The position numbers were made by a program, and so were the translations under genes. Shown here one piece after another: positions 1-64,000 of a stretch of 64,000 nt of DNA (positions are counted from its first letter, which is position 1; each line of letters begins with the position of its first letter). The DNA is from Natronospirillum sp. Its GTDB lineage: Bacteria > Pseudomonadota > Gammaproteobacteria > Pseudomonadales > Natronospirillaceae. The notes beneath the pieces are model-generated. The model was not told the DNA's origin and searched no databases. It saw nothing but the letters and a program-made list of their open reading frames with translations. The stretch lies in NCBI RefSeq assembly GCF_022565775.1, contig NZ_JAIUMC010000001.1:1-64000 (forward strand), in the 5' to 3' direction.

Positions 1-1539
1 GAACTCAGTGCCATTGCCGCTGACCGGGCTCTGTCAGCAGACGATCAGATCCAGCAAGTGCTTGCCCTGGGTGCCAGGCATCTTGATCTGGATATCGGCA
101 TTGTGAGCCGTATCAAGGACAGCCGCTACCGTATCCGCTACTGCACCAGTCCGGAAGGCGTCGACCTGACACCCGGCCAGGTCTTCGATCTGGGAAATAC
201 CTACTGTGATCTGGTGCTGCAAACGGACCAGGTATTGGCCATCAACAGCATGGAAAACTCGGTTCATCGTGGCCACCCCTGCTATTCCGCATTTGGCCTT
301 GAAGCCTATATCGGCGTGAGTTTCGAACTTGGCAATTCATACCTCGGCACAGTCAACTTCTCGGCCGCCAAACCCAGAACCAGGCCTTTTGATGACAGCG
401 AAAAGCTTTTCGTCCGCCTGTTGACCGGGTGGATCGCCAAAACCCTGGAGCGTGAACACGCCCTGAACAACCTGCAACTGAGCGAGTCGCGACTGCGTGC
501 GCTGTTCGAACTGTCACCCATCGGTATTGCCCTGAATGACTTTGAAACCGGTGACTTCGTTGACGTGAACGAGGCCCTGCTGGCGCCGACAGGTTACACG
601 CGGGACCAGTTCATGGCACTGAGCTATTTCGACGTGACGCCTGAGCAGTACATGGACCAGGAAACGGCACAATTGGATAGCCTCAGGCAAACGGGCCGTT
701 ATGGCCCGTTCGAGAGGGAGTACATCCGCAAGGATGGCAGCCGCTATCCGGTGCGCCTGATCGGCACCCTGGTAGAGGACACCGAGGGACGCCACTTGAT
801 CTGGTCGATTATCGAAGATATTTCCGAGCGCCGTCGCGTAGAGCAGATGAAGAACGAGTTCATCGCCACCATCAGTCACGAATTGCGCACCCCGCTGACC
901 TCTATCGCCGGATCACTGAGCATTCTGACGTCCGACGCAACCGGCACCCTGCCAAACCAGATGCAGGATATGCTGGAAATCAGCCACCGAAACAGCCAGC
1001 GCCTGCTGCTCCTGGTCAACGACCTGCTGGACATGGAAAAGCTGCTGTCCGGTCAGATGCAATTCAACCTGCAGGCGCAGTCACTGTGGCCGATTCTGGA
1101 GGTCGCAGTGCGGGACAATCAGGCCTATGCCGATCAGTTCGGTGTGCGGTTCTCGATACTGCCCGCCCGGGGTGACCCTGTCGTGGCGGTGGATGCCCAT
1201 CGCCTGCAGCAGGTCATTGCCAATCTGTTGTCGAACGCCGCCAAATTTTCGCCAAAGGGGGAAACGGTCACCCTTGAGATCACCAGTGATGATGGCAAAG
1301 CCAGAGTCACTGTGCATGACCGGGGCCCCGGTATCCCGGCATCATTTCAACACCGCCTGTTTGATAAATTCTCTCAGGTCGATGCGTCTGATCGACGGGC
1401 CCAGGGCGGCACGGGCCTGGGCCTCGCGATCAGCAAGGAGCTGATGGAACAGATGAACGGGTCTGTCGGCTTTCACAGTATCGAAGGCCAGGGCAGTTCC
1501 TTCTGGCTGGAACTCCCGCTCATGCAAAAACCGGCCTGA
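1..1539 (+). CDS. Sensor histidine kinase, GAF-PAS-HisKA-HATPase (5' truncated)
   Basis: The reading frame is open from the first base, so the gene starts upstream and 512 C-terminal residues are visible. A GAF domain (about visible residues 5-150) is followed by a PAS domain (about 165-275), a HisKA H-box (SHELRTPLTS, His near visible residue 293) and a HATPase_c domain with N-box NLLSNAAKFSP, G1 DRGPGIP, F-box FDKFSQ and G2 GGTGLGLAI. It should autophosphorylate in the cytoplasm in response to a ligand of the GAF or PAS domain. No membrane segment lies in the visible part. It faces a second kinase (convergent, 2-nt gap), and a receiver and an Hpt-REC-GGDEF protein lie nearby, so all may share a phosphorelay. 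The missing N-terminus could hold further sensor domains. Confidence 0.9.
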   Translation, partial: ELSAIAADRALSADDQIQQVLALGARHLDLDIGIVSRIKDSRYRIRYCTSPEGVDLTPGQVFDLGNTYCDLVLQTDQVLAINSMENSVHRGHPCYSAFGLEAYIGVSFELGNSYLGTVNFSAAKPRTRPFDDSEKLFVRLLTGWIAKTLEREHALNNLQLSESRLRALFELSPIGIALNDFETGDFVDVNEALLAPTGYTRDQFMALSYFDVTPEQYMDQETAQLDSLRQTGRYGPFEREYIRKDGSRYPVRLIGTLVEDTEGRHLIWSIIEDISERRRVEQMKNEFIATISHELRTPLTSIAGSLSILTSDATGTLPNQMQDMLEISHRNSQRLLLLVNDLLDMEKLLSGQMQFNLQAQSLWPILEVAVRDNQAYADQFGVRFSILPARGDPVVAVDAHRLQQVIANLLSNAAKFSPKGETVTLEITSDDGKARVTVHDRGPGIPASFQHRLFDKFSQVDASDRRAQGGTGLGLAISKELMEQMNGSVGFHSIEGQGSSFWLELPLMQKPA

Positions 1540-1541
1540 CC

Positions 1542-3296
1542 TCAGGTGTCGTGCCGAGGCAGCTTGAACCAGAAGTGGGCCCCTTGCTGATTGTAGAATC
1601 CGATTTCCCCGCCCATGCGGCGAACCAACTCACGCGATATGGCCAAGCCCAGGCCCGTACCGGTGGCTACTCGTGCATTTCCCTGATCCGCCTGGGCAAA
1701 ACGCTGGAAAATACGGGACTTGAAGCTCTCAGGCACACCCGGCCCCTGATCACTGACGGTAACACCCCAGAAGCCGGGTCTCGCGGCGGCAATCTCGATA
1801 CGCACATGGCCACCATCCGGTGAGTGTTTGACCGCATTGCTGAGCAGATTGTCGAGGATCTGGCGAATACCTGATGCATCTCCTGTCACTTGCGCCTGCT
1901 CAGCCCCGATAACCTCGAAGTGCAGCAGGTCTGGCTTTACCATCGGCTTGATATCCTCGACCGCCTTTCGAACGAGCGGTAACAGGGCACAGGCCGTCAG
2001 TTGAAGCCGAGCCTCCCCGGTCGCCAGCTTGTTGAAATCCAGCAGATCCTGGATCAGGGTCAGAAGCCTGTCCGAGTTGCGACTGGCCAGAGCAACCATG
2101 CGCCCGGCATCGGTCGACAACTCACCGGTTGCACCGGACTCCAGCAACCGGAGACTGCCGTGAATGGACGTCAATGGTGTGCGCAATTCATGACTGACCG
2201 TCGACACAAAATCGTTCTTCATGTCATCAACCCGGCGCCGTTCCTCGGTCAGTTGATTCATCGCCTGTATCAGCCCGCGCACTTCCGGCCCACCTCGGCT
2301 TGAGAGTGTCTCTTCGGTGCGTTCACCCTTGGCCATTCGTTCGAGTTGCCGGGTCATTCGACCCAGTGGCTCAGTCATGTTGCGCGCAAAGTACCAGCCG
2401 ATACCCGTAACGACCACTACCACCAAAAGACTGATCAGCAGTAGTTGGAACAAAGACTGGCGGGCCGGCGCCATGGCGTCGTTGTAGGGCAGGGCGCGCA
2501 GCATGATCCAGTTCAGATCCGGCAAGTGCTGGGTCGCAATTAGGTACCGTACGCCGCGATGCGTTACCATTGTGCCGGTGGGCCGCAGCTCTGCAGCTGC
2601 GTCCACCAGCGCATTGCTGCCGGGGGCAGGCAAGGGAATCGGCCGGTCTATCTCGCGGTCTACATCAACATACAATCGATTCTGAGGATCGATAACAATT
2701 GAAATAACACCGTCAGCGCCATGCGGCTCATCGCTTCTCCGGACCAGGGGCGTACTCGACAGATCTACAGTCCCCCCCATAATGCCCAAATGAGTGCCCG
2801 TTTCAGAGAATATCGGCACAAGAAATGACACCAAAGGCAAGCCAGTGGCCCTGCCGATGATCGGCTCGGAGATCACAGGCTCCAAGTTTTCCAAGTAGCG
2901 CTGGAAGTGAGACCGGTCGGCATAGTTTGTACCAATCCGGTTCTCTACAAACCGGTTTTCGGCAACGGCCGTTGCGTCGCTGTCAAGAACCAGGAGTCCG
3001 TCCGGGAACAGATAGGCAGCCACAGAAGGCTGTTCCAGCAAGTCAGTCAGTTCTTCAGGTGTTTTCAGAGCATTGTCGTCGAGCAATCTTGGCGCAAAGG
3101 ATTCGAGTGCAATCACTCTCTGCTGCAACGCCTGTGACAATTCCGATGCCAGTCGGCTTATTTGAGCCTCCTCACGATCGGCCACCAGTGCCTCATAATT
3201 GTTGACCAGAAGTGCATAGACGGTCACCAGTGTGCCGAGAACAACAAGCAGGCTTGTTGCCCAGACCAGCAATACGATACGTGTTCTCAGCGCCAA
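1542..3296 (-). CDS. Membrane sensor histidine kinase, Cache-HAMP-HisKA-HATPase
   Basis: 584 residues. An N-terminal membrane segment (about 8-30), an extracytoplasmic region of roughly 240 residues resembling a double-Cache sensor, and a second membrane segment (about 280-300) are followed by a HAMP linker. The H-box is SHELRTPLTS (near residue 370), with N-box NLLSNAVKHSP, G1 DQGPGVP and G2 GTGLGLAI. The kinase core is very similar to that of the neighbouring upstream kinase, which suggests duplication and a shared partner. It is transcribed away from the receiver gene at 3441, with a 144-bp divergent promoter region between them. The ligand is unknown; Cache domains of this type commonly bind small organic acids or amino acids. 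Confidence 0.9.
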   Translation of the reverse strand: MALRTRIVLLVWATSLLVVLGTLVTVYALLVNNYEALVADREEAQISRLASELSQALQQRVIALESFAPRLLDDNALKTPEELTDLLEQPSVAAYLFPDGLLVLDSDATAVAENRFVENRIGTNYADRSHFQRYLENLEPVISEPIIGRATGLPLVSFLVPIFSETGTHLGIMGGTVDLSSTPLVRRSDEPHGADGVISIVIDPQNRLYVDVDREIDRPIPLPAPGSNALVDAAAELRPTGTMVTHRGVRYLIATQHLPDLNWIMLRALPYNDAMAPARQSLFQLLLISLLVVVVVTGIGWYFARNMTEPLGRMTRQLERMAKGERTEETLSSRGGPEVRGLIQAMNQLTEERRRVDDMKNDFVSTVSHELRTPLTSIHGSLRLLESGATGELSTDAGRMVALASRNSDRLLTLIQDLLDFNKLATGEARLQLTACALLPLVRKAVEDIKPMVKPDLLHFEVIGAEQAQVTGDASGIRQILDNLLSNAVKHSPDGGHVRIEIAAARPGFWGVTVSDQGPGVPESFKSRIFQRFAQADQGNARVATGTGLGLAISRELVRRMGGEIGFYNQQGAHFWFKLPRHDT

Positions 3297-3440
3297 GCCG
3301 CTTTACTCCGCCATCTGTCGAATCCAGCCTGCCATACAACAGGGCTCCGAGCGAAATGAAAGCATGAAAAATGATTTTATGGAACTGATACCTCCCTGTT
3401 GGTACTCTTGGTCAGGTAGTAGGCAAGAGTGTAGCTCGAC

Positions 3441-3827
3441 ATGCCGCAACTGGAACGAATTCTCTGTGTCGAAGACGACCCGGACATCAGAGCCATAGCC
3501 CAATTCGCGCTTGAAAAAATAGGCGGCTTCCACGTCGGCGCGGTGGAATCAGGCCAAAGTGCACTGGCAGAACTGCCTCATCTCAAACCGCAATTGATCT
3601 TGTTGGATGTCATGATGCCGGGCATGGACGGCCCGGAAACACTGGCTGCGATTCGGGCCCTTCCAGAGTTTGCACAGACACCCATCGCCTTCATGACCGC
3701 CAAGGTTCAACCGAGCGAGATAGAACACTTCAAGTCTCTTGGTGCTGTCGATGTCATCGCCAAACCCTTCGAGCCGACCACGCTGCCCGACAGAATCCGC
3801 GAACTCTGGGACAGTATCAGTGTATGA
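3441..3827 (+). CDS. Single-domain response regulator (CheY-like)
   Basis: 128 residues forming one receiver domain and no output domain. The acidic pocket is E11-D12-D13, the phospho-acceptor is D56 in LILLDVMMP, the conserved Thr is T86 and the Lys is K108 in AKPF. All residues needed for phosphorylation are present. The stop overlaps the start of the next gene by four bases (ATGA), so it is translationally coupled to the Hpt-REC-GGDEF protein. A stand-alone receiver next to an Hpt protein typically acts as a phosphorelay intermediate: kinase, then receiver, then Hpt, then terminal receiver. CheY-type motor output is less likely because no flagellar genes are nearby. Confidence 0.92.
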   Translation: MPQLERILCVEDDPDIRAIAQFALEKIGGFHVGAVESGQSALAELPHLKPQLILLDVMMPGMDGPETLAAIRALPEFAQTPIAFMTAKVQPSEIEHFKSLGAVDVIAKPFEPTTLPDRIRELWDSISV

Positions 3828-5533
3828 CGAACAACAAGACATCAGACTCCGAGCTTGCCGCCATTCAGCAGCGTTTCGCGGCCCAACTGAATGCTGAACT
3901 GCCCGGTATTATCGACCTGTTCCAGCACCTGGCCGGCACCGAGGCAGACCGGAGTCTGCTGGAAGACCTTGGAAACAGGATGCACCAGCTGGCAGGCTCA
4001 GCCGGATCCTTCGGTTTCAGTGCCCTGGGTGACAGTGCGCGTGTGCTTGAACAGCAGATCTCCCAGTGGCTGAATGAGGGCCTGGATGAGGGCTATCGAC
4101 TTGTTTACCGGCAGCTGGCAACAACGGCCCGGCAACTGACGGAACTGGCCACCCTTGACCCCGGCTCCCTTCAAAAGCAGTCAGGCATGTTCGAGCATGA
4201 GCCCGCAGTGCCTGTCCCGACCCAGGACAGAGTGTCGATAGCTGTACTGGGCCAGCGGGCATTTCTGCCCCCTTCCCTGCTGGCGCAACTGCAGTCACTG
4301 AATTACGACATCGAAACAATCGCGTCCGCGGACGACCTGCCAGACCGCTCGAGCGATGTTTCCCCACAGATAGTCCTGCTGGACGTGGACCGCATTGACC
4401 CCGAACATCCGGCAGTCAAAAGCCTGGCCCAGTCAAATCACATTGCCATCGCCCTCAGCGAACAGAACAGTTTTTCACTGCGCAAGCGCTGCGTGCAGTC
4501 CGGCATTCGCTTTTTCTTTCCACTCGATGCTGACCCGACTCGGGTCATCAGTCATATTGACCAGCTGGTGCGACGGCTCAATGCGCCACCAGAGCGGGTC
4601 ATGATTGTCGAGGATGATGACGAGCTGGCAGGGCTTTTCGAGGTCTATCTGAAACAGGCTGGCATGGACGTATTGGTCGTTATGGAGCCGGAGGAGTGCA
4701 TGAATCAACTTCAACACTTCAAGCCCGAGTTGATCCTGATGGACCTGCGGATGCCCACTCTGTCGGGCAGTGAGCTGGCTGCCATTATCCGCCAGCATAA
4801 GGGCATGGAAGCGCTGCCGATCGTCTTTCTGTCTGGTGAGACAGACTTCACTGAGCAGATCCGGGCCATTGATATTGCAGAGGCAGACGATTTTCTGACC
4901 AAACCGATCAACGAGAACAGGCTGGTTGCCTCCGTGCGTACGCGTATCAATCGGTATCGACAGCTCTCTGAACTGATGAGCAGGGACAGTCTGACCGGCC
5001 TGATGACGCATGCGCGCATCAAGGAAGCGATACAGATGGAAACCAGTCGTGCCCGCCGCCGGGGCAGCCTGGTTACTGTGGCCATGCTGGACCTGGATAA
5101 TTTCAAGTCAATCAACGATCAATTCGGGCATGCGGCCGGCGACAAGGTCATCACGTCCATGGCGCTGCTGTTGCGCCATGCCCTGCGGGATAGCGACCTG
5201 AAAGGCCGTTATGGTGGTGAGGAATTTGTGGTGTTGCTGCCCGACAGCTCTCTGCACAATGCAGTTGAGCGCCTGGAAGAAGTCAGGAAGCGTTTTGAAG
5301 GCCTGGGGTTGAAGCACGAAGGCCAACCGTTTCATTGCACCGTCTCCATCGGCATGGCCTGCAATCACGCCTTTCCGGGCGTCGAGGGTGATGATCTGAT
5401 TGACCATGCTGACAAGGCGCTCTATCGCGCCAAGGCGGCAGGAAAGAATCGGACCGTGGTCGCCTCTCCTCCCGCACCTGAGCAGCCAACAATACGACCT
5501 GACGCAGAGGCGTCAGGGGAAACGCCGGCATGA
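3824..5533 (+). CDS. Hpt-REC-REC-GGDEF diguanylate cyclase
   Basis: 569 residues. An N-terminal Hpt domain has the phosphorylatable His at H54 (HQLAGSAGSFGF). Next is a degenerate receiver-like domain (about 133-245) without the acidic pair, then a canonical receiver (about 258-375; VEDDDE, phospho-site in LILMDLRMP). The C-terminal GGDEF domain (about 385-550) has an active GGEEF loop and, five residues upstream, an RDSD inhibitory I-site. It should make c-di-GMP under phosphorelay control with product feedback. It is translationally coupled to the receiver gene at 3441. Carrying both a phosphotransfer domain and its own receiver is unusual and suggests it is both relay and output. Confidence 0.92.
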   Translation: MTNNKTSDSELAAIQQRFAAQLNAELPGIIDLFQHLAGTEADRSLLEDLGNRMHQLAGSAGSFGFSALGDSARVLEQQISQWLNEGLDEGYRLVYRQLATTARQLTELATLDPGSLQKQSGMFEHEPAVPVPTQDRVSIAVLGQRAFLPPSLLAQLQSLNYDIETIASADDLPDRSSDVSPQIVLLDVDRIDPEHPAVKSLAQSNHIAIALSEQNSFSLRKRCVQSGIRFFFPLDADPTRVISHIDQLVRRLNAPPERVMIVEDDDELAGLFEVYLKQAGMDVLVVMEPEECMNQLQHFKPELILMDLRMPTLSGSELAAIIRQHKGMEALPIVFLSGETDFTEQIRAIDIAEADDFLTKPINENRLVASVRTRINRYRQLSELMSRDSLTGLMTHARIKEAIQMETSRARRRGSLVTVAMLDLDNFKSINDQFGHAAGDKVITSMALLLRHALRDSDLKGRYGGEEFVVLLPDSSLHNAVERLEEVRKRFEGLGLKHEGQPFHCTVSIGMACNHAFPGVEGDDLIDHADKALYRAKAAGKNRTVVASPPAPEQPTIRPDAEASGETPA

Positions 5534-5566
5534 CGCTCCCCTGACCGCAGCGATCACCCGTATGTT

Positions 5567-5905
5567 TCAGGGTAGGCTGGGCCGGAACAGATAGATCATG
5601 GGATGCACGATCAGCCAGCAATAGGCGCCCACGCCCAGGCCAACCAAGGTCAGTGCAAACCAGTCAAACCCGGTCGCTACCATGGTAAAAGACGAATCGG
5701 TCAGGATAGGCACGATCACCATGGCCCACAGACCGACCATGAAGCTCATCACCACCGAAACGATCTTGGCCGGCGCCAGAAAGTAATACCCCCTCACCCG
5801 CGCCAGCAGCTGGACCAGTACCAGCAATGCCACGGCAACAACAATGACCCAAAGCAACGGCTGTAACGTGTACCAGCCTATGGTCAGAATACTCATCAGA
5901 TTCAT
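5567..5905 (-). CDS. Small four-helix membrane protein of unknown function
   Basis: 112 residues from the ATG at 5905, preceded by GGAGG with suitable spacing; an upstream in-frame start at 5935 lacks such a site and would overlap the next gene. Four hydrophobic segments are visible (near residues 5-25, 35-55, 60-80 and 85-105), so it is an inner-membrane protein with no obvious catalytic motif. It follows the sulfide:quinone oxidoreductase by 16 bp and is probably cotranscribed. It may belong to a DUF5368-like family, but I recognise this only weakly. A role as membrane partner of the flavoprotein is inferred from position only. Confidence 0.7.
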   Translation of the reverse strand: MNLMSILTIGWYTLQPLLWVIVVAVALLVLVQLLARVRGYYFLAPAKIVSVVMSFMVGLWAMVIVPILTDSSFTMVATGFDWFALTLVGLGVGAYCWLIVHPMIYLFRPSLP

Positions 5906-5921
5906 TGCAATTCCTCCAGGG

Positions 5922-7259
5922 TCAGACTCGACCATCCAGCATGGCGTAATAGGCAGGTTTCAGCATACGGTCCTTCATGATCCACACCGCCCAGGACTCA
6001 TCTTTGGGGTCGATGAACGGAAATGACGGCAGCAGGACATTGCCATAGCCGAATTCGGCGAGCATGGCCTTGCCAATGCCGGTAATCAGCGGACAGGACG
6101 TGTAGCCATTATGTTCTGCGGTAGGCTCACGGTCGTTCATGACGGCCACCAGATTTTCTTCCACCACAGGGGCCTGTGCCTTGACACTCGCAGCGGTTTT
6201 ATTGATCGGTGCCCCGATGACATCGCCCAGACCAAACACCTCCGGGTAGCGCCGATGCTGCATTGTGTACTGATCCACTTCCAGCCAGTTGCCGGCGAAG
6301 GGGCCGTCGGTCCAGACCAGGTCGCTCTCGCGCACGACATCCGGCGCACTCATCGGAGGCACGATATGGATAAAGTCATAGTCCATTGACCGCTCACCAT
6401 CCGGGGTGTCGAACCAGGCCCGGCGTGCGCTCGCATCAATGCCGCGCAGCGGGTGGTGGTCATGGCGCTCCACGCCCTGTTCCTGCCAGCGCTGCAGCAC
6501 GAAATCATTGTAGAAGTCGACCGCGAATACGCGATCACCCGCGGATGCGAAATGCACATCATACTGATCACGGTGGCCAGTATCTTCCAGGCGCGACAGG
6601 GTCGTGAACGTCATCTTCAACGGGGCACCAGCACATTTTACCGCCCCGGGTGCACCGATAAACAGGCCGGTACCGCCACCGCTGTCAATCCAGTCTGCTA
6701 TGACCTGATTGGTTTTCGCGGCATGATCGGGCGTGTCATACACACAGCCAATACCGTGCTGTCCGATCATATCGGCCGAGAACCCCTCGACGTCTTCATA
6801 GTTGACCTGAAGGCCAGTGGCAACCACCAGATAGTCGTAATTCAGGGTGTCGCCCGAATCCAGTTGCAGGCGGCGGTCCTCCGCCTCGAATCGGGTCACC
6901 CGGGCCTGTATCCAGTTGATACCACTGGGCACCCAGCGCTGGTTGTCGGAAATGACCTCATCGGCCCGCCACACGCCAGAAGCCACCATGGTCAGCCCCG
7001 GCTGGTACCAGTGCTGGGGTTTGCTGTCGACCAGTGACACTTCTGCCATCGGCAGGCGGCGCGCCAGACGATTGGCCAGCGCCAACCCACCGGCACCGGC
7101 GCCGACAATGACAATATGACCGCGAGCATTGGAGTCGCGGCTCCAGGCCGGCGTCATGCCGGTCATGGATACCGCAGCGCCACCCAGGCCGACTTTGAGC
7201 AGATCGCGCCGCGTTAGCGCTGCGTGACTTGCTCCGGTTTTCAGTTTCTTGCTGGACAT
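5922..7259 (-). CDS. sqr: Sulfide:quinone oxidoreductase (type II-like), Tat-exported
   Basis: 445 residues from the ATG at 7259. A twin-arginine signal (TRRDLLK, R17-R18) with hydrophobic stretch is followed by an FAD Rossmann motif (VGAGAGGLA). Three cysteines stand in SQR-like positions: C172, C209 in VKCAGAP, and C389 in GYTSCPL. The KCAGAP and TSCPL contexts resemble the redox-active pair of mitochondrial-type (type II) SQR. The enzyme oxidises sulfide and passes electrons to quinone, forming persulfide or polysulfide. The C-terminal amphipathic region should dock on the membrane; export would place it on the periplasmic face. A rhodanese, DUF2892 protein and thioredoxin lie next to it. 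Flavocytochrome c sulfide dehydrogenase is less likely because no cytochrome gene is adjacent. Confidence 0.85.
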   Translation of the reverse strand: MSSKKLKTGASHAALTRRDLLKVGLGGAAVSMTGMTPAWSRDSNARGHIVIVGAGAGGLALANRLARRLPMAEVSLVDSKPQHWYQPGLTMVASGVWRADEVISDNQRWVPSGINWIQARVTRFEAEDRRLQLDSGDTLNYDYLVVATGLQVNYEDVEGFSADMIGQHGIGCVYDTPDHAAKTNQVIADWIDSGGGTGLFIGAPGAVKCAGAPLKMTFTTLSRLEDTGHRDQYDVHFASAGDRVFAVDFYNDFVLQRWQEQGVERHDHHPLRGIDASARRAWFDTPDGERSMDYDFIHIVPPMSAPDVVRESDLVWTDGPFAGNWLEVDQYTMQHRRYPEVFGLGDVIGAPINKTAASVKAQAPVVEENLVAVMNDREPTAEHNGYTSCPLITGIGKAMLAEFGYGNVLLPSFPFIDPKDESWAVWIMKDRMLKPAYYAMLDGRV

Positions 7260-7309
7260 GACAATCACCTCTCTGTGGGCAACGCGGCCCCTTTCTGGCT
7301 CCAGGACTC

Positions 7310-7507
7310 TTACTGGCCCGTCACTTTGCAGGTTTTCACGCCAATCAACCGATACATTGGACAGAAATTGAACAGCGCGGTCGCCACTGGCACCACGCCA
7401 ATCCAGCCCCACCAACCGATAACTTGGGTCAGTGCCAGACCTATCAGCGCCAGCCCAACGATCAGCCGCACTGTCTTGTCTGCAGTGCCTACATTTTTTG
7501 TGAACAT
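7310..7507 (-). CDS. DUF2892 (YgaP-type) small membrane protein
   Basis: 65 residues with the family pattern of an N-terminal NVGTADKTVRL motif, two hydrophobic helices, and a C-terminal CPMYRLIGVKTC segment with two cysteines. DUF2892 domains often accompany rhodaneses, sulfurtransferases or sulfide-detoxification genes, as either separate proteins or fused tails. The start has a strong GGAGG ribosome site. It lies 50 bp upstream of the sulfide:quinone oxidoreductase and likely shares its transcript, starting in the AT-rich region 7508-7600. Confidence 0.9.
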   Translation of the reverse strand: MFTKNVGTADKTVRLIVGLALIGLALTQVIGWWGWIGVVPVATALFNFCPMYRLIGVKTCKVTGQ

Positions 7508-7524
7508 GATACTTGACCTCCGGT

Positions 7525-7575
7525 CATTTGATTATTCATACCTAATTTAGATATACCTCATATAATAATCCATAC
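7525..7575. promoter_or_regulatory. AT-rich promoter/operator island of the sqr unit
   Basis: An AT-rich block in otherwise GC-rich DNA, containing AATTTAGATATACCT and CATATAATAATCC. It sits directly upstream of the DUF2892-sqr genes. A similar block with TATTAGATATTACTT lies at 8240-8272 between the divergent rhodanese and thioredoxin genes. The shared core TTAGATAT suggests a common regulator, possibly an ArsR-type persulfide sensor such as BigR/SqrR. No such regulator is encoded in the window, so the identity is inference. Confidence 0.4.
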
Positions 7576-7682
7576 AACACGCTCGGCATTGACCCAGATC
7601 AACACATTGAATTGCAGACCCGCTCGGCGAGAGTCGGAAAAATCAGGGCATCAAACCGCCTGACATGATTCGGTCAAGGCAA

Positions 7683-8183
7683 TCAGCAAGCCGCCAGCGG
7701 TGTATCGCAGTATCCCGAGCCGTCAAGGTCGGCCAGAGCCTGGGACAAGGGTATGGTTCTGTAACCATGGTGATCCAGCGCCACCATACCGCCCTGATAG
7801 TCGGTCACCTGCCAGCCCTGCTCGGCCATCAGTTCACTGACCGGCCCCGAACGATTGGCCGTTCTGCAGATGATACCGATACGGGTTCCGGGGGGCGCCA
7901 GCGCGGTAACGGAATCGATGAAGGCCTCGGCATCGTAACGCCCCCAGTTGTCGAAGAACTGCAAGGGTACCGCGCCTGAAACCACACCCGTGTCTTCCCA
8001 TTCCGCTTCGGTCCGGATATCGATGATCAACTCGCCCGCCCCCTGACTGGCAGCCAGACTGTCCGGTGACGCGGGTATCCGGGTGAGGCTGCCGCTTTGC
8101 GCTGCCACCCAGGCAGGTGCAAGCAAACACAGCGTCATCAACAGCGATGGAAAAAGGGTGACTCTGCTGCGGAACAAAACCAT
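7683..8183 (-). CDS. Periplasmic rhodanese-domain protein
   Basis: 166 residues from the ATG at 8183; an in-frame TTG at 8216 is possible. A signal peptide (about 1-29, ending AWVAAQ) precedes one rhodanese domain, with the persulfide-forming C106 in the loop CRTANRSG. It should transfer sulfane sulfur in the periplasm, matching the exported SQR whose product would be a persulfide or polysulfide. It is transcribed in the same direction as the DUF2892-sqr genes but separated by 175 bp containing an AT-rich promoter island, so it may have its own promoter shared divergently with the thioredoxin gene at 8289. Confidence 0.88.
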   Translation of the reverse strand: MVLFRSRVTLFPSLLMTLCLLAPAWVAAQSGSLTRIPASPDSLAASQGAGELIIDIRTEAEWEDTGVVSGAVPLQFFDNWGRYDAEAFIDSVTALAPPGTRIGIICRTANRSGPVSELMAEQGWQVTDYQGGMVALDHHGYRTIPLSQALADLDGSGYCDTPLAAC

Positions 8184-8237
8184 GGTTTGACTCTCTATAG
8201 ATGACTCGTCTGACAAAAACAGTGTAGCCTTCCCACT

Positions 8238-8274
8238 GCCATATCCTTTATATTAGATATTACTTAATTATACA
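8238..8274. promoter_or_regulatory. Divergent AT-rich promoter/operator (rhodanese / thioredoxin)
   Basis: The 105-bp gap between the divergent rhodanese and thioredoxin genes holds an AT-rich core with TATTAGATATTACTT and TTAATTATAC. The sequence resembles the island upstream of the DUF2892-sqr unit, which argues for coordinated control of the three sulfur transcripts. The boundaries and the binding protein are inferred. Confidence 0.4.
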
Positions 8275-8288
8275 AGTTGAGCTTGTTC

Positions 8289-9092
8289 ATGCCCGCATCC
8301 TTCACCCTCGGCCCGTTGTTCATTCCCACCGACCGCCTGCTGTTCGTAGTGGCCATGGTGACCGTGCTGCTGGTGAGTTTTGTGCTGGAGCGGCGTTATC
8401 GCCTGCTGGGGGCGCCCGGCCTGTGGCTGGTGCTGCTCAGCGGGTTTGGTGTCGGTCGTCTGGTGCATGTGCTTGAGCATTGGTCGGTTTACAGCCGCAA
8501 CCTGATCGATGCGCTCTATGTCTGGCAAGGCGGATTCAACTGGATGGCCGGGGTGGCGGTGGCCTTGTTGGTGGCCTTGGCCTGGAGCCACAGGCGGCGC
8601 CAGCCCAGGCTGTTCCATGTTGTGCCGGTGCTCGCCGGCACTCTGGTCTGGGTTGGCGGCAGTCTGTTTCTGAGCGCTCAGCAGACGGCACCCGAGCCAC
8701 TGCCTGAAATGCGCGTCAGCGACATGGCCGGTGATCCGGTTTTGCTGACCGATCTTGGCGGGCAGCCCACCGTGATCAACCTTTGGGCCACCTGGTGCCC
8801 GCCTTGCCGCCGGGAGATGCCGACCTTCGAGCGTGCTCAGGATACCTGGCCCGACATCCACTTTGTTTATGTCAATCAGGGCGAGGATATTGCGACGGCC
8901 CAGCGCTACCTCGATGAACATGAGCGTCGCCTGGAGACCGTATTGATTGATGGGCCGTCTCTCCTCTCAAGGCACTTTGAAGCCCGTGGTCTGCCGACCA
9001 CCCTGTTCTTCGATGCCAACGGCAACCTGCATGCGCTGCACCCGGGCGAAATTTCAGCCGTGCAACTGGAGCGTTATTTGGAGAGACTTTGA
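8289..9092 (+). CDS. Membrane-anchored TlpA-like thioredoxin with Lgt-like N-terminus
   Basis: 267 residues from the ATG at 8289 (a TTG at 8277 is also in frame). The N-terminal half has four membrane segments. Its motif sequence (FTLGPL, GVGRLVHVLEHW, VWQGGFNWMAGV) resembles the N-terminal part of prolipoprotein diacylglyceryl transferase. The C-terminal half is a TlpA/ResA-type thioredoxin with the active site WATWCPPC and the cis-Pro loop GLPTTLF, expected on the periplasmic side. It probably reduces a periplasmic disulfide or persulfide, fitting the adjacent rhodanese and SQR. The Lgt catalytic core is not complete, so lipoprotein modification is unlikely. It ends 19 bp from the convergent TRIC gene. 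Confidence 0.82.
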   Translation: MPASFTLGPLFIPTDRLLFVVAMVTVLLVSFVLERRYRLLGAPGLWLVLLSGFGVGRLVHVLEHWSVYSRNLIDALYVWQGGFNWMAGVAVALLVALAWSHRRRQPRLFHVVPVLAGTLVWVGGSLFLSAQQTAPEPLPEMRVSDMAGDPVLLTDLGGQPTVINLWATWCPPCRREMPTFERAQDTWPDIHFVYVNQGEDIATAQRYLDEHERRLETVLIDGPSLLSRHFEARGLPTTLFFDANGNLHALHPGEISAVQLERYLERL

Positions 9093-9111
9093 GATTCAAT
9101 GGCACTGTATT

Positions 9112-9717
9112 TCAGGGACCCTTCAGCGTCGGCAGATGCAGGCCCCTGTAGAAGCCGAGCAGGCGCAACAGCACCACCAGAGCAAGGCCAACCAGAAAGG
9201 CGAGGCTTTCCGGGGCGCCCAGCCAGAGCAGCAGCAGGTAGGCACAGATGCCGCCTATAGCTGCAGTGGCATAGATCTCGCGGCGCAGCACCAGTGGCAC
9301 ATGGGCGGTAATGACATCGCGCAGGATGCCGCCGGTGACGCCGGTCATGGTACCCATCAGCACGGCAATCAGCGGTGAAAAACCGGCAGCCAGCGTGAGG
9401 CTGGCTCCGGACAGCGCAAACAGCGCCAACCCCAGGGCATCGGCCACCTGAAACAAGAATCCCGGGGCGTGACGAAAGCGCAGATAGATGAGTGTGGTCG
9501 CCGCAGCGCCCAGGATCACCAGCAGATAGGTGGTATCGACAATCCAGAATATGGGGTGGCGATCGAGCAGCAGGTCCCGCAGCGTACCGCCGCCGATGGC
9601 CGTCAGCGTCGCCACCACAATCACCCCGAGCAGGTCCAGTTCCCGATCCCGGGTCGCCAACACGCCACTGGCCGCAAACACCGCCACACCGGCCAGATCG
9701 AGATAGTACAGCAACAT
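9112..9717 (-). CDS. TRIC (YadS/YicG-type) cation channel family protein
   Basis: 201 residues, almost entirely hydrophobic, made of two homologous halves of three helices each. Each half carries the glycine-rich family motif (GGGTLRDLLL near residue 42 and GGILRDVI near 128). Bacterial members of the trimeric intracellular cation channel family form homotrimeric potassium-permeable channels in the inner membrane. The start lies one base after the stop of the upstream DUF599 gene, so the two are likely cotranscribed. The physiological role in bacteria is poorly defined. Confidence 0.9.
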   Translation of the reverse strand: MLLYYLDLAGVAVFAASGVLATRDRELDLLGVIVVATLTAIGGGTLRDLLLDRHPIFWIVDTTYLLVILGAAATTLIYLRFRHAPGFLFQVADALGLALFALSGASLTLAAGFSPLIAVLMGTMTGVTGGILRDVITAHVPLVLRREIYATAAIGGICAYLLLLWLGAPESLAFLVGLALVVLLRLLGFYRGLHLPTLKGP

Positions 9718-9718
9718 G

Positions 9719-10435
9719 TCAGAGCCCCTGCGCCTTGACGAGCTGCTTCAGGGTCGCACTGTGGAATTCCCGTCGATTCAGAACCAGCACGATGGCGACA
9801 GTGAACAGCAACAGCCCTATCGGGCCCATCAACCAACCCAAGGCGGCCAGGCTGAAATAGACAGCGCGCAGCCCATAGTTGAACTGCTTGGCCGCCAGGT
9901 CCATCACCTTGGCGGTATGCGTCACAAAGGCCTCTCTCGAGCCTTCCGGATCAGACTCACCCGGCATCGGTGCTGCACCCAGCATGACAGATAGAAAACC
10001 ATACTGGCGCATGCTCCAGGTAAAACTCAGAAAGCCGTACACATAGATGGCGATCAGCGCGCCGATCTTGATTTCCAGCAACGTTCGGGAACTGGCCTGC
10101 AGCAGTGTGATGTCCCCCAGCAGCGCCACCACCTGCTCCGAAGCTGCCAATACGGTAATCAGGCCGGCAATGGCAAACAGGCTGCTGGAGGCGAAAAAGG
10201 CAGAGTTTCGCTCGAGATTGCCTACCGCAGCCATGTCGGCCACCCGGTTGTGGCGCTCGAGCATGCGTCTTATCCAGTCGTGGCGGAAATGATGCATCAC
10301 CGACGACAAACTGTGCCGGGATTGTGCTGCCCGCTTGGCATAGTGGGTATAGGACACCCAGCACAGCAGAAAGCCGGCCAGCGCGATCCAGTCCAGCAGG
10401 TAGGCCATACGGCTCCCAATGCTCGTCAGCTCCAT
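9719..10435 (-). CDS. DUF599 family membrane protein
   Basis: 238 residues from the ATG at 10435 (AAAGG ribosome site); a start at 10408 with GGGAG would remove nine residues. Four to five membrane helices are visible, with the family features LDWIALAGFLLCW near the N-terminus, a charged WIRRMLERHNRVADMAAVGNLERN-like stretch (about residues 55-78) and a C-terminal NRREFHS segment. DUF599 proteins have no established function. It is tightly spaced with the TRIC gene and 60 bp from the SMP-30 gene, so it may be at the end of the ugp transcription direction but is not obviously related to it. Confidence 0.85.
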   Translation of the reverse strand: MELTSIGSRMAYLLDWIALAGFLLCWVSYTHYAKRAAQSRHSLSSVMHHFRHDWIRRMLERHNRVADMAAVGNLERNSAFFASSSLFAIAGLITVLAASEQVVALLGDITLLQASSRTLLEIKIGALIAIYVYGFLSFTWSMRQYGFLSVMLGAAPMPGESDPEGSREAFVTHTAKVMDLAAKQFNYGLRAVYFSLAALGWLMGPIGLLLFTVAIVLVLNRREFHSATLKQLVKAQGL

Positions 10436-10495
10436 GAGGACCTTTATTCTATCCTGTGCAATCAGGGTCTGAAAGCGGCCTGCTTGAATCACATC

Positions 10496-11392
10496 TCAGG
10501 GTAGCGGCAACCTGTTCAGGTCAGGCACGGATTCTGGAAGACCGGTGTAATCGGTTTCATAAACCAGCACGGAACCGGCCAGGGGTTCGCGCACCAGCGC
10601 CTCCTTCGACAGGCCTTCACGGGCGGACGTCACAAACAGCAGGTTCATGCCTGGGCCACCAAGGGCCACACAGGTAGGCTGGGAGACCGGCACCGGATGC
10701 AGCGCTTTCAGCTCGCCATCCGGACTGAAACGGGCCACGCCATGACCGCCCCACAGGGCGCACAGCAGATGCCCCTCGGCATCCATGCAGGCGCCATCGG
10801 GATTGCCCTGTGGCGCTGCAGCAAACTCGGTTGGTGCACTCAGGCCACCGGTTTGCGGATCAAAATCGAACCGACGGATGCACCGGGTCGGCGTATCGGC
10901 GTGATACAGGGTTCGACCGTCCGGGCTCCAGCACAATGCATTGGGAATCGACAAGTCGCGCAGCATGGGACGAGCGCCTGATTCATCCAACCGATACAGG
11001 GTCCCAGTCTGGCCCTGATCATCCTCCACCATGGTGCCAGACCAGAAGCGCCCCTGCCGATCGACACGCCCGTCATTGAAGCGGTTACCCGCTATCGACG
11101 CTTCAGGACGAGCCAGCCAGGTCACCTGCTGCCGGTCCGGCCGATACAGGGCAAAGCCGGATGCAAAGCTGACCAGCAACTGCACCGGATCAGTCGAGAC
11201 GATACCGAAAGCCGTCAGCCGCTCGGGGGTGCTCCAGACCTGTTGCTGTTGAGTGGCCCAGTCCAGCCGGTACAGACGACAACTCAGAATATCGGTCCAC
11301 CAGAGGCTGCCACTGTCGACATGCCATTGAATGCCTTCACCCAGGCGGTTGTTCATCTCGATGGTGTGATGCAGTTTGAGCGTGCTCTTCAT
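10496..11392 (-). CDS. SMP-30/gluconolactonase family protein
   Basis: 298 residues from the ATG at 11392, which has the site AAGGAAGAGA. It is a six-bladed propeller of the SMP-30/gluconolactonase/LRE family. Metal-ligand motifs are recognisable: LGEGIQWH (Glu), the Asn and Asp of NRFNDGRVD, and PNALCWSPDGRTLY (Asn and Asp). These enzymes hydrolyse sugar lactones in the cytoplasm. It follows ugpQ by 26 bp, so it may be the last gene of the ugp transcript, but a metabolic connection to glycerophosphodiesters is not evident. Confidence 0.85.
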   Translation of the reverse strand: MKSTLKLHHTIEMNNRLGEGIQWHVDSGSLWWTDILSCRLYRLDWATQQQQVWSTPERLTAFGIVSTDPVQLLVSFASGFALYRPDRQQVTWLARPEASIAGNRFNDGRVDRQGRFWSGTMVEDDQGQTGTLYRLDESGARPMLRDLSIPNALCWSPDGRTLYHADTPTRCIRRFDFDPQTGGLSAPTEFAAAPQGNPDGACMDAEGHLLCALWGGHGVARFSPDGELKALHPVPVSQPTCVALGGPGMNLLFVTSAREGLSKEALVREPLAGSVLVYETDYTGLPESVPDLNRLPLP

Positions 11393-11418
11393 TCTCTCTT
11401 CCTTGTGCTTCAACCGCC

Positions 11419-12183
11419 CTATTCTGACCCCCCATATCGAGTGCGTCCAGCACCCTGAAAATGACTGGAAAAAAGTGTCGGATCATCCGTGATCACACCG
11501 TCGACACCCATTTCAAACAGTCGTTCACCGGCTGCCCGATCATTGACTGTGTAGACATAAAGCTCATAGCCGGCTGCCTTGATATCGGCAGCCTGCCTGG
11601 CAGTGAGGCTGTCACCATGGCAGTGGATACTGACCAGAGGCAAATGCCCGACCCGCGACTGCCAGCCCTGCGGCAACTCGACACAGAGCTGGCCGTATTG
11701 CCAAGTTGGCCGAAGGTTGCTCATCAATTCCAGAGCTCGGGTCCAGAAGCTGGATATGAGCAACCGGCCAAAGTCTGACCACTGGGTTTCCAGCGCCCGG
11801 ACTACCTTCTCCACCGCATCCTGTATATCGGCATCATCATAGAACTTGAGTTCCAGGTTCAGGCCCATCCCGGCCTGGGCCAGATACTGCAGCATGTCTT
11901 CAAGCAGGGGGATCGGCTCACCGGCAAAGTCGGCAGAAAAATGGCTGCCGGCATCAAGCCCGGCCAGGTCCTGCCGAGTCAGCGCGCGAAGCGGCCCAAG
12001 GCCATTGGTCAGGCGCCCCAGGTGTTCGTCGTGAAAAACCACCAGTGTCCCGTCCCCCAGTGACTGGACATCGATTTCCACCCAATCGACGCCCAACTCT
12101 CGAGTCAGCCTCATGGCACCGACTGTGTTTTCCGGTGCCAGGAGTGCCGAGCCGCGGTGAGCGATGACTCTGGAAGCAATCAA
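11419..12183 (-). CDS. ugpQ: Glycerophosphodiester phosphodiesterase
   Basis: 254 residues, a TIM-barrel GDPD enzyme. The catalytic motif HRGSALLAPENT (His9 and Glu) and the metal site EIDVQSLGDGTLVVFHD (Glu, Asp, His) are present, and the lengths match cytoplasmic UgpQ (about 250 residues). It hydrolyses imported glycerophosphodiesters to glycerol-3-phosphate and an alcohol. It is the fifth gene of ugpBAECQ, 20 bp after ugpC, the expected neighbour for a substrate taken up by that importer. Confidence 0.93.
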   Translation of the reverse strand: MIASRVIAHRGSALLAPENTVGAMRLTRELGVDWVEIDVQSLGDGTLVVFHDEHLGRLTNGLGPLRALTRQDLAGLDAGSHFSADFAGEPIPLLEDMLQYLAQAGMGLNLELKFYDDADIQDAVEKVVRALETQWSDFGRLLISSFWTRALELMSNLRPTWQYGQLCVELPQGWQSRVGHLPLVSIHCHGDSLTARQAADIKAAGYELYVYTVNDRAAGERLFEMGVDGVITDDPTLFSSHFQGAGRTRYGGSE

Positions 12184-12203
12184 GGCAGTGCCCCTCTCCT
12201 GGG

Positions 12204-13256
12204 TCAGTCCGTGCGCCGACCCGAAGCTTCATTGAAAGGATGAAGCACAGAGAGCGGAGCATAGACCATGATCTTGCCACCCTCGGCCACCGCCGTGTTT
12301 TCTTCCACGCGCATGGTAAACGCCTGCCTGTCCGGCAACAGATGCAGATAGAGGTGGCTTTCCGCACCGGCCGGCTCGAACAGTTTGACTTCGCAATCAA
12401 AGCTCAGATGCGGCTCCGCCGGCTTTTCAAACACCACTGTGTCAGGCCTTACACCAATGACGTCTGTGCCTTCCGGCAGTTGTTTGACCGCCTCCTGATT
12501 GTCTTTGTTGGCGAACGTCGAGGCGCGGACGATATTCATGCTGGGCGAACCAATGAATTCCGCCACAAACAGCGTCTCCGGCCGGTGGTAGACATCCATC
12601 GGCGAGCCCACCTGCTCGATTCGGCCCTGATTCAGAACCACCAGACGGTCTCCCAGCGTCATCGCTTCCAACTGGTCGTGTGTCACGTAAAGCGAGGTGG
12701 TTTTGAGGCGCCGCTGCAGTTGCTTGATCTCGACGCGCATTTGCACGCGCAGCTTGGCATCCAGGTTGGACAATGGCTCATCCAGCAGGAAAGCCGCCGG
12801 TTCACGCACCAGCGCGCGCCCCATGGCTACCCGCTGACGCTGTCCACCCGACAAGGCTCTGGGCTTGCGATCGAGGAACGGATTGATCTCCAGCATCTTT
12901 GCGGTATTCTGCACCCGCTCATCGATATCCTGTTGACTGAAGCCCCGATTCTTGAGGCCATAGGCCAGGTTCTTGTACACCGTCATGTGCGGATACAGCG
13001 CGTAGTTCTGGAACACCATCGCGATATCGCGCTCTGCCGGCTCAAGCTGATTGACGACTTTATTGCCGATAGAGAGCTCGCCCTCGGTAATGGTCTCCAG
13101 TCCCGCTACCATTCTCAGCAGCGTGGATTTGCCACAACCGGACGGTCCGACCAGTACGATGAATTCGCCATCGGCGATATCAAGATTGATATCCTGCACA
13201 GCCCGGATGTCTCCGGGATACACCTTGCCAAGACCTTCAATTTTTATCGCTGCCAT
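12204..13256 (-). CDS. ugpC: sn-Glycerol-3-phosphate ABC importer ATPase
   Basis: 350 residues. The ABC domain (1-235) has Walker A GPSGCGKST, Q-loop VFQNYALYPHM, signature LSGGQRQR, Walker B AAFLLDEP and H-loop VTHDQ. The C-terminal portion is a MalK-type OB/TOBE regulatory domain. Sequence alone cannot tell UgpC from other MalK-family ATPases, but the UgpB and UgpQ neighbours do. It energises uptake of glycerol-3-phosphate and glycerophosphodiesters and sits 3 bp after ugpE. Confidence 0.93.
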   Translation of the reverse strand: MAAIKIEGLGKVYPGDIRAVQDINLDIADGEFIVLVGPSGCGKSTLLRMVAGLETITEGELSIGNKVVNQLEPAERDIAMVFQNYALYPHMTVYKNLAYGLKNRGFSQQDIDERVQNTAKMLEINPFLDRKPRALSGGQRQRVAMGRALVREPAAFLLDEPLSNLDAKLRVQMRVEIKQLQRRLKTTSLYVTHDQLEAMTLGDRLVVLNQGRIEQVGSPMDVYHRPETLFVAEFIGSPSMNIVRASTFANKDNQEAVKQLPEGTDVIGVRPDTVVFEKPAEPHLSFDCEVKLFEPAGAESHLYLHLLPDRQAFTMRVEENTAVAEGGKIMVYAPLSVLHPFNEASGRRTD

Positions 13257-13259
13257 GTG

Positions 13260-14108
13260 TTATTTCTCCGTCTCCGTCAGGCCTTTGACGAAAAGCCGTT
13301 GCATGAAAAGAATGACCAGTATTGGCGGGAGTGCCGCCATGACAACTGTGGCCATCACCAGATGCCACAGAGGCTCACTGTCACCGCCGGTAAGCATACG
13401 CTGAATACCCATGACGATGGTGTAGTACTTGGGATCCGTGGTGATCAGCAGTGGCCACAGGTACTGGTTCCAGCCATAGATGAACATGATCACGAACAGC
13501 GCCGCGATATTGGTGATCGACAGGGGCATCAGGATGTCCTTGAAGAACTTGAACGGTCCCGCCCCGTCCACGCGCGCGGCTTCCAGCATTTCTTCCGGCA
13601 CCGTCATGAAGAACTGGCGAAACAGGAAGGTGGCCGTAGCTGATGCGATCAAGGGGATCGACAAACCGGCAAAGCTGTTCAGCATTCCCAGATCCGCCAC
13701 CACCTGGAAGGTCGGCACAATCCGCACCTCGACGGGCAGCATCAAGGTGACGAAGATCACCCAGAAGAAGAATATCCGGAACGGGAAGCGGAAATAGACA
13801 ATCGCAAACGCCGACAGCAGAGAAATGGCCAGCTTGCCGATGGTGATGGCCATCGCCATGACAAAGCTGTTCCAGAGCATCAATGAAATGGGCGGCGTAC
13901 CGGCACTGGAGCGCCCCTGCAGCAGCGCAGTCCGGTAATTGTTGATGGCTTCCGTGCCCGGCAGCAGGGGGATGGTGCCGCGCATGAAAGTGCCGCCGGT
14001 ATGCGTGGAGGCGATAATCGCCACATAGATGGGAAACACCACCAGCGCCACACCCAGAATCAGGAGGGTATGCGCCAGAATGTTGCCCCAACGGTTATTC
14101 TCGACCAT
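13260..14108 (-). CDS. ugpE: sn-Glycerol-3-phosphate ABC importer permease
   Basis: 282 residues with six membrane helices and the MalG-type cytoplasmic EAA loop (EEMLEAARVDGAGPFKFF) that contacts the ATPase. The length and ending match UgpE. It pairs with UgpA as the transmembrane channel. It lies between ugpA (10 bp) and ugpC (3 bp) in one transcription unit. Confidence 0.93.
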   Translation of the reverse strand: MVENNRWGNILAHTLLILGVALVVFPIYVAIIASTHTGGTFMRGTIPLLPGTEAINNYRTALLQGRSSAGTPPISLMLWNSFVMAMAITIGKLAISLLSAFAIVYFRFPFRIFFFWVIFVTLMLPVEVRIVPTFQVVADLGMLNSFAGLSIPLIASATATFLFRQFFMTVPEEMLEAARVDGAGPFKFFKDILMPLSITNIAALFVIMFIYGWNQYLWPLLITTDPKYYTIVMGIQRMLTGGDSEPLWHLVMATVVMAALPPILVILFMQRLFVKGLTETEK

Positions 14109-14118
14109 GACCAGGCTC

Positions 14119-15003
14119 CTAGTAATTGACCCGACGTTCGATATAGCGGAACTGAATCACCGTCAGCACAATCACGATGGACATGAGGATGACGGACTGG
14201 GCGGCTGACGACCCGAGATTCATGCCCACGAAACCGTCCCGGTACACCTTGTACACCAGGATGTTGGTGGCCTGGGATGGCCCGCCTTCGGTGGTCGCGT
14301 GAATCACCCCGAAGGTGTCGAACATGGCATAGACAATGTTCACCACCAGCAGGAAGAAGGTGATGGGAGACAGCAGCGGAAACACGATGGTCCAGAACCG
14401 CTTGAACCGCTTGGCGCCGTCAATGGCGGCCGCCTCGATCAGCGAATTGGGAACAGACTGCAGACCTGCCAGGAAAAACAGAAAATTGTAGGAAATCTGT
14501 TTCCAGGCCGCCGCAATGATCACCAGCAACATGGCCTGATCACTGTTACGGCGGTGGTTCCAGTTGATGCCCACCATATCCAGCATATAGGGCAGAATGC
14601 CGATGGACGGATTGAAGATGAACCACCAAAGCACACCGGCAATCGCCGGTGCGACCGCATAGGGCCAGACCAGAAAGGTGGTATAGGTATCGCGGCTGCG
14701 AATCATCTTGTTGACCATGACGGCAAACAACAGGGCCACCGACATGGACAGCAGAGTCGTGCCCACCGAGAACACCAGCGTCACCTGCATGGAGTTCAGA
14801 TACAGGTCATCTTCGAAGAGTCTTTGAAAGTTCTGAAACCAGACAAACTCTGTCCGGAAGCCGAAGGCATCCTGACGCAGCACTGACTGGTAAAGTGCCT
14901 GCGAAGCAGGCCAGATAAAGAAGATGACAGTGATGATAATCTGCGGCGCCAGCAGCAGATAGGGCAGCCAGTTGTGGCTGAAGGTCATTCTCTTGGTTTG
15001 CAT
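14119..15003 (-). CDS. ugpA: sn-Glycerol-3-phosphate ABC importer permease
   Basis: 294 residues with six membrane helices and the EAA loop ([18 protein letters not shown]). It is the MalF-like partner of UgpE. The ATG at 15003 has only a weak ribosome site and follows a strong hairpin located between ugpB and ugpA, which probably lowers permease expression relative to the binding protein. Assignment as UgpA rests on order and the neighbouring UgpB and UgpQ. Confidence 0.92.
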
Positions 15004-15031
15004 AACAGGGTGAACCCCTACTACAGACAGT

Positions 15032-15061
15032 AAAAGGCCCCTGAATTCTCATTCAGGGGCC
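15032..15061 (-). terminator. Attenuating hairpin between ugpB and ugpA
   Basis: A perfect 10-bp stem (GGCCCCTGAA at 15036-15045, TTCAGGGGCC at 15052-15061) with a 6-nt loop, followed on the minus strand by TTTTA. It lies directly after the ugpB stop. A short U-tract suggests partial termination or 3'-end protection of ugpB mRNA, a common way to make more binding protein than permease. Confidence 0.75.
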
Positions 15062-15078
15062 CGTGGTCAGCGACTTGA

Positions 15079-16401
15079 TCAGTTGGATGATTCGAAATCG
15101 CGCAGCAGGCTGTTGCCACGGCGCACCGCAGCATCCGCTGCTTCCTGACCGGTCTTGCTGCCGGACATGACCGATTCCATTTCTTCCGAGATGATGTCGC
15201 GAATCTGCACGAAGTTGCCGAAACGAATACCTTTGGAATTTTCGGTCGGCTCATTCAGCGTCATCTGCTCGATCGAGGTGTCTGCACCCGGGTTGTCGGC
15301 GTAGTAGCCCTGTTCTTCTGACAGGTCATAGGCCGCCTGAGTGATGGGCAGATACCCTGTCACCTGGTGCCAGTCAGCCTGGACTTCCGGCAAAGACAGG
15401 TATACGAAGAAAGCAGAGACTGCTTCGTAGTCTTCATCGGAATGACCACGCAGTACCCACAGAGTCGCACCACCAATGATGGTGTTCTGCGGAGCGCCGT
15501 TGATATCGTCATAGTAGGGCTGGAAGCCATAGCCTACATTGAAGTCGGTGTTGCGCAGCACACCAGCGCGGCTGGCTGATGAGCCAAAGAACATGGCGCA
15601 CTCTTCCGAGTAGAACATGGGAGCCGCATCAGGGCCTGATCCCGGGCCACCCCAGTTGAACGCACCGGCATCCTGCCAGGCCTTCAGATTGTCCCAGTGA
15701 CGTGCCACATGCTCATTGTTGAACACGAATTCGGTATCCAGTCCGTCGAAACCATTTTCCCGGGTGCCAAACGGCAGGTTGTGCCAGGCGCTGAAGTTTT
15801 CCAGCATCACCCAGCTCGGCCAGGAGGTGGTGAAGCCACAATCGGCAGCACCGGATTCAATGATCTGCAGTGAGGCTGACTCCATCTCGGCCCAGGTTTG
15901 TGGCGGCTGCTCCGGATTCAAACCAGCAGCTTCAAAGACATCCTTGTTGTAATACATGATGGGGGTAGAAGAGTTGAACGGGAATGACAGCATGTTGCCG
16001 TTGGGGTCGGTATAGTAGCCGACGACCGTGGGCAGATAGGCATCACGATCAAATTCTCTATCAAAATCAGCCATCAACTCGTAAATCGGGTAGATAGCGC
16101 CCTCAGCCGCCATCATGGTGCCGGTACCGACTTCGAACACCTGCACAATATGTGGCTGCTGGCCCGCACGGAAAGCCGTAATGGCGCCAGTCATGGTTTC
16201 GGTATAGGTGCCGCGGAAGCTGGGCTCCACGCGGTAGTCGTCCTGGCTGTTGTTGAAATCTTCTGCAACGCCCTCCAGCAACTCACCCAGTTCACCACCC
16301 ATGGCGTGCCACCAGGACACCGTGGTTGTGGCGTGTACGGCACTGCTGGCGGTCATGGCAAATACCAGCCCGCTGATCAATGACTTGTGTGCGATATTCA
16401 T
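15079..16401 (-). CDS. ugpB: sn-Glycerol-3-phosphate-binding protein
   Basis: 440 residues from the ATG at 16401, with GGAG eight bases upstream; a GTG three codons earlier overlaps that site. A signal peptide (about 1-24, ending AVHA) precedes a type I extracellular solute-binding domain. The sequence near the mature N-terminus (VSWWHAMGGELGELL, FRGTYTETMTGAITAFRAGQQPHIVQVFEVGT across residues 30-95) is characteristic of UgpB. It captures glycerol-3-phosphate and glycerophosphodiesters in the periplasm. It is the first gene of ugpBAECQ. A PhoB site is expected from other species but no convincing one was found upstream. Confidence 0.93.
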   Translation of the reverse strand: MNIAHKSLISGLVFAMTASSAVHATTTVSWWHAMGGELGELLEGVAEDFNNSQDDYRVEPSFRGTYTETMTGAITAFRAGQQPHIVQVFEVGTGTMMAAEGAIYPIYELMADFDREFDRDAYLPTVVGYYTDPNGNMLSFPFNSSTPIMYYNKDVFEAAGLNPEQPPQTWAEMESASLQIIESGAADCGFTTSWPSWVMLENFSAWHNLPFGTRENGFDGLDTEFVFNNEHVARHWDNLKAWQDAGAFNWGGPGSGPDAAPMFYSEECAMFFGSSASRAGVLRNTDFNVGYGFQPYYDDINGAPQNTIIGGATLWVLRGHSDEDYEAVSAFFVYLSLPEVQADWHQVTGYLPITQAAYDLSEEQGYYADNPGADTSIEQMTLNEPTENSKGIRFGNFVQIRDIISEEMESVMSGSKTGQEAADAAVRRGNSLLRDFESSN

Positions 16402-16670
16402 TGTTGTCACTCCATGCTTTTTGGTTGGCTGGCGACCGGGTCGCCAGTCTTTCCGTATCAGCGCTTTCCAAGTGAAGAAATAATCTCCAAGATGGGGAAA
16501 AGGAAGCGCCTTGATTTATTGGTCCGGAGGGCCATGGCAGCGCTTTCGCGACACCCGTCCCATCCGGTAGACGAAGCATCCCAAGTTTGTGTTACAGGCT
16601 TCCTGAACATTGATTAACTTACTGTGACGCTTTGTTTACATATAGATGTCAAACAGGAAGCAGATCTGTC

Positions 16671-17429
16671 ATGTGCGGTGCCTATTTTCTGCAACAGTCC
16701 CCCACTCTGCGGGCTCATTTTGGTATACAGTCGAAGGAAGACCTGGCGGAATTCGTGCTGCGCAGTGATGATGTGGATCCGTTGCGTTTGTTCGAAGGAG
16801 AAGATCAGGCACTGTTGCAATTGTTTCGACCGACGGATCAGGTGCCGTTTCTGGCCCGTGACCGCGCCGGAGAGTGGGTTGGCCTCACCGGCACCTGGTG
16901 GCTCGCCATGGACCGGGACGGTGACCAGTGGCGCCCCAATCAGCAACTGGCCACCTTCAACAGTCGCATCGACAAGGTGGTGAGCAGCGGGCGCACCATC
17001 CACAGCATGCCGCCGCGCTCATTTCGGGTATTGCTGCCCGCCAGCGGTTTTGTGGAGTGGCACAACAAACAGCCACACCTGTTTCGCCGCGCCGACGGCC
17101 GCGCGCTGATGCTGGGTGGCATGGCCAAGGCCTACGAGAAAACAAATCGTGAAGGAGAGGATGGAGGAAAGCAGTATCAGTACGCGGTGTCGATCGTCAC
17201 GCTGCCCGGCCACCCCAAAACCCGGCATGTCCACGAGAAATCAGTTCCGCTGATGCTGGCCGATGACCAGATTGACGCCTGGCTTGACCGGCGCCGGCCA
17301 CATCGGGATTTCGCCTACCTGCAGACGCCGCAGATTCCGTTCGAGCTGGAAATTCAGGCAGTGCAGGACCTCAAGGCCATGGCCCCGATAGCGTCGCCGG
17401 AAACCATTGCGGCCGACCCTAAGGCGTAA
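16671..17429 (+). CDS. SRAP-domain abasic-site DNA-crosslinking protein (YedK/HMCES type)
   Basis: 252 residues from the ATG at 16671. This start is required because Cys2, exposed after Met removal, is the catalytic nucleophile; AGGAAG lies upstream. Family residues are present: C2 (MCGAY), N97 (FNSRID), E129 (PASGFVEW) and H188 (VHEKSVPL). These proteins form a thiazolidine crosslink with abasic sites in single-stranded DNA and shield them. The gene is monocistronic, diverges from ugpB, and its 3' end overlaps the convergent LOV-GGDEF-EAL gene by 11 bp. Confidence 0.92.
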   Translation: MCGAYFLQQSPTLRAHFGIQSKEDLAEFVLRSDDVDPLRLFEGEDQALLQLFRPTDQVPFLARDRAGEWVGLTGTWWLAMDRDGDQWRPNQQLATFNSRIDKVVSSGRTIHSMPPRSFRVLLPASGFVEWHNKQPHLFRRADGRALMLGGMAKAYEKTNREGEDGGKQYQYAVSIVTLPGHPKTRHVHEKSVPLMLADDQIDAWLDRRRPHRDFAYLQTPQIPFELEIQAVQDLKAMAPIASPETIAADPKA

Positions 17430-20235
17430 ACCCCGGGTGGCCAGCAAGCAGGGCTCGCCATTCAGGCTCAGGGAGCGGCCGGCTGTAGTAGAAACCCTGC
17501 CCGACCGTGCAGCCCAGTGAACGGAGTGTCTCCGCCTGGTGCGCTGTCTCCACACCTTCGGCCACAATGCCCGCCCCCATAGCGGTAGCGACGGCCCTGA
17601 CAGCACTGATAATCGCACGGCCATAGTCGCCCCCGTCGAGTTGCGAGACGAAACTCTTGTCGATCTTGATCTCGTCGAAGGGATAATCCTGCAGGTAGCT
17701 CAGAGATGAATAGCCTGTGCCGAAGTCGTCCAGTGACAGGTTGACGCCCAGGGCACTGATGGCCTGCAGATCCTTTTTCAGATCATCGCTGTGCTGCGCG
17801 AAGATACTTTCGGTAACCTCCAGCGTGATCTGCTCCGGTGCAATATTGAAATCCTGCAGCGCCTGCTGCACCTTGCCGGGCATTCCCCCCAACTGGAACT
17901 GCACCAGCGAGACATTGATTGATACCGGCCGGACCGGGAGGCCTGCCTCGTGCCAGGCACGCAGATCAAGACAGGCCTTGCGCAGCACCCATTCACCGAT
18001 CGGGCCGATCAACTGGCTCTGCTCTGCCAACGGAATAAAAACACTGGGCGGTATAAAACCCCGCTCCGGATGCCGCCACCGCACCAACGCTTCAGCCGCT
18101 TGAATATGGCCGGTGTGCAGGTCGACCTTGGGCTGGTAGAACAGCATCAGTTCACTCTGTTCGAACGCCTGGCGCAGTTGGTGTATCAGCGTGACCTTGT
18201 CACGGGTCTTGCGTTCCAGCGCTCTGGTATACTGAGTCCAAACCACACTGGCACTCTGCTGGCTCTGGCGCAAGGCCAGTTCCGCATCATTGATCAGTGC
18301 ATGGCTGTCTCTCTGAGAGCCTCCCAGGCGAACATAACCAAACGCCGCACTGACAAAGAGCTGGAAGCCGCCCACTTCGATAGGCGCATCAAACACGGTT
18401 TCCAATTGCTGCTTCCAGTGTCCGGGGGCCTGCAGTCTGCTGGCCGGGGCCAAAACCAGAAACTCCCCGGTGCCGGGCCGCCCCACCAGTCCCTGTTGTC
18501 CCGCGATCAGGGTCAATCGACTCGCCACTTCGCGCAGCACCTCGTCACCGGCATCATAGCCCTGGGCATTGTTGATTTCGCGCAGCCCCTTGATATCAAT
18601 CGACACCAGCAGGCTGCCCGGATGCAATGTACCTGCGGCGCGCAATTCATCCAGCCTGATGGCGAAGCCTTCGCGTGACAGCAGTTCGGTGACTCGATCC
18701 TCATAGGCGGCCCGTTCAACAGCGGCCCGGGCATCTTTCAGCTCCGAAACATCATTGACCGCCGCCACCATTCTGAAATCGTGTCCCTCTCCAAACCAGC
18801 TCAGCCCGACCTCAGCATGAAATTCGGTGCCATCCCGGCGCAAGCCTTTCACCTCACGATTGTTTCCCATCCGTCGCATGGACGGGTCTTTCGAATAGCC
18901 TTGGCGGAGCTGCTGATGCATGGACCTGCCAGGCTCGGGAAGCAAATCTTCTATCGGCAGCCCGATCAGTGCTTCCGCCTCATAACCGAAAATCTTGTTC
19001 ACCTGGGTGTTTGCCAGGGTGATAGTGCCCTTCTGATCAACTGCAATCATCCCGGTTGGCGCCGTCTGAATAATACGCTCCAGATCCTGTTCGGCCCGCT
19101 TCAGTTCTGTTATCTCCCGCGAAACACCAAACCACTCCAGCAGATTGCCGTCATCGTCCAGTATCGGCGCCACCTGCTCGACAAACCAGCGCGGGGACAA
19201 GCTATCCGCCGGGAGCGGGTATATGACCTCAAAGGGTTCAATGTCCTGCAAAGCCTGAGTCCATCGTTCCTTGAACACTTGCGCGGTTTCAGGCCCCATG
19301 GCGTCTCTGACCATCGCCAGATCCACGGCCTCGCCCGGCAGACTGACACCGGCGAATGCAAACCAGGAGGCGTCCACGCCCTTGAGCTCTCCAGCCGCAT
19401 TCATTTGCCACACATGGCTGGCTCCGGAGTCTATCAGGCTCTTGTACCGACGACTCTGGAGATCCAGTGACTCGAGAGCGGCTGCCTCTGCGGTCACATC
19501 GGTCTGGATGCCAATAACATGCGAGACGCGGCCATCTCTGGTGTAGATGGGTTTCAATCTGAGTCTGTTCTTGAACAGATCGCCATTGCGCCGGAAATTG
19601 GTCAGCACAACCGTGCATTCAACGCCTCGGGCCAGCGCATTGCGGAGGGTCTGCACACCGGGCTGATCGTGCAGATTGCCCTGCAGAAAGCGACAGTTCC
19701 TGCCCAGAGTCTCGGCACGCGAATAGCCGGTCATGCGGGTGAAAGCTTCATTGACATAAATCAGCGGACTGTCTTCGAGATTGGGATCGGCAATCGTCAC
19801 ACCGGACTCGACCTCTGCCAGCGCATCAGCCAGAAAGGGTGCCTCTCCCAGCAGTCGCATCTCGGTCGCCGTTTCAGTGGCCAACGCGCTGACCAGCGCC
19901 ACTGTCCGGTCAAATTCGCTGGAATCCCGGGTGACAAAGGCGACCACGGAGGCAGGGCTGTCGCGAAAGATGGTCAGCGGCTCGATGCCGATCAGGGCCG
20001 CCGACCCCATGTCGTCTACCGCCGAGGGCGTTTCGGACCTGGGGATGCCATCCGCCAGCGACGCCCAGACACTGGGGTGGTTGACCAGTCGGTGACCGAG
20101 GTCAGCGTCTCCGGCGCAGTATAGGGGGGCGCTCTGCCCCTCCACGATCACGACCGCAGTCACCACATCAAACACCTGCGCAATGGCCTCGGTCAGATCA
20201 CGGAGCAGCGCTGCGGTTTTTATTCCTGATGTCAT
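17419..20235 (-). CDS. Blue-light LOV-PAS-PAS-GGDEF-EAL c-di-GMP protein
   Basis: 938 residues. An N-terminal unassigned/GAF-like region (1-130) is followed by a LOV domain (about 137-255) with the flavin-adduct motif GRNCRFLQG (C181). N213, N223 and Q244 stand at exactly the spacing of the flavin-contacting Asn, Asn and Gln of plant phototropin LOV domains. Two more PAS domains follow (about 260-385 and 385-510). The GGDEF domain (about 515-665) is degenerate (GTGEF), and the EAL domain (about 680-930) keeps EALVRW, the Asn-bearing SINVSL, EVTES, DDFGTGYSS and AEGVET. The likely activity is light-regulated c-di-GMP hydrolysis. It is monocistronic. Confidence 0.93.
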   Translation of the reverse strand: MTSGIKTAALLRDLTEAIAQVFDVVTAVVIVEGQSAPLYCAGDADLGHRLVNHPSVWASLADGIPRSETPSAVDDMGSAALIGIEPLTIFRDSPASVVAFVTRDSSEFDRTVALVSALATETATEMRLLGEAPFLADALAEVESGVTIADPNLEDSPLIYVNEAFTRMTGYSRAETLGRNCRFLQGNLHDQPGVQTLRNALARGVECTVVLTNFRRNGDLFKNRLRLKPIYTRDGRVSHVIGIQTDVTAEAAALESLDLQSRRYKSLIDSGASHVWQMNAAGELKGVDASWFAFAGVSLPGEAVDLAMVRDAMGPETAQVFKERWTQALQDIEPFEVIYPLPADSLSPRWFVEQVAPILDDDGNLLEWFGVSREITELKRAEQDLERIIQTAPTGMIAVDQKGTITLANTQVNKIFGYEAEALIGLPIEDLLPEPGRSMHQQLRQGYSKDPSMRRMGNNREVKGLRRDGTEFHAEVGLSWFGEGHDFRMVAAVNDVSELKDARAAVERAAYEDRVTELLSREGFAIRLDELRAAGTLHPGSLLVSIDIKGLREINNAQGYDAGDEVLREVASRLTLIAGQQGLVGRPGTGEFLVLAPASRLQAPGHWKQQLETVFDAPIEVGGFQLFVSAAFGYVRLGGSQRDSHALINDAELALRQSQQSASVVWTQYTRALERKTRDKVTLIHQLRQAFEQSELMLFYQPKVDLHTGHIQAAEALVRWRHPERGFIPPSVFIPLAEQSQLIGPIGEWVLRKACLDLRAWHEAGLPVRPVSINVSLVQFQLGGMPGKVQQALQDFNIAPEQITLEVTESIFAQHSDDLKKDLQAISALGVNLSLDDFGTGYSSLSYLQDYPFDEIKIDKSFVSQLDGGDYGRAIISAVRAVATAMGAGIVAEGVETAHQAETLRSLGCTVGQGFYYSRPLPEPEWRALLAGHPGFTP

Positions 20236-20348
20236 CTATGCCCTGATCCGAACTGCTGAGTGGTGGCTCGACAGACAACTGAACGTTTCAGGAGGTCTGC
20301 CAACCTGAAGGATAACACCAAAACGGCCTGACCCTATGATTCCAAGAG

Positions 20349-20392
20349 TGAGTTGACCCCGGGCATGATGAGGCCAGGCCCAGGTCAACTCA
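20349..20392. repeat. Inverted repeat after the lipoprotein gene
   Basis: Arms TGAGTTGACC (20349-20358) and GGTCAACTCA (20383-20392) are perfectly complementary, with further GGGC/GCCC pairing inside. It lies 12 bp past the stop of the minus-strand lipoprotein gene. There is no T-run on the minus strand, so it may protect a 3' end rather than act as a classical intrinsic terminator. Confidence 0.6.
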
Positions 20393-20403
20393 ATGGTTGC
20401 CGA

Positions 20404-22257
20404 TCAATCGGTTTCGGCTTCCCAGTAATAGCGCAGACTCGCGCGGCCCAGAGACGGGCGGGCCACGGCATACCGATTGGCCAGCTCCGCACTGCATTTG
20501 TACTCGGCCGTCCCTTTCATGGTAATGGTCAGCACATCATCCGAAGCCAGAGAAAACCCGGGTTGCAGATCTGCTGACAACCGAAGCGGACCGCGATCAG
20601 ACGGGGTGGTCTGGTTGCTCCAGGTGGTTATAGTGGCGTCCCCCTGCTTCACCTCGATTTCCAGGTCATAGTCGGCCCAGTAGCTGAAAGAGCCAGACTC
20701 CCGCAAGCCACTGGAGACATTCACCACCACCTGACGCACGGCGGCACCGTCAAAGTTGCCCAGCGCCTCTTCGGAGAAGTCGGCAACAGTCAGCGTCATG
20801 GAAGCCTCTACAACCACCTCATCCGTCTCATCACAGAAGCCGCGCGCTGCATCTGACTGCTCACCGACCCGGAAGAACAGGTCGCCGCGCTGATAGCCGG
20901 CCAGCGTGGCGCTGTTGGGTTCCGGCGGCAGCACATCAGCAAACCCGGTGTCGGTCATGACGGTATCAGACCCATTGAGGCGCGGTGGGTCGGTGAACAT
21001 CAGGCCTACGTTGAAAGGCTTGAACTGCTCTCGGGTGATCAAGTCGATATTGAAGATTTCGTCCAGCGACACGTTTTCAGTATCGCCGCCTCCATTGGTC
21101 TCATTGGTAGGCGCCAAACCTCGCGCAGCGCAATCCTCCAGGTTATCAAGGAACTCAAACTGGTCATCACTCACTGTCATGCAGACCTCGAATTCGACAT
21201 GATCCGCTTCAAAGTCTTCCGCTCTATACGCATCATCATCCACAAAACACTGGCCCATGGCGCCGTTGATATTGCCGTTGAAGTACATGTACTGGCCATC
21301 CGTGATGGCACGCATACCGCAACCACCGCGACCCATGCCGCCGTTGCCCACCACGGACAACTGAATCAACCCGGAGCTGGAATCGGAATACACCCGATAC
21401 AGCCCGGTCGAGCCTGTATAGACTTCATTGGGCCGCTCCATGCCATCGCCATCAGTCTGAAGCTCTACATCCTTTTCTGAGCCATCCGTGTTGAAACTTT
21501 CCGGTGCTGTGCCCACAGTAAACCAGGCGTCGATATCACCCTCCACAGTGACGGTCAGGAAATAGGTGTTGAGCCCTTCGTTGTTGCCCTCGACAACGGT
21601 AATGGTGCTGTCATCGTCGATGCCCATGGCGACCCATTTTGTCGGCACACCGTCCTCGCCTTCCAGTTCGAGCAAACAGTTGACTGCGATGCTGTCCGGG
21701 ATGCCGACGTCGGAGATATCATCCCCATTGGGGAATTCCAGCGTGGGTGAAACAGTCGCCTCGACAAAGTCATCCGAGTCCGGATCGGCACAGCCATAAT
21801 AGCGTTCCGGGTTCAAATAGGGCTCAATGGCCTCGTCAATTCTCTGCAGCGACTGGCGAATTTCCGTCACGCCACCACCGGTGAAAAACGTTTCCTTCAA
21901 CTGGTAGCTCATGTCACAGGCGTTGAATTTGGCTGTGCCTGCACCATGTTCACCTTCACAATATTCAAACGCATTGAAATTTCTGGGAGAAAATCCGTCT
22001 GAGCGTCCCAGTATCAGGCTGTTTCCGGAAACCGGGTCACCACTGCGCAGCGCATTGGGCGTTTGCGAATCGACCGCTGCAGACGTGTTGATGGAGGTCA
22101 GCAGACGCGGATTGGTGTCTCCACTTCCGACTTCCTCGCTGGAACTGCTGCTCCCGCTTTCACAGCCGGTGATCAACAATATGCCGGCCGCAGCCAAGGG
22201 AATAAGCAGGGGTCGAAATGCAGAGCCTGGTGAAGACATCAATGGCAGGGTCTTCAT
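20404..22257 (-). CDS. Large lipoprotein of unknown function
   Basis: 617 residues from the ATG at 22257, which has AGGAG seven bases upstream. A signal peptide ends in lipobox LITGC (C32), followed by a Ser-rich linker (SGSSSSSEE), typical of outer-membrane lipoproteins. The mature part is acidic, rich in Asp and Gly, and has about a dozen cysteines, suggesting disulfide-stabilised extracellular or periplasmic beta-domains. The middle region (about 200-290) resembles beta-sandwich modules with a GDIDAWF segment that recalls pre-peptidase or calcium-binding folds, but I do not recognise a family. It is monocistronic, upstream of the LOV-GGDEF-EAL gene. Confidence 0.75.
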   Translation of the reverse strand: MKTLPLMSSPGSAFRPLLIPLAAAGILLITGCESGSSSSSEEVGSGDTNPRLLTSINTSAAVDSQTPNALRSGDPVSGNSLILGRSDGFSPRNFNAFEYCEGEHGAGTAKFNACDMSYQLKETFFTGGGVTEIRQSLQRIDEAIEPYLNPERYYGCADPDSDDFVEATVSPTLEFPNGDDISDVGIPDSIAVNCLLELEGEDGVPTKWVAMGIDDDSTITVVEGNNEGLNTYFLTVTVEGDIDAWFTVGTAPESFNTDGSEKDVELQTDGDGMERPNEVYTGSTGLYRVYSDSSSGLIQLSVVGNGGMGRGGCGMRAITDGQYMYFNGNINGAMGQCFVDDDAYRAEDFEADHVEFEVCMTVSDDQFEFLDNLEDCAARGLAPTNETNGGGDTENVSLDEIFNIDLITREQFKPFNVGLMFTDPPRLNGSDTVMTDTGFADVLPPEPNSATLAGYQRGDLFFRVGEQSDAARGFCDETDEVVVEASMTLTVADFSEEALGNFDGAAVRQVVVNVSSGLRESGSFSYWADYDLEIEVKQGDATITTWSNQTTPSDRGPLRLSADLQPGFSLASDDVLTITMKGTAEYKCSAELANRYAVARPSLGRASLRYYWEAETD

Positions 22258-22597
22258 AGGATAACTCCTCATGACAAGTAATGATTATCAAATGGCATCG
22301 GGCCAGCCTGTCGCAATCTGATTCGCGATTGCGCGTTATCGTGATTCTTGTCTGTCAGGACGCACAGGGAGGGCGAAATGCGTCCATGACGGGCCTGGGC
22401 AGGTTGGCATCGATCCCTTGATACTTATAGTTGGGCATCAGAAGCCCGTCAAATTCGCGTCAAGCTGTTTTGACAAAGGCATTGGCTTGACCAAAAATCC
22501 CATGTCTTGGGACTCCCCGGAGTGCCATCCCTTGGGTTATGATCAGCGCCTAACTGAGTACGACAACAGCAAACTGCCAGTGCAAGGAGCAAACATC
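22258..22597. other. Divergent intergenic region
   Basis: 340 bp between the divergent large lipoprotein gene and the mini-ORF/lipoprotein pair. A perfect inverted repeat CGCAATC (22312-22318) / GATTGCG (22327-22333) lies about 55 bp upstream of the minus-strand start and may be an operator. No convincing coding sequence or RNA gene was seen in the rest. Confidence 0.5.
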
Positions 22598-22705
22598 ATG
22601 GCCATTCTGATTGCATCACTCCTGGGGATAAGCCTGCTTCTGACCGCCTTTATGGTCAGTTGGTGGATGGCCCGTCGGGATGATGATCCGCGCAGTCGAC
22701 AATGA
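22598..22705 (+). CDS. 35-residue single-pass membrane miniprotein
   Basis: ATG with a good AAGGAG site eight bases upstream. It encodes about 20 hydrophobic residues (ILIASLLGISLLLTAFMVSWW) followed by a charged tail (MARRDDDPRSRQ), so it is a likely single-pass inner-membrane protein. Its TGA overlaps the ATG of the following lipoprotein gene (ATGA), so translation is coupled. It could be a genuine small protein or a translational leader. No family is recognised. Confidence 0.6.
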   Translation: MAILIASLLGISLLLTAFMVSWWMARRDDDPRSRQ

Positions 22706-23475
22706 AGAAGATTCCCAATTTTGCCCTGGCTCTGCTCTGCAGCTTTCTGATCTCTGCCTGCGATTTCGAGGTGGAGCAGCCAGACCCTGTCCGTTTGAAC
22801 GGAGCCGACGAGTTTCCGGCGGAGCCAGAACAGTTGCAGAACGAATACGACTTTGTCTGGCAGGTGCAGTCGCGCACCGAACAGGGCAACCCATTGCCCA
22901 ATGACCCGCTTGGCGAACTGTATCGGGGTCGGATGGAGCGCCAGTACGAGGCGACCACGACCACTTCGGAACTGCTCAGCACCCAGTACAGGGTAACCGA
23001 CCGGCATCGCGTGACCGACGGACAGGACTTCACCCGCAGCTTTCACTATGGCTTTGGCGACACTGAACAGGATTTGCTTTGGTACAGCGAAGGCGGCCAG
23101 CGGATTGCTGGCGACGCCGGAGCGCGGCTGTTGCGCCAGCAGATTGCAGTGGGTGACCGTTTTGAAATCCAGTTCGACTACCCGGGTATCGTCACTACCT
23201 GGCCAACCTACGCCGAAGTCGAGGTGCTGCACACCGAAATGCTGGAGACTCGCCTGATCGACATCGAAACCTATGTGGTGCGCATCCGCGGCAACAATGA
23301 AGACAATCAGCGCTACGACACTGACACCGATTCATATCGGTTCCAGAAAACACTTTGGGTGTCCCCCAAGGCCGGCATTGTCCGGGAGCGCTGGGTCGTA
23401 CGCGAACAACTGGAACACGCCAGCCACTCGGTCTATACCGTGCGCGAGTATGACCTGCGCAGCCGGCCGAGGTAG
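22702..23475 (+). CDS. Lipoprotein of unknown function
   Basis: 257 residues. A signal peptide ends in lipobox FLISAC (C20), followed by DFEVEQP, so the Asp at +2 is compatible with inner-membrane retention. The mature region is about 235 residues, mostly beta-rich, with no recognised motif. Repeated Thr/Glu/Arg-rich strands suggest a lipocalin- or beta-barrel-like periplasmic domain. It is translationally coupled to the 35-residue membrane ORF upstream and is followed after 20 bp by the malY-like gene. Confidence 0.75.
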   Translation: MKKIPNFALALLCSFLISACDFEVEQPDPVRLNGADEFPAEPEQLQNEYDFVWQVQSRTEQGNPLPNDPLGELYRGRMERQYEATTTTSELLSTQYRVTDRHRVTDGQDFTRSFHYGFGDTEQDLLWYSEGGQRIAGDAGARLLRQQIAVGDRFEIQFDYPGIVTTWPTYAEVEVLHTEMLETRLIDIETYVVRIRGNNEDNQRYDTDTDSYRFQKTLWVSPKAGIVRERWVVREQLEHASHSVYTVREYDLRSRPR

Positions 23476-23495
23476 CAGACACCACAAGGACCATC

Positions 23496-24659
23496 ATGAC
23501 CGACTCAGCACCCCCTGCCTTCGATTTCAGCGCTCTGGTCGACCGTCGTGGTATGGCCAGCAAGAAATGGGCGGCGGCCGAACAGGCCGACCTGATCCCC
23601 ATGTGGGTGGCCGATATGGATCTGCCTGCACCGCCGGCGGTGCAGGCTGCACTGCGCACCATGGCTGAACATGGCATGCTGGGCTATGGCGAGGTGACGG
23701 AGGATCTGGTGCTGGCCTTTCTGCGCTGGTGCGACCGCCACTATGGCTGGACTCCGGAGAGAGACTGGCTGGTCTGGATTCCCGGTGTGGTGCCAGGCAT
23801 GAACGTGGCAATAGAAGCCTGGCTTGGGCACCACGAAGGCTTGGCCACGCATACGCCCGTGTACCCACCCATCTGTCAGATGGGGACTATTCGCGGGCGG
23901 CCGATGCAGTGGCTGGACACGCTAGGCGAGCAGATCGACTATGCCGGACCAGCAGACACGCTGGCCCAGGCGCTAAACCCGGATACCCGGGCGCTGATTC
24001 TGTGCAATCCGCAGAATCCAACCGGCCATGTGTATACCCGGGAAGAACTGGAGGCCATTCATCAGGTCGCTGCCGAACGCGATCTGCTGGTGATAAGCGA
24101 TGAGATCTGGTCGGACCTGCGGCTGGATGATCAGCACCGCCACATCCCCTATGTGAGCCTGAATCAGGACGCCGCCCAGCGTTCGGTGACGCTGCTGGCA
24201 CCGAGCAAGACATTCAATATAGCCGGGTTGTGTTGCGCCGTAGCCGTGATACCTAACCCACAACTGCGTCAGCAGTTCCGCCAACAGGCCAGAGGCCTGC
24301 TGCCGGACATCAGCTATGCCGGGCTGATTGCTGCGCAAGCCGCCTGGGCAGAAGGCGATGCCTGGCTGGCCGCCTTGCGCGCACACCTGAACCGCAACTT
24401 TGATCGTCTGGAGGTGTGGTTGCAGGAGTTTCCGCAGCTTGGCTACCAGCGACCACAATCGACGTTTCTGGCCTGGCTGGACATGCGCGCCTGGCCGCAG
24501 GCAGAAACCCTGGCAGAACGATTCGCGACGGCAGGGGTCATGGTGTCTGATGGGGCACCCTTTGCGGCCCCAGGTTTTGTAAGGCTCAACCTGGGCTGCC
24601 CCGAGGCTCAGCTTGAGCAGGCGCTGCAAAGAATGGGGACGGTTCTGGAGAAGGATTGA
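23496..24659 (+). CDS. MalY/PatB-family PLP C-S lyase or aminotransferase
   Basis: 387 residues, fold type I aminotransferase of the MalY/PatB group. The N-terminal signature (MGSKKW-like MASKKWAA, and PMWVADMDLPAPPAV) marks cystathionine beta-lyase-like members. The PLP site has NPQNPTGHVYT, the Asp in ISDEIWSDL and the Schiff-base Lys in APSKTFNIAGL. It probably cleaves cystathionine or related thioethers to pyruvate, ammonia and a thiol. It may be in one transcript with the lipoprotein gene. A hairpin with a short T-run at 24872-24892 could end it. Confidence 0.88.
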   Translation: MTDSAPPAFDFSALVDRRGMASKKWAAAEQADLIPMWVADMDLPAPPAVQAALRTMAEHGMLGYGEVTEDLVLAFLRWCDRHYGWTPERDWLVWIPGVVPGMNVAIEAWLGHHEGLATHTPVYPPICQMGTIRGRPMQWLDTLGEQIDYAGPADTLAQALNPDTRALILCNPQNPTGHVYTREELEAIHQVAAERDLLVISDEIWSDLRLDDQHRHIPYVSLNQDAAQRSVTLLAPSKTFNIAGLCCAVAVIPNPQLRQQFRQQARGLLPDISYAGLIAAQAAWAEGDAWLAALRAHLNRNFDRLEVWLQEFPQLGYQRPQSTFLAWLDMRAWPQAETLAERFATAGVMVSDGAPFAAPGFVRLNLGCPEAQLEQALQRMGTVLEKD

Positions 24660-24701
24660 TGCTGAAATCGGGCCGGCAGTCGTTTTGACAGACAAAAAAA
24701 G

Positions 24702-24722
24702 GGGCCCTGCAACGCAGGGCCC
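24702..24722 (-). terminator. Strong intrinsic terminator of the small RNA
   Basis: Perfect 9-bp GC-rich stem (GGGCCCTGC / GCAGGGCCC) with a 3-nt loop, followed on the minus strand by C and seven T residues (24694-24700). On the plus strand there is no T-run, so it acts mainly for minus-strand transcription. Confidence 0.9.
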
Positions 24723-24812
24723 AAACCGCATGGACAGTTCTGAAATGGCAGCCCGCGGTGCTACAGGCTGCCAACGGCCCATGAGCGCATTGAATGCGCC
24801 AGGGCTCTAACG

Positions 24813-24851
24813 CTAGGGAGAGAAATAGAAACAGGTCAGTACTGTGGTCAT
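24813..24851 (-). CDS. 12-residue peptide ORF inside the predicted small RNA
   Basis: ATG at 24851 preceded by CTGGAG with 5-nt spacing, encoding MTTVLTCFYFSP and a TAG stop. It is short, hydrophobic and ends in aromatic residues. It could be a leader peptide, a dual-function RNA product, or chance. No homologue is known to me. The good ribosome site and its position in an otherwise structured transcript are the only evidence. Confidence 0.35.
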   Translation of the reverse strand: MTTVLTCFYFSP

Positions 24852-24871
24852 GGCATCTCCAGTTGATCAGC

Positions 24872-24893
24872 AAGGCTTCTGCGAGCCTTTTTA
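24872..24893 (+). terminator. Weak plus-strand terminator after the malY-like gene
   Basis: Stem AAGGCT / AGCCTT with loop TCTGCG, followed by TTTTTA (partly in the stem). On the plus strand it could end the lipoprotein-malY transcript. On the minus strand the same hairpin is near the 5' end of the predicted small RNA. Confidence 0.5.
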
Positions 24894-24953
24894 TGGGGTT
24901 GAGGCGTCTCTCTGTGTTTTATGCTTTTATTCGCTGTTACTTGCTGTAGATTT

Positions 24954-24969
24954 AGCAAGGCCGGTGCCA
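24954..24969 (-). promoter_or_regulatory. Sigma-54 (-24/-12) promoter
   Basis: Minus-strand sequence TGGCACCGGCCTTGCT matches the RpoN consensus TGGCAC-N5-TTGCW at every conserved position. The predicted start is near 24942. An NtrC-family activator with GAFTGA is encoded in the same direction, its stop 265 bp upstream. Confidence 0.8.
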
Positions 24970-25042
24970 ACTCTGTAAAAATAGCGCAAGTCATTGTTTT
25001 TATTGGCTTAATAAGAGAAGAAGACGCATGGGTGGAAAGGCG

Positions 25043-25059
25043 CCAACTATAACCAATGG
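25043..25059. promoter_or_regulatory. Putative activator site 1 (CCAACTATAACCAATGG)
   Basis: 17-bp AT-rich element about 100-115 bp upstream of the predicted sigma-54 start. It differs from the copy at 25188-25204 at only 4 positions and shares the core AACTATAAC. The distance is typical for enhancer-binding-protein sites. Confidence 0.55.
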
Positions 25060-25167
25060 AATAGCGGCGGCTGGAATGTGTGGACCGGATTACTGCCCTG
25101 GCTTCACAAGGCCAGAAGGCAGAAGAAAAAAATCTTTTATAAACAAAGAGTTGTAGATATCCACACG

Positions 25168-25189
25168 GTCAAGCAAGCGCTTGTCTGAC
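25168..25189. repeat. 22-bp imperfect palindrome centred on CAAGCGCTTG
   Basis: A 10-bp perfect core palindrome CAAGCGCTTG with outer arms GTCA/TGAC and two mismatched pairs between. It abuts activator site 2 and could be a further regulator site of the small-RNA promoter. Confidence 0.45.
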
Positions 25190-25220
25190 AACTATAACTT
25201 ATGGACTACCGTTATAACTT
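25188..25220. promoter_or_regulatory. Putative activator sites 2 and 3
   Basis: Site 2, ACAACTATAACTTATGG (25188-25204), is nearly identical to site 1. Site 3 (25209-25220) holds the perfect palindrome GTTATAAC followed by TT. The two are spaced about two helical turns apart, about 250-275 bp upstream of the predicted sigma-54 start. This arrangement fits cooperative binding of a dimeric enhancer-binding protein. Confidence 0.5.
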
Positions 25221-25234
25221 TTTGCATACAGGGA

Positions 25235-26689
25235 TCAGCTCTGTTCAGGATTGCGCATCCGCTTCAGGCGCTTGCTGAGTGCAGGCTGGGAGATTCCCAA
25301 AAACTGTGCCGCAATCGACTGGTTGTAGTCAGCACGGAACAGGGCTTCTTCGATCAGAATCTCGTCCATTTCAGCCAGGCTGGGCAACCGACGATCCAGC
25401 GGAAACTGCACCAGTGACTGGTCACTGGCCGCGGGCTCATCAGCACCGGCATCACTGATCAGACTCAGATGTTCAGGCGCCAGCTCACCATTGTCTGACC
25501 GACTGAGTGCATCAAAGGCAATGGCGCGCAATTCCCGTACATTGCCGGGGAAGTGATAGCTCTGAAGCTGCGCCCAGGTTTCGGAAGTCAACTCCGGCAC
25601 TTCCCGACCCACGTCTGCTGCGGCCTGTTCGAGAAAATGGCTGAAAAGCAGGCGGATGTCTTCGCGACGCGCGCGCAAGGGCGGTATCTGGACCTGATGA
25701 GTACACAGGCGATAGTAGAGGTCGCGCCTGAAACGACCCTCCTTCTGCAGGGCATCCAGGTTCTGATGGGTTGCCACAAAGATGCGAGCCTGCGAGCGCT
25801 CCGGGCGGTCGGCGCCCATGGGGTAGTACTCGCCTTCCTGCAGCAAGCGCAGCAGCTTGACCTGCGAGCCCGGGCTCAGGTCACCAATTTCGTCCAGAAA
25901 CAGCGTGCCACCAGCGGCCGTCTCCACCAGACCACGGCGCTCGCTGTCGGCACCGGTGAAGGCCCCCTTGCGATGGCCAAACAGGGTGTCATTGAAAATA
26001 TGGTCATCCAGCCCTGCCACGTTGACGGTGACCAACTTGCCAGGTCGACCACTCAAGTCATGCACGGCCTGGGCGATCAGTTCCTTGCCCGTGCCGCTCT
26101 CGCCACAGATCATCAACGGCTGGGTGCTCCCTGCGACGGACTCCAGATATTGAAACACCGAGGCCATCTTGCGGCTCTGGGTCAGTATGCGGGCAAAGGA
26201 CTCGGGCGAATCCAGTCGCCGGCTCAGTACCCGTTGGCGCAGGGCCTGGTTTTCCGACTTGATCTCCTGAACCTCGATGGCCCGCTTGATGCCTTCCAGC
26301 AGCCTGTCTGTTTCCGTGGTCTTGACGAAAAAATCGAAAGCACCCTGACGCAGGCAGTCGACAGCGGTTTCCACCTGGTTGAGGCCACTGATAATCACCG
26401 TCACCACGTCCGGATAGGCCTCATTGATGTCATGCAGTAGCTGACCGCCCGACTTTCTGGGCATATTGAGGTCCAGCAGCACGATGCGGATCGGGTGCTC
26501 GGCCAGCATGTCCATCACACGCAGGCTGTCCGAACAGAAATAGAGATGATTGATGCCCGCCTTGCGCTCCAGCAACAGGGCCAGACTGCGCTGGTAGGAC
26601 ACTTCGTCGTCCACCAGCAGAATACCGAAGTGCGGGTAGAGCCCCGCACCACTGGTAACCGCCGAGCTGGCTGTAGCGCTGTTCTGCAT
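25235..26689 (-). CDS. NtrC-family sigma-54-dependent response regulator
   Basis: 484 residues. The receiver domain (about 20-135) has D27-D28 and phospho-acceptor D73 (VLLDLNMP). The AAA+ domain (about 175-400) has Walker A GESGTGKE, the sigma-54 contact loop GAFTGA, Walker B GGTLFLDEIGD and the R-finger region LYYRL. A C-terminal Fis-type helix-turn-helix follows (YNQSIAAQFLGISQPALSKRL). Its ATG overlaps the stop of the kinase gene (TGATG), so the two form a two-component pair. The only sigma-54 promoter noticed nearby is downstream at 24954-24969, with three repeated AT-rich sites, making the small transcript a likely target. Confidence 0.95.
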   Translation of the reverse strand: MQNSATASSAVTSGAGLYPHFGILLVDDEVSYQRSLALLLERKAGINHLYFCSDSLRVMDMLAEHPIRIVLLDLNMPRKSGGQLLHDINEAYPDVVTVIISGLNQVETAVDCLRQGAFDFFVKTTETDRLLEGIKRAIEVQEIKSENQALRQRVLSRRLDSPESFARILTQSRKMASVFQYLESVAGSTQPLMICGESGTGKELIAQAVHDLSGRPGKLVTVNVAGLDDHIFNDTLFGHRKGAFTGADSERRGLVETAAGGTLFLDEIGDLSPGSQVKLLRLLQEGEYYPMGADRPERSQARIFVATHQNLDALQKEGRFRRDLYYRLCTHQVQIPPLRARREDIRLLFSHFLEQAAADVGREVPELTSETWAQLQSYHFPGNVRELRAIAFDALSRSDNGELAPEHLSLISDAGADEPAASDQSLVQFPLDRRLPSLAEMDEILIEEALFRADYNQSIAAQFLGISQPALSKRLKRMRNPEQS

Positions 26690-28374
26690 CAGGCCTCCGG
26701 TGTTGCAACAGGAAAGGATACGTCTACGCGTGTGCCCTTTCCGGGCTTTGAATGAAACTGGATGGCGCCACTATAGGCTTTGATAATACCCGCGGAGACC
26801 GACAACCCAAGTCCGGTACCCCCCTGTTCACGCTTGGTGGTGAAGAAAGGATCAGTCAACTGCGGCAACACGTCATCAGGGATTCCACACCCGTCATCCA
26901 GTACGGACAGGATTATTTTCCGGTTTGAGCTGTCGACACGGGTTTCCACGCGTACGCTGTGGTCCGGATCCGGCAGCGCCTGACAGGCATTCAGAATCAG
27001 GTTGATCACCACCTGCTCTATGCGCTGTGCATTGCCCATCATCATGGGCAGAGTGGGGTGCAGGTGCAGACGATAGTTGTGGGTGTAACTCCGTATAGTG
27101 ACATCCAGCAACCGGGTGGCCGTTCTCACCACCTCGTTGAGCCGGATGGCCTCCAGGGTGTCGCTGTCTTCCTGCCGGGCAAAGTCACGCAGGTCGTTGA
27201 CGATGCGCTTGATCCGCTGGGCGCCCTCGTTCATCTCATCCAGCACATAGGGAATCTCGGCGCGCATGCGCTGATAGTCGAGTCCGGCAATCTGGAAGGT
27301 GCCACGCTGCTGATAATAATGATCCATGTGCGACAGGGTATCCTGCCAGGCATCCTTCAGCATGGGCAGGTTGAGCAGAATCAGGCCACTGGGGTTGTTG
27401 ATCTCATGTGCCACACCCGATACCAGGGTGCCGAGAGAACTCATCTTGTCAGCCTGGATCAACTGCTGTTGCTGCTCTCTGACTTCCCGCGTGCGTCGCT
27501 CCACTTCGCGCTGCAGCGTGCGAATCCAGATGGCGCCCACGCCCAGAGCTACCAGGGTGATCAGCACGGCTGCAGCAATGATCAAACCCACATAACGCAG
27601 CGCATCACTGGGCGAGCCTTCCAGCGGGCCCATCCAGCGGTCATAGATTTCCTGTTGTTTGCCTGTATTGCGCAGAATGGCCAAGCCTTCGGAAAACAGT
27701 GTCAACAGCTCTTCATTACCTTTCATTACCGCATAACCATAGGGTTGCGGCTGGATAGGTCGCCACACGGCCCGGATGTTGGACAGGCCATGTTCCTGAC
27801 TGAAATACAGGCTGGGCAAAGTGGCCCCCAGGGCAAAATCACTCTGCCCCGAAGCAACCTGGCGCAAGGCCCCGGAATGGGCCGGCATGGTGACGATCTC
27901 GATATCCAGGTCCTGCTGACGCAGATAGTCGTGGATCAGCCCCTCGTATTGCACTGCCACACTCCGCCCTTCAATATCCTCAAGGCTGTCCGCCTGCGGG
28001 CCGCCTTCGCGGCCAAAGAAGGAATAGTTGATAATGGTCGACGGCGCGCTGAAAGAGTAGGTCAGCTCTCGTTCGGGGGTTCCGACCATGCCCTGCAGCA
28101 CATCCACCTCGCCTTCTTCAAGAGCCCGGCGCATGGTGGACCAACTGTCGAGAACGATTTCCACCTCGACACCCATGACTTCCGCGATGGCGCGCGTCAT
28201 GTCGACATTGTAGCCGGCGATATTGCCTTCGGAATCAATGAACTCGTAAGGGGGAAAGCTGTCGTCGCCCCCCACACGGATGACCGTGGAATGCTCTGAC
28301 CCCAGCGCCGGCTGCACAGACAGCGCCAACAACAGGGCCAACAGGATATAGGCGCTGCGCACTGACTCCCCCAT
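26689..28374 (-). CDS. Sensor kinase with periplasmic solute-binding (SBP_bac_3) domain
   Basis: 561 residues from the ATG at 28374 (a GTG at 28383 is possible). A signal sequence (about 1-26) is followed by one SBP_bac_3 domain (about 30-255; typical IRVGGDDSFPPYEFID start), one membrane helix (about 268-292), a coiled linker, an NtrB-like HisKA with His in SGVAHEINNPSG, and HATPase_c motifs (NLILNACQALP, DDGCGIP, GGTGLGLSV). The fold resembles periplasmic amino-acid-binding proteins, so the ligand is probably an amino acid or similar compound. It forms an operon with the preceding beta-barrel gene and the NtrC-type regulator. Confidence 0.93.
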   Translation of the reverse strand: MGESVRSAYILLALLLALSVQPALGSEHSTVIRVGGDDSFPPYEFIDSEGNIAGYNVDMTRAIAEVMGVEVEIVLDSWSTMRRALEEGEVDVLQGMVGTPERELTYSFSAPSTIINYSFFGREGGPQADSLEDIEGRSVAVQYEGLIHDYLRQQDLDIEIVTMPAHSGALRQVASGQSDFALGATLPSLYFSQEHGLSNIRAVWRPIQPQPYGYAVMKGNEELLTLFSEGLAILRNTGKQQEIYDRWMGPLEGSPSDALRYVGLIIAAAVLITLVALGVGAIWIRTLQREVERRTREVREQQQQLIQADKMSSLGTLVSGVAHEINNPSGLILLNLPMLKDAWQDTLSHMDHYYQQRGTFQIAGLDYQRMRAEIPYVLDEMNEGAQRIKRIVNDLRDFARQEDSDTLEAIRLNEVVRTATRLLDVTIRSYTHNYRLHLHPTLPMMMGNAQRIEQVVINLILNACQALPDPDHSVRVETRVDSSNRKIILSVLDDGCGIPDDVLPQLTDPFFTTKREQGGTGLGLSVSAGIIKAYSGAIQFHSKPGKGTRVDVSFPVATPEA

Positions 28375-28383
28375 TGCCAGCAC

Positions 28384-28986
28384 TCAGTACCAGCGGAAGG
28401 TGAAGGCAAGATCAATGCGCTCGTGCGAGCCCTCGAGCGTCAGGCCCCAGTCCACCTGTTCGTGCAGACCGGTAAACAGGCTCACATGACCCAGGACCGG
28501 AAACCGGTCGACATCTTCTTCATAACCACTGGCAATCACACCCAGCTGCCAGGGTGAACCCGACAGCTCGCCGGTCAGGCCAGCCTCGGCGCGCGGATAG
28601 CCGCGTGTCACATCCGTTTCAGCAAATCGGGCATGTAGAATCTCGACCTGACCCTGCACATAGACGCCGGCGCCCGAAGACGGTCGGGTGCTGTAACCCA
28701 GTCCGCCCCGCAGGCGCCACAGAGACACATCGCCGATTCCGTCCTCGTCGTGCATATCCTTGCGCGACAGGCGCAGGGCCAGCGGCACGTCCAGTGTGGA
28801 GAAGAACTGGCGGCGCAACAGAATCGCCCCTTCTGCAAACCGGCCTTCTACATCTTCCAGATTACCGCTGTCACCGCCCAGCGAGGTCAGCCCCAGATTG
28901 ACCCGAAACTCTTCACTCGGATCAGCCAGAGCTGAACTGCCCAGAATGAAAGCCAGAAGGACTGCAATTACAAAAGACTGGCGCAT
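28384..28986 (-). CDS. Outer-membrane beta-barrel protein, unknown function
   Basis: 200 residues. A signal peptide (1-21, ending SALA) is followed by alternating amphipathic strands and a C-terminal aromatic residue in FTFRWY, the signature for Bam-dependent insertion. The size suits an 8-stranded barrel, and it may be YfaZ-like, though I am unsure. Its stop lies next to the start of the SBP-domain kinase, so barrel, sensor and regulator are one transcript. The barrel may help the ligand reach the sensor, but this is inferred from position only. Confidence 0.8.
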   Translation of the reverse strand: MRQSFVIAVLLAFILGSSALADPSEEFRVNLGLTSLGGDSGNLEDVEGRFAEGAILLRRQFFSTLDVPLALRLSRKDMHDEDGIGDVSLWRLRGGLGYSTRPSSGAGVYVQGQVEILHARFAETDVTRGYPRAEAGLTGELSGSPWQLGVIASGYEEDVDRFPVLGHVSLFTGLHEQVDWGLTLEGSHERIDLAFTFRWY

Positions 28987-29190
28987 GGTTGCTCTCTGTG
29001 GCGTCCAATGTCAGCTCGCAGTATAGCCGCCACCGGTGAACAACCACAAACGACAAGCGGGTAAAGCAGGGCTTTCGGCCGACGGCAGGGGCTGTCAATC
29101 AGACCTGCCGAAACCTCATCTGCAGCGAAACTCTCGCCGCCCCGCGTTTTTTGCTAAGCTGTAGGGTTCAAGCATTAGATAATAACTATT

Positions 29191-31605
29191 TTGTCCGACG
29201 ACCAGCACCCCGAGTTCACAGAGGCACGCCAACTGTCCCGGCTTCAGCACAGCTTGCAGCGGCTGGATCTGGGTGCCCTGGTATTGGACCAGTCGCGCAA
29301 GATCAGATACATCTCGCCGGCAGCCGAATCGTTGCGTCAGGCCGTTAGCGCGCCAGACTGGTCTGCCCTGTTGCCCGCCGAACTGGAGTCACGTTTTGAT
29401 GACTGGCTGATCAGCCAGATACCCTGGCTCATTGAGCAGCAATTCGACAAGCACTATCTGCGCTGGGAAGCCCACAGCGACCAGACACACCAGTTTGTCA
29501 TCATGTACTGCACCCTATTGCCCGAGCGGGAAAACTACCGCCGGATACTGGAATACTCGGTCGACGGGATTTACCAGACCAGCCGCTCTGGCGAAATTGT
29601 GTATGCCAATCGCTCGCTGGCGCGGCTATTCGGCTATGCAACGCCAGAAGAAATGCAAGTCAAGGTGGGTGAAGTCTCCCAGGGCATTTATCGCCATCAG
29701 ACTGATCGCGAAGCGTTCCTGCGACAATTGCAGGAACATGGCGAAGTCATTGGCTTCGAGTGTGAAATGTTCGGCAAGGACGGCCGCACCGTCTGGGTGC
29801 GGCAGAATGCGCGTGCCATTCTGGATGACGAGGGTGAACTGGCCCACATCATCGGCACAGTGGCCGATGTCAGTGCCCTGCGGCAGGCCGAACTGGCGCG
29901 CGAGCGCGCAGAGAGTGACTATGAGCGTTTGTTCAATTCGGCACAGGCCGGGTTGTATCAGTCGCTGCCCGACGGTCGGCTGCTGCGAGCCAATCAAATG
30001 CTGGCCCAGATTATCGGCTATGCCAGCCCGGAAGAGCTGCTGGCCTCAGTGAAGAACCTCGGGGAAGACGTTTACGATGACAGCAGAACGCGCGACAGGG
30101 TAATCGCGCGCCTGCGTCACAACGGACATTTGAGCAATGAACGTGTGCGCCTGCGACGCCGGGACGGCCGTCGAATATGGGTTCTGCTCAGTGCCCAGTT
30201 CCGGCATCACGACAACCAAAAGGAAGATGTTTTTGAGGGCTCGATGCATGACATCACCGAGCAGGTGGAAGCCGAAGAGAACTTCCGCTATCTGGCAGAA
30301 CACGACCCGCTGACCGGCTTGCTGAACCGGAGCCGATTTCAGAGCCGGTTGCAGGAGATCAGCCAGTTCATCGACGACACAGGAGCGCAGGCCGGCTGGG
30401 GGGTCATTTTCCTTGATCTGGACCATTTCAAGGACATCAACGACACACTCGGGCACCTGGTGGGCGATGTCCTGCTGGAGGAAATTGCCCGTCGCCTGCG
30501 CGCACCCCTGTCTCTTGAGGTAGAGCCGTTCAGGCTGGGTGGCGACGAATTTGCGATTATCGTCCCTCATTCGGTAGACGTCACCGCACTGGATACCATC
30601 TGTACCGAGATCATCGACCGGGTCAGTCAACCCTACCGCCATCAGGAACATGCCCTGAAAGTCACTGCCAGTCTGGGCGTCGTGCTCAGTGAGCAACTGC
30701 AGGAGACCGATGGGGAAGACATCTCCGAGGCGGCCATGCGTGCCGCTGATCTTGCCCTGTACAGCTGCAAACGCTCTGGCCGGGCAGGCTATCGGGTGTT
30801 CGAGGTTGCGATGCAGTTGCAGGTGCAGCAGGAGCGGGACCTGGAGACTCGACTGGAAGCGGCGCTCAAGAACAACGAACTGGAACTGCATTATCAGCCC
30901 AGTCACGACGCAGACTCCAACCGCATAGTCGGCGTCGAAGCGCTGCTGCGCTGGCCCACCGAATGGGGCATGATCAGCCCCAGCCAGTTCATTCCTCTGG
31001 CCGAGCGCTCTGGGCTGATTGCTGATATTGACCAATGGGTATTCCAGCAGGTCTGTCTGCATTGTGAGCGCCTGACGGCGCTGCATCCGCAACTGCGGGT
31101 CAACTTCAATCTCTCGGCACACCATTTCAACTACGACACGCTCGATCAGCTTATGCAGCCACTGGATGATGCACTGGACCGTTGGGGCAGCAACCTGGGT
31201 ATTGAGCTGACTGAGCGGGTCATGTTCGAGCACACGGATCAGGTCATTGCCGCCTTGCAGTCCCTGCGCGCCCGGGGTATCAGCATCTCTCTGGATGACT
31301 TTGGTACCGGCTATTCGTCATTGAGCTACCTCACCAGACTGCCCGTTGACCGCCTGAAAATCGACCAGAGTTTTATCCGTGATATGGATCGCAACTCCAC
31401 GGCGCTGACCGTGGTTCAGGCCACCGTTCAGATCGGCAAGACGTTGAACATGCGAGTCACCGCCGAAGGCGTGGAAACCGCCGAACAACTTGCTTTTGTG
31501 CGTGAACTGGGGGTCGACGAGGTGCAGGGGTTCTATCTGGCGCGCCCCATGCCGCTGGACGATTTGCTACAGATGCTGGCTCTCGACCAGACAGAAGACG
31601 CCTGA
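29191..31605 (+). CDS. PAS-PAS-GGDEF-EAL c-di-GMP protein
   Basis: 804 residues. Two or three PAS domains (about 20-105 degenerate, 115-235, 245-360) precede a GGDEF domain (about 365-535, intact LGGDEF) and an EAL domain (about 545-795) with EALLRW, the Asn of NFNLSAHHF, ELTERV, DDFGTGYSS, AEGVET and QGFYLA. Both output domains look active, so cyclase and phosphodiesterase activities may be switched by the PAS domains. No membrane segment is present. An in-frame stop at 29176 and lack of ATG/GTG make the TTG at 29191 the likely start; there is no clear ribosome site, so expression may be low or the transcript leaderless. Confidence 0.9.
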   Translation: MSDDQHPEFTEARQLSRLQHSLQRLDLGALVLDQSRKIRYISPAAESLRQAVSAPDWSALLPAELESRFDDWLISQIPWLIEQQFDKHYLRWEAHSDQTHQFVIMYCTLLPERENYRRILEYSVDGIYQTSRSGEIVYANRSLARLFGYATPEEMQVKVGEVSQGIYRHQTDREAFLRQLQEHGEVIGFECEMFGKDGRTVWVRQNARAILDDEGELAHIIGTVADVSALRQAELARERAESDYERLFNSAQAGLYQSLPDGRLLRANQMLAQIIGYASPEELLASVKNLGEDVYDDSRTRDRVIARLRHNGHLSNERVRLRRRDGRRIWVLLSAQFRHHDNQKEDVFEGSMHDITEQVEAEENFRYLAEHDPLTGLLNRSRFQSRLQEISQFIDDTGAQAGWGVIFLDLDHFKDINDTLGHLVGDVLLEEIARRLRAPLSLEVEPFRLGGDEFAIIVPHSVDVTALDTICTEIIDRVSQPYRHQEHALKVTASLGVVLSEQLQETDGEDISEAAMRAADLALYSCKRSGRAGYRVFEVAMQLQVQQERDLETRLEAALKNNELELHYQPSHDADSNRIVGVEALLRWPTEWGMISPSQFIPLAERSGLIADIDQWVFQQVCLHCERLTALHPQLRVNFNLSAHHFNYDTLDQLMQPLDDALDRWGSNLGIELTERVMFEHTDQVIAALQSLRARGISISLDDFGTGYSSLSYLTRLPVDRLKIDQSFIRDMDRNSTALTVVQATVQIGKTLNMRVTAEGVETAEQLAFVRELGVDEVQGFYLARPMPLDDLLQMLALDQTEDA

Positions 31606-31631
31606 TCCGCGAGTTGCGGAGTACATCCGGC

Positions 31632-31660
31632 TTGACACTTTACGCTGCGACAGGATAAAT
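31632..31660 (+). promoter_or_regulatory. Possible sigma-70 promoter of the aminotransferase gene
   Basis: A perfect TTGACA -35 box (31632-31637) with a GATAAA-like -10 box about 16 bp downstream. It lies 136 bp before the ATG, so the leader would be long. The -10 match is only moderate. Confidence 0.35.
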
Positions 31661-31795
31661 CAGCACCAGATTTCCGTGCGCGACCGCTTCCCTCGGGCAG
31701 CAGGCCCTGTCATCTTTGGCCCGCTGATTCAATTTCCGGAAGCGGACTTATAAAACGCGCAACCAATGACTGCATCTGCTGTAGGGAGCCGCACC

Positions 31796-32980
31796 ATGTT
31801 CAATCGCCTTGAAGCACCCGGACAGGACCCCATCCTGTCGCTGGCTCTGGCCTTTCGTGACGATCCACGCCCGGACAAGATCGATCTGGGTATTGGCGTG
31901 TATCGCAACAGCGAAGGGGTCACGCCCATCATGACGGCAGTGCGCAAGGCCGCAGTGGAGCTCGCACAGACCCAGCCCAGCAAGAGTTATGTCGGCCTCG
32001 CCGGTGATGAGCAGTTCAACCAATCGATTACCGACCTGTTGCTGCAGGGCACGGCCGGGCATGCCCGTTCAGCGGCTATACAGACGCCGGGCGCCAGCGG
32101 CGCCCTGCGCATGCTGGCGGACCTGATTGCCACGGCACGCCCCGAGGCCACCGTCTGGATCAGCCGTCCCAGCTATGTGAACCATCAGCCGGTGATGGAG
32201 GGTGCCGGGCTGACCGTGCGCGAGTATCCCTATTTCGATGTCAGTACCAAGCAGGTGGACGAATCCGCCATGCTGGAGCAAATCAGCCAGCTCGGCCCGG
32301 ATGATGTATTGCTGCTGCACGGCTGCTGTCACAACCCAACGGGCGCCGATATTTCGATGGAGTCCTGGCAGCGTATTACCGAGATGGCAGTAAAGCAGGG
32401 CTTTCTGCCCTTCGTCGACATCGCGTATCAGGGTTTCGGGGATGGTCTGCACGAAGACGGCTCAGGTCTGCGCCTGCTGGCCGATGCGGTACCGGAGATG
32501 GTCATTGCCACCTCCTGCTCGAAGAACTTCGGCCTGTATCGGGAGCGCACCGGCGCGGCGATTGTCATCGGCGAAGACCTGGCGCAGGCGCAGAAGGCCA
32601 AGGCCCATATTCAGCGCCTGGCTCGGGGCACCTACACCATGCCCCCCGATCATGGTGCCGCCATTGTGGCGAAGATTCTCAACGAGCCAGCCTTGCGCGC
32701 GGAATGGGAACAGGAACTGAACGGCATGAATGGGCGCATCAATCATTTGCGCGCGGAACTGGTAAGCCAGTTCCGCGCAGCCACGGACAGCGACCGGTTT
32801 GACTACTTTGGCCAGCATCGCGGCATGTTCTCGGTGACCGGCCTGAGCGCGGAACAACTGCAACAACTCAAGGACGATTTCGGCATCTATGTGGTTGCCG
32901 GCGGCCGGGTCAATGTGGCCGGTCTGTCCGAGCAGGCCATTCCACGCGTGGTGGAAGGGTTTCTGGCCGTTGGCGCCTGA
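31796..32980 (+). CDS. Aromatic amino acid/aspartate aminotransferase
   Basis: 394 residues from the ATG at 31796, which has AGGGAG upstream. It is a class I aminotransferase of the AspC/TyrB group: the N-terminus MFNRLEAPGQDPILSL, the PLP-phosphate and ring contacts (HGCCHNPTGAD, VDIAYQGFGDG), the Schiff-base Lys in TSCSKNFGLYRER, and the substrate-binding Arg near the C-terminus (HRGMFSVTGL region). It transfers amino groups from aromatic amino acids or aspartate to 2-oxoglutarate. Members of this subgroup are often called tyrB or phhC; substrate preference cannot be read from the sequence. Confidence 0.9.
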   Translation: MFNRLEAPGQDPILSLALAFRDDPRPDKIDLGIGVYRNSEGVTPIMTAVRKAAVELAQTQPSKSYVGLAGDEQFNQSITDLLLQGTAGHARSAAIQTPGASGALRMLADLIATARPEATVWISRPSYVNHQPVMEGAGLTVREYPYFDVSTKQVDESAMLEQISQLGPDDVLLLHGCCHNPTGADISMESWQRITEMAVKQGFLPFVDIAYQGFGDGLHEDGSGLRLLADAVPEMVIATSCSKNFGLYRERTGAAIVIGEDLAQAQKAKAHIQRLARGTYTMPPDHGAAIVAKILNEPALRAEWEQELNGMNGRINHLRAELVSQFRAATDSDRFDYFGQHRGMFSVTGLSAEQLQQLKDDFGIYVVAGGRVNVAGLSEQAIPRVVEGFLAVGA

Positions 32981-32986
32981 GCCAGA

Positions 32987-33454
32987 TCAGAAAATGCCGG
33001 CCTCCAGGCCGGCTGCCATCGCCATCCCCAGCTCCCGACATTGCTCGATAAACTGCTCATCCCAGTCGCCCTGACAGATCAGCGGCGACTGCACAGCCCG
33101 CCAGCGCAACCCCCCGCAGATGCTCTCGATGGCCCGCCGCGTGCCGGTGCCATCCTTGCCCGCCCTGATCAGCGTGGCGTAGGGCAGTGCATCCGTTTCG
33201 TCCAGCAGGCTGTAATAGCTGCGGTCGAAGAAGTCCTTCAAGGCCCCGCTCATGTACCCCAGATTCTCCGTGGTGCCGAGAATGATGGCGCTGGACTCCA
33301 GCACCGCATCAGCCCCGGCTTCCAGCGGTCGCAGATGGCGCACCGTGACGCCGCTGATGGCAGAGTTCTGCGCGCCTTCCATGACCGCCGTCACCATGCG
33401 CTGGGTGTTGGGGGACGGGTCGTGGGCAATCAGGGTCAGAAGATGATCAGTCAT
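32987..33454 (-). CDS. Flavodoxin-like NAD(P)H-dependent FMN reductase family protein
   Basis: 155 residues from the ATG at 33454. The flavodoxin fold is indicated by an N-terminal strand, the FMN-site SPNTQRM and the ring-contact loop GTTENLGYMSGALKDFFDR. It is shorter than typical azoreductases. It probably reduces FMN, quinones or nitro compounds. It is convergent with the aminotransferase (6-bp gap) and lies near the end of the membrane protein gene. No partner is evident. Confidence 0.8.
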   Translation of the reverse strand: MTDHLLTLIAHDPSPNTQRMVTAVMEGAQNSAISGVTVRHLRPLEAGADAVLESSAIILGTTENLGYMSGALKDFFDRSYYSLLDETDALPYATLIRAGKDGTGTRRAIESICGGLRWRAVQSPLICQGDWDEQFIEQCRELGMAMAAGLEAGIF

Positions 33455-33486
33455 GGTCACAGGTTAGACCATAAGGCCCGGCTCTG

Positions 33487-34779
33487 TCAGCGTCCCAGCA
33501 CCCAGAGAGCGACCACCACCAGGGACAACAGAACCGCGCCATAGACCAGGTTGTGACGCATCAGCAGATAGCCACTGGTACCATAGCGCCCCTGCAGCGA
33601 CAGATTGATACCTGACAAGGGACCGACACTGGTCCCGACGGCCCAGGCGCCTAGCGCCATGAACCCGAACAACGTCTGTTCCGAGCCTTCCAGGCGCAGC
33701 GTGGACGCCAGTACCGAAATCCCGATGATCGGATGCAGCCCCATGACCGCAGTGCCCACAATCACCAGCAGACTGATAATCGCCTCACTCACGCCAAAAC
33801 GGGCAAACAGTGTCCAATTGCCTCCGGTCATGGCTTCAATAAAGGTCGACAGACCCAGCGTCAGAAGACCGGCCGCCAGGAAAAGGCTGATTTCACCGCG
33901 CATCATGGGCAGGCGCTGGCGCACATGCTGCCCCATGCGCTGCAAGATCCGGTGTCGGCTCAGCAGGGCGTTGCTGAGCAAGGCGGTCAGCGGCATCAGA
34001 AAAGTGATTATGCTGACAATGCCCAGGCCCGGTGTGATCACCAGGTAAAACAACATGACCAGCCCCGCCATCATGACGGGCATCAGCAGGCTGCGCGGAG
34101 ACAGCGAAAAACCGGTCACATTGCTCAGATCAAACTGCCGCCGCAGGTCGAGTGTCGAGATCAGACCGGCCAGCAAGGCCAGTGGAAAGCCGACGATCAG
34201 AATCTGGCTGTACTCGAGCTCCGGTGCCAGAGTCAGTACCACCCCCATCGACGCAAAAAACGGCGACCAGAGAGCAGCACTGGAGAGACCGCGGTTCAGA
34301 GCCAGAATCTGGGGTAACTTGAGTGTGCCCTGTCGTGCCAGTCGGTCACCGATCATGAAGATGGTCGACAGGTTCAGCACAATGCCCAGGAAGTGCACGC
34401 CAAACCAGGTTTGCAACATGGCCGTCGGCCCGGTGCGGCCGATAGCCGGATCTGAAGCTGCGCCGGCGTCACGCCCGATCAGACCGACAAAGCTCACACC
34501 GATCAGCATGGCCACCACGTAGAGGTTGCCGGTAAACAGCTGAGACCAGTCAAATCCGATCCGGTACAGCATCTCGGCCAGCAGCAGCAACAGCAGCCCG
34601 ATCAATGCCAGCCCTCCGGCCTGCCAGCGGGTGTTGGTCGGTATTGTGCGCCAGAGCAACGCCATGGCCAGCCAAAGCAGCAGGCCGGCAAGGCGGCTGA
34701 CATTGACGCCAGGAACCAGGCTGACAATCTGCAGCAGTAGCCCGGCCAGAATCAGCCAGCCCGGGGCCTGCTTTGCCAT
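33487..34779 (-). CDS. Polytopic membrane protein, possible transporter
   Basis: 430 residues from the ATG at 34779. About 11-12 hydrophobic helices are visible, in two halves, with re-entrant-like glycine-rich stretches (TGGNWTLFARFG and GTSVGPLSGINLSLQGRYG). This resembles secondary transporters of the ion-transporter superfamily, but I recognise no specific family. No neighbour suggests a substrate. An upstream extended start (34914) is possible but would add a poorly conserved-looking 45-residue leader. Confidence 0.7.
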   Translation of the reverse strand: MAKQAPGWLILAGLLLQIVSLVPGVNVSRLAGLLLWLAMALLWRTIPTNTRWQAGGLALIGLLLLLLAEMLYRIGFDWSQLFTGNLYVVAMLIGVSFVGLIGRDAGAASDPAIGRTGPTAMLQTWFGVHFLGIVLNLSTIFMIGDRLARQGTLKLPQILALNRGLSSAALWSPFFASMGVVLTLAPELEYSQILIVGFPLALLAGLISTLDLRRQFDLSNVTGFSLSPRSLLMPVMMAGLVMLFYLVITPGLGIVSIITFLMPLTALLSNALLSRHRILQRMGQHVRQRLPMMRGEISLFLAAGLLTLGLSTFIEAMTGGNWTLFARFGVSEAIISLLVIVGTAVMGLHPIIGISVLASTLRLEGSEQTLFGFMALGAWAVGTSVGPLSGINLSLQGRYGTSGYLLMRHNLVYGAVLLSLVVVALWVLGR

Positions 34780-34934
34780 GATGATGACCTGTTCGCGCAC
34801 TGGGTCCTCGTTTGCAGCGTGAGAGATACCAGTCTGCCCGAATAGACCGCATGAAGAAACGCACTCCATAAGCAAAATCTGATTATCGAGCCACTTTCTT
34901 AGGTGACAATACACGAAGCTGCTAACATGACTGC

Positions 34935-36728
34935 ATGACTGCCAAAGCCGACCCCCGCTTGCTGCTCCGCCTGCTGCACCTGCTTCGACCCTACCGGAGC
35001 AAACTGCTGCTGGCCGCCGGAGCCCTGTTGATTGCTTCGTCCAGTGTGCTGGTTCTCGGGCAGGGCCTGCGGCTGGTCATCGACGAGGGTTTTGTGGCGG
35101 CCGATACTGCCGCGTTGCGCCAGATGCTGTTCGTAATGCTGGGCGTGGTTGCGGTGCTCTCTGGTGCCTCCGCCATGCGCTATTATCTGGTGTCCTGGAT
35201 TGGAGAACGGCTGGCTGCAGACCTGCGCCAGCAGGTATTTGCCCATCTGCTGCGCCTGGAACCGGCCTTTTTCGAGAGCAATCGGGACAATACCCAGGGT
35301 GCGGGTGAAATTGCCTCGCGGCTCACTGCCGACACCAGCGTCTTGCAGACCCTCTTCGGCTCGTCAATTTCCATGGCCTTGCGCAACAGCGTGATGCTGG
35401 TGGGTGCGGTGGCACTGATGCTGCTCACTCAGCCGCTGCTGGCAGCGCTGGTGCTGATCGGCATCCCGGCCACCCTGCTACCGATTGTCTGGTTCGGTCG
35501 GCGCGTGCGCAGGTTGTCGCGTGCCAGTCAGGACCATGTGGCCGAACTGGGCCGCTTTGCCACCGAAACCCTGTCTGGCATTCGCACGGTGCAGGCCTTC
35601 AATCATGAGCAAGAAGACAACATCCGCTATCAGGCGCGCGTCGAAGAAGCCTTCGACAGTGCCTTGCAGCGCACCCGGCAACGGGCCTTTCTGACCGCTG
35701 CCGCCATGCTGGTGGTCTTTGCCGCTGTCGGCGCCATGCTCTGGCAGGGGGGCATGGCCGTGCTGGCCGGCACCATGTCGGCGGGTGAACTGTCAGCCTT
35801 TGTGTTCTATGCGGTCCTGGCTGCCGGCGCCGTGGCCACCCTGGCCGAAGTGGCCGGTGATGTGCAGCGCGCTGCGGGGGCTGCCGAAAGACTGCTCGAA
35901 CTGATCGACACCGAACCCGGCATAGCGCCGCCGGAGCAGCCGAAAACACTCCCTCAGCCGGTGCAGGGTGCGCTCGAATTTGAAACAGTGACCTTCGGCT
36001 ATCCAGAGCGCGAGCGCCCTGCGATAGAAGATTTCAGTCTGAGCGTCAGCCCGGGCGAAAGAGTCGCCCTGGTCGGCCCCTCAGGGGCAGGCAAAAGCAC
36101 GCTGTTGTCATTGCTGTTGCGCTTTCATGACCTGAACCGGGGGCACATTCTGGTGGACGGTTTGGATATCCGCGAACTGGACCCGGGCGAACTGCGCCAG
36201 CAGATGGGGCTGGTGGCGCAGGAACCGGTGCTGTTTACTGGCACGGTAACCGACAACCTGCTCTATGGTGCACCGCACGCCGATCGGGACAGGTTGCGGC
36301 AGGCACTTGCCGATGCCAACGCATTGACCTTTGTCGAGGCGCTGCCGCAGGGGCTGGATACCCAGTTGGGTCCGGGTGGCGTACAGTTGTCAGGCGGTCA
36401 GCGCCAGCGTATCGCTATTGCCCGGGCGCTATTGAAAGACCCGCGCATTCTGCTGCTGGACGAAGCCACCAGTGCCCTGGATGCACAAAGCGAACATCTG
36501 GTGCAGGAAGCGCTGGATCGACTGATGGTCGGACGCACCAGTCTGGTGATTGCCCACCGACTGGCCACCGTGGTCGCCGCGGATCGACTGGTGGTCATGG
36601 ACGGCGGACGCGCCGTCGCGGTAGGTCGTCATGACACCCTGATGCGCGACAATGCGCTGTATCGGCACCTGGCCGAACTGCAGTTCAGTACGCTCGAATC
36701 GTCAGCCGGCCTCACTGAACAGCACTGA
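34935..36728 (+). CDS. ABC exporter, fused membrane and ATPase domains
   Basis: 597 residues. A type I exporter membrane domain with six helices (about 18-310) is followed by an ABC domain (about 340-580): Walker A GPSGAGKST, Q-loop GLVAQEPVLF, signature LSGGQRQR, Walker B RILLLDEATSALD and H-loop IAHRL. It should work as a homodimer exporting a lipid or drug-like substrate. The family is that of MsbA/LmrA-like exporters; substrate is unknown. It stands alone, convergent with the threonine aldolase gene (4-bp gap). Confidence 0.9.
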   Translation: MTAKADPRLLLRLLHLLRPYRSKLLLAAGALLIASSSVLVLGQGLRLVIDEGFVAADTAALRQMLFVMLGVVAVLSGASAMRYYLVSWIGERLAADLRQQVFAHLLRLEPAFFESNRDNTQGAGEIASRLTADTSVLQTLFGSSISMALRNSVMLVGAVALMLLTQPLLAALVLIGIPATLLPIVWFGRRVRRLSRASQDHVAELGRFATETLSGIRTVQAFNHEQEDNIRYQARVEEAFDSALQRTRQRAFLTAAAMLVVFAAVGAMLWQGGMAVLAGTMSAGELSAFVFYAVLAAGAVATLAEVAGDVQRAAGAAERLLELIDTEPGIAPPEQPKTLPQPVQGALEFETVTFGYPERERPAIEDFSLSVSPGERVALVGPSGAGKSTLLSLLLRFHDLNRGHILVDGLDIRELDPGELRQQMGLVAQEPVLFTGTVTDNLLYGAPHADRDRLRQALADANALTFVEALPQGLDTQLGPGGVQLSGGQRQRIAIARALLKDPRILLLDEATSALDAQSEHLVQEALDRLMVGRTSLVIAHRLATVVAADRLVVMDGGRAVAVGRHDTLMRDNALYRHLAELQFSTLESSAGLTEQH

Positions 36729-36732
36729 TACC

Positions 36733-37743
36733 TCAGGCAGCACGCAGTCCCGTGCCAACAGCATTTACCACCTGCCCGATATCCTCATCGCTGATATCCA
36801 GATGCGTCACCAGGCGGATACTCTGCCCGCCGCGAATCAATATACCCTGTGCTTCCAGGTCATCCTGCAGGCGCAGCCCCCTGTCCTCCGACGCAAGCTC
36901 CAGATAGACCATATTGGTGGCCCAGCGCACGCCGACGACACCGGGCAGGTCGCCCAGCGCTTCGGCCAATAGCCCTGCACGACGATGATCTTCCGCCAGT
37001 CGTTGCACATGATGGTCCAGCGCATAATCCATGCTGGCTGCGATCAGACCGGCCTGACGCAGACCGCCACCGACGACCTTGCGCCAGCGCCGCGCCTGCT
37101 CGATAAAGTCGGCCGAGCCCACCAACACCGAGCCCATCGGCGTACCCAGACCCTTGGAAAAACACAGACTGACGGTATCGAACGGTTGAGTCAGGTCGCT
37201 CAGCGGCTGCCCCAGTTCGACCACGGCATTGAACAGACGGGCGCCATCGAGATGCACAGCCAACCCGTGACGGCGGGCCAGAGCGGCCGCCGATTGCTGA
37301 TACTCTGGCGTCAGCACCTGGCCCGACTGGGTGTTCTCCAGCGCCAGCAGGCGGGTACGGGCAAAGTGCATGTCGTCCGGCTTGATCACCGCCTCGATAT
37401 CGGCCAGTGCCAGCGACCCGTCCGCCTGTACCGGCAACGGCTGCGGCTGAATGCTGCCCAGAACGGCTGCGCCACCGCCTTCATAACGGTAGGTGTGATA
37501 GCTCTGCCCGACAATATATTCATCGCCGCGCTGGCAATGCACCAGCAGCGCCACCAGATTGCTCTGGGTGCCGGAAGGCATCAGCAGCGCGCGCTCCTTG
37601 CCGGCCAGAGCAGCCACCCGCGCTTCCAGTGCATTGACGGTCGGGTCATCGCCATAGACGTCGTCGCCGACGGCGGCCTGCATCATGGCCGAGCGCATGG
37701 CCGGGCCGGGCCGCGTTACCGTGTCACTGCGCAAATCGATCAT
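36733..37743 (-). CDS. ltaE: Low-specificity L-threonine aldolase
   Basis: 336 residues from the ATG at 37743, which has AGGAGAAG upstream. This is the fold type I PLP aldolase family: N-terminus MIDLRSDTVTRP, GDDVYGDDPTV, PSGTQSN, HLDGARLFNA and the Schiff-base Lys in SLCFSKGLGTPMGS. It cleaves L-threonine or L-allo-threonine to glycine and acetaldehyde. It lies 43 bp downstream of the malic enzyme on the same strand, so may share its transcript. Confidence 0.93.
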   Translation of the reverse strand: MIDLRSDTVTRPGPAMRSAMMQAAVGDDVYGDDPTVNALEARVAALAGKERALLMPSGTQSNLVALLVHCQRGDEYIVGQSYHTYRYEGGGAAVLGSIQPQPLPVQADGSLALADIEAVIKPDDMHFARTRLLALENTQSGQVLTPEYQQSAAALARRHGLAVHLDGARLFNAVVELGQPLSDLTQPFDTVSLCFSKGLGTPMGSVLVGSADFIEQARRWRKVVGGGLRQAGLIAASMDYALDHHVQRLAEDHRRAGLLAEALGDLPGVVGVRWATNMVYLELASEDRGLRLQDDLEAQGILIRGGQSIRLVTHLDISDEDIGQVVNAVGTGLRAA

Positions 37744-37786
37744 GTGGACTTCTCCTGTTGTGTAACGCGGCCTGCCAACCGGAAGC

Positions 37787-39502
37787 TCAGAACGACCGGC
37801 GGCGATAAGTACGATAGCGGGGCTCCCAGAAATGACGGTCGATCTCGGCCCTGATCGTCTCTTCATCACTCTGCAGCGCAACACCATCGGCCTGTGCCTG
37901 CTTGCCGACGGCCAGAGCAATGGCCTTGCTCACCGCCCGAATGTCTTCCAGCGCGGGCAACAAGGGCCCCTCGCCGGTTTTCACCATCGGCGCCTCGTTG
38001 GCCAGGGCGCGTGACGCCGCCATCAGCATGGCATCGGTCACCCGGTTGGCGCGCACGGCCACCACACCCAGGCCAATGCCGGGGAAGATATAGGCGTTGT
38101 TGCACTGGGCAATGGCATAGGTCTGGCCGTTGACGGTCACCGGAGCAAATGGAGAGCCGGTCGCGATCAGCGCCTGACCATTGGTCCAGTTCAGCACCTC
38201 TTCCGGCGTGGCTTCAACGCGCGAAGTCGGGTTCGACAAGGGCATGACGACCGGTTGCGGGCAACCTTCGTGCAGGGCGCGGATGACATCTTCGGCAAAC
38301 AGGCCCCGCTGCCCGGATACACCGATCAGTACGGTGGGCTGTGCGCCCCGCACCACATCCATCAGGGTGTTGCCGGGCCAGTCGCTGGTCACGGCCGGGT
38401 CCTGCGCCAGACGCAACTGGAAGTCATACAGACCTTCCATGTCCGTGGTGAGCAGGCCGTGACGATCCACCATAAACAGCCGCTGGCGGGCCTCGGTTTC
38501 ACTCAGGCCTTCTTCGGTCATGGCCACCACGATCTGCTCGGCGATACCGCAACCGGCAGAGCCTGCTCCGACAAAGACCACCTTCTGGTCCTTCATCCCC
38601 TGGCCCTTGGCCTTGCAGGCCGCGAGCAGAGTAGCCACGCAGACACCCGCGGTGCCCTGAATGTCGTCGTTGAAACAGCACAGCTCGTCGCGGTAGCGCT
38701 CGAGCAGCGGCATGGCATTGGTCTGTGCAAAGTCTTCAAACTGCAGCAGCACATTCGGCCAGCGGCGTTTGACCGCCTGTATGAACTGCTCCAGAAAGGC
38801 GTCGTATTCCTCCTGATCGATGCGCTTGTGGCGCCAGCCCATGTAGCGCGGATCGTCCAGCAAGGCCTGGTTGTTGGTACCCACATCCAGCATGATGGGC
38901 AGGGTGTTGGCTGGGCTGATGCCACCGCAGGCAGTATAGAGTGACAGCTTGCCGATCGGGATACTCATGCCGCCGATGCCCTGATCACCCAGCCCCAGAA
39001 TGCGCTCGCCGTCGGTGACCACAATCACGCGCACATTATCCTTGGTGGCACAGCGCAGCAGGTCATCCATATGTTCCCGGTCCGGATAACCAATGAAGAG
39101 GCCGCGGTGATTGCGATAGATATTGGAAAACTCTTCACAGGCCTGGCCTACCGTCGGCGTGTAGATGATCGGCAGCATCTCCTCGAGGTGGTCTTCCAGC
39201 AGCCGGAAAAACAGGGTCTCGTTGTCATCCTGAATCGCGCGCAGGGTGATGTGGCGGTCCAGATCAGTCTGGCACTGCTGGTACTGGTGGTAGGCGCGCT
39301 CTGACTGCTCTTCGATGGTCTCGACATTCTGCGGCAGCAAGCCGGCGAGGTTGAACGCCTGGCGCTCTGTCGTGCTGAAAGCGCTGCCTTTGTTCAGCAG
39401 CGGCATTTCCAGCAAGGTGGGCCCGGCGTACGGAATATAGAGGGGTCTTCGGGAACTGGGAGTGGTCGCCTGAGAATTTTTCGACAGGTCAGTCTGCTTC
39501 AT
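37787..39502 (-). CDS. maeA: NAD-dependent malic enzyme (oxaloacetate-decarboxylating)
   Basis: 571 residues, the length of the SfcA/MaeA type rather than the fused MaeB type. Recognisable features are [18 protein letters not shown], the catalytic Tyr there, the metal site in [11 protein letters not shown], and two dinucleotide motifs ([12 protein letters not shown]). It converts malate to pyruvate and CO2, making NADH. The truncated mqo at the end of the window also oxidises malate, and the TctABC importer could supply C4/C6 acids. Confidence 0.93.
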
Positions 39503-39736
39503 GGATAGCCTCGTTCATGTACAGGGTGCCTACATAGGCTGCTTCTGTCGGCAGCTTTTGGGGGCGTAGTAGTCGGCCGACATGATAACGCAAATTTTCG
39601 CTGGGGGCCTGCCATCTGCGCCGTCATGGTAAACACGACTTTACTGCACTCTCTTCAGGAATCAGCCGCCCTGCCCTGTTACCCGACGATCCGGCTGGGT
39701 AGAATCCGTGGCAATGTTTACAGCGAGGAAGTCACC

Positions 39737-40858
39737 ATGCACACCGAGCGCATCGAATTACCAGCGCCTGCTCCAGGCCACACTCGGGCACTGACCGTTC
39801 ACACACTCGGGTCGGGGCCGCGCAAGGCCTATCTGCAGGCGGCGCTGCATGCTGACGAATGGCCTGGTCTGCTGGTGTTGCAGCATGTGCTCGAACGACT
39901 GATCAAGCTGGAACAGGCCGGCAAGCTGCTGCAGCGTATCGTCATCGTGCCCTATGCCAATCCGGTGGGCATGAACCAGCGCCTGTTCGGCTATGTACCC
40001 GGACGCTTTGATGCCGTTACCGGCCAGAATTTCAATCGCGGCATGTCCGTCGACCCTGATGCCGTGCTGGAAAAAGTGCGCGAACAACTGGGTAGCGACG
40101 CCGAGCATAATGACCGCGTGATGCGCGAGACCCTGCACCAGATGGCGCTGGACAACCGTGGCGATTATGAAATCCAGGCCCTGCACAGTGCGCTGCTCAG
40201 TCAGTCTCTGGACGCCAACATCATGCTGGACCTGCACTGTGACGACGAAGCCCTGCCGCATGTGTTCTATGGCGACCATCAGCGGGAGACCGGAAAGTCA
40301 CTGGGCGACTGCCTGGGCTTTCCGGTGCGCCTGGAAGAGGACGTGCGCGGTGTGGTGGCCTTTGACGGCACCCACACACAGCCCTGGGTCAAGGTCGCAG
40401 AAGCCACCGGAGCACCCTTTGCCGAGCCCTGTTTTGCCGCCACGCTGGAGTTGCGCGGCAGCACGGCCGTCAGCGATGAACTGGCACGACGTGACGCCGA
40501 AGGCATACTGGCGTTTCTCGAGCAGCAGGGTTACCTGTCAGACAGCGGCGCCAGCCCGCAGCCTCAGGCGCACGACACCGTGGCCGTCAATGTCGACCAG
40601 GTGAAGGTGATCAAGGCCGCAGACAACGGCCTGATCACCTACCGCAAGGACATGGGTGAACGGGTCGAGAAAGGCGAGCATATCGGGGACATCGTACTGC
40701 TGGATCGCGACACTCCGGAACGGGTGCCGGTGACCGCCCCGGCGACGGGTTTCCTTTTTACCCGCACTGTGGACTATCTTGTCTACCCCGGCTCAACGCT
40801 GGGCATGATTGCCAGCGATGAGCGGCAGATAGAGCCGGGCCAGCAGCTCAGTTTCTGA
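39737..40858 (+). CDS. Succinylglutamate desuccinylase/aspartoacylase family zinc deacylase
   Basis: 373 residues from the ATG at 39737, which has GAGGAAG upstream. The zinc motif HADE (ALHADEWPG) and downstream His (LDLHCDD) are present, with Arg for carboxylate binding (NFNRGM). The C-terminal about 70 residues form a biotinyl-lipoyl-like barrel, as in the M14-family succinylglutamate desuccinylase/AstE-related group. It probably removes an acyl group from an acylated amino acid or diamine. It is a short distance from aroQ in convergent orientation. Exact substrate is unknown. Confidence 0.85.
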   Translation: MHTERIELPAPAPGHTRALTVHTLGSGPRKAYLQAALHADEWPGLLVLQHVLERLIKLEQAGKLLQRIVIVPYANPVGMNQRLFGYVPGRFDAVTGQNFNRGMSVDPDAVLEKVREQLGSDAEHNDRVMRETLHQMALDNRGDYEIQALHSALLSQSLDANIMLDLHCDDEALPHVFYGDHQRETGKSLGDCLGFPVRLEEDVRGVVAFDGTHTQPWVKVAEATGAPFAEPCFAATLELRGSTAVSDELARRDAEGILAFLEQQGYLSDSGASPQPQAHDTVAVNVDQVKVIKAADNGLITYRKDMGERVEKGEHIGDIVLLDRDTPERVPVTAPATGFLFTRTVDYLVYPGSTLGMIASDERQIEPGQQLSF

Positions 40859-40860
40859 GA

Positions 40861-41295
40861 TCAGGCAACAAGCGCCCGCAGCGCCAGTTCATAGCCGCGG
40901 GCGCCCAGACCCACTATCACGCCGTCCGCGCGCTGCGACACATAGGAGTGATGACGGAAGGCTTCGCGCTTGTGCACATTGGACAGGTGGACTTCAATCA
41001 CCTGACCAGCGAAGGCATTCAGTGCATCCAGAATGGCCACCGAGGTGTGGGTAAAAGCCCCCGGGTTGATGATGATAGCCTTGGTGCCGTCGGTGCGAGC
41101 GGCCTGAATGGTGTCGATCAGCACGCCTTCATGATTGCTTTGCTGCGCATTCACCGACACGCCGAGTTCGGCACCCAGGTTGACCAGCGATTCGTTGATG
41201 TCATCCAGTGTCTGATGACCGTAGATCTCAGGCTCGCGCGAGCCCAGGAGATTCAAATTGGGGCCATGCAGTACCAGTACCTGGTGTTTGGACAT
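40861..41295 (-). CDS. aroQ: Type II 3-dehydroquinate dehydratase
   Basis: 144 residues from the ATG at 41295, which has GGAG upstream. All type II hallmarks are present: [17 protein letters not shown] with the catalytic Tyr, [16 protein letters not shown], and the His of [17 protein letters not shown]. It dehydrates 3-dehydroquinate in the shikimate pathway as a dodecamer. The gene stands alone in this strand, followed at 3' by the convergent zinc deacylase gene (2-bp gap). Confidence 0.95.
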
Positions 41296-41461
41296 TGCAG
41301 TTCTCCATCCCTCACTCAACAGTCGGCAGCACTGGGCTTTGCCAGCACAGCCATTTCACACTGGTTGCAGAATATCACACCAGTGCCAGAAAGCTCAGCC
41401 AGAAGATAGTGAGGTGCAGTTCCAGAATCGGTCGCTTGATCCAGCGGAGATGCCAGGCCAA

Positions 41462-41494
41462 AAAAAACCCGCACCAGAAAGATGCGGGTTTTCT
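41462..41494. terminator. Bidirectional intrinsic terminator after tctC
   Basis: Stem AAAACCCGCA (41464-41473) / TGCGGGTTTT (41483-41492) with a 9-nt loop. On the minus strand it is followed by a run of T residues and ends the tctBAC transcript; the plus strand also has TTTT after the stem. Confidence 0.88.
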
Positions 41495-41513
41495 TGAAAG
41501 TCAGATTGACTGT

Positions 41514-42452
41514 TCAGTCACCCATGACTTCTTCTGTCGCCGCACGGATGCGCCGTACACTGTCTTCCATCTCATCCTGACCGATAAACACTACCGGGAA
41601 GAAGGTGTTGTCTTCGGTGGTTTCACGGAAACGCTCGCTCTCGGAGGCGTACTCGGCCGCCGAGATCAGAGCTTCGCGCGCTTCATCAGGTATGCCCTCC
41701 GGTACGATGATGGTCCGGTAGTCCTCAATGGAGTAGTCATAACCGAGTTCCATCAGGGTCGGCACGTCCGGGTAGAAAGGGCTGCGCTCAGCGCTCAGGA
41801 AGGCGGCAACCACCATTTCTCCGGACGGCGTATACTGGGCGTGCGTGCCGCCAGAGTAGGCGAAATCAACTTCCTTGCCCAGCACCAGCGGGGCCATGCC
41901 GCCACCGCCACCGGTAGGTACGATGGACAGGTCCAGACCTTCCTCTTCTGCCACGTTCTCAATGATGGCCTGATCCAGTGCTGTCTGCTGAGCATAGGTC
42001 ATCGGGTTGTCCCGGCCATATTCTATAATGTCATCAAAGGTCTCGAATGGCTGCTCCGCCGATGTGACGATGGCATTCTGACCGACGGCCAGGGCCGCCA
42101 GGTATTCGAAGTCATCAATTTCATAGTCCACATCACTGATGATGGGTGTGAACGTCAGTGCCGTGGTGCCACCAAACAGGAAGGTATAGCCTTCATCTGT
42201 GTTGTTGGCGAGGCGAGTGAAGGCCACGGCGCTGCCGGCGCCGGGCTGGTTCACGACATTCACCGGCTGCCCGAGGTAGTCTTCCATCACATTGGCCAGT
42301 ACACGGCCCTGAATGTCAGTGGAGCCACCCGGGTTGAAACCGATGACCATGGTCAGGGGGCGCTCGGGCCAGTCAGAAGCCTGCGCAGCGGTGATACCGC
42401 CCACCGCAATGGCAAGCGTTGAAAGCGTAGTTGTTATCAGTTTCTTATTCAT
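41514..42452 (-). CDS. tctC: Tripartite tricarboxylate transporter substrate-binding protein
   Basis: 312 residues from the ATG at 42452 (a start at 42467 lacks a ribosome site). A signal peptide (ending TAAQA) is followed by the TctC-family domain: the start WPERPLTMVIGFNPGGSTDIQGR with substrate-binding segment, and NVVNQPGAGSAVAF. It delivers a carboxylate, often citrate or another organic or aromatic acid, to TctAB. It is the last gene of tctBAC, with the terminator at 41462-41494. Confidence 0.93.
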   Translation of the reverse strand: MNKKLITTTLSTLAIAVGGITAAQASDWPERPLTMVIGFNPGGSTDIQGRVLANVMEDYLGQPVNVVNQPGAGSAVAFTRLANNTDEGYTFLFGGTTALTFTPIISDVDYEIDDFEYLAALAVGQNAIVTSAEQPFETFDDIIEYGRDNPMTYAQQTALDQAIIENVAEEEGLDLSIVPTGGGGGMAPLVLGKEVDFAYSGGTHAQYTPSGEMVVAAFLSAERSPFYPDVPTLMELGYDYSIEDYRTIIVPEGIPDEAREALISAAEYASESERFRETTEDNTFFPVVFIGQDEMEDSVRRIRAATEEVMGD

Positions 42453-42479
42453 AATGGGTCTCTTCATGAGTGTTGAGGT

Positions 42480-43997
42480 TTAAGCTGCCGGATCTCCACC
42501 GGCAACTGGCTTGCCTTTCTTCACCGTGCGCCAGGCCAGCATAAACAAAGCAATGATGGTGCAGACAATGAAGAAGACGGCAATCGGGCGGTTCATGAGC
42601 ACCATTGGATCACCTCGGGATAGGATGATGCTTTGCCGCAAATTGAGTTCAAGCATGGGCGTTATGATGAACGCCACGAGAAAAGTCACGAACGAATAGT
42701 CATAGCGTTTCATGACGAAACCGAGCAACGCGAAAGCGACCAGAATAATCAAACCGAAGGGGCCATAGCCCTGCAGCATGATGCCGGCAAGACAGAAGAA
42801 AATGACAATCGGAATGACAATATGCGGCGGCACACGGGTAATCTGCGCAAAAATACGCAGGCCAAACCAGCCCAGCACCAGCATGATCAGGCTGGCCACA
42901 ATCATCCCTGCGAAGATGGAATACAGCAGTTCCGGTTCGTCGCGCAGCAGCAGCGGCCCAACAGTGATGCCATGAATGGCAAACGCGCCAACCAGCAGCG
43001 CAGCCGAGACATTGCCCGGGATACCCAGCCCGAACAGCGGAATCAGGGCAGCCGGGATTACTGCATTGTCGGCGGACTCCGAGGCGGCAATACCCTCGGG
43101 AGCACCCTGGCCAAAACGTTCCGGGGTTTTGGACGCCTTCTTGGCCATGCCATAGGACATGAACGAGCCCACTGAAGGCCCTAGGCCCGGCAAGGCGCCC
43201 ACGACGGTACCGACGCCAGTGCCACGCAGAATACTGGGGATGGTACGCCGGAATTCTTTCCAGCTCAGCTTGTCCTTGTCACTGTTGTCGAGCTTGACTG
43301 ACATGCTGTCACGCTCGTAGCGCAGCCGCTCCGATTGCACGAACATTTCTGACAGCGCCAGCGTGCCTATGGCTACCGCAATCAACGGCATGCCATCCAT
43401 CAGTTCCGTATAGCCAAATGTCATGCGGGGCAAACCCGTCTGGGCATCCAGCCCAATGGTGCCAAGGAAAATCCCCAGACCACCGGCCGCCAGTCCCTTG
43501 AACAGGGAGCCACTGGACAGGCCAGCAATGAATACCAGCGCAAAAGCCAGGATGGCCGCCATTTCATAGGGGCCGAACATCAGGGCAACACGGGCAAACG
43601 GAATGGCGACAAAGATCAGGATGGTGGTGGCCAGGATATCTCCCATCACGGAGGCAAACAGCCCCACCTTCAGTGCCGTTTTCGGTCGCCCCTGGCGCGC
43701 CAGTGGATAGCCGTCAAGACAGGTGGCTGCCGAGGAGGCTTCGCCCGGAGCATTCAACAGAATGGCCGAAACAGCGCTGCCTGCTGCGGTGCCCTTGGAC
43801 AGGCCAATCAGAAAAGAAATGGCGATAAAGGGCGACATGTAAAACGTCAACGGGATGGCGATGGCAATGGCCACGGACCGGTTCAGGCCCGGAATCACGC
43901 CAATGATATATCCAAGCAAGACGCCGCCGCCGATCCCGATAAACGAACGAAGTGAAAGCGCCTCGCCTATTGCGCCAGCTACAAAGTCCATATTCAT
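42480..43997 (-). CDS. tctA: Tripartite tricarboxylate transporter large membrane subunit
   Basis: 505 residues from the ATG at 43997; AGGAG lies ten bases upstream. It has 11-12 membrane helices and the two TctA repeats with GVIPGLNRSVAIAI and GALPGLGPSVGSFMSYG motifs. It is the Na+-driven channel subunit that takes substrate from TctC. The start comes 2 bases after the stop of tctB and precedes tctC by about 30 bp. Confidence 0.94.
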   Translation of the reverse strand: MNMDFVAGAIGEALSLRSFIGIGGGVLLGYIIGVIPGLNRSVAIAIAIPLTFYMSPFIAISFLIGLSKGTAAGSAVSAILLNAPGEASSAATCLDGYPLARQGRPKTALKVGLFASVMGDILATTILIFVAIPFARVALMFGPYEMAAILAFALVFIAGLSSGSLFKGLAAGGLGIFLGTIGLDAQTGLPRMTFGYTELMDGMPLIAVAIGTLALSEMFVQSERLRYERDSMSVKLDNSDKDKLSWKEFRRTIPSILRGTGVGTVVGALPGLGPSVGSFMSYGMAKKASKTPERFGQGAPEGIAASESADNAVIPAALIPLFGLGIPGNVSAALLVGAFAIHGITVGPLLLRDEPELLYSIFAGMIVASLIMLVLGWFGLRIFAQITRVPPHIVIPIVIFFCLAGIMLQGYGPFGLIILVAFALLGFVMKRYDYSFVTFLVAFIITPMLELNLRQSIILSRGDPMVLMNRPIAVFFIVCTIIALFMLAWRTVKKGKPVAGGDPAA

Positions 43998-43999
43998 GC

Positions 44000-44446
44000 T
44001 CAGACCACTCCTACTCGCATCAGATAAACAGACAGCACATACAGCAACGCCACCGGGACCACTGAGCAACCCAGAATCATGTACCAGCGTCGCTCACCCA
44101 GCAGGAAGAGCATGACGGCGATTATCGGGCCGCCAACATGAGTAATCTTGAACTGTGTGAGCAAGTAGATCGCCAGAAAGACATAGGCAAAGGGCCATAC
44201 CATCCAGCCGACGGCTGGCCAGTCAATATCAGCGGTTACAGGGAGAGCTCGAGCCTTGATCAGATCTTTTATGGCTCCGGCAACGATGATCGTGCCGCAG
44301 GTCAACATAATCCAGGAGGCAATTCGGGGCACCAGATCAGGCGGCATCTGCGCCATCGGATTGACCCCTGCATAGTTGGGAATGATCCAGTTCAACGCCA
44401 ACAGAGCGAAAGCGTTTACAGCAAGCCCGGTCCAAAAGTTTTGTCG
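44000..44446 (-). CDS. tctB: Tripartite tricarboxylate transporter small membrane subunit
   Basis: 148 residues starting from the GTG at 44446, which has AAAGGGA six bases upstream; the alternative GTG at 44488 has no ribosome site. Four hydrophobic helices and an overall length match TctB (about 150 residues). It is poorly conserved in the family but is required for transport. It is the first gene of tctBAC. Confidence 0.88.
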   Translation of the reverse strand, partial: RQNFWTGLAVNAFALLALNWIIPNYAGVNPMAQMPPDLVPRIASWIMLTCGTIIVAGAIKDLIKARALPVTADIDWPAVGWMVWPFAYVFLAIYLLTQFKITHVGGPIIAVMLFLLGERRWYMILGCSVVPVALLYVLSVYLMRVGVV

Positions 44447-44604
44447 CACGAGAAGTCCCTTTGTCGAATTGCTATTATTATAGGACACAACTTACAAACA
44501 ATTGCCCTATCTGACAATAAATAACGCGACACCCCGACTCCTCAACGAGAACTTTCTGGAAGCTCCGCTTAACACTTTTGCATTCCTGCAGTCATGGTAA
44601 CCTT

Positions 44605-44649
44605 CAAGAATCAGGAAATTTCTTGCCAACGTTCAAATCAATTATTGAA
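44605..44649. promoter_or_regulatory. Inverted-repeat elements upstream of the thiolase gene
   Basis: Two candidate operators in the divergent tctB/pcaF gap: CAAGAA (44605-44610) / TTCTTG (44620-44625), and TTCAA (44632-44636) / TTGAA (44645-44649). The TTCAA/TTGAA half-sites recur in the control region at 59321-59349. Whether one regulator, possibly the MarR protein at 55074, binds both is inference. Confidence 0.35.
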
Positions 44650-44662
44650 GGCAAAACGCGCC

Positions 44663-45868
44663 ATGACTGATGTCTATCTCTGCGACACTATTCGCACCCC
44701 GATCGGCCGCTACGGAGGCGCCCTGAGTGCCGTGCGCACCGATGATCTGGCCGCCATCCCGCTGGCAGCGCTAAAAGCACGCAACCCGGCCATGGACCTG
44801 GCAGCCATTGATGAAGTGATCCTGGGCTGTGCCAATCAGGCCGGGGAAGACAATCGGAATGTCGCGCGCATGGCGCTGTTGCTGGCCGGCTACCCGGAAA
44901 GCGTGCCCGGCACCACCATAAACCGCCTGTGCGGCTCGGGGATGGATGCCATCCTGTATGGCAGCCGCATGATCGGCAATGGCGAGGCCGAACTGGTCGT
45001 TGCCGGCGGGGTGGAAAGCATGTCGCGCGCACCCTTTGTGATGCCCAAGGCCGACACCCCCTTTTCACGCAAGGCGGAAATTCATGACACCACCATAGGT
45101 TGGCGCTTCGTGAACCCGCTGATACACAAGACTTTTGGCACCGATGCCATGCCGGAGACCGGCGAGAATGTCGCGGCCGACTTCAAGATCACCCGCGAAG
45201 ATCAGGACGCCTTTGCGTGGCGCTCGCAGCAGAAGGCAGGACAGGCTATCGAGGCCGGAATACTGGCCGAGGAGATCACTGCGGTTACCATTCCACAACG
45301 CAAGGGCGATCCGATTGTCGTCGAACGCGATGAGCACCCGAGGCCCGAGACCAAACTGGACAAGTTGGCCAGTCTGCCGACCCCGTTTCGCGACCCGGGT
45401 ACGGTAACCGCGGGCAATGCCTCCGGCGTCAATGACGGCGCGGCCGCAGTGATCCTGGCGACGGCAGAGGCCGCAAAGAAACATGGCCTGACGCCCATTG
45501 CGCGCATTCGCGGCGGTGCCACGGCCGGCGTGGCGCCGCGCATCATGGGTGTTGGCCCGGTGCCGGCCACACAGAAGCTTTGTGCCCGTCTGGGACTGAA
45601 TCCCGGCCAGTTCGATGTGGTGGAGCTGAACGAAGCGTTCGCCTCCCAGGCGTTGGCCACGCTGCGCGAGCTGGGCATTGCCCACGATGCGGCCCACGTG
45701 AACCCCAATGGTGGTGCCATTGCGCTGGGTCACCCGTTGGGCGCCTCCGGCACCCGAATCACGGGGACTCTGGCGCGACAACTGCAGCGCACCGGTGGCA
45801 AGCAAGGGTTGGCCACCATGTGCATCGGCGTGGGTCAGGGCATCGCCATCGCTTTGGAAGGTATCTGA
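44663..45868 (+). CDS. pcaF: 3-Oxoadipyl-CoA thiolase
   Basis: 401 residues from the ATG at 44663. It is a degradative thiolase with nucleophile Cys in NRLCGSGMDA (about residue 90), HPLG in GGAIALGHPLG and the second Cys in CIGVGQG. The N-terminus (VYLCDTIRTPIGRYGGALSAVRTDDLAA) is that of PcaF/PaaJ, which splits 3-oxoadipyl-CoA into succinyl-CoA and acetyl-CoA. It faces the 2-aminobenzoate operon and may finish that route or the ketoadipate route. Confidence 0.92.
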   Translation: MTDVYLCDTIRTPIGRYGGALSAVRTDDLAAIPLAALKARNPAMDLAAIDEVILGCANQAGEDNRNVARMALLLAGYPESVPGTTINRLCGSGMDAILYGSRMIGNGEAELVVAGGVESMSRAPFVMPKADTPFSRKAEIHDTTIGWRFVNPLIHKTFGTDAMPETGENVAADFKITREDQDAFAWRSQQKAGQAIEAGILAEEITAVTIPQRKGDPIVVERDEHPRPETKLDKLASLPTPFRDPGTVTAGNASGVNDGAAAVILATAEAAKKHGLTPIARIRGGATAGVAPRIMGVGPVPATQKLCARLGLNPGQFDVVELNEAFASQALATLRELGIAHDAAHVNPNGGAIALGHPLGASGTRITGTLARQLQRTGGKQGLATMCIGVGQGIAIALEGI

Positions 45869-45890
45869 TATGCCGGCAACGGCCGACTGA

Positions 45891-46301
45891 TCAGTCGGGG
45901 ATAACGGCCGTCGCCTCGATCTCGATGCGGGCTTCGTCCTCGACCAGGTCGGCCACCTGCACCATAGTCATGGCCGGAAAGTGCTTGCCCAGCACCGCAC
46001 GGTAGGCACCGCCGACCTCACGCAGTCGGGACAGGTATTCGTGCTTGTCCTTGATGTACCAGGTCAAGCGAACCAGGTGCTCGGGGCGGGCATCCGCTTC
46101 GGCCAGAATGGCTACTATATTGTCCAGTGTCTGCCGGATCTGTGCGACCAGATCATCCGTTTCAAATACCTGGTCGGCGTTCCAGCCTATCTGGCCACCG
46201 ACATAGACAGTCCGGCCCTGCGCCAGCACTCCGTTGGCATAGCCGCTGGCCGCCTTCCAGTTACGGGGATGCAGCAACTGATGAGGTGACAGTTCAGACA
46301 T
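45891..46301 (-). CDS. RidA-family (imine/enamine deaminase) protein
   Basis: 136 residues of the RidA/YER057c/UK114 fold. Features include the substrate Arg region (ARPEHLVRLTWYI) and a YVGGQIG beginning. In this protein the classical C-terminal consensus ending E(IE)A-A is EIEATAVI. It may hydrolyse the enamine formed by 2-aminobenzoyl-CoA monooxygenase/reductase and release ammonia, because it is the last gene of the operon. General imine detoxification is the alternative. Confidence 0.85.
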   Translation of the reverse strand: MSELSPHQLLHPRNWKAASGYANGVLAQGRTVYVGGQIGWNADQVFETDDLVAQIRQTLDNIVAILAEADARPEHLVRLTWYIKDKHEYLSRLREVGGAYRAVLGKHFPAMTMVQVADLVEDEARIEIEATAVIPD

Positions 46302-46304
46302 GTT

Positions 46305-46718
46305 TTATTCCTCGGACAGATCATTTTGAAAACATTGACGCAACCGTTCCGGCCAGCTGATGGGCCGACCGGTGGTCATATCGACATAAACCAGAGTGGA
46401 TCGATTGCGCAGGCGCAGCTCGTCGCCGCAATGGGCGTCGATGCCCAGCTCGAGGCTGCTGCGCCCAAGCCTGACCGGGCGCAGAGAGAACACCAGAATA
46501 TCACCGAGTCGGCTGGGCGCCCTGAAGTCAGTCTGCAAATTGGCAGTCGGTACTCCAACCCCCTCCAACTGATGCATCTGGTTGAAGTCGAACTGCACCA
46601 CCTCTGCAAACCAGTCTTCCACGGTGGCATTGATCATTTCGAAATAACGCGGAAAAAACACAATTCCCGCCGGGTCACAATGGGCAAAACGCACCTTGTG
46701 ACGCACCTGAAAAGTCAT
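46305..46718 (-). CDS. Acyl-CoA thioesterase (4-hydroxybenzoyl-CoA thioesterase-like)
   Basis: 137 residues from the ATG at 46718, which has GGAG eight bases upstream. Hot-dog fold; the active Asp is in AHCDPAGIVFFPRYF, the 4HBT signature. In aromatic clusters this family releases CoA from an aryl or alicyclic thioester, often as a safety valve for trapped CoA. It is placed after livF with a 15-bp gap and before the RidA gene. Confidence 0.87.
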   Translation of the reverse strand: MTFQVRHKVRFAHCDPAGIVFFPRYFEMINATVEDWFAEVVQFDFNQMHQLEGVGVPTANLQTDFRAPSRLGDILVFSLRPVRLGRSSLELGIDAHCGDELRLRNRSTLVYVDMTTGRPISWPERLRQCFQNDLSEE

Positions 46719-46733
46719 CCCCTGCACTCCTGT

Positions 46734-47425
<692 letters not shown>

Positions 47426-47426
<1 letters not shown>

Positions 47427-48178
47427 CAGGCCGTCTCCTCTCCCAGATAGGCTTCGCGAACGGCGGGATGGTTACGAATTTCATCCGCCGTGCCATGCAC
47501 CAGAACCGCCCCCGAAACCAGAACAGAGACCCGGTCTGCCAGACGGAATACCGCATCCATATCATGCTCGATGAGCAGAATCGGCACTTCCTTTTTCAGT
47601 TCTTCAAGGAAGCCGGTGAGACGACTGGTCCCCTCGGAACCCATGCCCGCCATGGGTTCATCCAGCAGCAACACCTTGGGCTGCAGTGCCAGGGCACAGG
47701 CCATTTCGACCTGCCGCCGCTCGCCATGCGAGAGCTCGGCAATCACGGTGCCGGCGCGCTCCTGCAGACCGAGGCGCTCCAGCACTGCCATGGTCGGGTC
47801 CAGCAAACTGGCATCAGTACGAATGGGAGACCAGAAACGAAACGGGCTGCCCTGTTTGGCCTGCACGGCCATCATCACATTGCGCCGTACCGACAGTTCA
47901 TCGGCCAGCGATGATATCTGAAAGCTGCGCCCCAGCCCCCGACGTGCTCGCTCTGCGACAGTCAAAGCCGTGATGTCTTCACCGTCCAACTCAATGGTGC
48001 CGCTATCGGGCGCCAGGTTGCCGGATACCTGCCCGATGATGGTGGATTTGCCGGCCCCGTTGGGGCCGATCAAGGCATGGATTTCACCTGGATAGAGGTC
48101 AATCGACACGTCCTGAGTCGCCTTGAGGGCGCCAAAGGCCTTGTTCAGATTGCTTATGCGCAAAATGGGTTCAGACAT
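47426..48178 (-). CDS. livG: Branched-chain-type ABC importer ATPase (LivG-like)
   Basis: 250 residues: Walker A GPNGAGKST, signature LSHGERRQ, Walker B VLLLDEPMAGM and H-loop LIEHDMD. It belongs to the LivG group (HAAT ATPase 1). It overlaps livM by 8 bp and livF by one base, so the importer genes are cotranslated. Confidence 0.93.
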
Positions 48179-49208
48179 CTTTCGACCTCCCCGCCAGGAA
48201 GCCCATCAGTCCCCCGCGTGCAAACAGCACCACACCCAGCAGTACCAGGCCCAGCCAGAACTGCCAGTGCTGGGTGACGCCGCCGAGCCAGGTTTCCATC
48301 AGGACAAACAGAATGGCTCCGGCCAGCGGACCATAAAGTCGCCCGACACCGCCCAGAATGACGATCACGATCAGCTCACCGGAGAAGTGCCAGCTCAACA
48401 TGCTCGGGCTGACAAACCGGTTCAGGTCGGCATAGAGGGCGCCGGCCAGGCCGGCAATCATGGCACTGATCACGAAAGCCACCAGCTTGACCGGCTGCGG
48501 ATCAATGCCCGAAGTAGCCAGTCGTACCGGATTCATTCTGGCCATGGTCAGGGCCGCGCCAAAGCGCGAACCCATCAGGCGCTGGCTGATCCAGAGACTG
48601 ATCAGCAGCAGGGTTGCGGCGACAAAGAAGAAGGTCAGGTGGTGGTTGGTATCGACCAGCGGCAGCTCATTGCGCAGAAAAATGGGCAGGCCATCTTCAC
48701 CACCATAGTTCGGCCAGGAATTGGCGAAATAGTACATCATCTGGGCAAAGGCCAGCGTGATCATGATGAAATAGACACCCGACGTACCCAGCGAAATCTT
48801 GCCGATGGCCAGTCCCAGCAGCCCGGAGACCAGCAGCGTGACCAGCCAGATACTCAGCATCTGGGTCGTACCTTCCGGCATGAAACCGATGCCCAGAACA
48901 GGCGTCATGTTGAAGGCATGATAAGCCGCGATACCGGCTACATAGCCACCCAGGCCAAAAAAGGCCGCGTGACCGAAGCTGACCATACCGCCGAAGCCCA
49001 GCGCCAGGTTCAGCCCGACGGCGGCCATGGCAATTATGGCGATACGCGACGCCAGATTGATATAAAAGCGCTCGCCCAGAAAGTGTGCCAGCACGGCAGC
49101 GCCGACCAGCCCCACGACGAGCACCACATTGATCCAGTGCTCCCGGGACTGCGGCACCAGGCCACCCAGCAGCGTCTGCGGATTGAGTCTGTTCTGTAAT
49201 GAAGTCAT
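48171..49208 (-). CDS. livM: Branched-chain-type ABC importer permease (LivM-like)
   Basis: 345 residues, with about ten hydrophobic helices and the LivM motif GFGGMVSFGHAAFFGLGGYVAG. It overlaps livH by four bases (ATGA). It pairs with LivH as the transmembrane channel. In aromatic-degradation clusters such HAAT systems import aromatic acids. Confidence 0.93.
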   Translation of the reverse strand: MTSLQNRLNPQTLLGGLVPQSREHWINVVLVVGLVGAAVLAHFLGERFYINLASRIAIIAMAAVGLNLALGFGGMVSFGHAAFFGLGGYVAGIAAYHAFNMTPVLGIGFMPEGTTQMLSIWLVTLLVSGLLGLAIGKISLGTSGVYFIMITLAFAQMMYYFANSWPNYGGEDGLPIFLRNELPLVDTNHHLTFFFVAATLLLISLWISQRLMGSRFGAALTMARMNPVRLATSGIDPQPVKLVAFVISAMIAGLAGALYADLNRFVSPSMLSWHFSGELIVIVILGGVGRLYGPLAGAILFVLMETWLGGVTQHWQFWLGLVLLGVVLFARGGLMGFLAGRSKDV

Positions 49209-50122
49209 TTTGCCCCAAAAAGCCCGTGTGGTCTGAATGCAAGAATGGCCGCCATCATGATGTAGATCAGCATGGAGGAAATCGCCGAGCCGATACTCAT
49301 GGCCTGCGAGGGCGGCATGAAGGTGACCAGCGTCAGCGGCATGAAGATGCGTCCCAGCGTATCAACCACGCCAACCAGCAGCGCACCGACGAGCGCCCCC
49401 TTGATCGACCCGATGCCACCTATCACGATCACCACAAACGCCATGATCAGTACGGGTTCACCCATGCCCACACGCACTGACTGCAGTGCGCCAATGGCAG
49501 ACCCGGCAAGGCCGGCGAGGGCCGCCCCCAAAGCGAACACCAGGGTATAGAGGGTCTTGATATCCACGCCCAGGGCGCCAATCATTTCCCGGTCGTTTTC
49601 ACCGGCCCTGATCTGCATCCCCAAACGGGTTCGGCTGATCAGCAGGTAGAGGCCGATGGCCACCAGTATGCCCATGCCGATAATGGCCATTCGGTATCTC
49701 GAGTAGCTGATACCGAAGGGCAGATTCAGCGATCCACGCAGTTCCTGCGGTACACTGAGAAACAGTGGCGAGGAACCGTAGATCATGTAGGTGCCTTCGG
49801 AAAAAATAAGGATCAGTGCAAACGTGGCCAACACCTGGTCCAGATGACCCCGGTCATACAAGCGCCGGATCACCAGCAGTTCCACCACGATGCCAATCAC
49901 CCCGGCCGCCAGCACACCGACCAGCAACCCCAACCAGAAATTTCCGGTGGTGGCGGTCACGGTGGCGGTTACAAAGGCGCCGGCCATGTAGAAGGAGCCA
50001 TGCGCCAGATTGATCAGGCCCATGACACCAAACACCAGCGTCAGGCCACTGGCCATCAGAAACAGCATGGTGCCAAGTTGCAGTCCATTCAGGATCTGCT
50101 CAACAACGAGCGCGAAAGTCAC
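49205..50122 (-). CDS. livH: Branched-chain-type ABC importer permease (LivH-like)
   Basis: 305 residues with GTG start (AGGA ribosome site eight bases upstream) and seven to eight helices. It carries the LivH beginning (LNGLQLGTMLFLMASGLTLVFGVMGLINLAHGSFYM, residues about 10-46). It lies downstream of a hairpin after the binding-protein gene, which may limit its expression. Confidence 0.93.
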   Translation of the reverse strand: MTFALVVEQILNGLQLGTMLFLMASGLTLVFGVMGLINLAHGSFYMAGAFVTATVTATTGNFWLGLLVGVLAAGVIGIVVELLVIRRLYDRGHLDQVLATFALILIFSEGTYMIYGSSPLFLSVPQELRGSLNLPFGISYSRYRMAIIGMGILVAIGLYLLISRTRLGMQIRAGENDREMIGALGVDIKTLYTLVFALGAALAGLAGSAIGALQSVRVGMGEPVLIMAFVVIVIGGIGSIKGALVGALLVGVVDTLGRIFMPLTLVTFMPPSQAMSIGSAISSMLIYIMMAAILAFRPHGLFGAK

Positions 50123-50184
50123 AACAGAATTCCTGCCTGTAGCCTGAGCCGACCGAAGCAGATGCCCGGCCGGCGTGAATTCAG

Positions 50185-50206
50185 GGCAGGCCCCTCAGGG
50201 CCTGCC
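50185..50206 (-). terminator. Hairpin between binding-protein gene and livH
   Basis: Perfect 9-bp stem GGCAGGCCC / GGGCCTGCC with a CTCA loop, 19 bp past the binding-protein stop. There is no T-run on the minus strand, so it more likely stabilises or attenuates than ends transcription. The same arrangement exists between ugpB and ugpA. Confidence 0.65.
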
Positions 50207-50224
50207 AGCCATAGGAGCCGGGGC

Positions 50225-51370
50225 TCAGAGGTCGCAGTCACCGACATAGGCGTCCTGGTGATCTTCCATGGCCACGCCGATCAGGCGATTGGTGAAACCA
50301 CCGTTGCCATCAGCCACGATTTCGCGAACGTAGATGTCCTGAATCGGGTGCTGATTGCTGCCAAACCGGAACTCGCCGCGCGTGGACGCAAAGTCGGCAG
50401 CCCGCAGCGCCTCACGGAAGGCATCAGGATCGTCCTCGGGATGCGCCACTTCGAGTGCGGACAACAGCAGCTTGGCCGTGTCATAGCCTTGCGATGCATA
50501 CAGGGTCGGCGTGCGGCCATGTTCTTCGCGGAAAGCGGCTACGAAAGCTTCGTTGGTGTCGTTCTCCAGATCATGAGCCCACTGCGAGGTATTGATCACA
50601 CCCTCGGCAGCCTCACCCAGCGCGCCGACAATAACCTCGTCGAACGAGAAGGCCGGGCCGAATACCGGGATATCGGCACCCGAGTTGGCATACTGGTTCA
50701 TGAACGAAATACCCATGCCACCGGGCAGGAAGTAGAACACGCTGTCAGCGCCGCTGGCACGGATCTGGCTGATCTCGGCAGCATAATCCGACTGGCCCAG
50801 TTGGGTGTAGGTCTCATTGGCCAGTTCGCCATCATAGTAGCGCTTGAAGCCGGTCAGGGCGTCAGTCCCCGCCGGATAGTTGGGCGCCAGAATATAGGGA
50901 TTCTCATAGCCCTGGTCGCGCACATACTGCCCCATGGCTTCATGCAGCGCGTCATTCTGCCAGGCTACATTGAAGTAGTTTTCATGGCACATACGGCCTG
51001 CCAGATCGGACGGGCCGGCATTGGGCGACAGGTAGAAAATACCCTGACGAGTCACTGACGGGATAACCGCCATGGCCAGGTTGGACCAGATCAGTCCGGT
51101 CATCACGTGCACATCTTCCCGGTCCACCATTTCGCTGGACAGGCTGTTGGCCAGATCAGGTCGCTGGTCATCATCACGAATGATGACATTCACATCCGAG
51201 TTGCCGGATTGCTCGATGGCCAGCATGAAGCCATCACGAACATCGACACCCAGATGGGCGCCATCACCGGACAGCGTGGTAATCATGCCGACGCGCACTT
51301 CATTTGCCTGCGCCACTGTCATGGTCGCAGCTATCGCAAGCCCGAGGCCCAGTTTGATTGACTGTTTCAT
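50225..51370 (-). CDS. LivK-like (HAAT) periplasmic binding protein
   Basis: 381 residues from the ATG at 51370. A signal peptide (about 1-22, ending VAQA) precedes a type I periplasmic binding fold (peripla_BP_6: NEVRVGMITTLSGDGAHLGVDVRDGFMLAIEQ). It captures the substrate for LivHMGF. Its place between the aryl-CoA ligase gene and the permeases suggests 2-aminobenzoate or a related aromatic acid rather than branched-chain amino acids. Confidence 0.9.
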   Translation of the reverse strand: MKQSIKLGLGLAIAATMTVAQANEVRVGMITTLSGDGAHLGVDVRDGFMLAIEQSGNSDVNVIIRDDDQRPDLANSLSSEMVDREDVHVMTGLIWSNLAMAVIPSVTRQGIFYLSPNAGPSDLAGRMCHENYFNVAWQNDALHEAMGQYVRDQGYENPYILAPNYPAGTDALTGFKRYYDGELANETYTQLGQSDYAAEISQIRASGADSVFYFLPGGMGISFMNQYANSGADIPVFGPAFSFDEVIVGALGEAAEGVINTSQWAHDLENDTNEAFVAAFREEHGRTPTLYASQGYDTAKLLLSALEVAHPEDDPDAFREALRAADFASTRGEFRFGSNQHPIQDIYVREIVADGNGGFTNRLIGVAMEDHQDAYVGDCDL

Positions 51371-51438
51371 CGTTACACCCCCCAAGGTGTTGTTATTGTT
51401 GTTCCATTATTGAAGTCACATTGACTGCCCGTGACCCT

Positions 51439-53052
51439 TTATTCGCGCAACCGGAAACGCTGTACCTTACCGGTGGCGGTTTTCGGCAGAGCTTCGATAA
51501 AGTGGACCGCACGCGGATACTTGTAGGGTGCGATCTGGTTTTTAACGTAGTCCTGCAGTTCACTGATCAGGGCGTCCGATGGCTGAATGCCTTCCGCAGG
51601 CACTACATAAGCGGCCACAATCTGCCCTCGTTCTTCGTCCTGCTGCCCGACCACGGCACATTCCAGTACCTTGTCGTGAGCGAGCAGACAGGCTTCCACT
51701 TCCGGTCCGGCTATGTTGTAACCGGACGAGACAATCATGTCGTCATTGCGCGCGGCGAAATGGAAGTAGCCGTCCTCATCCTGCCAGAAGGTATCGCCGG
51801 TTATATTCCAGCCCTCCTGCACATAGTTGCGCTGGCGATCATCGGCCATGTAGCGACAGCCGGTCGGTCCGCGCACCGCCAAACGACCGATTTCACCGCG
51901 CGGCAGTTCGTTCATACTAGCGTCAACCACCCTGGCCTGATAGCCCGTCACCGGTTTTCCTGTACAGGCCGGGCGCGCATCGTCGAGTCGGTTGGAGATG
52001 AAGATGTGCAGCATTTCCGTAGAGCCGATGCCATCCAGCATGGTTTTGCCGGTTTTCTCCATCCATTCGTGGAAGATGGGGGCCGGTAGTGTTTCCCCTG
52101 CCGATACCGCACAGCGCAGGCTGGAGAGGTCCGAACCCTCTTCCATGGCCTTCAGCATGACCCTGTAGGCCGTGGGTGCGGTAAAGGACACCGTGGCCCT
52201 GTAGGTCTCGATGATCTCGATCATGTTGGGCGGTGAGGCCTTTTCCAGCAACGTGGCGCAGGCCCCGAAGCGCAGCGGGAAGATGGCCAGCCCGCCGAGA
52301 CCGAAGGTAAAGGCCAGCGGTGGCGACCCGACAAAGACATCCTCCGGCGTGACCTGCAGCACCTCTTTGGCGTAGGTGTCGGCGATGATCAGCAGATCAC
52401 GGTGAAAGTGCATTGTGGCCTTGGGTTCTCCCGTGGTGCCGGAGGTAAACCCAAGCAGCGCCACATCATGGGCAAAGGTCTCTACAGCGTCGAAATGCAC
52501 CGGCTTGTCGAGCGCGGCGCGGTCCAGTTCGGCATCATGGTTGGCCGTGCCGTCGAAGCCGATGACTTGACGCAGAGTCTGATTGCCTTGCTGCGCGGTC
52601 TCCAGTTCTTCCAGCAATCGGGTATCACACAGGGCAAGACTGATCTGCGCCTTGTCGATGATCTTGCTCAGCTCACCGGCGCGCAGCATGGGCATGGTAT
52701 TCACCACCACCGCTCCGGCCTTGGTGGCTGCCAGCCAGCAGGCGACCAGCGCCGGGTTGTTGGCGGACCGGATCAGCACCCGGTTGCCGGGTTTGACTCC
52801 ATAGTCTTCTACCAGGGCGTGGGCCAGACGGTTGGTCCAGTCAGCCAGTTCCTTGTAGGTGCGTCGTCGGCCATTGCCAATCAGTGCCGTACGATCACCA
52901 TGGCCCTGTTCGACCAGCCGGTCCGTCAACTCCACGCCTGCGTTGAGGCGTTCCGGGTAGTCCAGCCCCTGCAGCAGAAACTCGGGCTGCAGTTCCGCAG
53001 GCGGCAGATTATCCCGGGCGAAGGTATCAATATGTGCGGTTTTCTCAGCCAT
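51439..53052 (-). CDS. Aryl-CoA ligase, probably 2-aminobenzoate-CoA ligase
   Basis: 537 residues from the ATG at 53052, which has GGGGAGG upstream. AMP-forming acyl-CoA synthetase: P-loop LLGFTSGTTGEPKA, A5 motif LDGIGSTEMLHIF, NITGDTFWQDEDGYF, and catalytic Lys in PKTATGKVQRFRLRE. Size, benzoate-CoA-ligase-like SGTTGEPKA context and the neighbouring monooxygenase/reductase point to 2-aminobenzoate-CoA ligase. It attaches CoA using ATP. A benzoate, salicylate or other aryl substrate is not excluded. Confidence 0.85.
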   Translation of the reverse strand: MAEKTAHIDTFARDNLPPAELQPEFLLQGLDYPERLNAGVELTDRLVEQGHGDRTALIGNGRRRTYKELADWTNRLAHALVEDYGVKPGNRVLIRSANNPALVACWLAATKAGAVVVNTMPMLRAGELSKIIDKAQISLALCDTRLLEELETAQQGNQTLRQVIGFDGTANHDAELDRAALDKPVHFDAVETFAHDVALLGFTSGTTGEPKATMHFHRDLLIIADTYAKEVLQVTPEDVFVGSPPLAFTFGLGGLAIFPLRFGACATLLEKASPPNMIEIIETYRATVSFTAPTAYRVMLKAMEEGSDLSSLRCAVSAGETLPAPIFHEWMEKTGKTMLDGIGSTEMLHIFISNRLDDARPACTGKPVTGYQARVVDASMNELPRGEIGRLAVRGPTGCRYMADDRQRNYVQEGWNITGDTFWQDEDGYFHFAARNDDMIVSSGYNIAGPEVEACLLAHDKVLECAVVGQQDEERGQIVAAYVVPAEGIQPSDALISELQDYVKNQIAPYKYPRAVHFIEALPKTATGKVQRFRLRE

Positions 53053-53110
53053 GACGGCCTCCCCTGAGGGTTTGCTGTTCCTGTCTCGTAATCCGCTGCA
53101 TGCCGGCCTC

Positions 53111-54247
53111 TTACTGACCGGCCAACACGCTGCGGGCAATAATCACTTTCTGCACGTCGGTGGCGCCTTCATAGATGCGCAACGCCCGAATTTCCTGATA
53201 CAGCCCGGCCACCACATGACCGTCGCGCACGCCGTCACCGCCGTGCAGCTGCACCGCCTTGTCGATGATCTGCTGCGCCTGCTCGGTGGCCTGCAACTTG
53301 GCCATGGCGGCTTCGCGGCTCACGCGTTCCGCCCCCTGGTCCTTGGTCCAGGCGGCGCGATACACCAGCAGTGCACTGCTGTCGATGCCGAGTGCCATTT
53401 CGGCAATATGTCCCTGCACCATCTGCAGATCGGACAGGTGGCCACCGAACAGCCGACGGCTCTGTGTGCGCTCGGCGGTTTCATCCAGGGCCCGTCGAGC
53501 CATGCCGAGCGCTGCCGCGCCGACCGTGGCGCGGAACACATCGAGTACCGCCATGGCGATACGGAAGCCCTGCCCGGGCTGGCCGATCAGGTTGCTTTTT
53601 GGCACGCGCAACTGGTTGAACCCGAGGCGTGCCAGCGGGTGCGGCGCGATGGTGTGCAGCCGCTCGCGGATCTCCAGACCCGGTCGGTCGCCTTCGACGA
53701 TAAAGGCCGACAGCCCTTTTGCCCCCGGCGCCTCGCCGGTGCGGGCAAAGACGATATAGAGGTCGGCGATGCCGCCATTGGATATCCAGGTCTTCTCGCC
53801 GTTCAATACATAGTCATCGCCGTCGAGCTCGGCGGTGGTGGCCAGATTGGCTACATCCGATCCCGAATCCGGCTCGGTCAGCGCAAACGCCGAGATGGCC
53901 TCACCCGCCCGGGTGCGTTCCAGCCACTGCTTCTGCTGGTCATTGCCAAACAGACTGATGGCGCCGGTGCCCAGCCCCTGCATGGCAAAGGCAAAGTCGG
54001 CCAGCGCGTGATGGCGTGCCAGTGTTTCCCGGCACAGGCACAGGGTGCGCACATCCAGCGCGTCGCCGGCCGTGTGCTGCAGCCAGCCGTCGCGACCCAG
54101 ACGCTGCACCAGATCCCGACAGTGGGCGTCTACGTCCGTGGGATGGGCGTCAGCCAGTTCGCGCTCGCACCAGGCATCCAGCTCATCCGCCAAACGCTTG
54201 TGGCGCGGCTCGAAAAAGGGCCAGTCGAGAAAGGTCCGGTCACTCAT
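53111..54247 (-). CDS. Acyl-CoA dehydrogenase
   Basis: 378 residues from the ATG at 54247, overlapping the crotonase stop (TGATG). The ACAD motifs are [16 protein letters not shown] (FAD/substrate site) and [14 protein letters not shown] Glu in the position of the catalytic base is in [10 protein letters not shown]. It introduces a C2-C3 double bond in an acyl-CoA. In the 2-aminobenzoate cluster it would act on the opened or reduced ring intermediate. Confidence 0.92.
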
Positions 54248-55056
54248 CAGTCGCCTCCAAACTGGGGCTTTTGCTTGTTGACGAAGGCGGTGTAAGCGCG
54301 CTCGAAGTCGCGCGTCTGCATGCAGATGGCCTGCGCCTGCGCTTCGGATTCGATGGCCTGCTCCAGACTCATGGACCATTCCTGATTGAGCTGGGTCTTG
54401 GTCATGCCATGGGCAAAGGTCGGGCCTTCACACAGGCGCTGCGCCAGCGCCACGGCTTCGCTTTCCAGTTCTTCGGCACTGCACAGGCGGTTGAAGAAGC
54501 CCCAGCGCTCGCCTTCCTCGGCGGTCATGGAACGACCGGTATACAGCAGTTCGGCGGCCCGGCCCTGACCGATGATACGCGGCAGCATGGCGCAGGCGCC
54601 CATGTCACAGCCGGCGAGGCCGACGCGGGTGAACAGGAAGGCCGTTTTGGCTTCGGGCGTCGCCAGGCGCATATCGGACGCCATGGCGATGATCGCCCCG
54701 GCGCCTACACAGATTCCATCGACGGCACAGATCACCGGGCGACCGCAATTCAGCATGGCCTTGATCAGGTCACCGGTCATGCGGGTAAAGGACAGCAGTT
54801 CTTTCATGTCCATGCCGACCAGCGGGCCGATAATCTCGTGTACGTCACCACCGGAGGAGAAGTTGCCGCCATTGGCCGCGAACACCACGGCATCGACGTC
54901 TTCGGCGTAAGCCAGATCGCGGAAGGTGTCGCGCAGCTCAGCATAGCTGTCGAAGGTCAGCGGGTTTTTCCGTTCCGGGCGATCCAGTTGAATGATCGCC
55001 ACCCGACCTTCAGTGCGCCAGCGAAAGTGTTCGGGTTTCAGGTCTGCCATCTTCAT
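54247..55056 (-). CDS. Crotonase-family protein lacking the hydratase glutamates
   Basis: 269 residues from the ATG at 55056 (GGAG 8 bases upstream). The oxyanion-hole loop [11 protein letters not shown] and [11 protein letters not shown] are present. In enoyl-CoA hydratases the last motif is GGGCELA and the second catalytic Glu is in QPE; here the positions hold Ile (GAGAIIA) and Arg (LFTRVG). An Asp in GLAGCDMGA matches the Asp of dienoyl-CoA isomerase-type crotonases. It is therefore unlikely to be an ordinary hydratase; a ring-opening hydrolase (BadI-like role) or isomerase is a good candidate. It is in one unit with the acyl-CoA dehydrogenase. Confidence 0.85.
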
Positions 55057-55073
55057 CGCGGGCTCTCCATCCT

Positions 55074-55538
55074 TCAGTGTTCGCTGTGGGCCACCGGCAG
55101 GTGGTCCAGCAGCTCAATCAGTTCATGGGCCTTGTCGACGCTGAACTCGCTGAACAGTTCGTCGACCCAGTTTTCGTGTGCCTCGGCCATGGTGGAAAAG
55201 ATGCGCTGGCCGCTCTCGGTAAGCTGCACTCGGGTGGCGCGTCGATCGCCTTCGATGGCGATGCGGGTCACCCAGCCATCGTCAACCAGCCGGCTGATGA
55301 TGCCGGTCACATTGCCATTGGAGACCTTGAGTGACTGCGACAACTCGTTCATTTTCAGGCCATCCGGATTGCGTGCCAGGGCGGCCATGACGTCAAACCT
55401 TGGCAGCGTACTGTCGAATTCGGTACGCAGCCGCTCGCGCAGCTCCGCTTCCACCTGTCGGGTGGTGCGCAGCATGCGCAGCCAGAGGCGCAGGCGCTCC
55501 TTGCTCGGGGTGGTCAGCTTTTCAACTGTGGTGGTCAT
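55074..55538 (-). CDS. MarR-family transcriptional regulator
   Basis: 154 residues. A winged-helix domain is visible: [30 protein letters not shown] is the recognition region, with wing [14 protein letters not shown]. MarR proteins in aryl-CoA clusters usually repress and respond to the CoA-thioester. The start overlaps the SDR stop by four bases, so it is cotranscribed with the catabolic genes. The 16-bp palindrome at 59334-59349 is a candidate site. Confidence 0.92.
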
Positions 55539-56290
55539 ATCTCACCTCCCGCAATGGCCAGTGCCTGACCATGGATAGCGCTGGCACCCGGGCTGGCAAC
55601 CCAGAGGGCGGTGGCAACAACTTCTTCCGTGCTCACCAGACGCCCCTGGGGATTGCTCTTGGCCAGCAGGGCATAGGCATCGTCGCGCGAGCGGCCGGTC
55701 TTGTTCATGATGGTCTGCAGGCTGTCTTCCAGCAGCGGCGTTTCGGTAAATCCGGGGCACAGGGCATTGACGGTAATGCCCTTGTCGGCAATCTCCAGCG
55801 CCAGTGAGCGCACCAGCCCAATGACGCCGTGTTTGGCCGCGCAATAGGGGGCCACATAGGGGTAGCCCTTGAGGCCGGCGGTGGAGGCCACGGCGAGCAG
55901 CCGGCCGCCTGGCTGCATGCGGGCGAGGCCGGCCTGCAGAGTCAGAAAGGCGCCGGTAAGATTGACCGCGATCATGTCCTGCCATTCACCAAAACCGGTT
56001 TTGTGCACCGGGGCGCTGTGGGCGGCGCCAGCGTTGGCGATAACGACATCGACGCGATCCAGGTCGGAGAACAGGGTGTCCATGGCCTCGGGTCGGGTGA
56101 CATCGACCACGCGCGCTTCGATGCCGCTCTGGCGCGCGCAGACGGTGTTCAGTCGGTCACGGTTGCGCCCGCCGATGACCACCCGCGCCCCGGCGCCGGC
56201 AAACGCGACGGCCAGCTCGGCGCCTATACCCGAACCGCCGCCGGTGATCACCACCGTTTTGCCGCTGTAATCCCACTGTGTGTCGTTCAT
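55535..56290 (-). CDS. Short-chain dehydrogenase/reductase
   Basis: 251 residues of the classical SDR fold: TGGGSGIG NAD(P) motif, NAG (VIANAGAAH), Ser in ASTAG and YCAAK active site. It probably oxidises a 3-hydroxyacyl-CoA or reduces a ring ketone. It is the first gene of the minus-strand operon (SDR-MarR-crotonase-ACAD-ligase-importer-thioesterase-RidA), downstream of the repeat-rich gap. Confidence 0.92.
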   Translation of the reverse strand: MNDTQWDYSGKTVVITGGGSGIGAELAVAFAGAGARVVIGGRNRDRLNTVCARQSGIEARVVDVTRPEAMDTLFSDLDRVDVVIANAGAAHSAPVHKTGFGEWQDMIAVNLTGAFLTLQAGLARMQPGGRLLAVASTAGLKGYPYVAPYCAAKHGVIGLVRSLALEIADKGITVNALCPGFTETPLLEDSLQTIMNKTGRSRDDAYALLAKSNPQGRLVSTEEVVATALWVASPGASAIHGQALAIAGGEI

Positions 56291-56360
56291 TCTTCCCTCA
56301 ATGTTGGTTGTTCATGCCCGCGGGTGCCAATCGGACCGTCGCCACGCTCGGGTACATGCC

Positions 56361-56431
56361 TGTGAGACACGCAAAAAACGTCATCCCTGACAGCTCGACT
56401 ACGGCCGTCCATGGCCGTAGACGGTCTCACA
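56361..56431. repeat. Nested inverted repeat with central palindrome
   Basis: Outer arms TGTGAGAC (56361-56368) and GTCTCACA (56424-56431) are perfectly complementary. They enclose a second palindrome, CTACGGCC (56399-56406) / GGCCGTAG (56413-56420). It could fold into a long cruciform or RNA hairpin. Confidence 0.55.
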
Positions 56432-56468
56432 GTGCATGCACCCGGCAGGCGACTCCAACCGTGCCTCC

Positions 56469-56491
56469 GTAGGAGCGCACCACGTGCGCGA
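56469..56491 (+). repeat. REP-like unit A
   Basis: Starts with GTAGGAGCG and forms a GCGCAC / GTGCGC hairpin, like the GTAGGAGCG-headed REP units seen in Pseudomonas-type genomes. The sequence matches the other units by head and palindrome only. Confidence 0.55.
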
Positions 56492-56493
56492 CA

Positions 56494-56516
56494 GGCCACC
56501 GCCGGTGGCCCTTTTT
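56494..56516 (+). terminator. Orphan plus-strand hairpin with T-run
   Basis: Perfect 7-bp stem GGCCACC / GGTGGCC, 3-nt loop, then CTTTTT. It would end plus-strand transcription, yet no plus-strand gene lies upstream within several kilobases, so it may be part of the repeat cluster or mark an unannotated transcript. Confidence 0.45.
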
Positions 56517-56540
56517 GGGGCGGCTACAACGGTGCCACCC

Positions 56541-56581
56541 TGTAGGCGCGTGCCTTGGCCGCGCTTGGCCACGAAGTGGCC
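56541..56581 (+). repeat. REP-like unit B plus hairpin
   Basis: Head TGTAGGCGCG with a following GCGCG/CGCGC pairing (56546-56564), then a second hairpin GGCCAC / GTGGCC (56567-56581). Confidence 0.45.
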
Positions 56582-56699
56582 CCATAGGCAGGCTGTTGAG
56601 CACAAGGCCCGAGCCGCGTCAGCAGCCAAGCGAATCGTTGTGGTGCCGCCGGCTGTTGCGTCAGCCCACGGAGGATCAGCGGGACAGATGTCTGAGCGT

Positions 56700-56725
56700 T
56701 GTAGGCCAGGGGCGTAAGCCCCGCT
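56700..56725 (+). repeat. REP-like unit D (26-bp copy, direct)
   Basis: Head TGTAGGCCA, then stem GGGGC / GCCCC around a GTAA loop. It is a perfect 26-bp inverted copy of the unit at 56932-56957. Confidence 0.7.
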
Positions 56726-56755
56726 CGAAGCTGGTAAGGCGCCTAACGTCGCCGG

Positions 56756-56780
56756 GCACGACTTACGTCGTTGGCCTACA
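56756..56780 (-). repeat. REP-like unit E (inverted)
   Basis: Minus-strand head TGTAGGCCA as in D and F, but the stem is ACGAC / GTCGT around the same GTAA loop. Conserved head and loop with a compensating stem change is typical of a palindromic family kept by structure. Confidence 0.65.
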
Positions 56781-56931
56781 GAAAAAGGCACCACTGTTCG
56801 CGGGTTGCTGACCGGTCGGGCCTCTGGCTGGTAGCCGAACTTGGCGACGCGCTGCTCAGCACCGCCGGCAAAGGCCCGCAGAGTGCGGCTTGCTGTCAGA
56901 GCGCCAGAGACTGCGACCAGAGGAGGCGCCA

Positions 56932-56957
56932 AGCGGGGCTTACGCCCCTGGCCTACA
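56932..56957 (-). repeat. REP-like unit F (26-bp copy, inverted)
   Basis: Perfect inverted copy of unit D; head TGTAGGCCA, stem GGGGC / GCCCC, loop GTAA on the minus strand. It is 20 bp from the end of the monooxygenase/reductase gene. Confidence 0.7.
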
Positions 56958-56976
56958 GGGAACTGAGCCGTGTTCA

Positions 56977-59256
56977 TCAGATCAACCCCTCGTCGCGCTC
57001 GGCGAGGCGCAACAGTTGATCGCGGCCGGCGAGGTAGGGCAGCGGCCAGTTCTGCTCCTGGTTGCCGATCTTCGCCGCCGCATGCAGCGTCCAGTAGGGG
57101 TCGGCCAGATGCGGCCGCGCCAGGCAGACCAGATCCGCCCGCCCCGCCATCAGAATCGAATTCACATGATCCGGGTCATAGATATTGCCCACCGCCATGG
57201 TCGGCATGCCCGCCTCCTGGCGAATGCGATCGGCAAACGGCGTCTGGAACATGCGGCCATAGACCGGCTGCGCCTGCTGCGAGGTCTGCCCTGCCGACAC
57301 GTCGACTATGTCCACATCGGCCGCCTTCAGCAGCTTCGCAATGGCCACGGCATCTTCCGGCGTGATGCCGTCATCCGCTACCCAGTCATGGGCCGAAATG
57401 CGCACCGACAGGGGTTTGTGTGCCGGCCAGACCGCGCGCACCGCACGTATCACTTCCAAGGGGTAGCGCATGCGATTGTCCAGGCTGCCACCGTATTCAT
57501 CGGTCCGCTTGTTGGTCAGCGGCGTAATGAAGCTCGACAGCAGGTAGCCGTGCGCACAGTGCAATTCCAGCATGTCGAAACCGGCCTGCTCGGCCAACTG
57601 CGCCGCATGCACGAATTCTGCCTTGACCTGATCCATGTCGGACCGCGTCATCGCCTTGGGCACCTGATTGTCCGGCGACCAGGGCACCTCGGAAGCCGCC
57701 ATGATAGGCCAGTTGCCCTCGGGCAGCGGCGCATCCATGGTCTCCCAGCCAAGCTGGGTCGAGCCCTTGGGCCCGGCATGGCCAAGCTGCATGCAAAGTT
57801 TGGCATCGGTTTCCGCATGCACGAAATCAACCAGTCGCTGCCAGGCCTGGCGCTGCTCGTCGGAACACAGGCAGGGGCAGCCGGGCGTGATGCGGCCCTC
57901 GGCACTGACACAGGTCATCTCGGTATAGACCAGACCGGCACCGCCCTTGGCGCGCTCGGCATAGTGCACGAAGTGCCAGTCGGTGGGCATGCCATCCACA
58001 GCCTTGTACTGGGCCATGGGCGACACAACAACGCGGTTTTTCAGAGTCATGTCACGGAGCGTCCAGGGGGCAAACATGGGCGCCGCACTGCTGCCCGGAT
58101 TGCCAGCCTGGCCCTGAAACCACTGCTCGGCACTGCTCAGCCACTCAGGGTCGCGCAAGCGCAGGTTTTCGTGACTGATGCGCTGCGAGCGGGTCAACAG
58201 CGCGTAGTTGAACTGTACCGGATCCAGATCGAGATAACGCTCGATCTGCTCGAACCATTCAGTGGAGTTGCGTGCCGCTGACTGCAGACGCAGCACCTGC
58301 AGGCGACGCTCTTCTTCATAACGCTTGAAGGCTTCGGTCAGTGAAGACTCACTCTCCACATAGTCGGCCAGTGCAATGGCGCTTTCCAGAGCCAGCTTGG
58401 TGCCGGAGCCGATAGAGAAGTGAGCCGTCGCTGCCGCATCCCCCATCAGCACGATGTTCTTGTAGCTCCAGCGCTTGCACAGGACACGCGGGAAGTTGAT
58501 CCAGGCCGAGCCACGTATATGGCGCGCATTGGTCATCAACGGATGCCCCCCCAGATGGCGCTCGAAGATGCGCTCGCAGGTGGCGATGGATTCATCCTGT
58601 GTCATGTCACCGAAGCCGAAGCCGTCCCAGGTCTCCTGCGAACATTCGACGATAAAGGTTGCCGTGTCGTCATCGAACTGATAGGCATGCGCCCAGATCC
58701 AGCCGTGCTCGGTACGCTCGAAAATGAAGGTGAAGGCATCATCGAATTTCTGGTGCGTGCCCAGCCAGACGAATTTGCAGGCCCGCACATCGATATCCGG
58801 CTCGAAATGCTCTTCATACTGGGTGCGCGTTCTGGAGTTGATGCCGTCGCAGGCAATCACCAGGTCATACTGCTCGGCATAGTAGCCGGCATCCTGAACT
58901 TCCTGCTCGAAGCACAGTTCTATGCCCAGTTCCCGTGCTCGCTCCTGCAGCAGCACCAGCAATTGCCGGCGCCCGATACCACAGAAGCCATGGCCGGTAG
59001 AGACGGTACGCACCCCATCGTGAACCACCGCAATATCGTCCCAATAGGCGAAATGTGCCCGAATGCGCTCGGCGCTGACTGAATCGTTCTCGGTCAGGTT
59101 GTCCAGTGTTTCATCCGACAGCACCACACCCCAGCCAAACGTATCGTTGGGTCGGTTGCGCTCGATCACGGTAATGTCATGATCCGGGTTGCGCAGCTTG
59201 GCGCTGATGGCGAAGTAGAGCCCTGCCGGACCGCCCCCGAGGCAAACAATCTTCAT
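56977..59256 (-). CDS. Flavin monooxygenase-old yellow enzyme fusion (2-aminobenzoyl-CoA monooxygenase/reductase-like)
   Basis: 759 residues. The N-terminal half (1-about 375) is an FAD aromatic monooxygenase: [22 protein letters not shown] (the DG motif) and [16 protein letters not shown]. The C-terminal half (about 393-750) is an old-yellow-enzyme barrel: [38 protein letters not shown] and [10 protein letters not shown]. This two-domain plan and mass (about 84 kDa) match 2-aminobenzoyl-CoA monooxygenase/reductase, which hydroxylates and reduces the ring; related fusions are annotated as salicylyl-CoA 5-hydroxylase. The adjacent aryl-CoA ligase, RidA and beta-oxidation genes support the first option. 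It is divergent from the crotonase at 59412. Confidence 0.9.
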
Positions 59257-59320
59257 TCTTGTTGTCCTGTATCTGCGATTTGGGACCTGTGTTATTCAAT
59301 GTAGTCCTGACTTTTATATA

Positions 59321-59349
59321 TTTCAAGCCTAAACTTTCATGCTTGAAAG
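59321..59349. promoter_or_regulatory. Candidate operator in the divergent monooxygenase/crotonase promoter
   Basis: Perfect arms CTTTCA (59334-59339) / TGAAAG (59344-59349), separated by 4 nt, form a 16-bp palindrome of MarR size. It is nested in a wider repeat TTTCAAGC (59321-59328) / GCTTGAAA (59341-59348). It sits between two divergent catabolic genes in AT-rich DNA. A MarR gene lies 4 kb away. The match to its binding preference is not known. Confidence 0.5.
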
Positions 59350-59411
59350 ATATGCCGATTGAACCTAACCTGAATGCTGGATGAAAAACGCTGGCCAATT
59401 CGGGGATGCCC

Positions 59412-60182
59412 ATGAGTGAAAGCCTGCTTACAGAACAACACGGTCCGGTGCTGGTCATGACCCTGCATCGCCCCGAGGCGCGCAACGCCCTGAACACGGA
59501 GCTGCTCGCGGCACTCGCCGGTGCCTGTCAGGAAGCCGATGCCGACGAGGCTGTTCGGGTGCTGCTGATTCAGGGCAGTGGCGAGCACTTTGCAGCCGGA
59601 GCCGATATCAACGAAATTGCCGACAAGACCACAGTTGATGGGCTGACAGATCCACGTCGCCAGTACTGGCAAACCCTGCAGGCGCTGCGCAAACCGGTCA
59701 TTGCTGCCGTTGAAGGCTTTTGTCTGGGCGGCGGCTGCGAGCTTGCGCTGGGGGCAGATCTGCTGGTGGTCGCCGAAGATGCTAAACTGGGTCAACCGGA
59801 GGTCAGGCTCGGACTGATCCCGGGCGCTGGCGGGCTGCAGCGACTGGCCGCCACCATTGGCCGGGCGCGTGCCATGCGCCTGGGTCTCACCGGAGAACAG
59901 ATCAGTGGCCAGCAGGCTTTCGACTGGGGATTGGCCAGCCATTTGACACCGCCGGGCCAGGCTCGCGCAGAGGCGCTGGCATTGGCCGAGAAGCTTGGCC
60001 GTGGTGCCCCGCTGGCCCAGCAGTTGGTCAAGGCCGCCGTGCTCAGTGCAACCGATGACCTGCACGCCACAGGGCGCCGACAGAGCCGCTCCCACTTCGA
60101 GCAGTTGCTGAGCAGCGCTGACAAGGCCGAGGGCATTGCCGCCTTTCGTGACCAGCGCAAACCCGATTTCAGAGGGCAATAA
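59412..60182 (+). CDS. Enoyl-CoA hydratase
   Basis: 256 residues from the ATG at 59412 (GTG/ATG alternatives at 59406 in frame). This crotonase has both classical glutamates: GGGCELALGAD and LGQPEVRLGLIPGAGG, plus the oxyanion-hole loop HFAAGADINEI. It should hydrate 2-enoyl-CoA to 3-hydroxyacyl-CoA. It is the first of a three-gene plus-strand unit with 3-hydroxyacyl-CoA dehydrogenase and a hydrolase. PaaF-like annotation is possible. Confidence 0.92.
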   Translation: MSESLLTEQHGPVLVMTLHRPEARNALNTELLAALAGACQEADADEAVRVLLIQGSGEHFAAGADINEIADKTTVDGLTDPRRQYWQTLQALRKPVIAAVEGFCLGGGCELALGADLLVVAEDAKLGQPEVRLGLIPGAGGLQRLAATIGRARAMRLGLTGEQISGQQAFDWGLASHLTPPGQARAEALALAEKLGRGAPLAQQLVKAAVLSATDDLHATGRRQSRSHFEQLLSSADKAEGIAAFRDQRKPDFRGQ

Positions 60183-60185
60183 CCC

Positions 60186-61589
60186 GTGTCAAATCAGACT
60201 GCTTCATCCACTGCCAACCAACACCCTGTCGTCAGCGTGCTGGGCGCTGGTGTCATGGGTCAGGGCATTGCTCAGCTCAGTGCCCAGTCGGGGTGGAGAA
60301 CGCTGCTCTACGATCTGTCCTTCGAGGCCTGCGACAAGGCCTTTCACAACATAGAAAAGGCGCTGCAAAAACGGGTCGACAGAGGCCGCCTGACCGCCGC
60401 CGAGGCGACCAATACGATGCGGCGTCTGGAAATAGTGAATGACGTGGAAGAACTCGCCGAATCCGACCTGGTGATCGAAGCGGTGGTGGAAGACCTGGGG
60501 GTCAAGCATCGCCTGATCCGGACACTGGAAAAGCATTGTCGCAAGGACACCCTGCTGTGCACCAATACGTCTTCGCTTTCGGTGGCGGATATTGCCTCGG
60601 TAGCTCACCACCCGGAGCGCATCGCCGGGCTGCATTTCTTCAACCCGGCACCGGTGATGAAGCTGGTCGAAGTGATTCAGGCGCCCTGCACCTCGGATGA
60701 AGTGGTCAACAGGCTATGCGTGCTGGCGCGAGAGATGGGCAAGATTCCGGTTATAGCGCAAGACAGCCCGGCGTTTATCGTCAATCGCTGTGCCCGACCC
60801 TTCTACAGCGAACCCCTGACCATGCTGACCGAGGGTCTGGCCGATATACCGACACTGGATCAGGCTATCCAGGACAACGCGGGCACACCCCTCGGCCCCT
60901 TCGAGCTGATGGATCTGGTTGGGCTGGACGTCAATCTGAAGGCAACTACCACCGTATGGTGCGCCTTTGACAATCATCCGCGCTTCGCGCCGTCCTCCGC
61001 GGTGCATGGCCGGGTAGCGAAAGGACAACTGGGGCGCAAGTCGGGCCAGGGATTCTACGACTATACAGGTGCCCGGGACGCCCGGCAGACCCAGGACGAG
61101 CCGCCAGAGGCCGCGCACTCCCGTATTCTGGCCGACAAGCTGGCGGATACACTGCCGTTTCAAGTGGCAGTCAGTGATGGTCGCCTGGCTCAGGAGGCGG
61201 CAGGGGGTGCTCCTCTGTTGTGGCTGGACCAGAATCTGGTGAGCTGGCAACGGCATCCGGTCATCCTGGCCTGCACAGGCTCAGGTCTGAGTGGCGCGCA
61301 GTTCGACGAGGCCCGGCATGCTGCAGCGGCACTGGGTGTCACACTGAAACTGATTGCGGATCGGCCCGGCCTGGTCGCGCAACGCCTGGCCATCATGCTG
61401 GAACGGGAGGCCACACGGGTGGTCGCCGAGGGGGTGGCGCAGTCGCAAGACATCGATACCGCACTGCGGTATGGCCTCAATTTCCGTGCCGGCCCTTTTT
61501 CACTGAATGCCGACATCGACGATGCCTGCGCTGAACGCATACTGACCCACTTGCGGGCAGACGACGACACCGGGCGTTATGAGGACTGA
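60186..61589 (+). CDS. 3-Hydroxyacyl-CoA dehydrogenase (PaaH-like)
   Basis: 467 residues from the GTG at 60186. Rossmann motif VLGAGVMGQGIAQ; the catalytic His in LHFFNPAPVMKLVEVI and the Asn/Glu pair with PAFIVNRCARPF are visible. A second copy of the C-terminal helical domain follows (about 385-455), giving the long form seen in PaaH/PaaC and PhaC-like enzymes. It oxidises 3-hydroxyacyl-CoA with NAD. It follows the enoyl-CoA hydratase by 3 bp. Confidence 0.92.
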   Translation: MSNQTASSTANQHPVVSVLGAGVMGQGIAQLSAQSGWRTLLYDLSFEACDKAFHNIEKALQKRVDRGRLTAAEATNTMRRLEIVNDVEELAESDLVIEAVVEDLGVKHRLIRTLEKHCRKDTLLCTNTSSLSVADIASVAHHPERIAGLHFFNPAPVMKLVEVIQAPCTSDEVVNRLCVLAREMGKIPVIAQDSPAFIVNRCARPFYSEPLTMLTEGLADIPTLDQAIQDNAGTPLGPFELMDLVGLDVNLKATTTVWCAFDNHPRFAPSSAVHGRVAKGQLGRKSGQGFYDYTGARDARQTQDEPPEAAHSRILADKLADTLPFQVAVSDGRLAQEAAGGAPLLWLDQNLVSWQRHPVILACTGSGLSGAQFDEARHAAAALGVTLKLIADRPGLVAQRLAIMLEREATRVVAEGVAQSQDIDTALRYGLNFRAGPFSLNADIDDACAERILTHLRADDDTGRYED

Positions 61590-61592
61590 CCC

Positions 61593-62480
61593 ATGCCTAT
61601 TGCCGAGCACCCGCTTTATCGGGATTTCACCACACAGGAAGCCATTGATGCGGCTTACAATCCGTCAATTGGCCGTACCGACGGTGCGGCCCTTATGCAG
61701 AGCTTCACTGAGCGCAGTGCTGCCACGCGCGCGGCACTGAAGTGTCGGCTTGATCTGAGGTTCGGCCCCACCATCGATGAAACACTGGATTACTTTCCTG
61801 CCCGGGGTGGCACTGGCGCGCCTCTGCATGTGTTTATCCATGGTGGCTACTGGCGCTCACTGAGCAGCAAGGATTTTTCTTACATGGCCAAGGGCCTGGT
61901 GAAATCCGGGGTCAATGTTGCGATCATCAACTATGCACTCTGCCCCAGGGTGACCCTGGGCGAGATCGTGCGCCAGAGCCGCGCCGCGCTGGCCTGGCTC
62001 TATGGCTCCGCGGCCGAGCTGGGCTTTGACCGCAGCAATATCACCGTCTCCGGCCATTCAGCAGGTGGTCACCTGCTGGGCATGCTGCTGGCGACCGACT
62101 GGGCAGGCGACTATGAACTGCCGAACGACCTGATACGCGGTGGCGTAGCCATCAGTGGCCTGTTCGATCTGGGTCCGTTTCCCTGGTCGTGGCTGCAGCC
62201 CAAACTGCAACTGGCCGGGCGCGATGTGCGCGAATTGAGCCCCCTCTTTCAGCCGGTAAGGGTGAACTGCCCGCTGCTCGCCGCGGTGGGGGAACTGGAG
62301 TCCGACGAGTTTCATCGCCAGTCACAGGCTTGGGTGGCACATCTGCAGACGGAGTTTCCAAACCAGTCACACCACTACCTGAGCGTGCCGGCCCGTGACC
62401 ATTTCAGCATCATCGACGACCTGGCCGCCGGCGAGGGGCCCTTGATGGACGCGGTACAGGCGCAGATCAAACCGAAATAA
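61593..62480 (+). CDS. Kynurenine-formamidase-like alpha/beta hydrolase
   Basis: 295 residues with a GAGG ribosome site. Alpha/beta-hydrolase fold: the oxyanion HGGYWR and nucleophile elbow GHSAGGH (Ser) with a C-terminal His in ARDHFSII. This resembles animal-type arylformamidase, which hydrolyses N-formylkynurenine; related hydrolases also act on other amides or esters. It completes a transcript with the crotonase and dehydrogenase. No tryptophan dioxygenase or kynureninase gene is in the window, so either the rest of the pathway is elsewhere or it has another role such as cleaving a ring-derived ester or amide. Confidence 0.85.
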   Translation: MPIAEHPLYRDFTTQEAIDAAYNPSIGRTDGAALMQSFTERSAATRAALKCRLDLRFGPTIDETLDYFPARGGTGAPLHVFIHGGYWRSLSSKDFSYMAKGLVKSGVNVAIINYALCPRVTLGEIVRQSRAALAWLYGSAAELGFDRSNITVSGHSAGGHLLGMLLATDWAGDYELPNDLIRGGVAISGLFDLGPFPWSWLQPKLQLAGRDVRELSPLFQPVRVNCPLLAAVGELESDEFHRQSQAWVAHLQTEFPNQSHHYLSVPARDHFSIIDDLAAGEGPLMDAVQAQIKPK

Positions 62481-62517
62481 TCGAAAATTTCGAATTTATA
62501 AATTACTAATTCGATTA
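62478..62517. promoter_or_regulatory. Nested AT-rich palindromes upstream of mqo
   Basis: Three perfect elements are nested here: TCGAAAATTTCGA (62481-62493), AATTTATAAATT (62493-62504), and outer arms TAATCGA (62478-62484) / TCGATTA (62511-62517). The first bases are the stop codon of the hydrolase gene. The symmetrical arrangement suggests a regulator site or a strong UP-like promoter for the next gene. Confidence 0.5.
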
Positions 62518-62583
62518 TTTGATACCTATTACTCACTTAGACTGCTGAATACCGGACAAACATCCGATCCCGGAGGTTCAGCA

Positions 62584-64000
62584 ATGAAGGCAAGTGACTA
62601 CGATCTCATTCTGGTGGGTGGTGGCATCATGAGCACCACACTGGCCACTCTGATCCATCTGATCGACTCATCCCAACGGATTGCGATTCTCGAACAGGCT
62701 CCAGAGTTGGGTCGCGAAAGCTCTGATGGTTGGCACAACGCCGGCACCGGTCATGCCGGTTTCTGCGAGCTCAACTACACGCCCGCCGACAGTAGCGGGC
62801 ATGTCGATATCTCGCGCGCCTGCAGCATCAATGCCCGCTTTGAAGTGTCCATGCAGTTCTGGGCCAGCCTCGCGCAGTTAGGGATAGTAACCGGGCCACT
62901 GGGTGCCGTGCGCAGTGTGCCGCACCTGAGTTGGGTCACAGGCGAAGCAGGCGTGCGATTTCTGCGCGAACGCTTTCGAGCCCTTCAGCAGTCGCCCTTT
63001 TTCGAGGGGATGGAATACAGCGAGAGTCCCCGCCTGCTGTCGGATTGGCTGCCGCTGATGCACAAGGCCCTTGATCACACCACACCCATGGCGGCCACTC
63101 GCATGGTTTCGGGAACCGACGTCGACTTCGGTCGTCTAACCCGCCAGCTCGGCCGCTGGTTGGCGCAACACAGTGCGGTGGACATTCTGTGCAACCACCG
63201 GGTCACGGAACTGCAGCGGACATCAGACGGTTGGCAAGTGAAAGCGAAAGGCGGCGAACAGCCCATCGAGCTTAGCGCACGCCGACTGTTCCTGGGTGCC
63301 GGCGGCGCTACCCTGTCGCTGTTGCAGCTGGCCGGGGTGCCTGAAGCGCGAGGCTATGGCGCCTTTCCGGTGTCCGGACTCTGGCTCGCCAGCACCCATC
63401 AGGACATGGCCCGTCTGCATAACGCCAAGGTCTACGGCCAGGCCCCGGTAGGAGCGCCGCCCATGTCGGTACCCCATCTGGATTCACGCTATCTGGAAGG
63501 CAAGGCAGCTCTGCTGTTCGGCCCGTTTGCCGGACTCACCAGTCGCTTCCTGCGCGCGGGCAGCGGCCTGGACCTGGTGCGCTCGGTGCGTTTGCACAAC
63601 CTGATGCCGATGGCTCGGGTCGGCCTGGAACAGCATACACTCACGCGCTATCTGCTGCGCGAAGGCCTGAGCCGTTTCGAGGATCGATTTGCCCAATTGC
63701 AAACTTTCCTGCCGGATGCACGGCCCGAAGACTGGGCTTTGCGCACCGCAGGGCAACGCGTGCAGATCATTCGCTGCCAGAACAATGGACGGCCGGAACT
63801 GGCCTTTGGCACCGAAGTTCTGACCAGCAAGGACGGCAGTCTCAGCGCACTGCTCGGCGCATCTCCGGGCGCGTCGGTCAGCGTGGATGCTATGCTGGAG
63901 GTGCTGTCCGGCCTGATGCCCGAATTGCAGACCGGCTTGCCGGGGCAGCGCCTGAGAGACCTCATTCCGGTTAGCCGGAGCGACCTGCTGGCGAAGCCGC
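62584..64000 (+). CDS. mqo: Malate:quinone oxidoreductase (3' truncated)
   Basis: 472 residues before the window ends; the family is about 490-550. It has the FAD motif VGGGIMSTTLATL, the family signatures AGTGHAGFCELNYTP and SGTDVDFGRLT, and the motif GGAGATLSLLQ. The ATG at 62584 has GGAGG seven bases upstream. It oxidises malate to oxaloacetate, passing electrons to quinone, at the inner membrane surface; it links to the TCA cycle and to malic enzyme. The 3' end continues off the window. Confidence 0.93.
   Translation, partial: MKASDYDLILVGGGIMSTTLATLIHLIDSSQRIAILEQAPELGRESSDGWHNAGTGHAGFCELNYTPADSSGHVDISRACSINARFEVSMQFWASLAQLGIVTGPLGAVRSVPHLSWVTGEAGVRFLRERFRALQQSPFFEGMEYSESPRLLSDWLPLMHKALDHTTPMAATRMVSGTDVDFGRLTRQLGRWLAQHSAVDILCNHRVTELQRTSDGWQVKAKGGEQPIELSARRLFLGAGGATLSLLQLAGVPEARGYGAFPVSGLWLASTHQDMARLHNAKVYGQAPVGAPPMSVPHLDSRYLEGKAALLFGPFAGLTSRFLRAGSGLDLVRSVRLHNLMPMARVGLEQHTLTRYLLREGLSRFEDRFAQLQTFLPDARPEDWALRTAGQRVQIIRCQNNGRPELAFGTEVLTSKDGSLSALLGASPGASVSVDAMLEVLSGLMPELQTGLPGQRLRDLIPVSRSDLLAKP

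Follow-up and report, generated by a model that had tools for sequence, protein, structure and literature searches.

A sigma-54 regulator-promoter module that precedes transporter genes in relatives precedes a putative small RNA in Natronospirillum sp.

The stretch of Natronospirillum sp. DNA analysed here, hereafter the window, spans 64,000 nucleotides and harbours on its minus strand a two-component system followed by a putative small RNA (sRNA) gene. The order on that strand is a sensor histidine kinase gene (28383-26689), a response regulator gene (26689-25235) and then a 575-base gap in which no protein gene is credible, bounded downstream by a convergent aminotransferase gene on the plus strand (23496-24659; Pfam Aminotran_1_2). 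The kinase, as identified by Pfam, its orthologues and a structure match, comprises a periplasmic SBP_bac_3 domain, HisKA and HATPase_c; its Pfam list also has a weak, overlapping NMT1 match. Among solved structures, the sensor-protein chain 3h7m_A matches the kinase best, over query residues 30-255 in the periplasmic part, and the next matches are several glutamine- and other amino-acid-binding proteins. These domain and structure matches indicate that the ligand is likely an amino acid. By Pfam, the regulator is of the NtrC type, with a receiver domain, a sigma-54 AAA+ domain containing GAFTGA and a Fis-type HTH. When it was aligned with the regulators of six of the 17 other loci described below, the phosphorylation site D73, GAFTGA and the HTH stretch GISQPALSKR proved invariant in all seven sequences. 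Both genes are intact, and their identity to the genus g5 orthologues amounts to 66-71% for the kinase and 73-76% for the regulator. Directly upstream of the kinase gene, a 200-residue protein is encoded at 28384-28986 (minus strand), with a signal-like start by eye and no Pfam match at E 1e-10. Elsewhere in the window, two proteins encoded at 41517-43997 (minus strand), tripartite tricarboxylate transporter-like by eye, are 95-96% identical to those of the sibling genome G001; other apparently orthologous proteins are 66-83% identical to their G001 counterparts, which suggests recent exchange or strong constraint for that pair.

A sequence-only reading of the 575-base gap had proposed a sigma-54-driven small RNA directly downstream of a GAFTGA-containing regulator, a position that our analysis bears out, with the kinase gene beside that of the regulator. 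The RpoN promoter that it reported is present as an exact motif, TGGCAC-N5-TTGC (TGGCACCGGCCTTGC, 24955-24969, minus strand), which aligns with TGGCCY-N5-TTGC in six relatives. The intrinsic terminator, with its seven T residues, is likewise where it was placed (24722-24694, minus strand) and consists of a 9-pair stem and a T tract (GGGCCCTGCGTTGCAGGGCCC-C-TTTTTTT). Setting the +1 at 12 nt past the -12 box gives a predicted start at about 24943, within one base of the 24942 proposed earlier. The coordinates and features of that reading are thus correct: promoter motif and terminator bracket a predicted noncoding transcript of about 250 nt (24694-24943, minus strand). Its predicted fold starts with a small 5' hairpin, is weak in the middle and continues with two GC-rich hairpins up to the terminator. 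As for their significance, the exact RpoN motif has a chance expectation of 0.37 in the window, with 34 of 100 shuffled versions containing one, and 1.0 terminator of this kind is expected by chance in the 901 bases scanned. Since motif and terminator by themselves are at chance level, the case for the RNA rests on their conserved context and not on the motifs.

This context consists first of three putative activator sites of the GTTATA type on the minus strand. The two distal ones, TGCAAAAAGTTATAA (25212-25226) and GTCCATAAGTTATAG (25192-25206), align with the first and second sites of six relatives and deviate from TTCCANNNGTTATAR by two mismatches and one mismatch, respectively. The proximal site, TTCCATTGGTTATAG (25047-25061), matches TTCCANNNGTTATAR exactly and is the only exact match in the available genome. 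Closer to the promoter, an IHF-like site, AAACAATGACTTG (24987-24999, minus strand), differs at one position from WATCAANNNNTTR, which we take to be the IHF consensus; a match as good is found in 5.8% of shuffles. When the window is aligned with the six g5 loci, the promoter and all three activator sites stand out as the chief invariant blocks. The spacing is also preserved. Every one of the 11 loci with the module has its proximal site 83-88 nt before the -24 box, and the best IHF-like match starts 29-31 nt before that box in ten of them, L092 being the exception. Considered alone, the IHF-like match of five of these loci, the window included, finds its equal in about 6-50% of shuffles.

These loci come from searches with the kinase. 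Strong matches (E<=1e-80) are present in eight of 22 genomes of the family. For the order, with a cut-off of E<=1e-110 and four candidates scored per genome, 14 of 293 genomes have a match; both counts include the genome studied here. We compared 18 loci, namely that of the window, seven of the family (L090-L096), nine of the order (L106-L114, one genome contributing two) and, through a scan of a named contig collection, L010. GTTATA-type sites and a TGGC-N7-TTGC sigma-54 promoter are found directly downstream of the regulator gene in 11 of the 18. The module is missing from that place in L010, L106 and L110-L114, all seven of which we counted as misses. In L010, whose kinase is 53% identical, the contig ends soon after the regulator gene, with no sigma-54 match and, by eye, the start of an aspartase-like gene.

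In all ten other loci with the module, the next gene codes for a transporter, and a short terminated RNA stretch was found at the window locus only. An aapJQMP-like ABC operon lies behind the module in six genomes of genus g5 (Pfam was run on one of the six aapJ), an SDF sodium:dicarboxylate symporter gene in L096, L108 and L109, and a sodium:alanine symporter gene in L107. Thus, the same module, with orthologous kinase and regulator and with the same sites and spacings as here, precedes aapJQMP, an SDF symporter or a Na/alanine symporter in genera g5, g2, g35 and g104, whereas here it precedes a short terminated RNA. One genome, G211, has two kinase/regulator pairs with the same promoter layout, L109 on contig C5 (SDF) and L107 on contig C22 (Na/alanine). 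At the sequence level, this comparison delineates a family of sensor pairs of the amino-acid type in which the promoter layout is fixed and the transporter targets are interchangeable. The fixed spacing across different families and the invariant DNA-binding stretch argue that the promoter in the window is very probably a real target of the adjacent regulator. Judged by sequence and conservation, the putative sRNA locus combines a predicted sigma-54 promoter with predicted activator sites of the adjacent NtrC-type regulator, as expected of a sigma-54-dependent sRNA under the control of such a regulator.

The sequence-only reading had let its proposal depend on conservation in related genomes. 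The promoter is conserved, but in relatives it precedes transporter genes, and the RNA body was found in full in none of the 389 other genomes of the order (390 searched, including its own, with two candidates scored per genome, so that weak relatives could be missed). This search returned fragments of 23-39 nt in nine other genomes, at the terminator end in three, and one weak second match of 25 nt in the same genome, on contig C15. Similarly, with the RNA region as a DNA query against 57 genomes, its own included, and up to twelve candidates scored per genome, a full match was obtained in its own genome alone. As the RNA body is found in full only there, these searches offer no indication that the RNA itself is under selection. 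At gathering score, no Rfam family matches the window, GlmY/GlmZ, Qrr and other described sRNA families included, nor do any match at ten related loci. With E values up to 5, nothing credible was obtained for 24600-25250, the six sub-threshold matches being far below gathering and four of them sitting over the 3' hairpins and terminator. The fold of the whole RNA has z scores of -3.1 and -3.0 in two runs and of -1.8 without its last 40 nt, so that, the terminator aside, the structure does not clearly exceed chance. A crude duplex test of the RNA against 21 ORF starts, including those of four aap genes, yielded no signal (z of +0.8 for aapJ; lowest z of -1.9, for the ORF starting at 28986), with a measure that is poor for long RNAs.

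Whether the pair might have other targets in the genome was addressed with the same site patterns. The assembly comprises 3.55 Mb and is 91% complete, which makes the absence of further targets elsewhere provisional. With at most one mismatch, TTCCANNNGTTATAR has five matches in it. The exact one and a one-mismatch match lie in this gap, and the other three, with one mismatch each, are within or at the edge of coding ORFs. As the reversed-pattern control gives 35 matches against 5, the count itself is not enriched and position alone is telling. A close pair of GTTATAR motifs occurs once in the genome, at this gap (the control gives 4), and at the equivalent place in all six g5 genomes, five of which have no other match and one of which, G014, has one extra. 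There is one unrelated match in G001 and none in G015, and the controls equal or exceed the pattern count in eight of the nine genomes. We regard the G001 match (C23:468450) as due to chance, since it comes without a kinase/regulator match and without a sigma-54-like site just downstream. The second pair in G014 (L150, C1:107817-107840) lies between two ORFs, away from the kinase/regulator locus, and might mark another target.

The genome has an aapJ homologue of its own on another contig, together with aapQMP-like genes, and its product is 60% identical to a g5 AapJ. About 67 bases separate the start of this aapJ from a sigma-54-like site upstream, TGGCCTACCAATTGC, which has a counterpart in the sibling G001; the two sites lie at about 4968-4982 in L123 (contig C11 of G000) and at about 4227-4241 in L124 (G001). 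No GTTATA is present in the roughly 900 bases upstream of the gene. With no GTTATA and a different sigma-54-like site, the aap operon is not a direct target of the regulator by these sites. Hence this operon, which in g5 lies behind the regulator, is apparently under another control here. Further stretches upstream of aapJ are similar by eye between L123 and L124, and with the conserved sigma-54-like site they suggest a different activator. As far as these patterns can tell, the kinase/regulator pair looks maintained while the promoter of the putative RNA is its only recognised target.

The comparison of loci establishes, at the level of sequence, a conserved regulator-promoter module with no credible gene behind it in the window. 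From this we infer how ligand, DNA binding, transcription, Hfq binding, action in trans and targets might fit together. The kinase would sense a small periplasmic nutrient, probably an amino acid, and phosphorylate the regulator, which would occupy the three GTTATA-type sites that follow its own gene and, aided by a DNA bend at the IHF-like site, activate RpoN polymerase at 24955-24969. In relatives the same switch lies before genes for the uptake of amino acids or dicarboxylates; in the window it would yield an RNA of about 250 nt that ends at the intrinsic terminator, and no protein of note. The RNA might then be a trans-acting one that, together with Hfq, regulates mRNAs for uptake or catabolism, such that the output of the sensor would have moved from making a transporter to the post-transcriptional adjustment of others. 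Genes for both RpoN and Hfq are present in the genome. Since kinase, regulator, sites and promoter are intact and this promoter is the only recognised target, a working RNA is favoured. The idea of an undescribed two-component-controlled small RNA therefore stands in part. The promoter is a predicted conserved output of the adjacent pair, no Rfam family matches, the RpoN and Hfq genes are at hand, and a working regulatory RNA is the likelier reading, although the RNA body is not conserved. That a trans-acting sRNA is truly at work at the output of a transporter-type two-component system is, in our estimate, evenly poised between true and false.

The main alternative is that the promoter is a relic. 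The transporter operon would have been lost or replaced, and the promoter would still fire, giving rise to a leader without a role, ended by a nearby terminator. The transporter genes behind the module in all ten other loci would fit such a loss, as would an RNA body unique to its own genome among those searched. In addition, the sibling G001 has no kinase match at E<=1e-80, and its aminotransferase gene has different neighbours. The leaders of the relatives are also suggestive. Six of the ten loci, all with g5 aapJ, have sigma-54-driven leaders of 230-311 nt, about the length of the RNA, which are hairpin-rich by prediction and poorly conserved (L090:5159-5430, L091:6319-6548, L092:5281-5590, L093:6262-6494, L094:5194-5504 and L095:6330-6632). 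Our comparison covers these six, the leaders of L096, L107, L108 and L109 being outside it. All 15 pairs among them show similarity, at least in the gene-proximal part, and a consensus structure is almost absent. Similarity of the RNA to any of the six is nevertheless not clearly above that of shuffles, 18 of 300 shuffles being as good in the best case. Moreover, an exact RpoN motif, sites and spacing have been kept, the pair is intact and no other intergenic target was recognised, and a kinase/regulator pair whose single target is dead should decay. We thus consider a relic promoter a possibility to be taken seriously, if a doubtful one.

Alternatively, the element might act in cis, as an antisense or collision device against the convergent aminotransferase gene, the message of which could run into the RNA. 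The end of the RNA is 35 bases from the aminotransferase stop, and a scan of 24400-25300 found no plus-strand terminator. However, that scan was crude, the RNA does not overlap the coding sequence, and, as mentioned, the aminotransferase gene of G001 has other neighbours; we deem such a role very unlikely.

The absence of a protein gene behind the promoter, as claimed by the sequence-only reading, holds with some caveats. Two minus-strand ORFs start inside the RNA, of 269 codons (ATG at 24782) and 95 codons (TTG at 24873). As both extend past the terminator and overlap the Pfam-supported aminotransferase gene in antisense, we took them for shadow ORFs and set them aside as genes. A 48-codon ORF (24994-24848) begins upstream of the predicted +1. 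The sole ORF of at least 10 codons within the RNA that has a Shine-Dalgarno-like site is a 12-codon one, MTTVLTCFYFSP (24813-24851, minus strand), with GGAG five bases before its ATG, and it is probably there by chance. A leader peptide or short mRNA, with this ORF or, less likely, one that reads through the terminator as its product, would account for the GGAG and for the starts inside the RNA, but it is the least probable reading, given that 84 of 1000 shuffles hold a small ORF of this kind, that there is no downstream gene to attenuate and that the longer ORFs have the features of shadow ORFs just described.

Returning to a working sRNA, it is tempting to propose an evolutionary route to it. 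An ancestral transporter-switching system would have been rewired by gene replacement behind its conserved promoter, so that its sole recognised target is now a new sRNA. We hold this scenario tentatively, as one that may well be wrong. If it is true, an sRNA can take over a regulated promoter, and sRNA genes can be born from transporter promoters.

Our literature searches turned up no title on this kinase/regulator pair or on the RNA, and such work may still exist. Three described systems invite comparison. The sequence-only reading had likened the locus to crcZ next to cbrB, with a different kinase and sequence, and the likeness is indeed one of arrangement. The Rfam model of CrcZ, RF01675, has no match in the window or in the whole genome, the latter run being a weak one in which control genomes also gave no match. 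CrcZ and CrcY RNAs carry several AAnAAnAA (CA) motifs for Hfq/Crc, unlike the RNA here, which has no such motif and one GGA, and the activator sites differ as well. In Pseudomonas and Azotobacter, an NtrC-type regulator gene is likewise followed by a separate sigma-54-driven sRNA gene, crcZ being described as a unit of its own downstream of cbrAB, with a sigma-N promoter activated by CbrB (PMC8871633, PMC6296734). CbrA is described as having SLC5, STAC and PAS domains (PMC8871633), whereas the kinase here has SBP_bac_3 and none of those at E<=0.001. The QseEF(GlrKR)-GlmY system also places a sigma-54 two-component system beside an sRNA gene that it activates (PMC8745638, PMC6075780). However, glmY is reported to precede qseEGF (PMC8745638), the RNA here is downstream of its regulator gene, and the sensors differ. 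As for the transporter side, the two-component control of an amino-acid ABC operon is known from AauSR-aatJQMP, for acidic amino-acid uptake in Pseudomonas (PMC7386598), and the orthologues of the pair in genus g5 appear to control such an operon too. AauR is described as binding TTCGG-N4-CCGAA (PMC7386598), a type of site different from that found here; it is absent from this promoter region at up to two mismatches. The locus thus has the arrangement of cbrAB-crcZ and comes near that of glmY-qseEGF, with no membership of CrcZ or GlmY by any test made. If the RNA is transcribed and functional, it would represent another independent case, like CbrAB-CrcZ and QseEF-GlmY, of a sigma-54 two-component system with an RNA output, and one whose relatives reveal the likely ancestral state, a transporter promoter.
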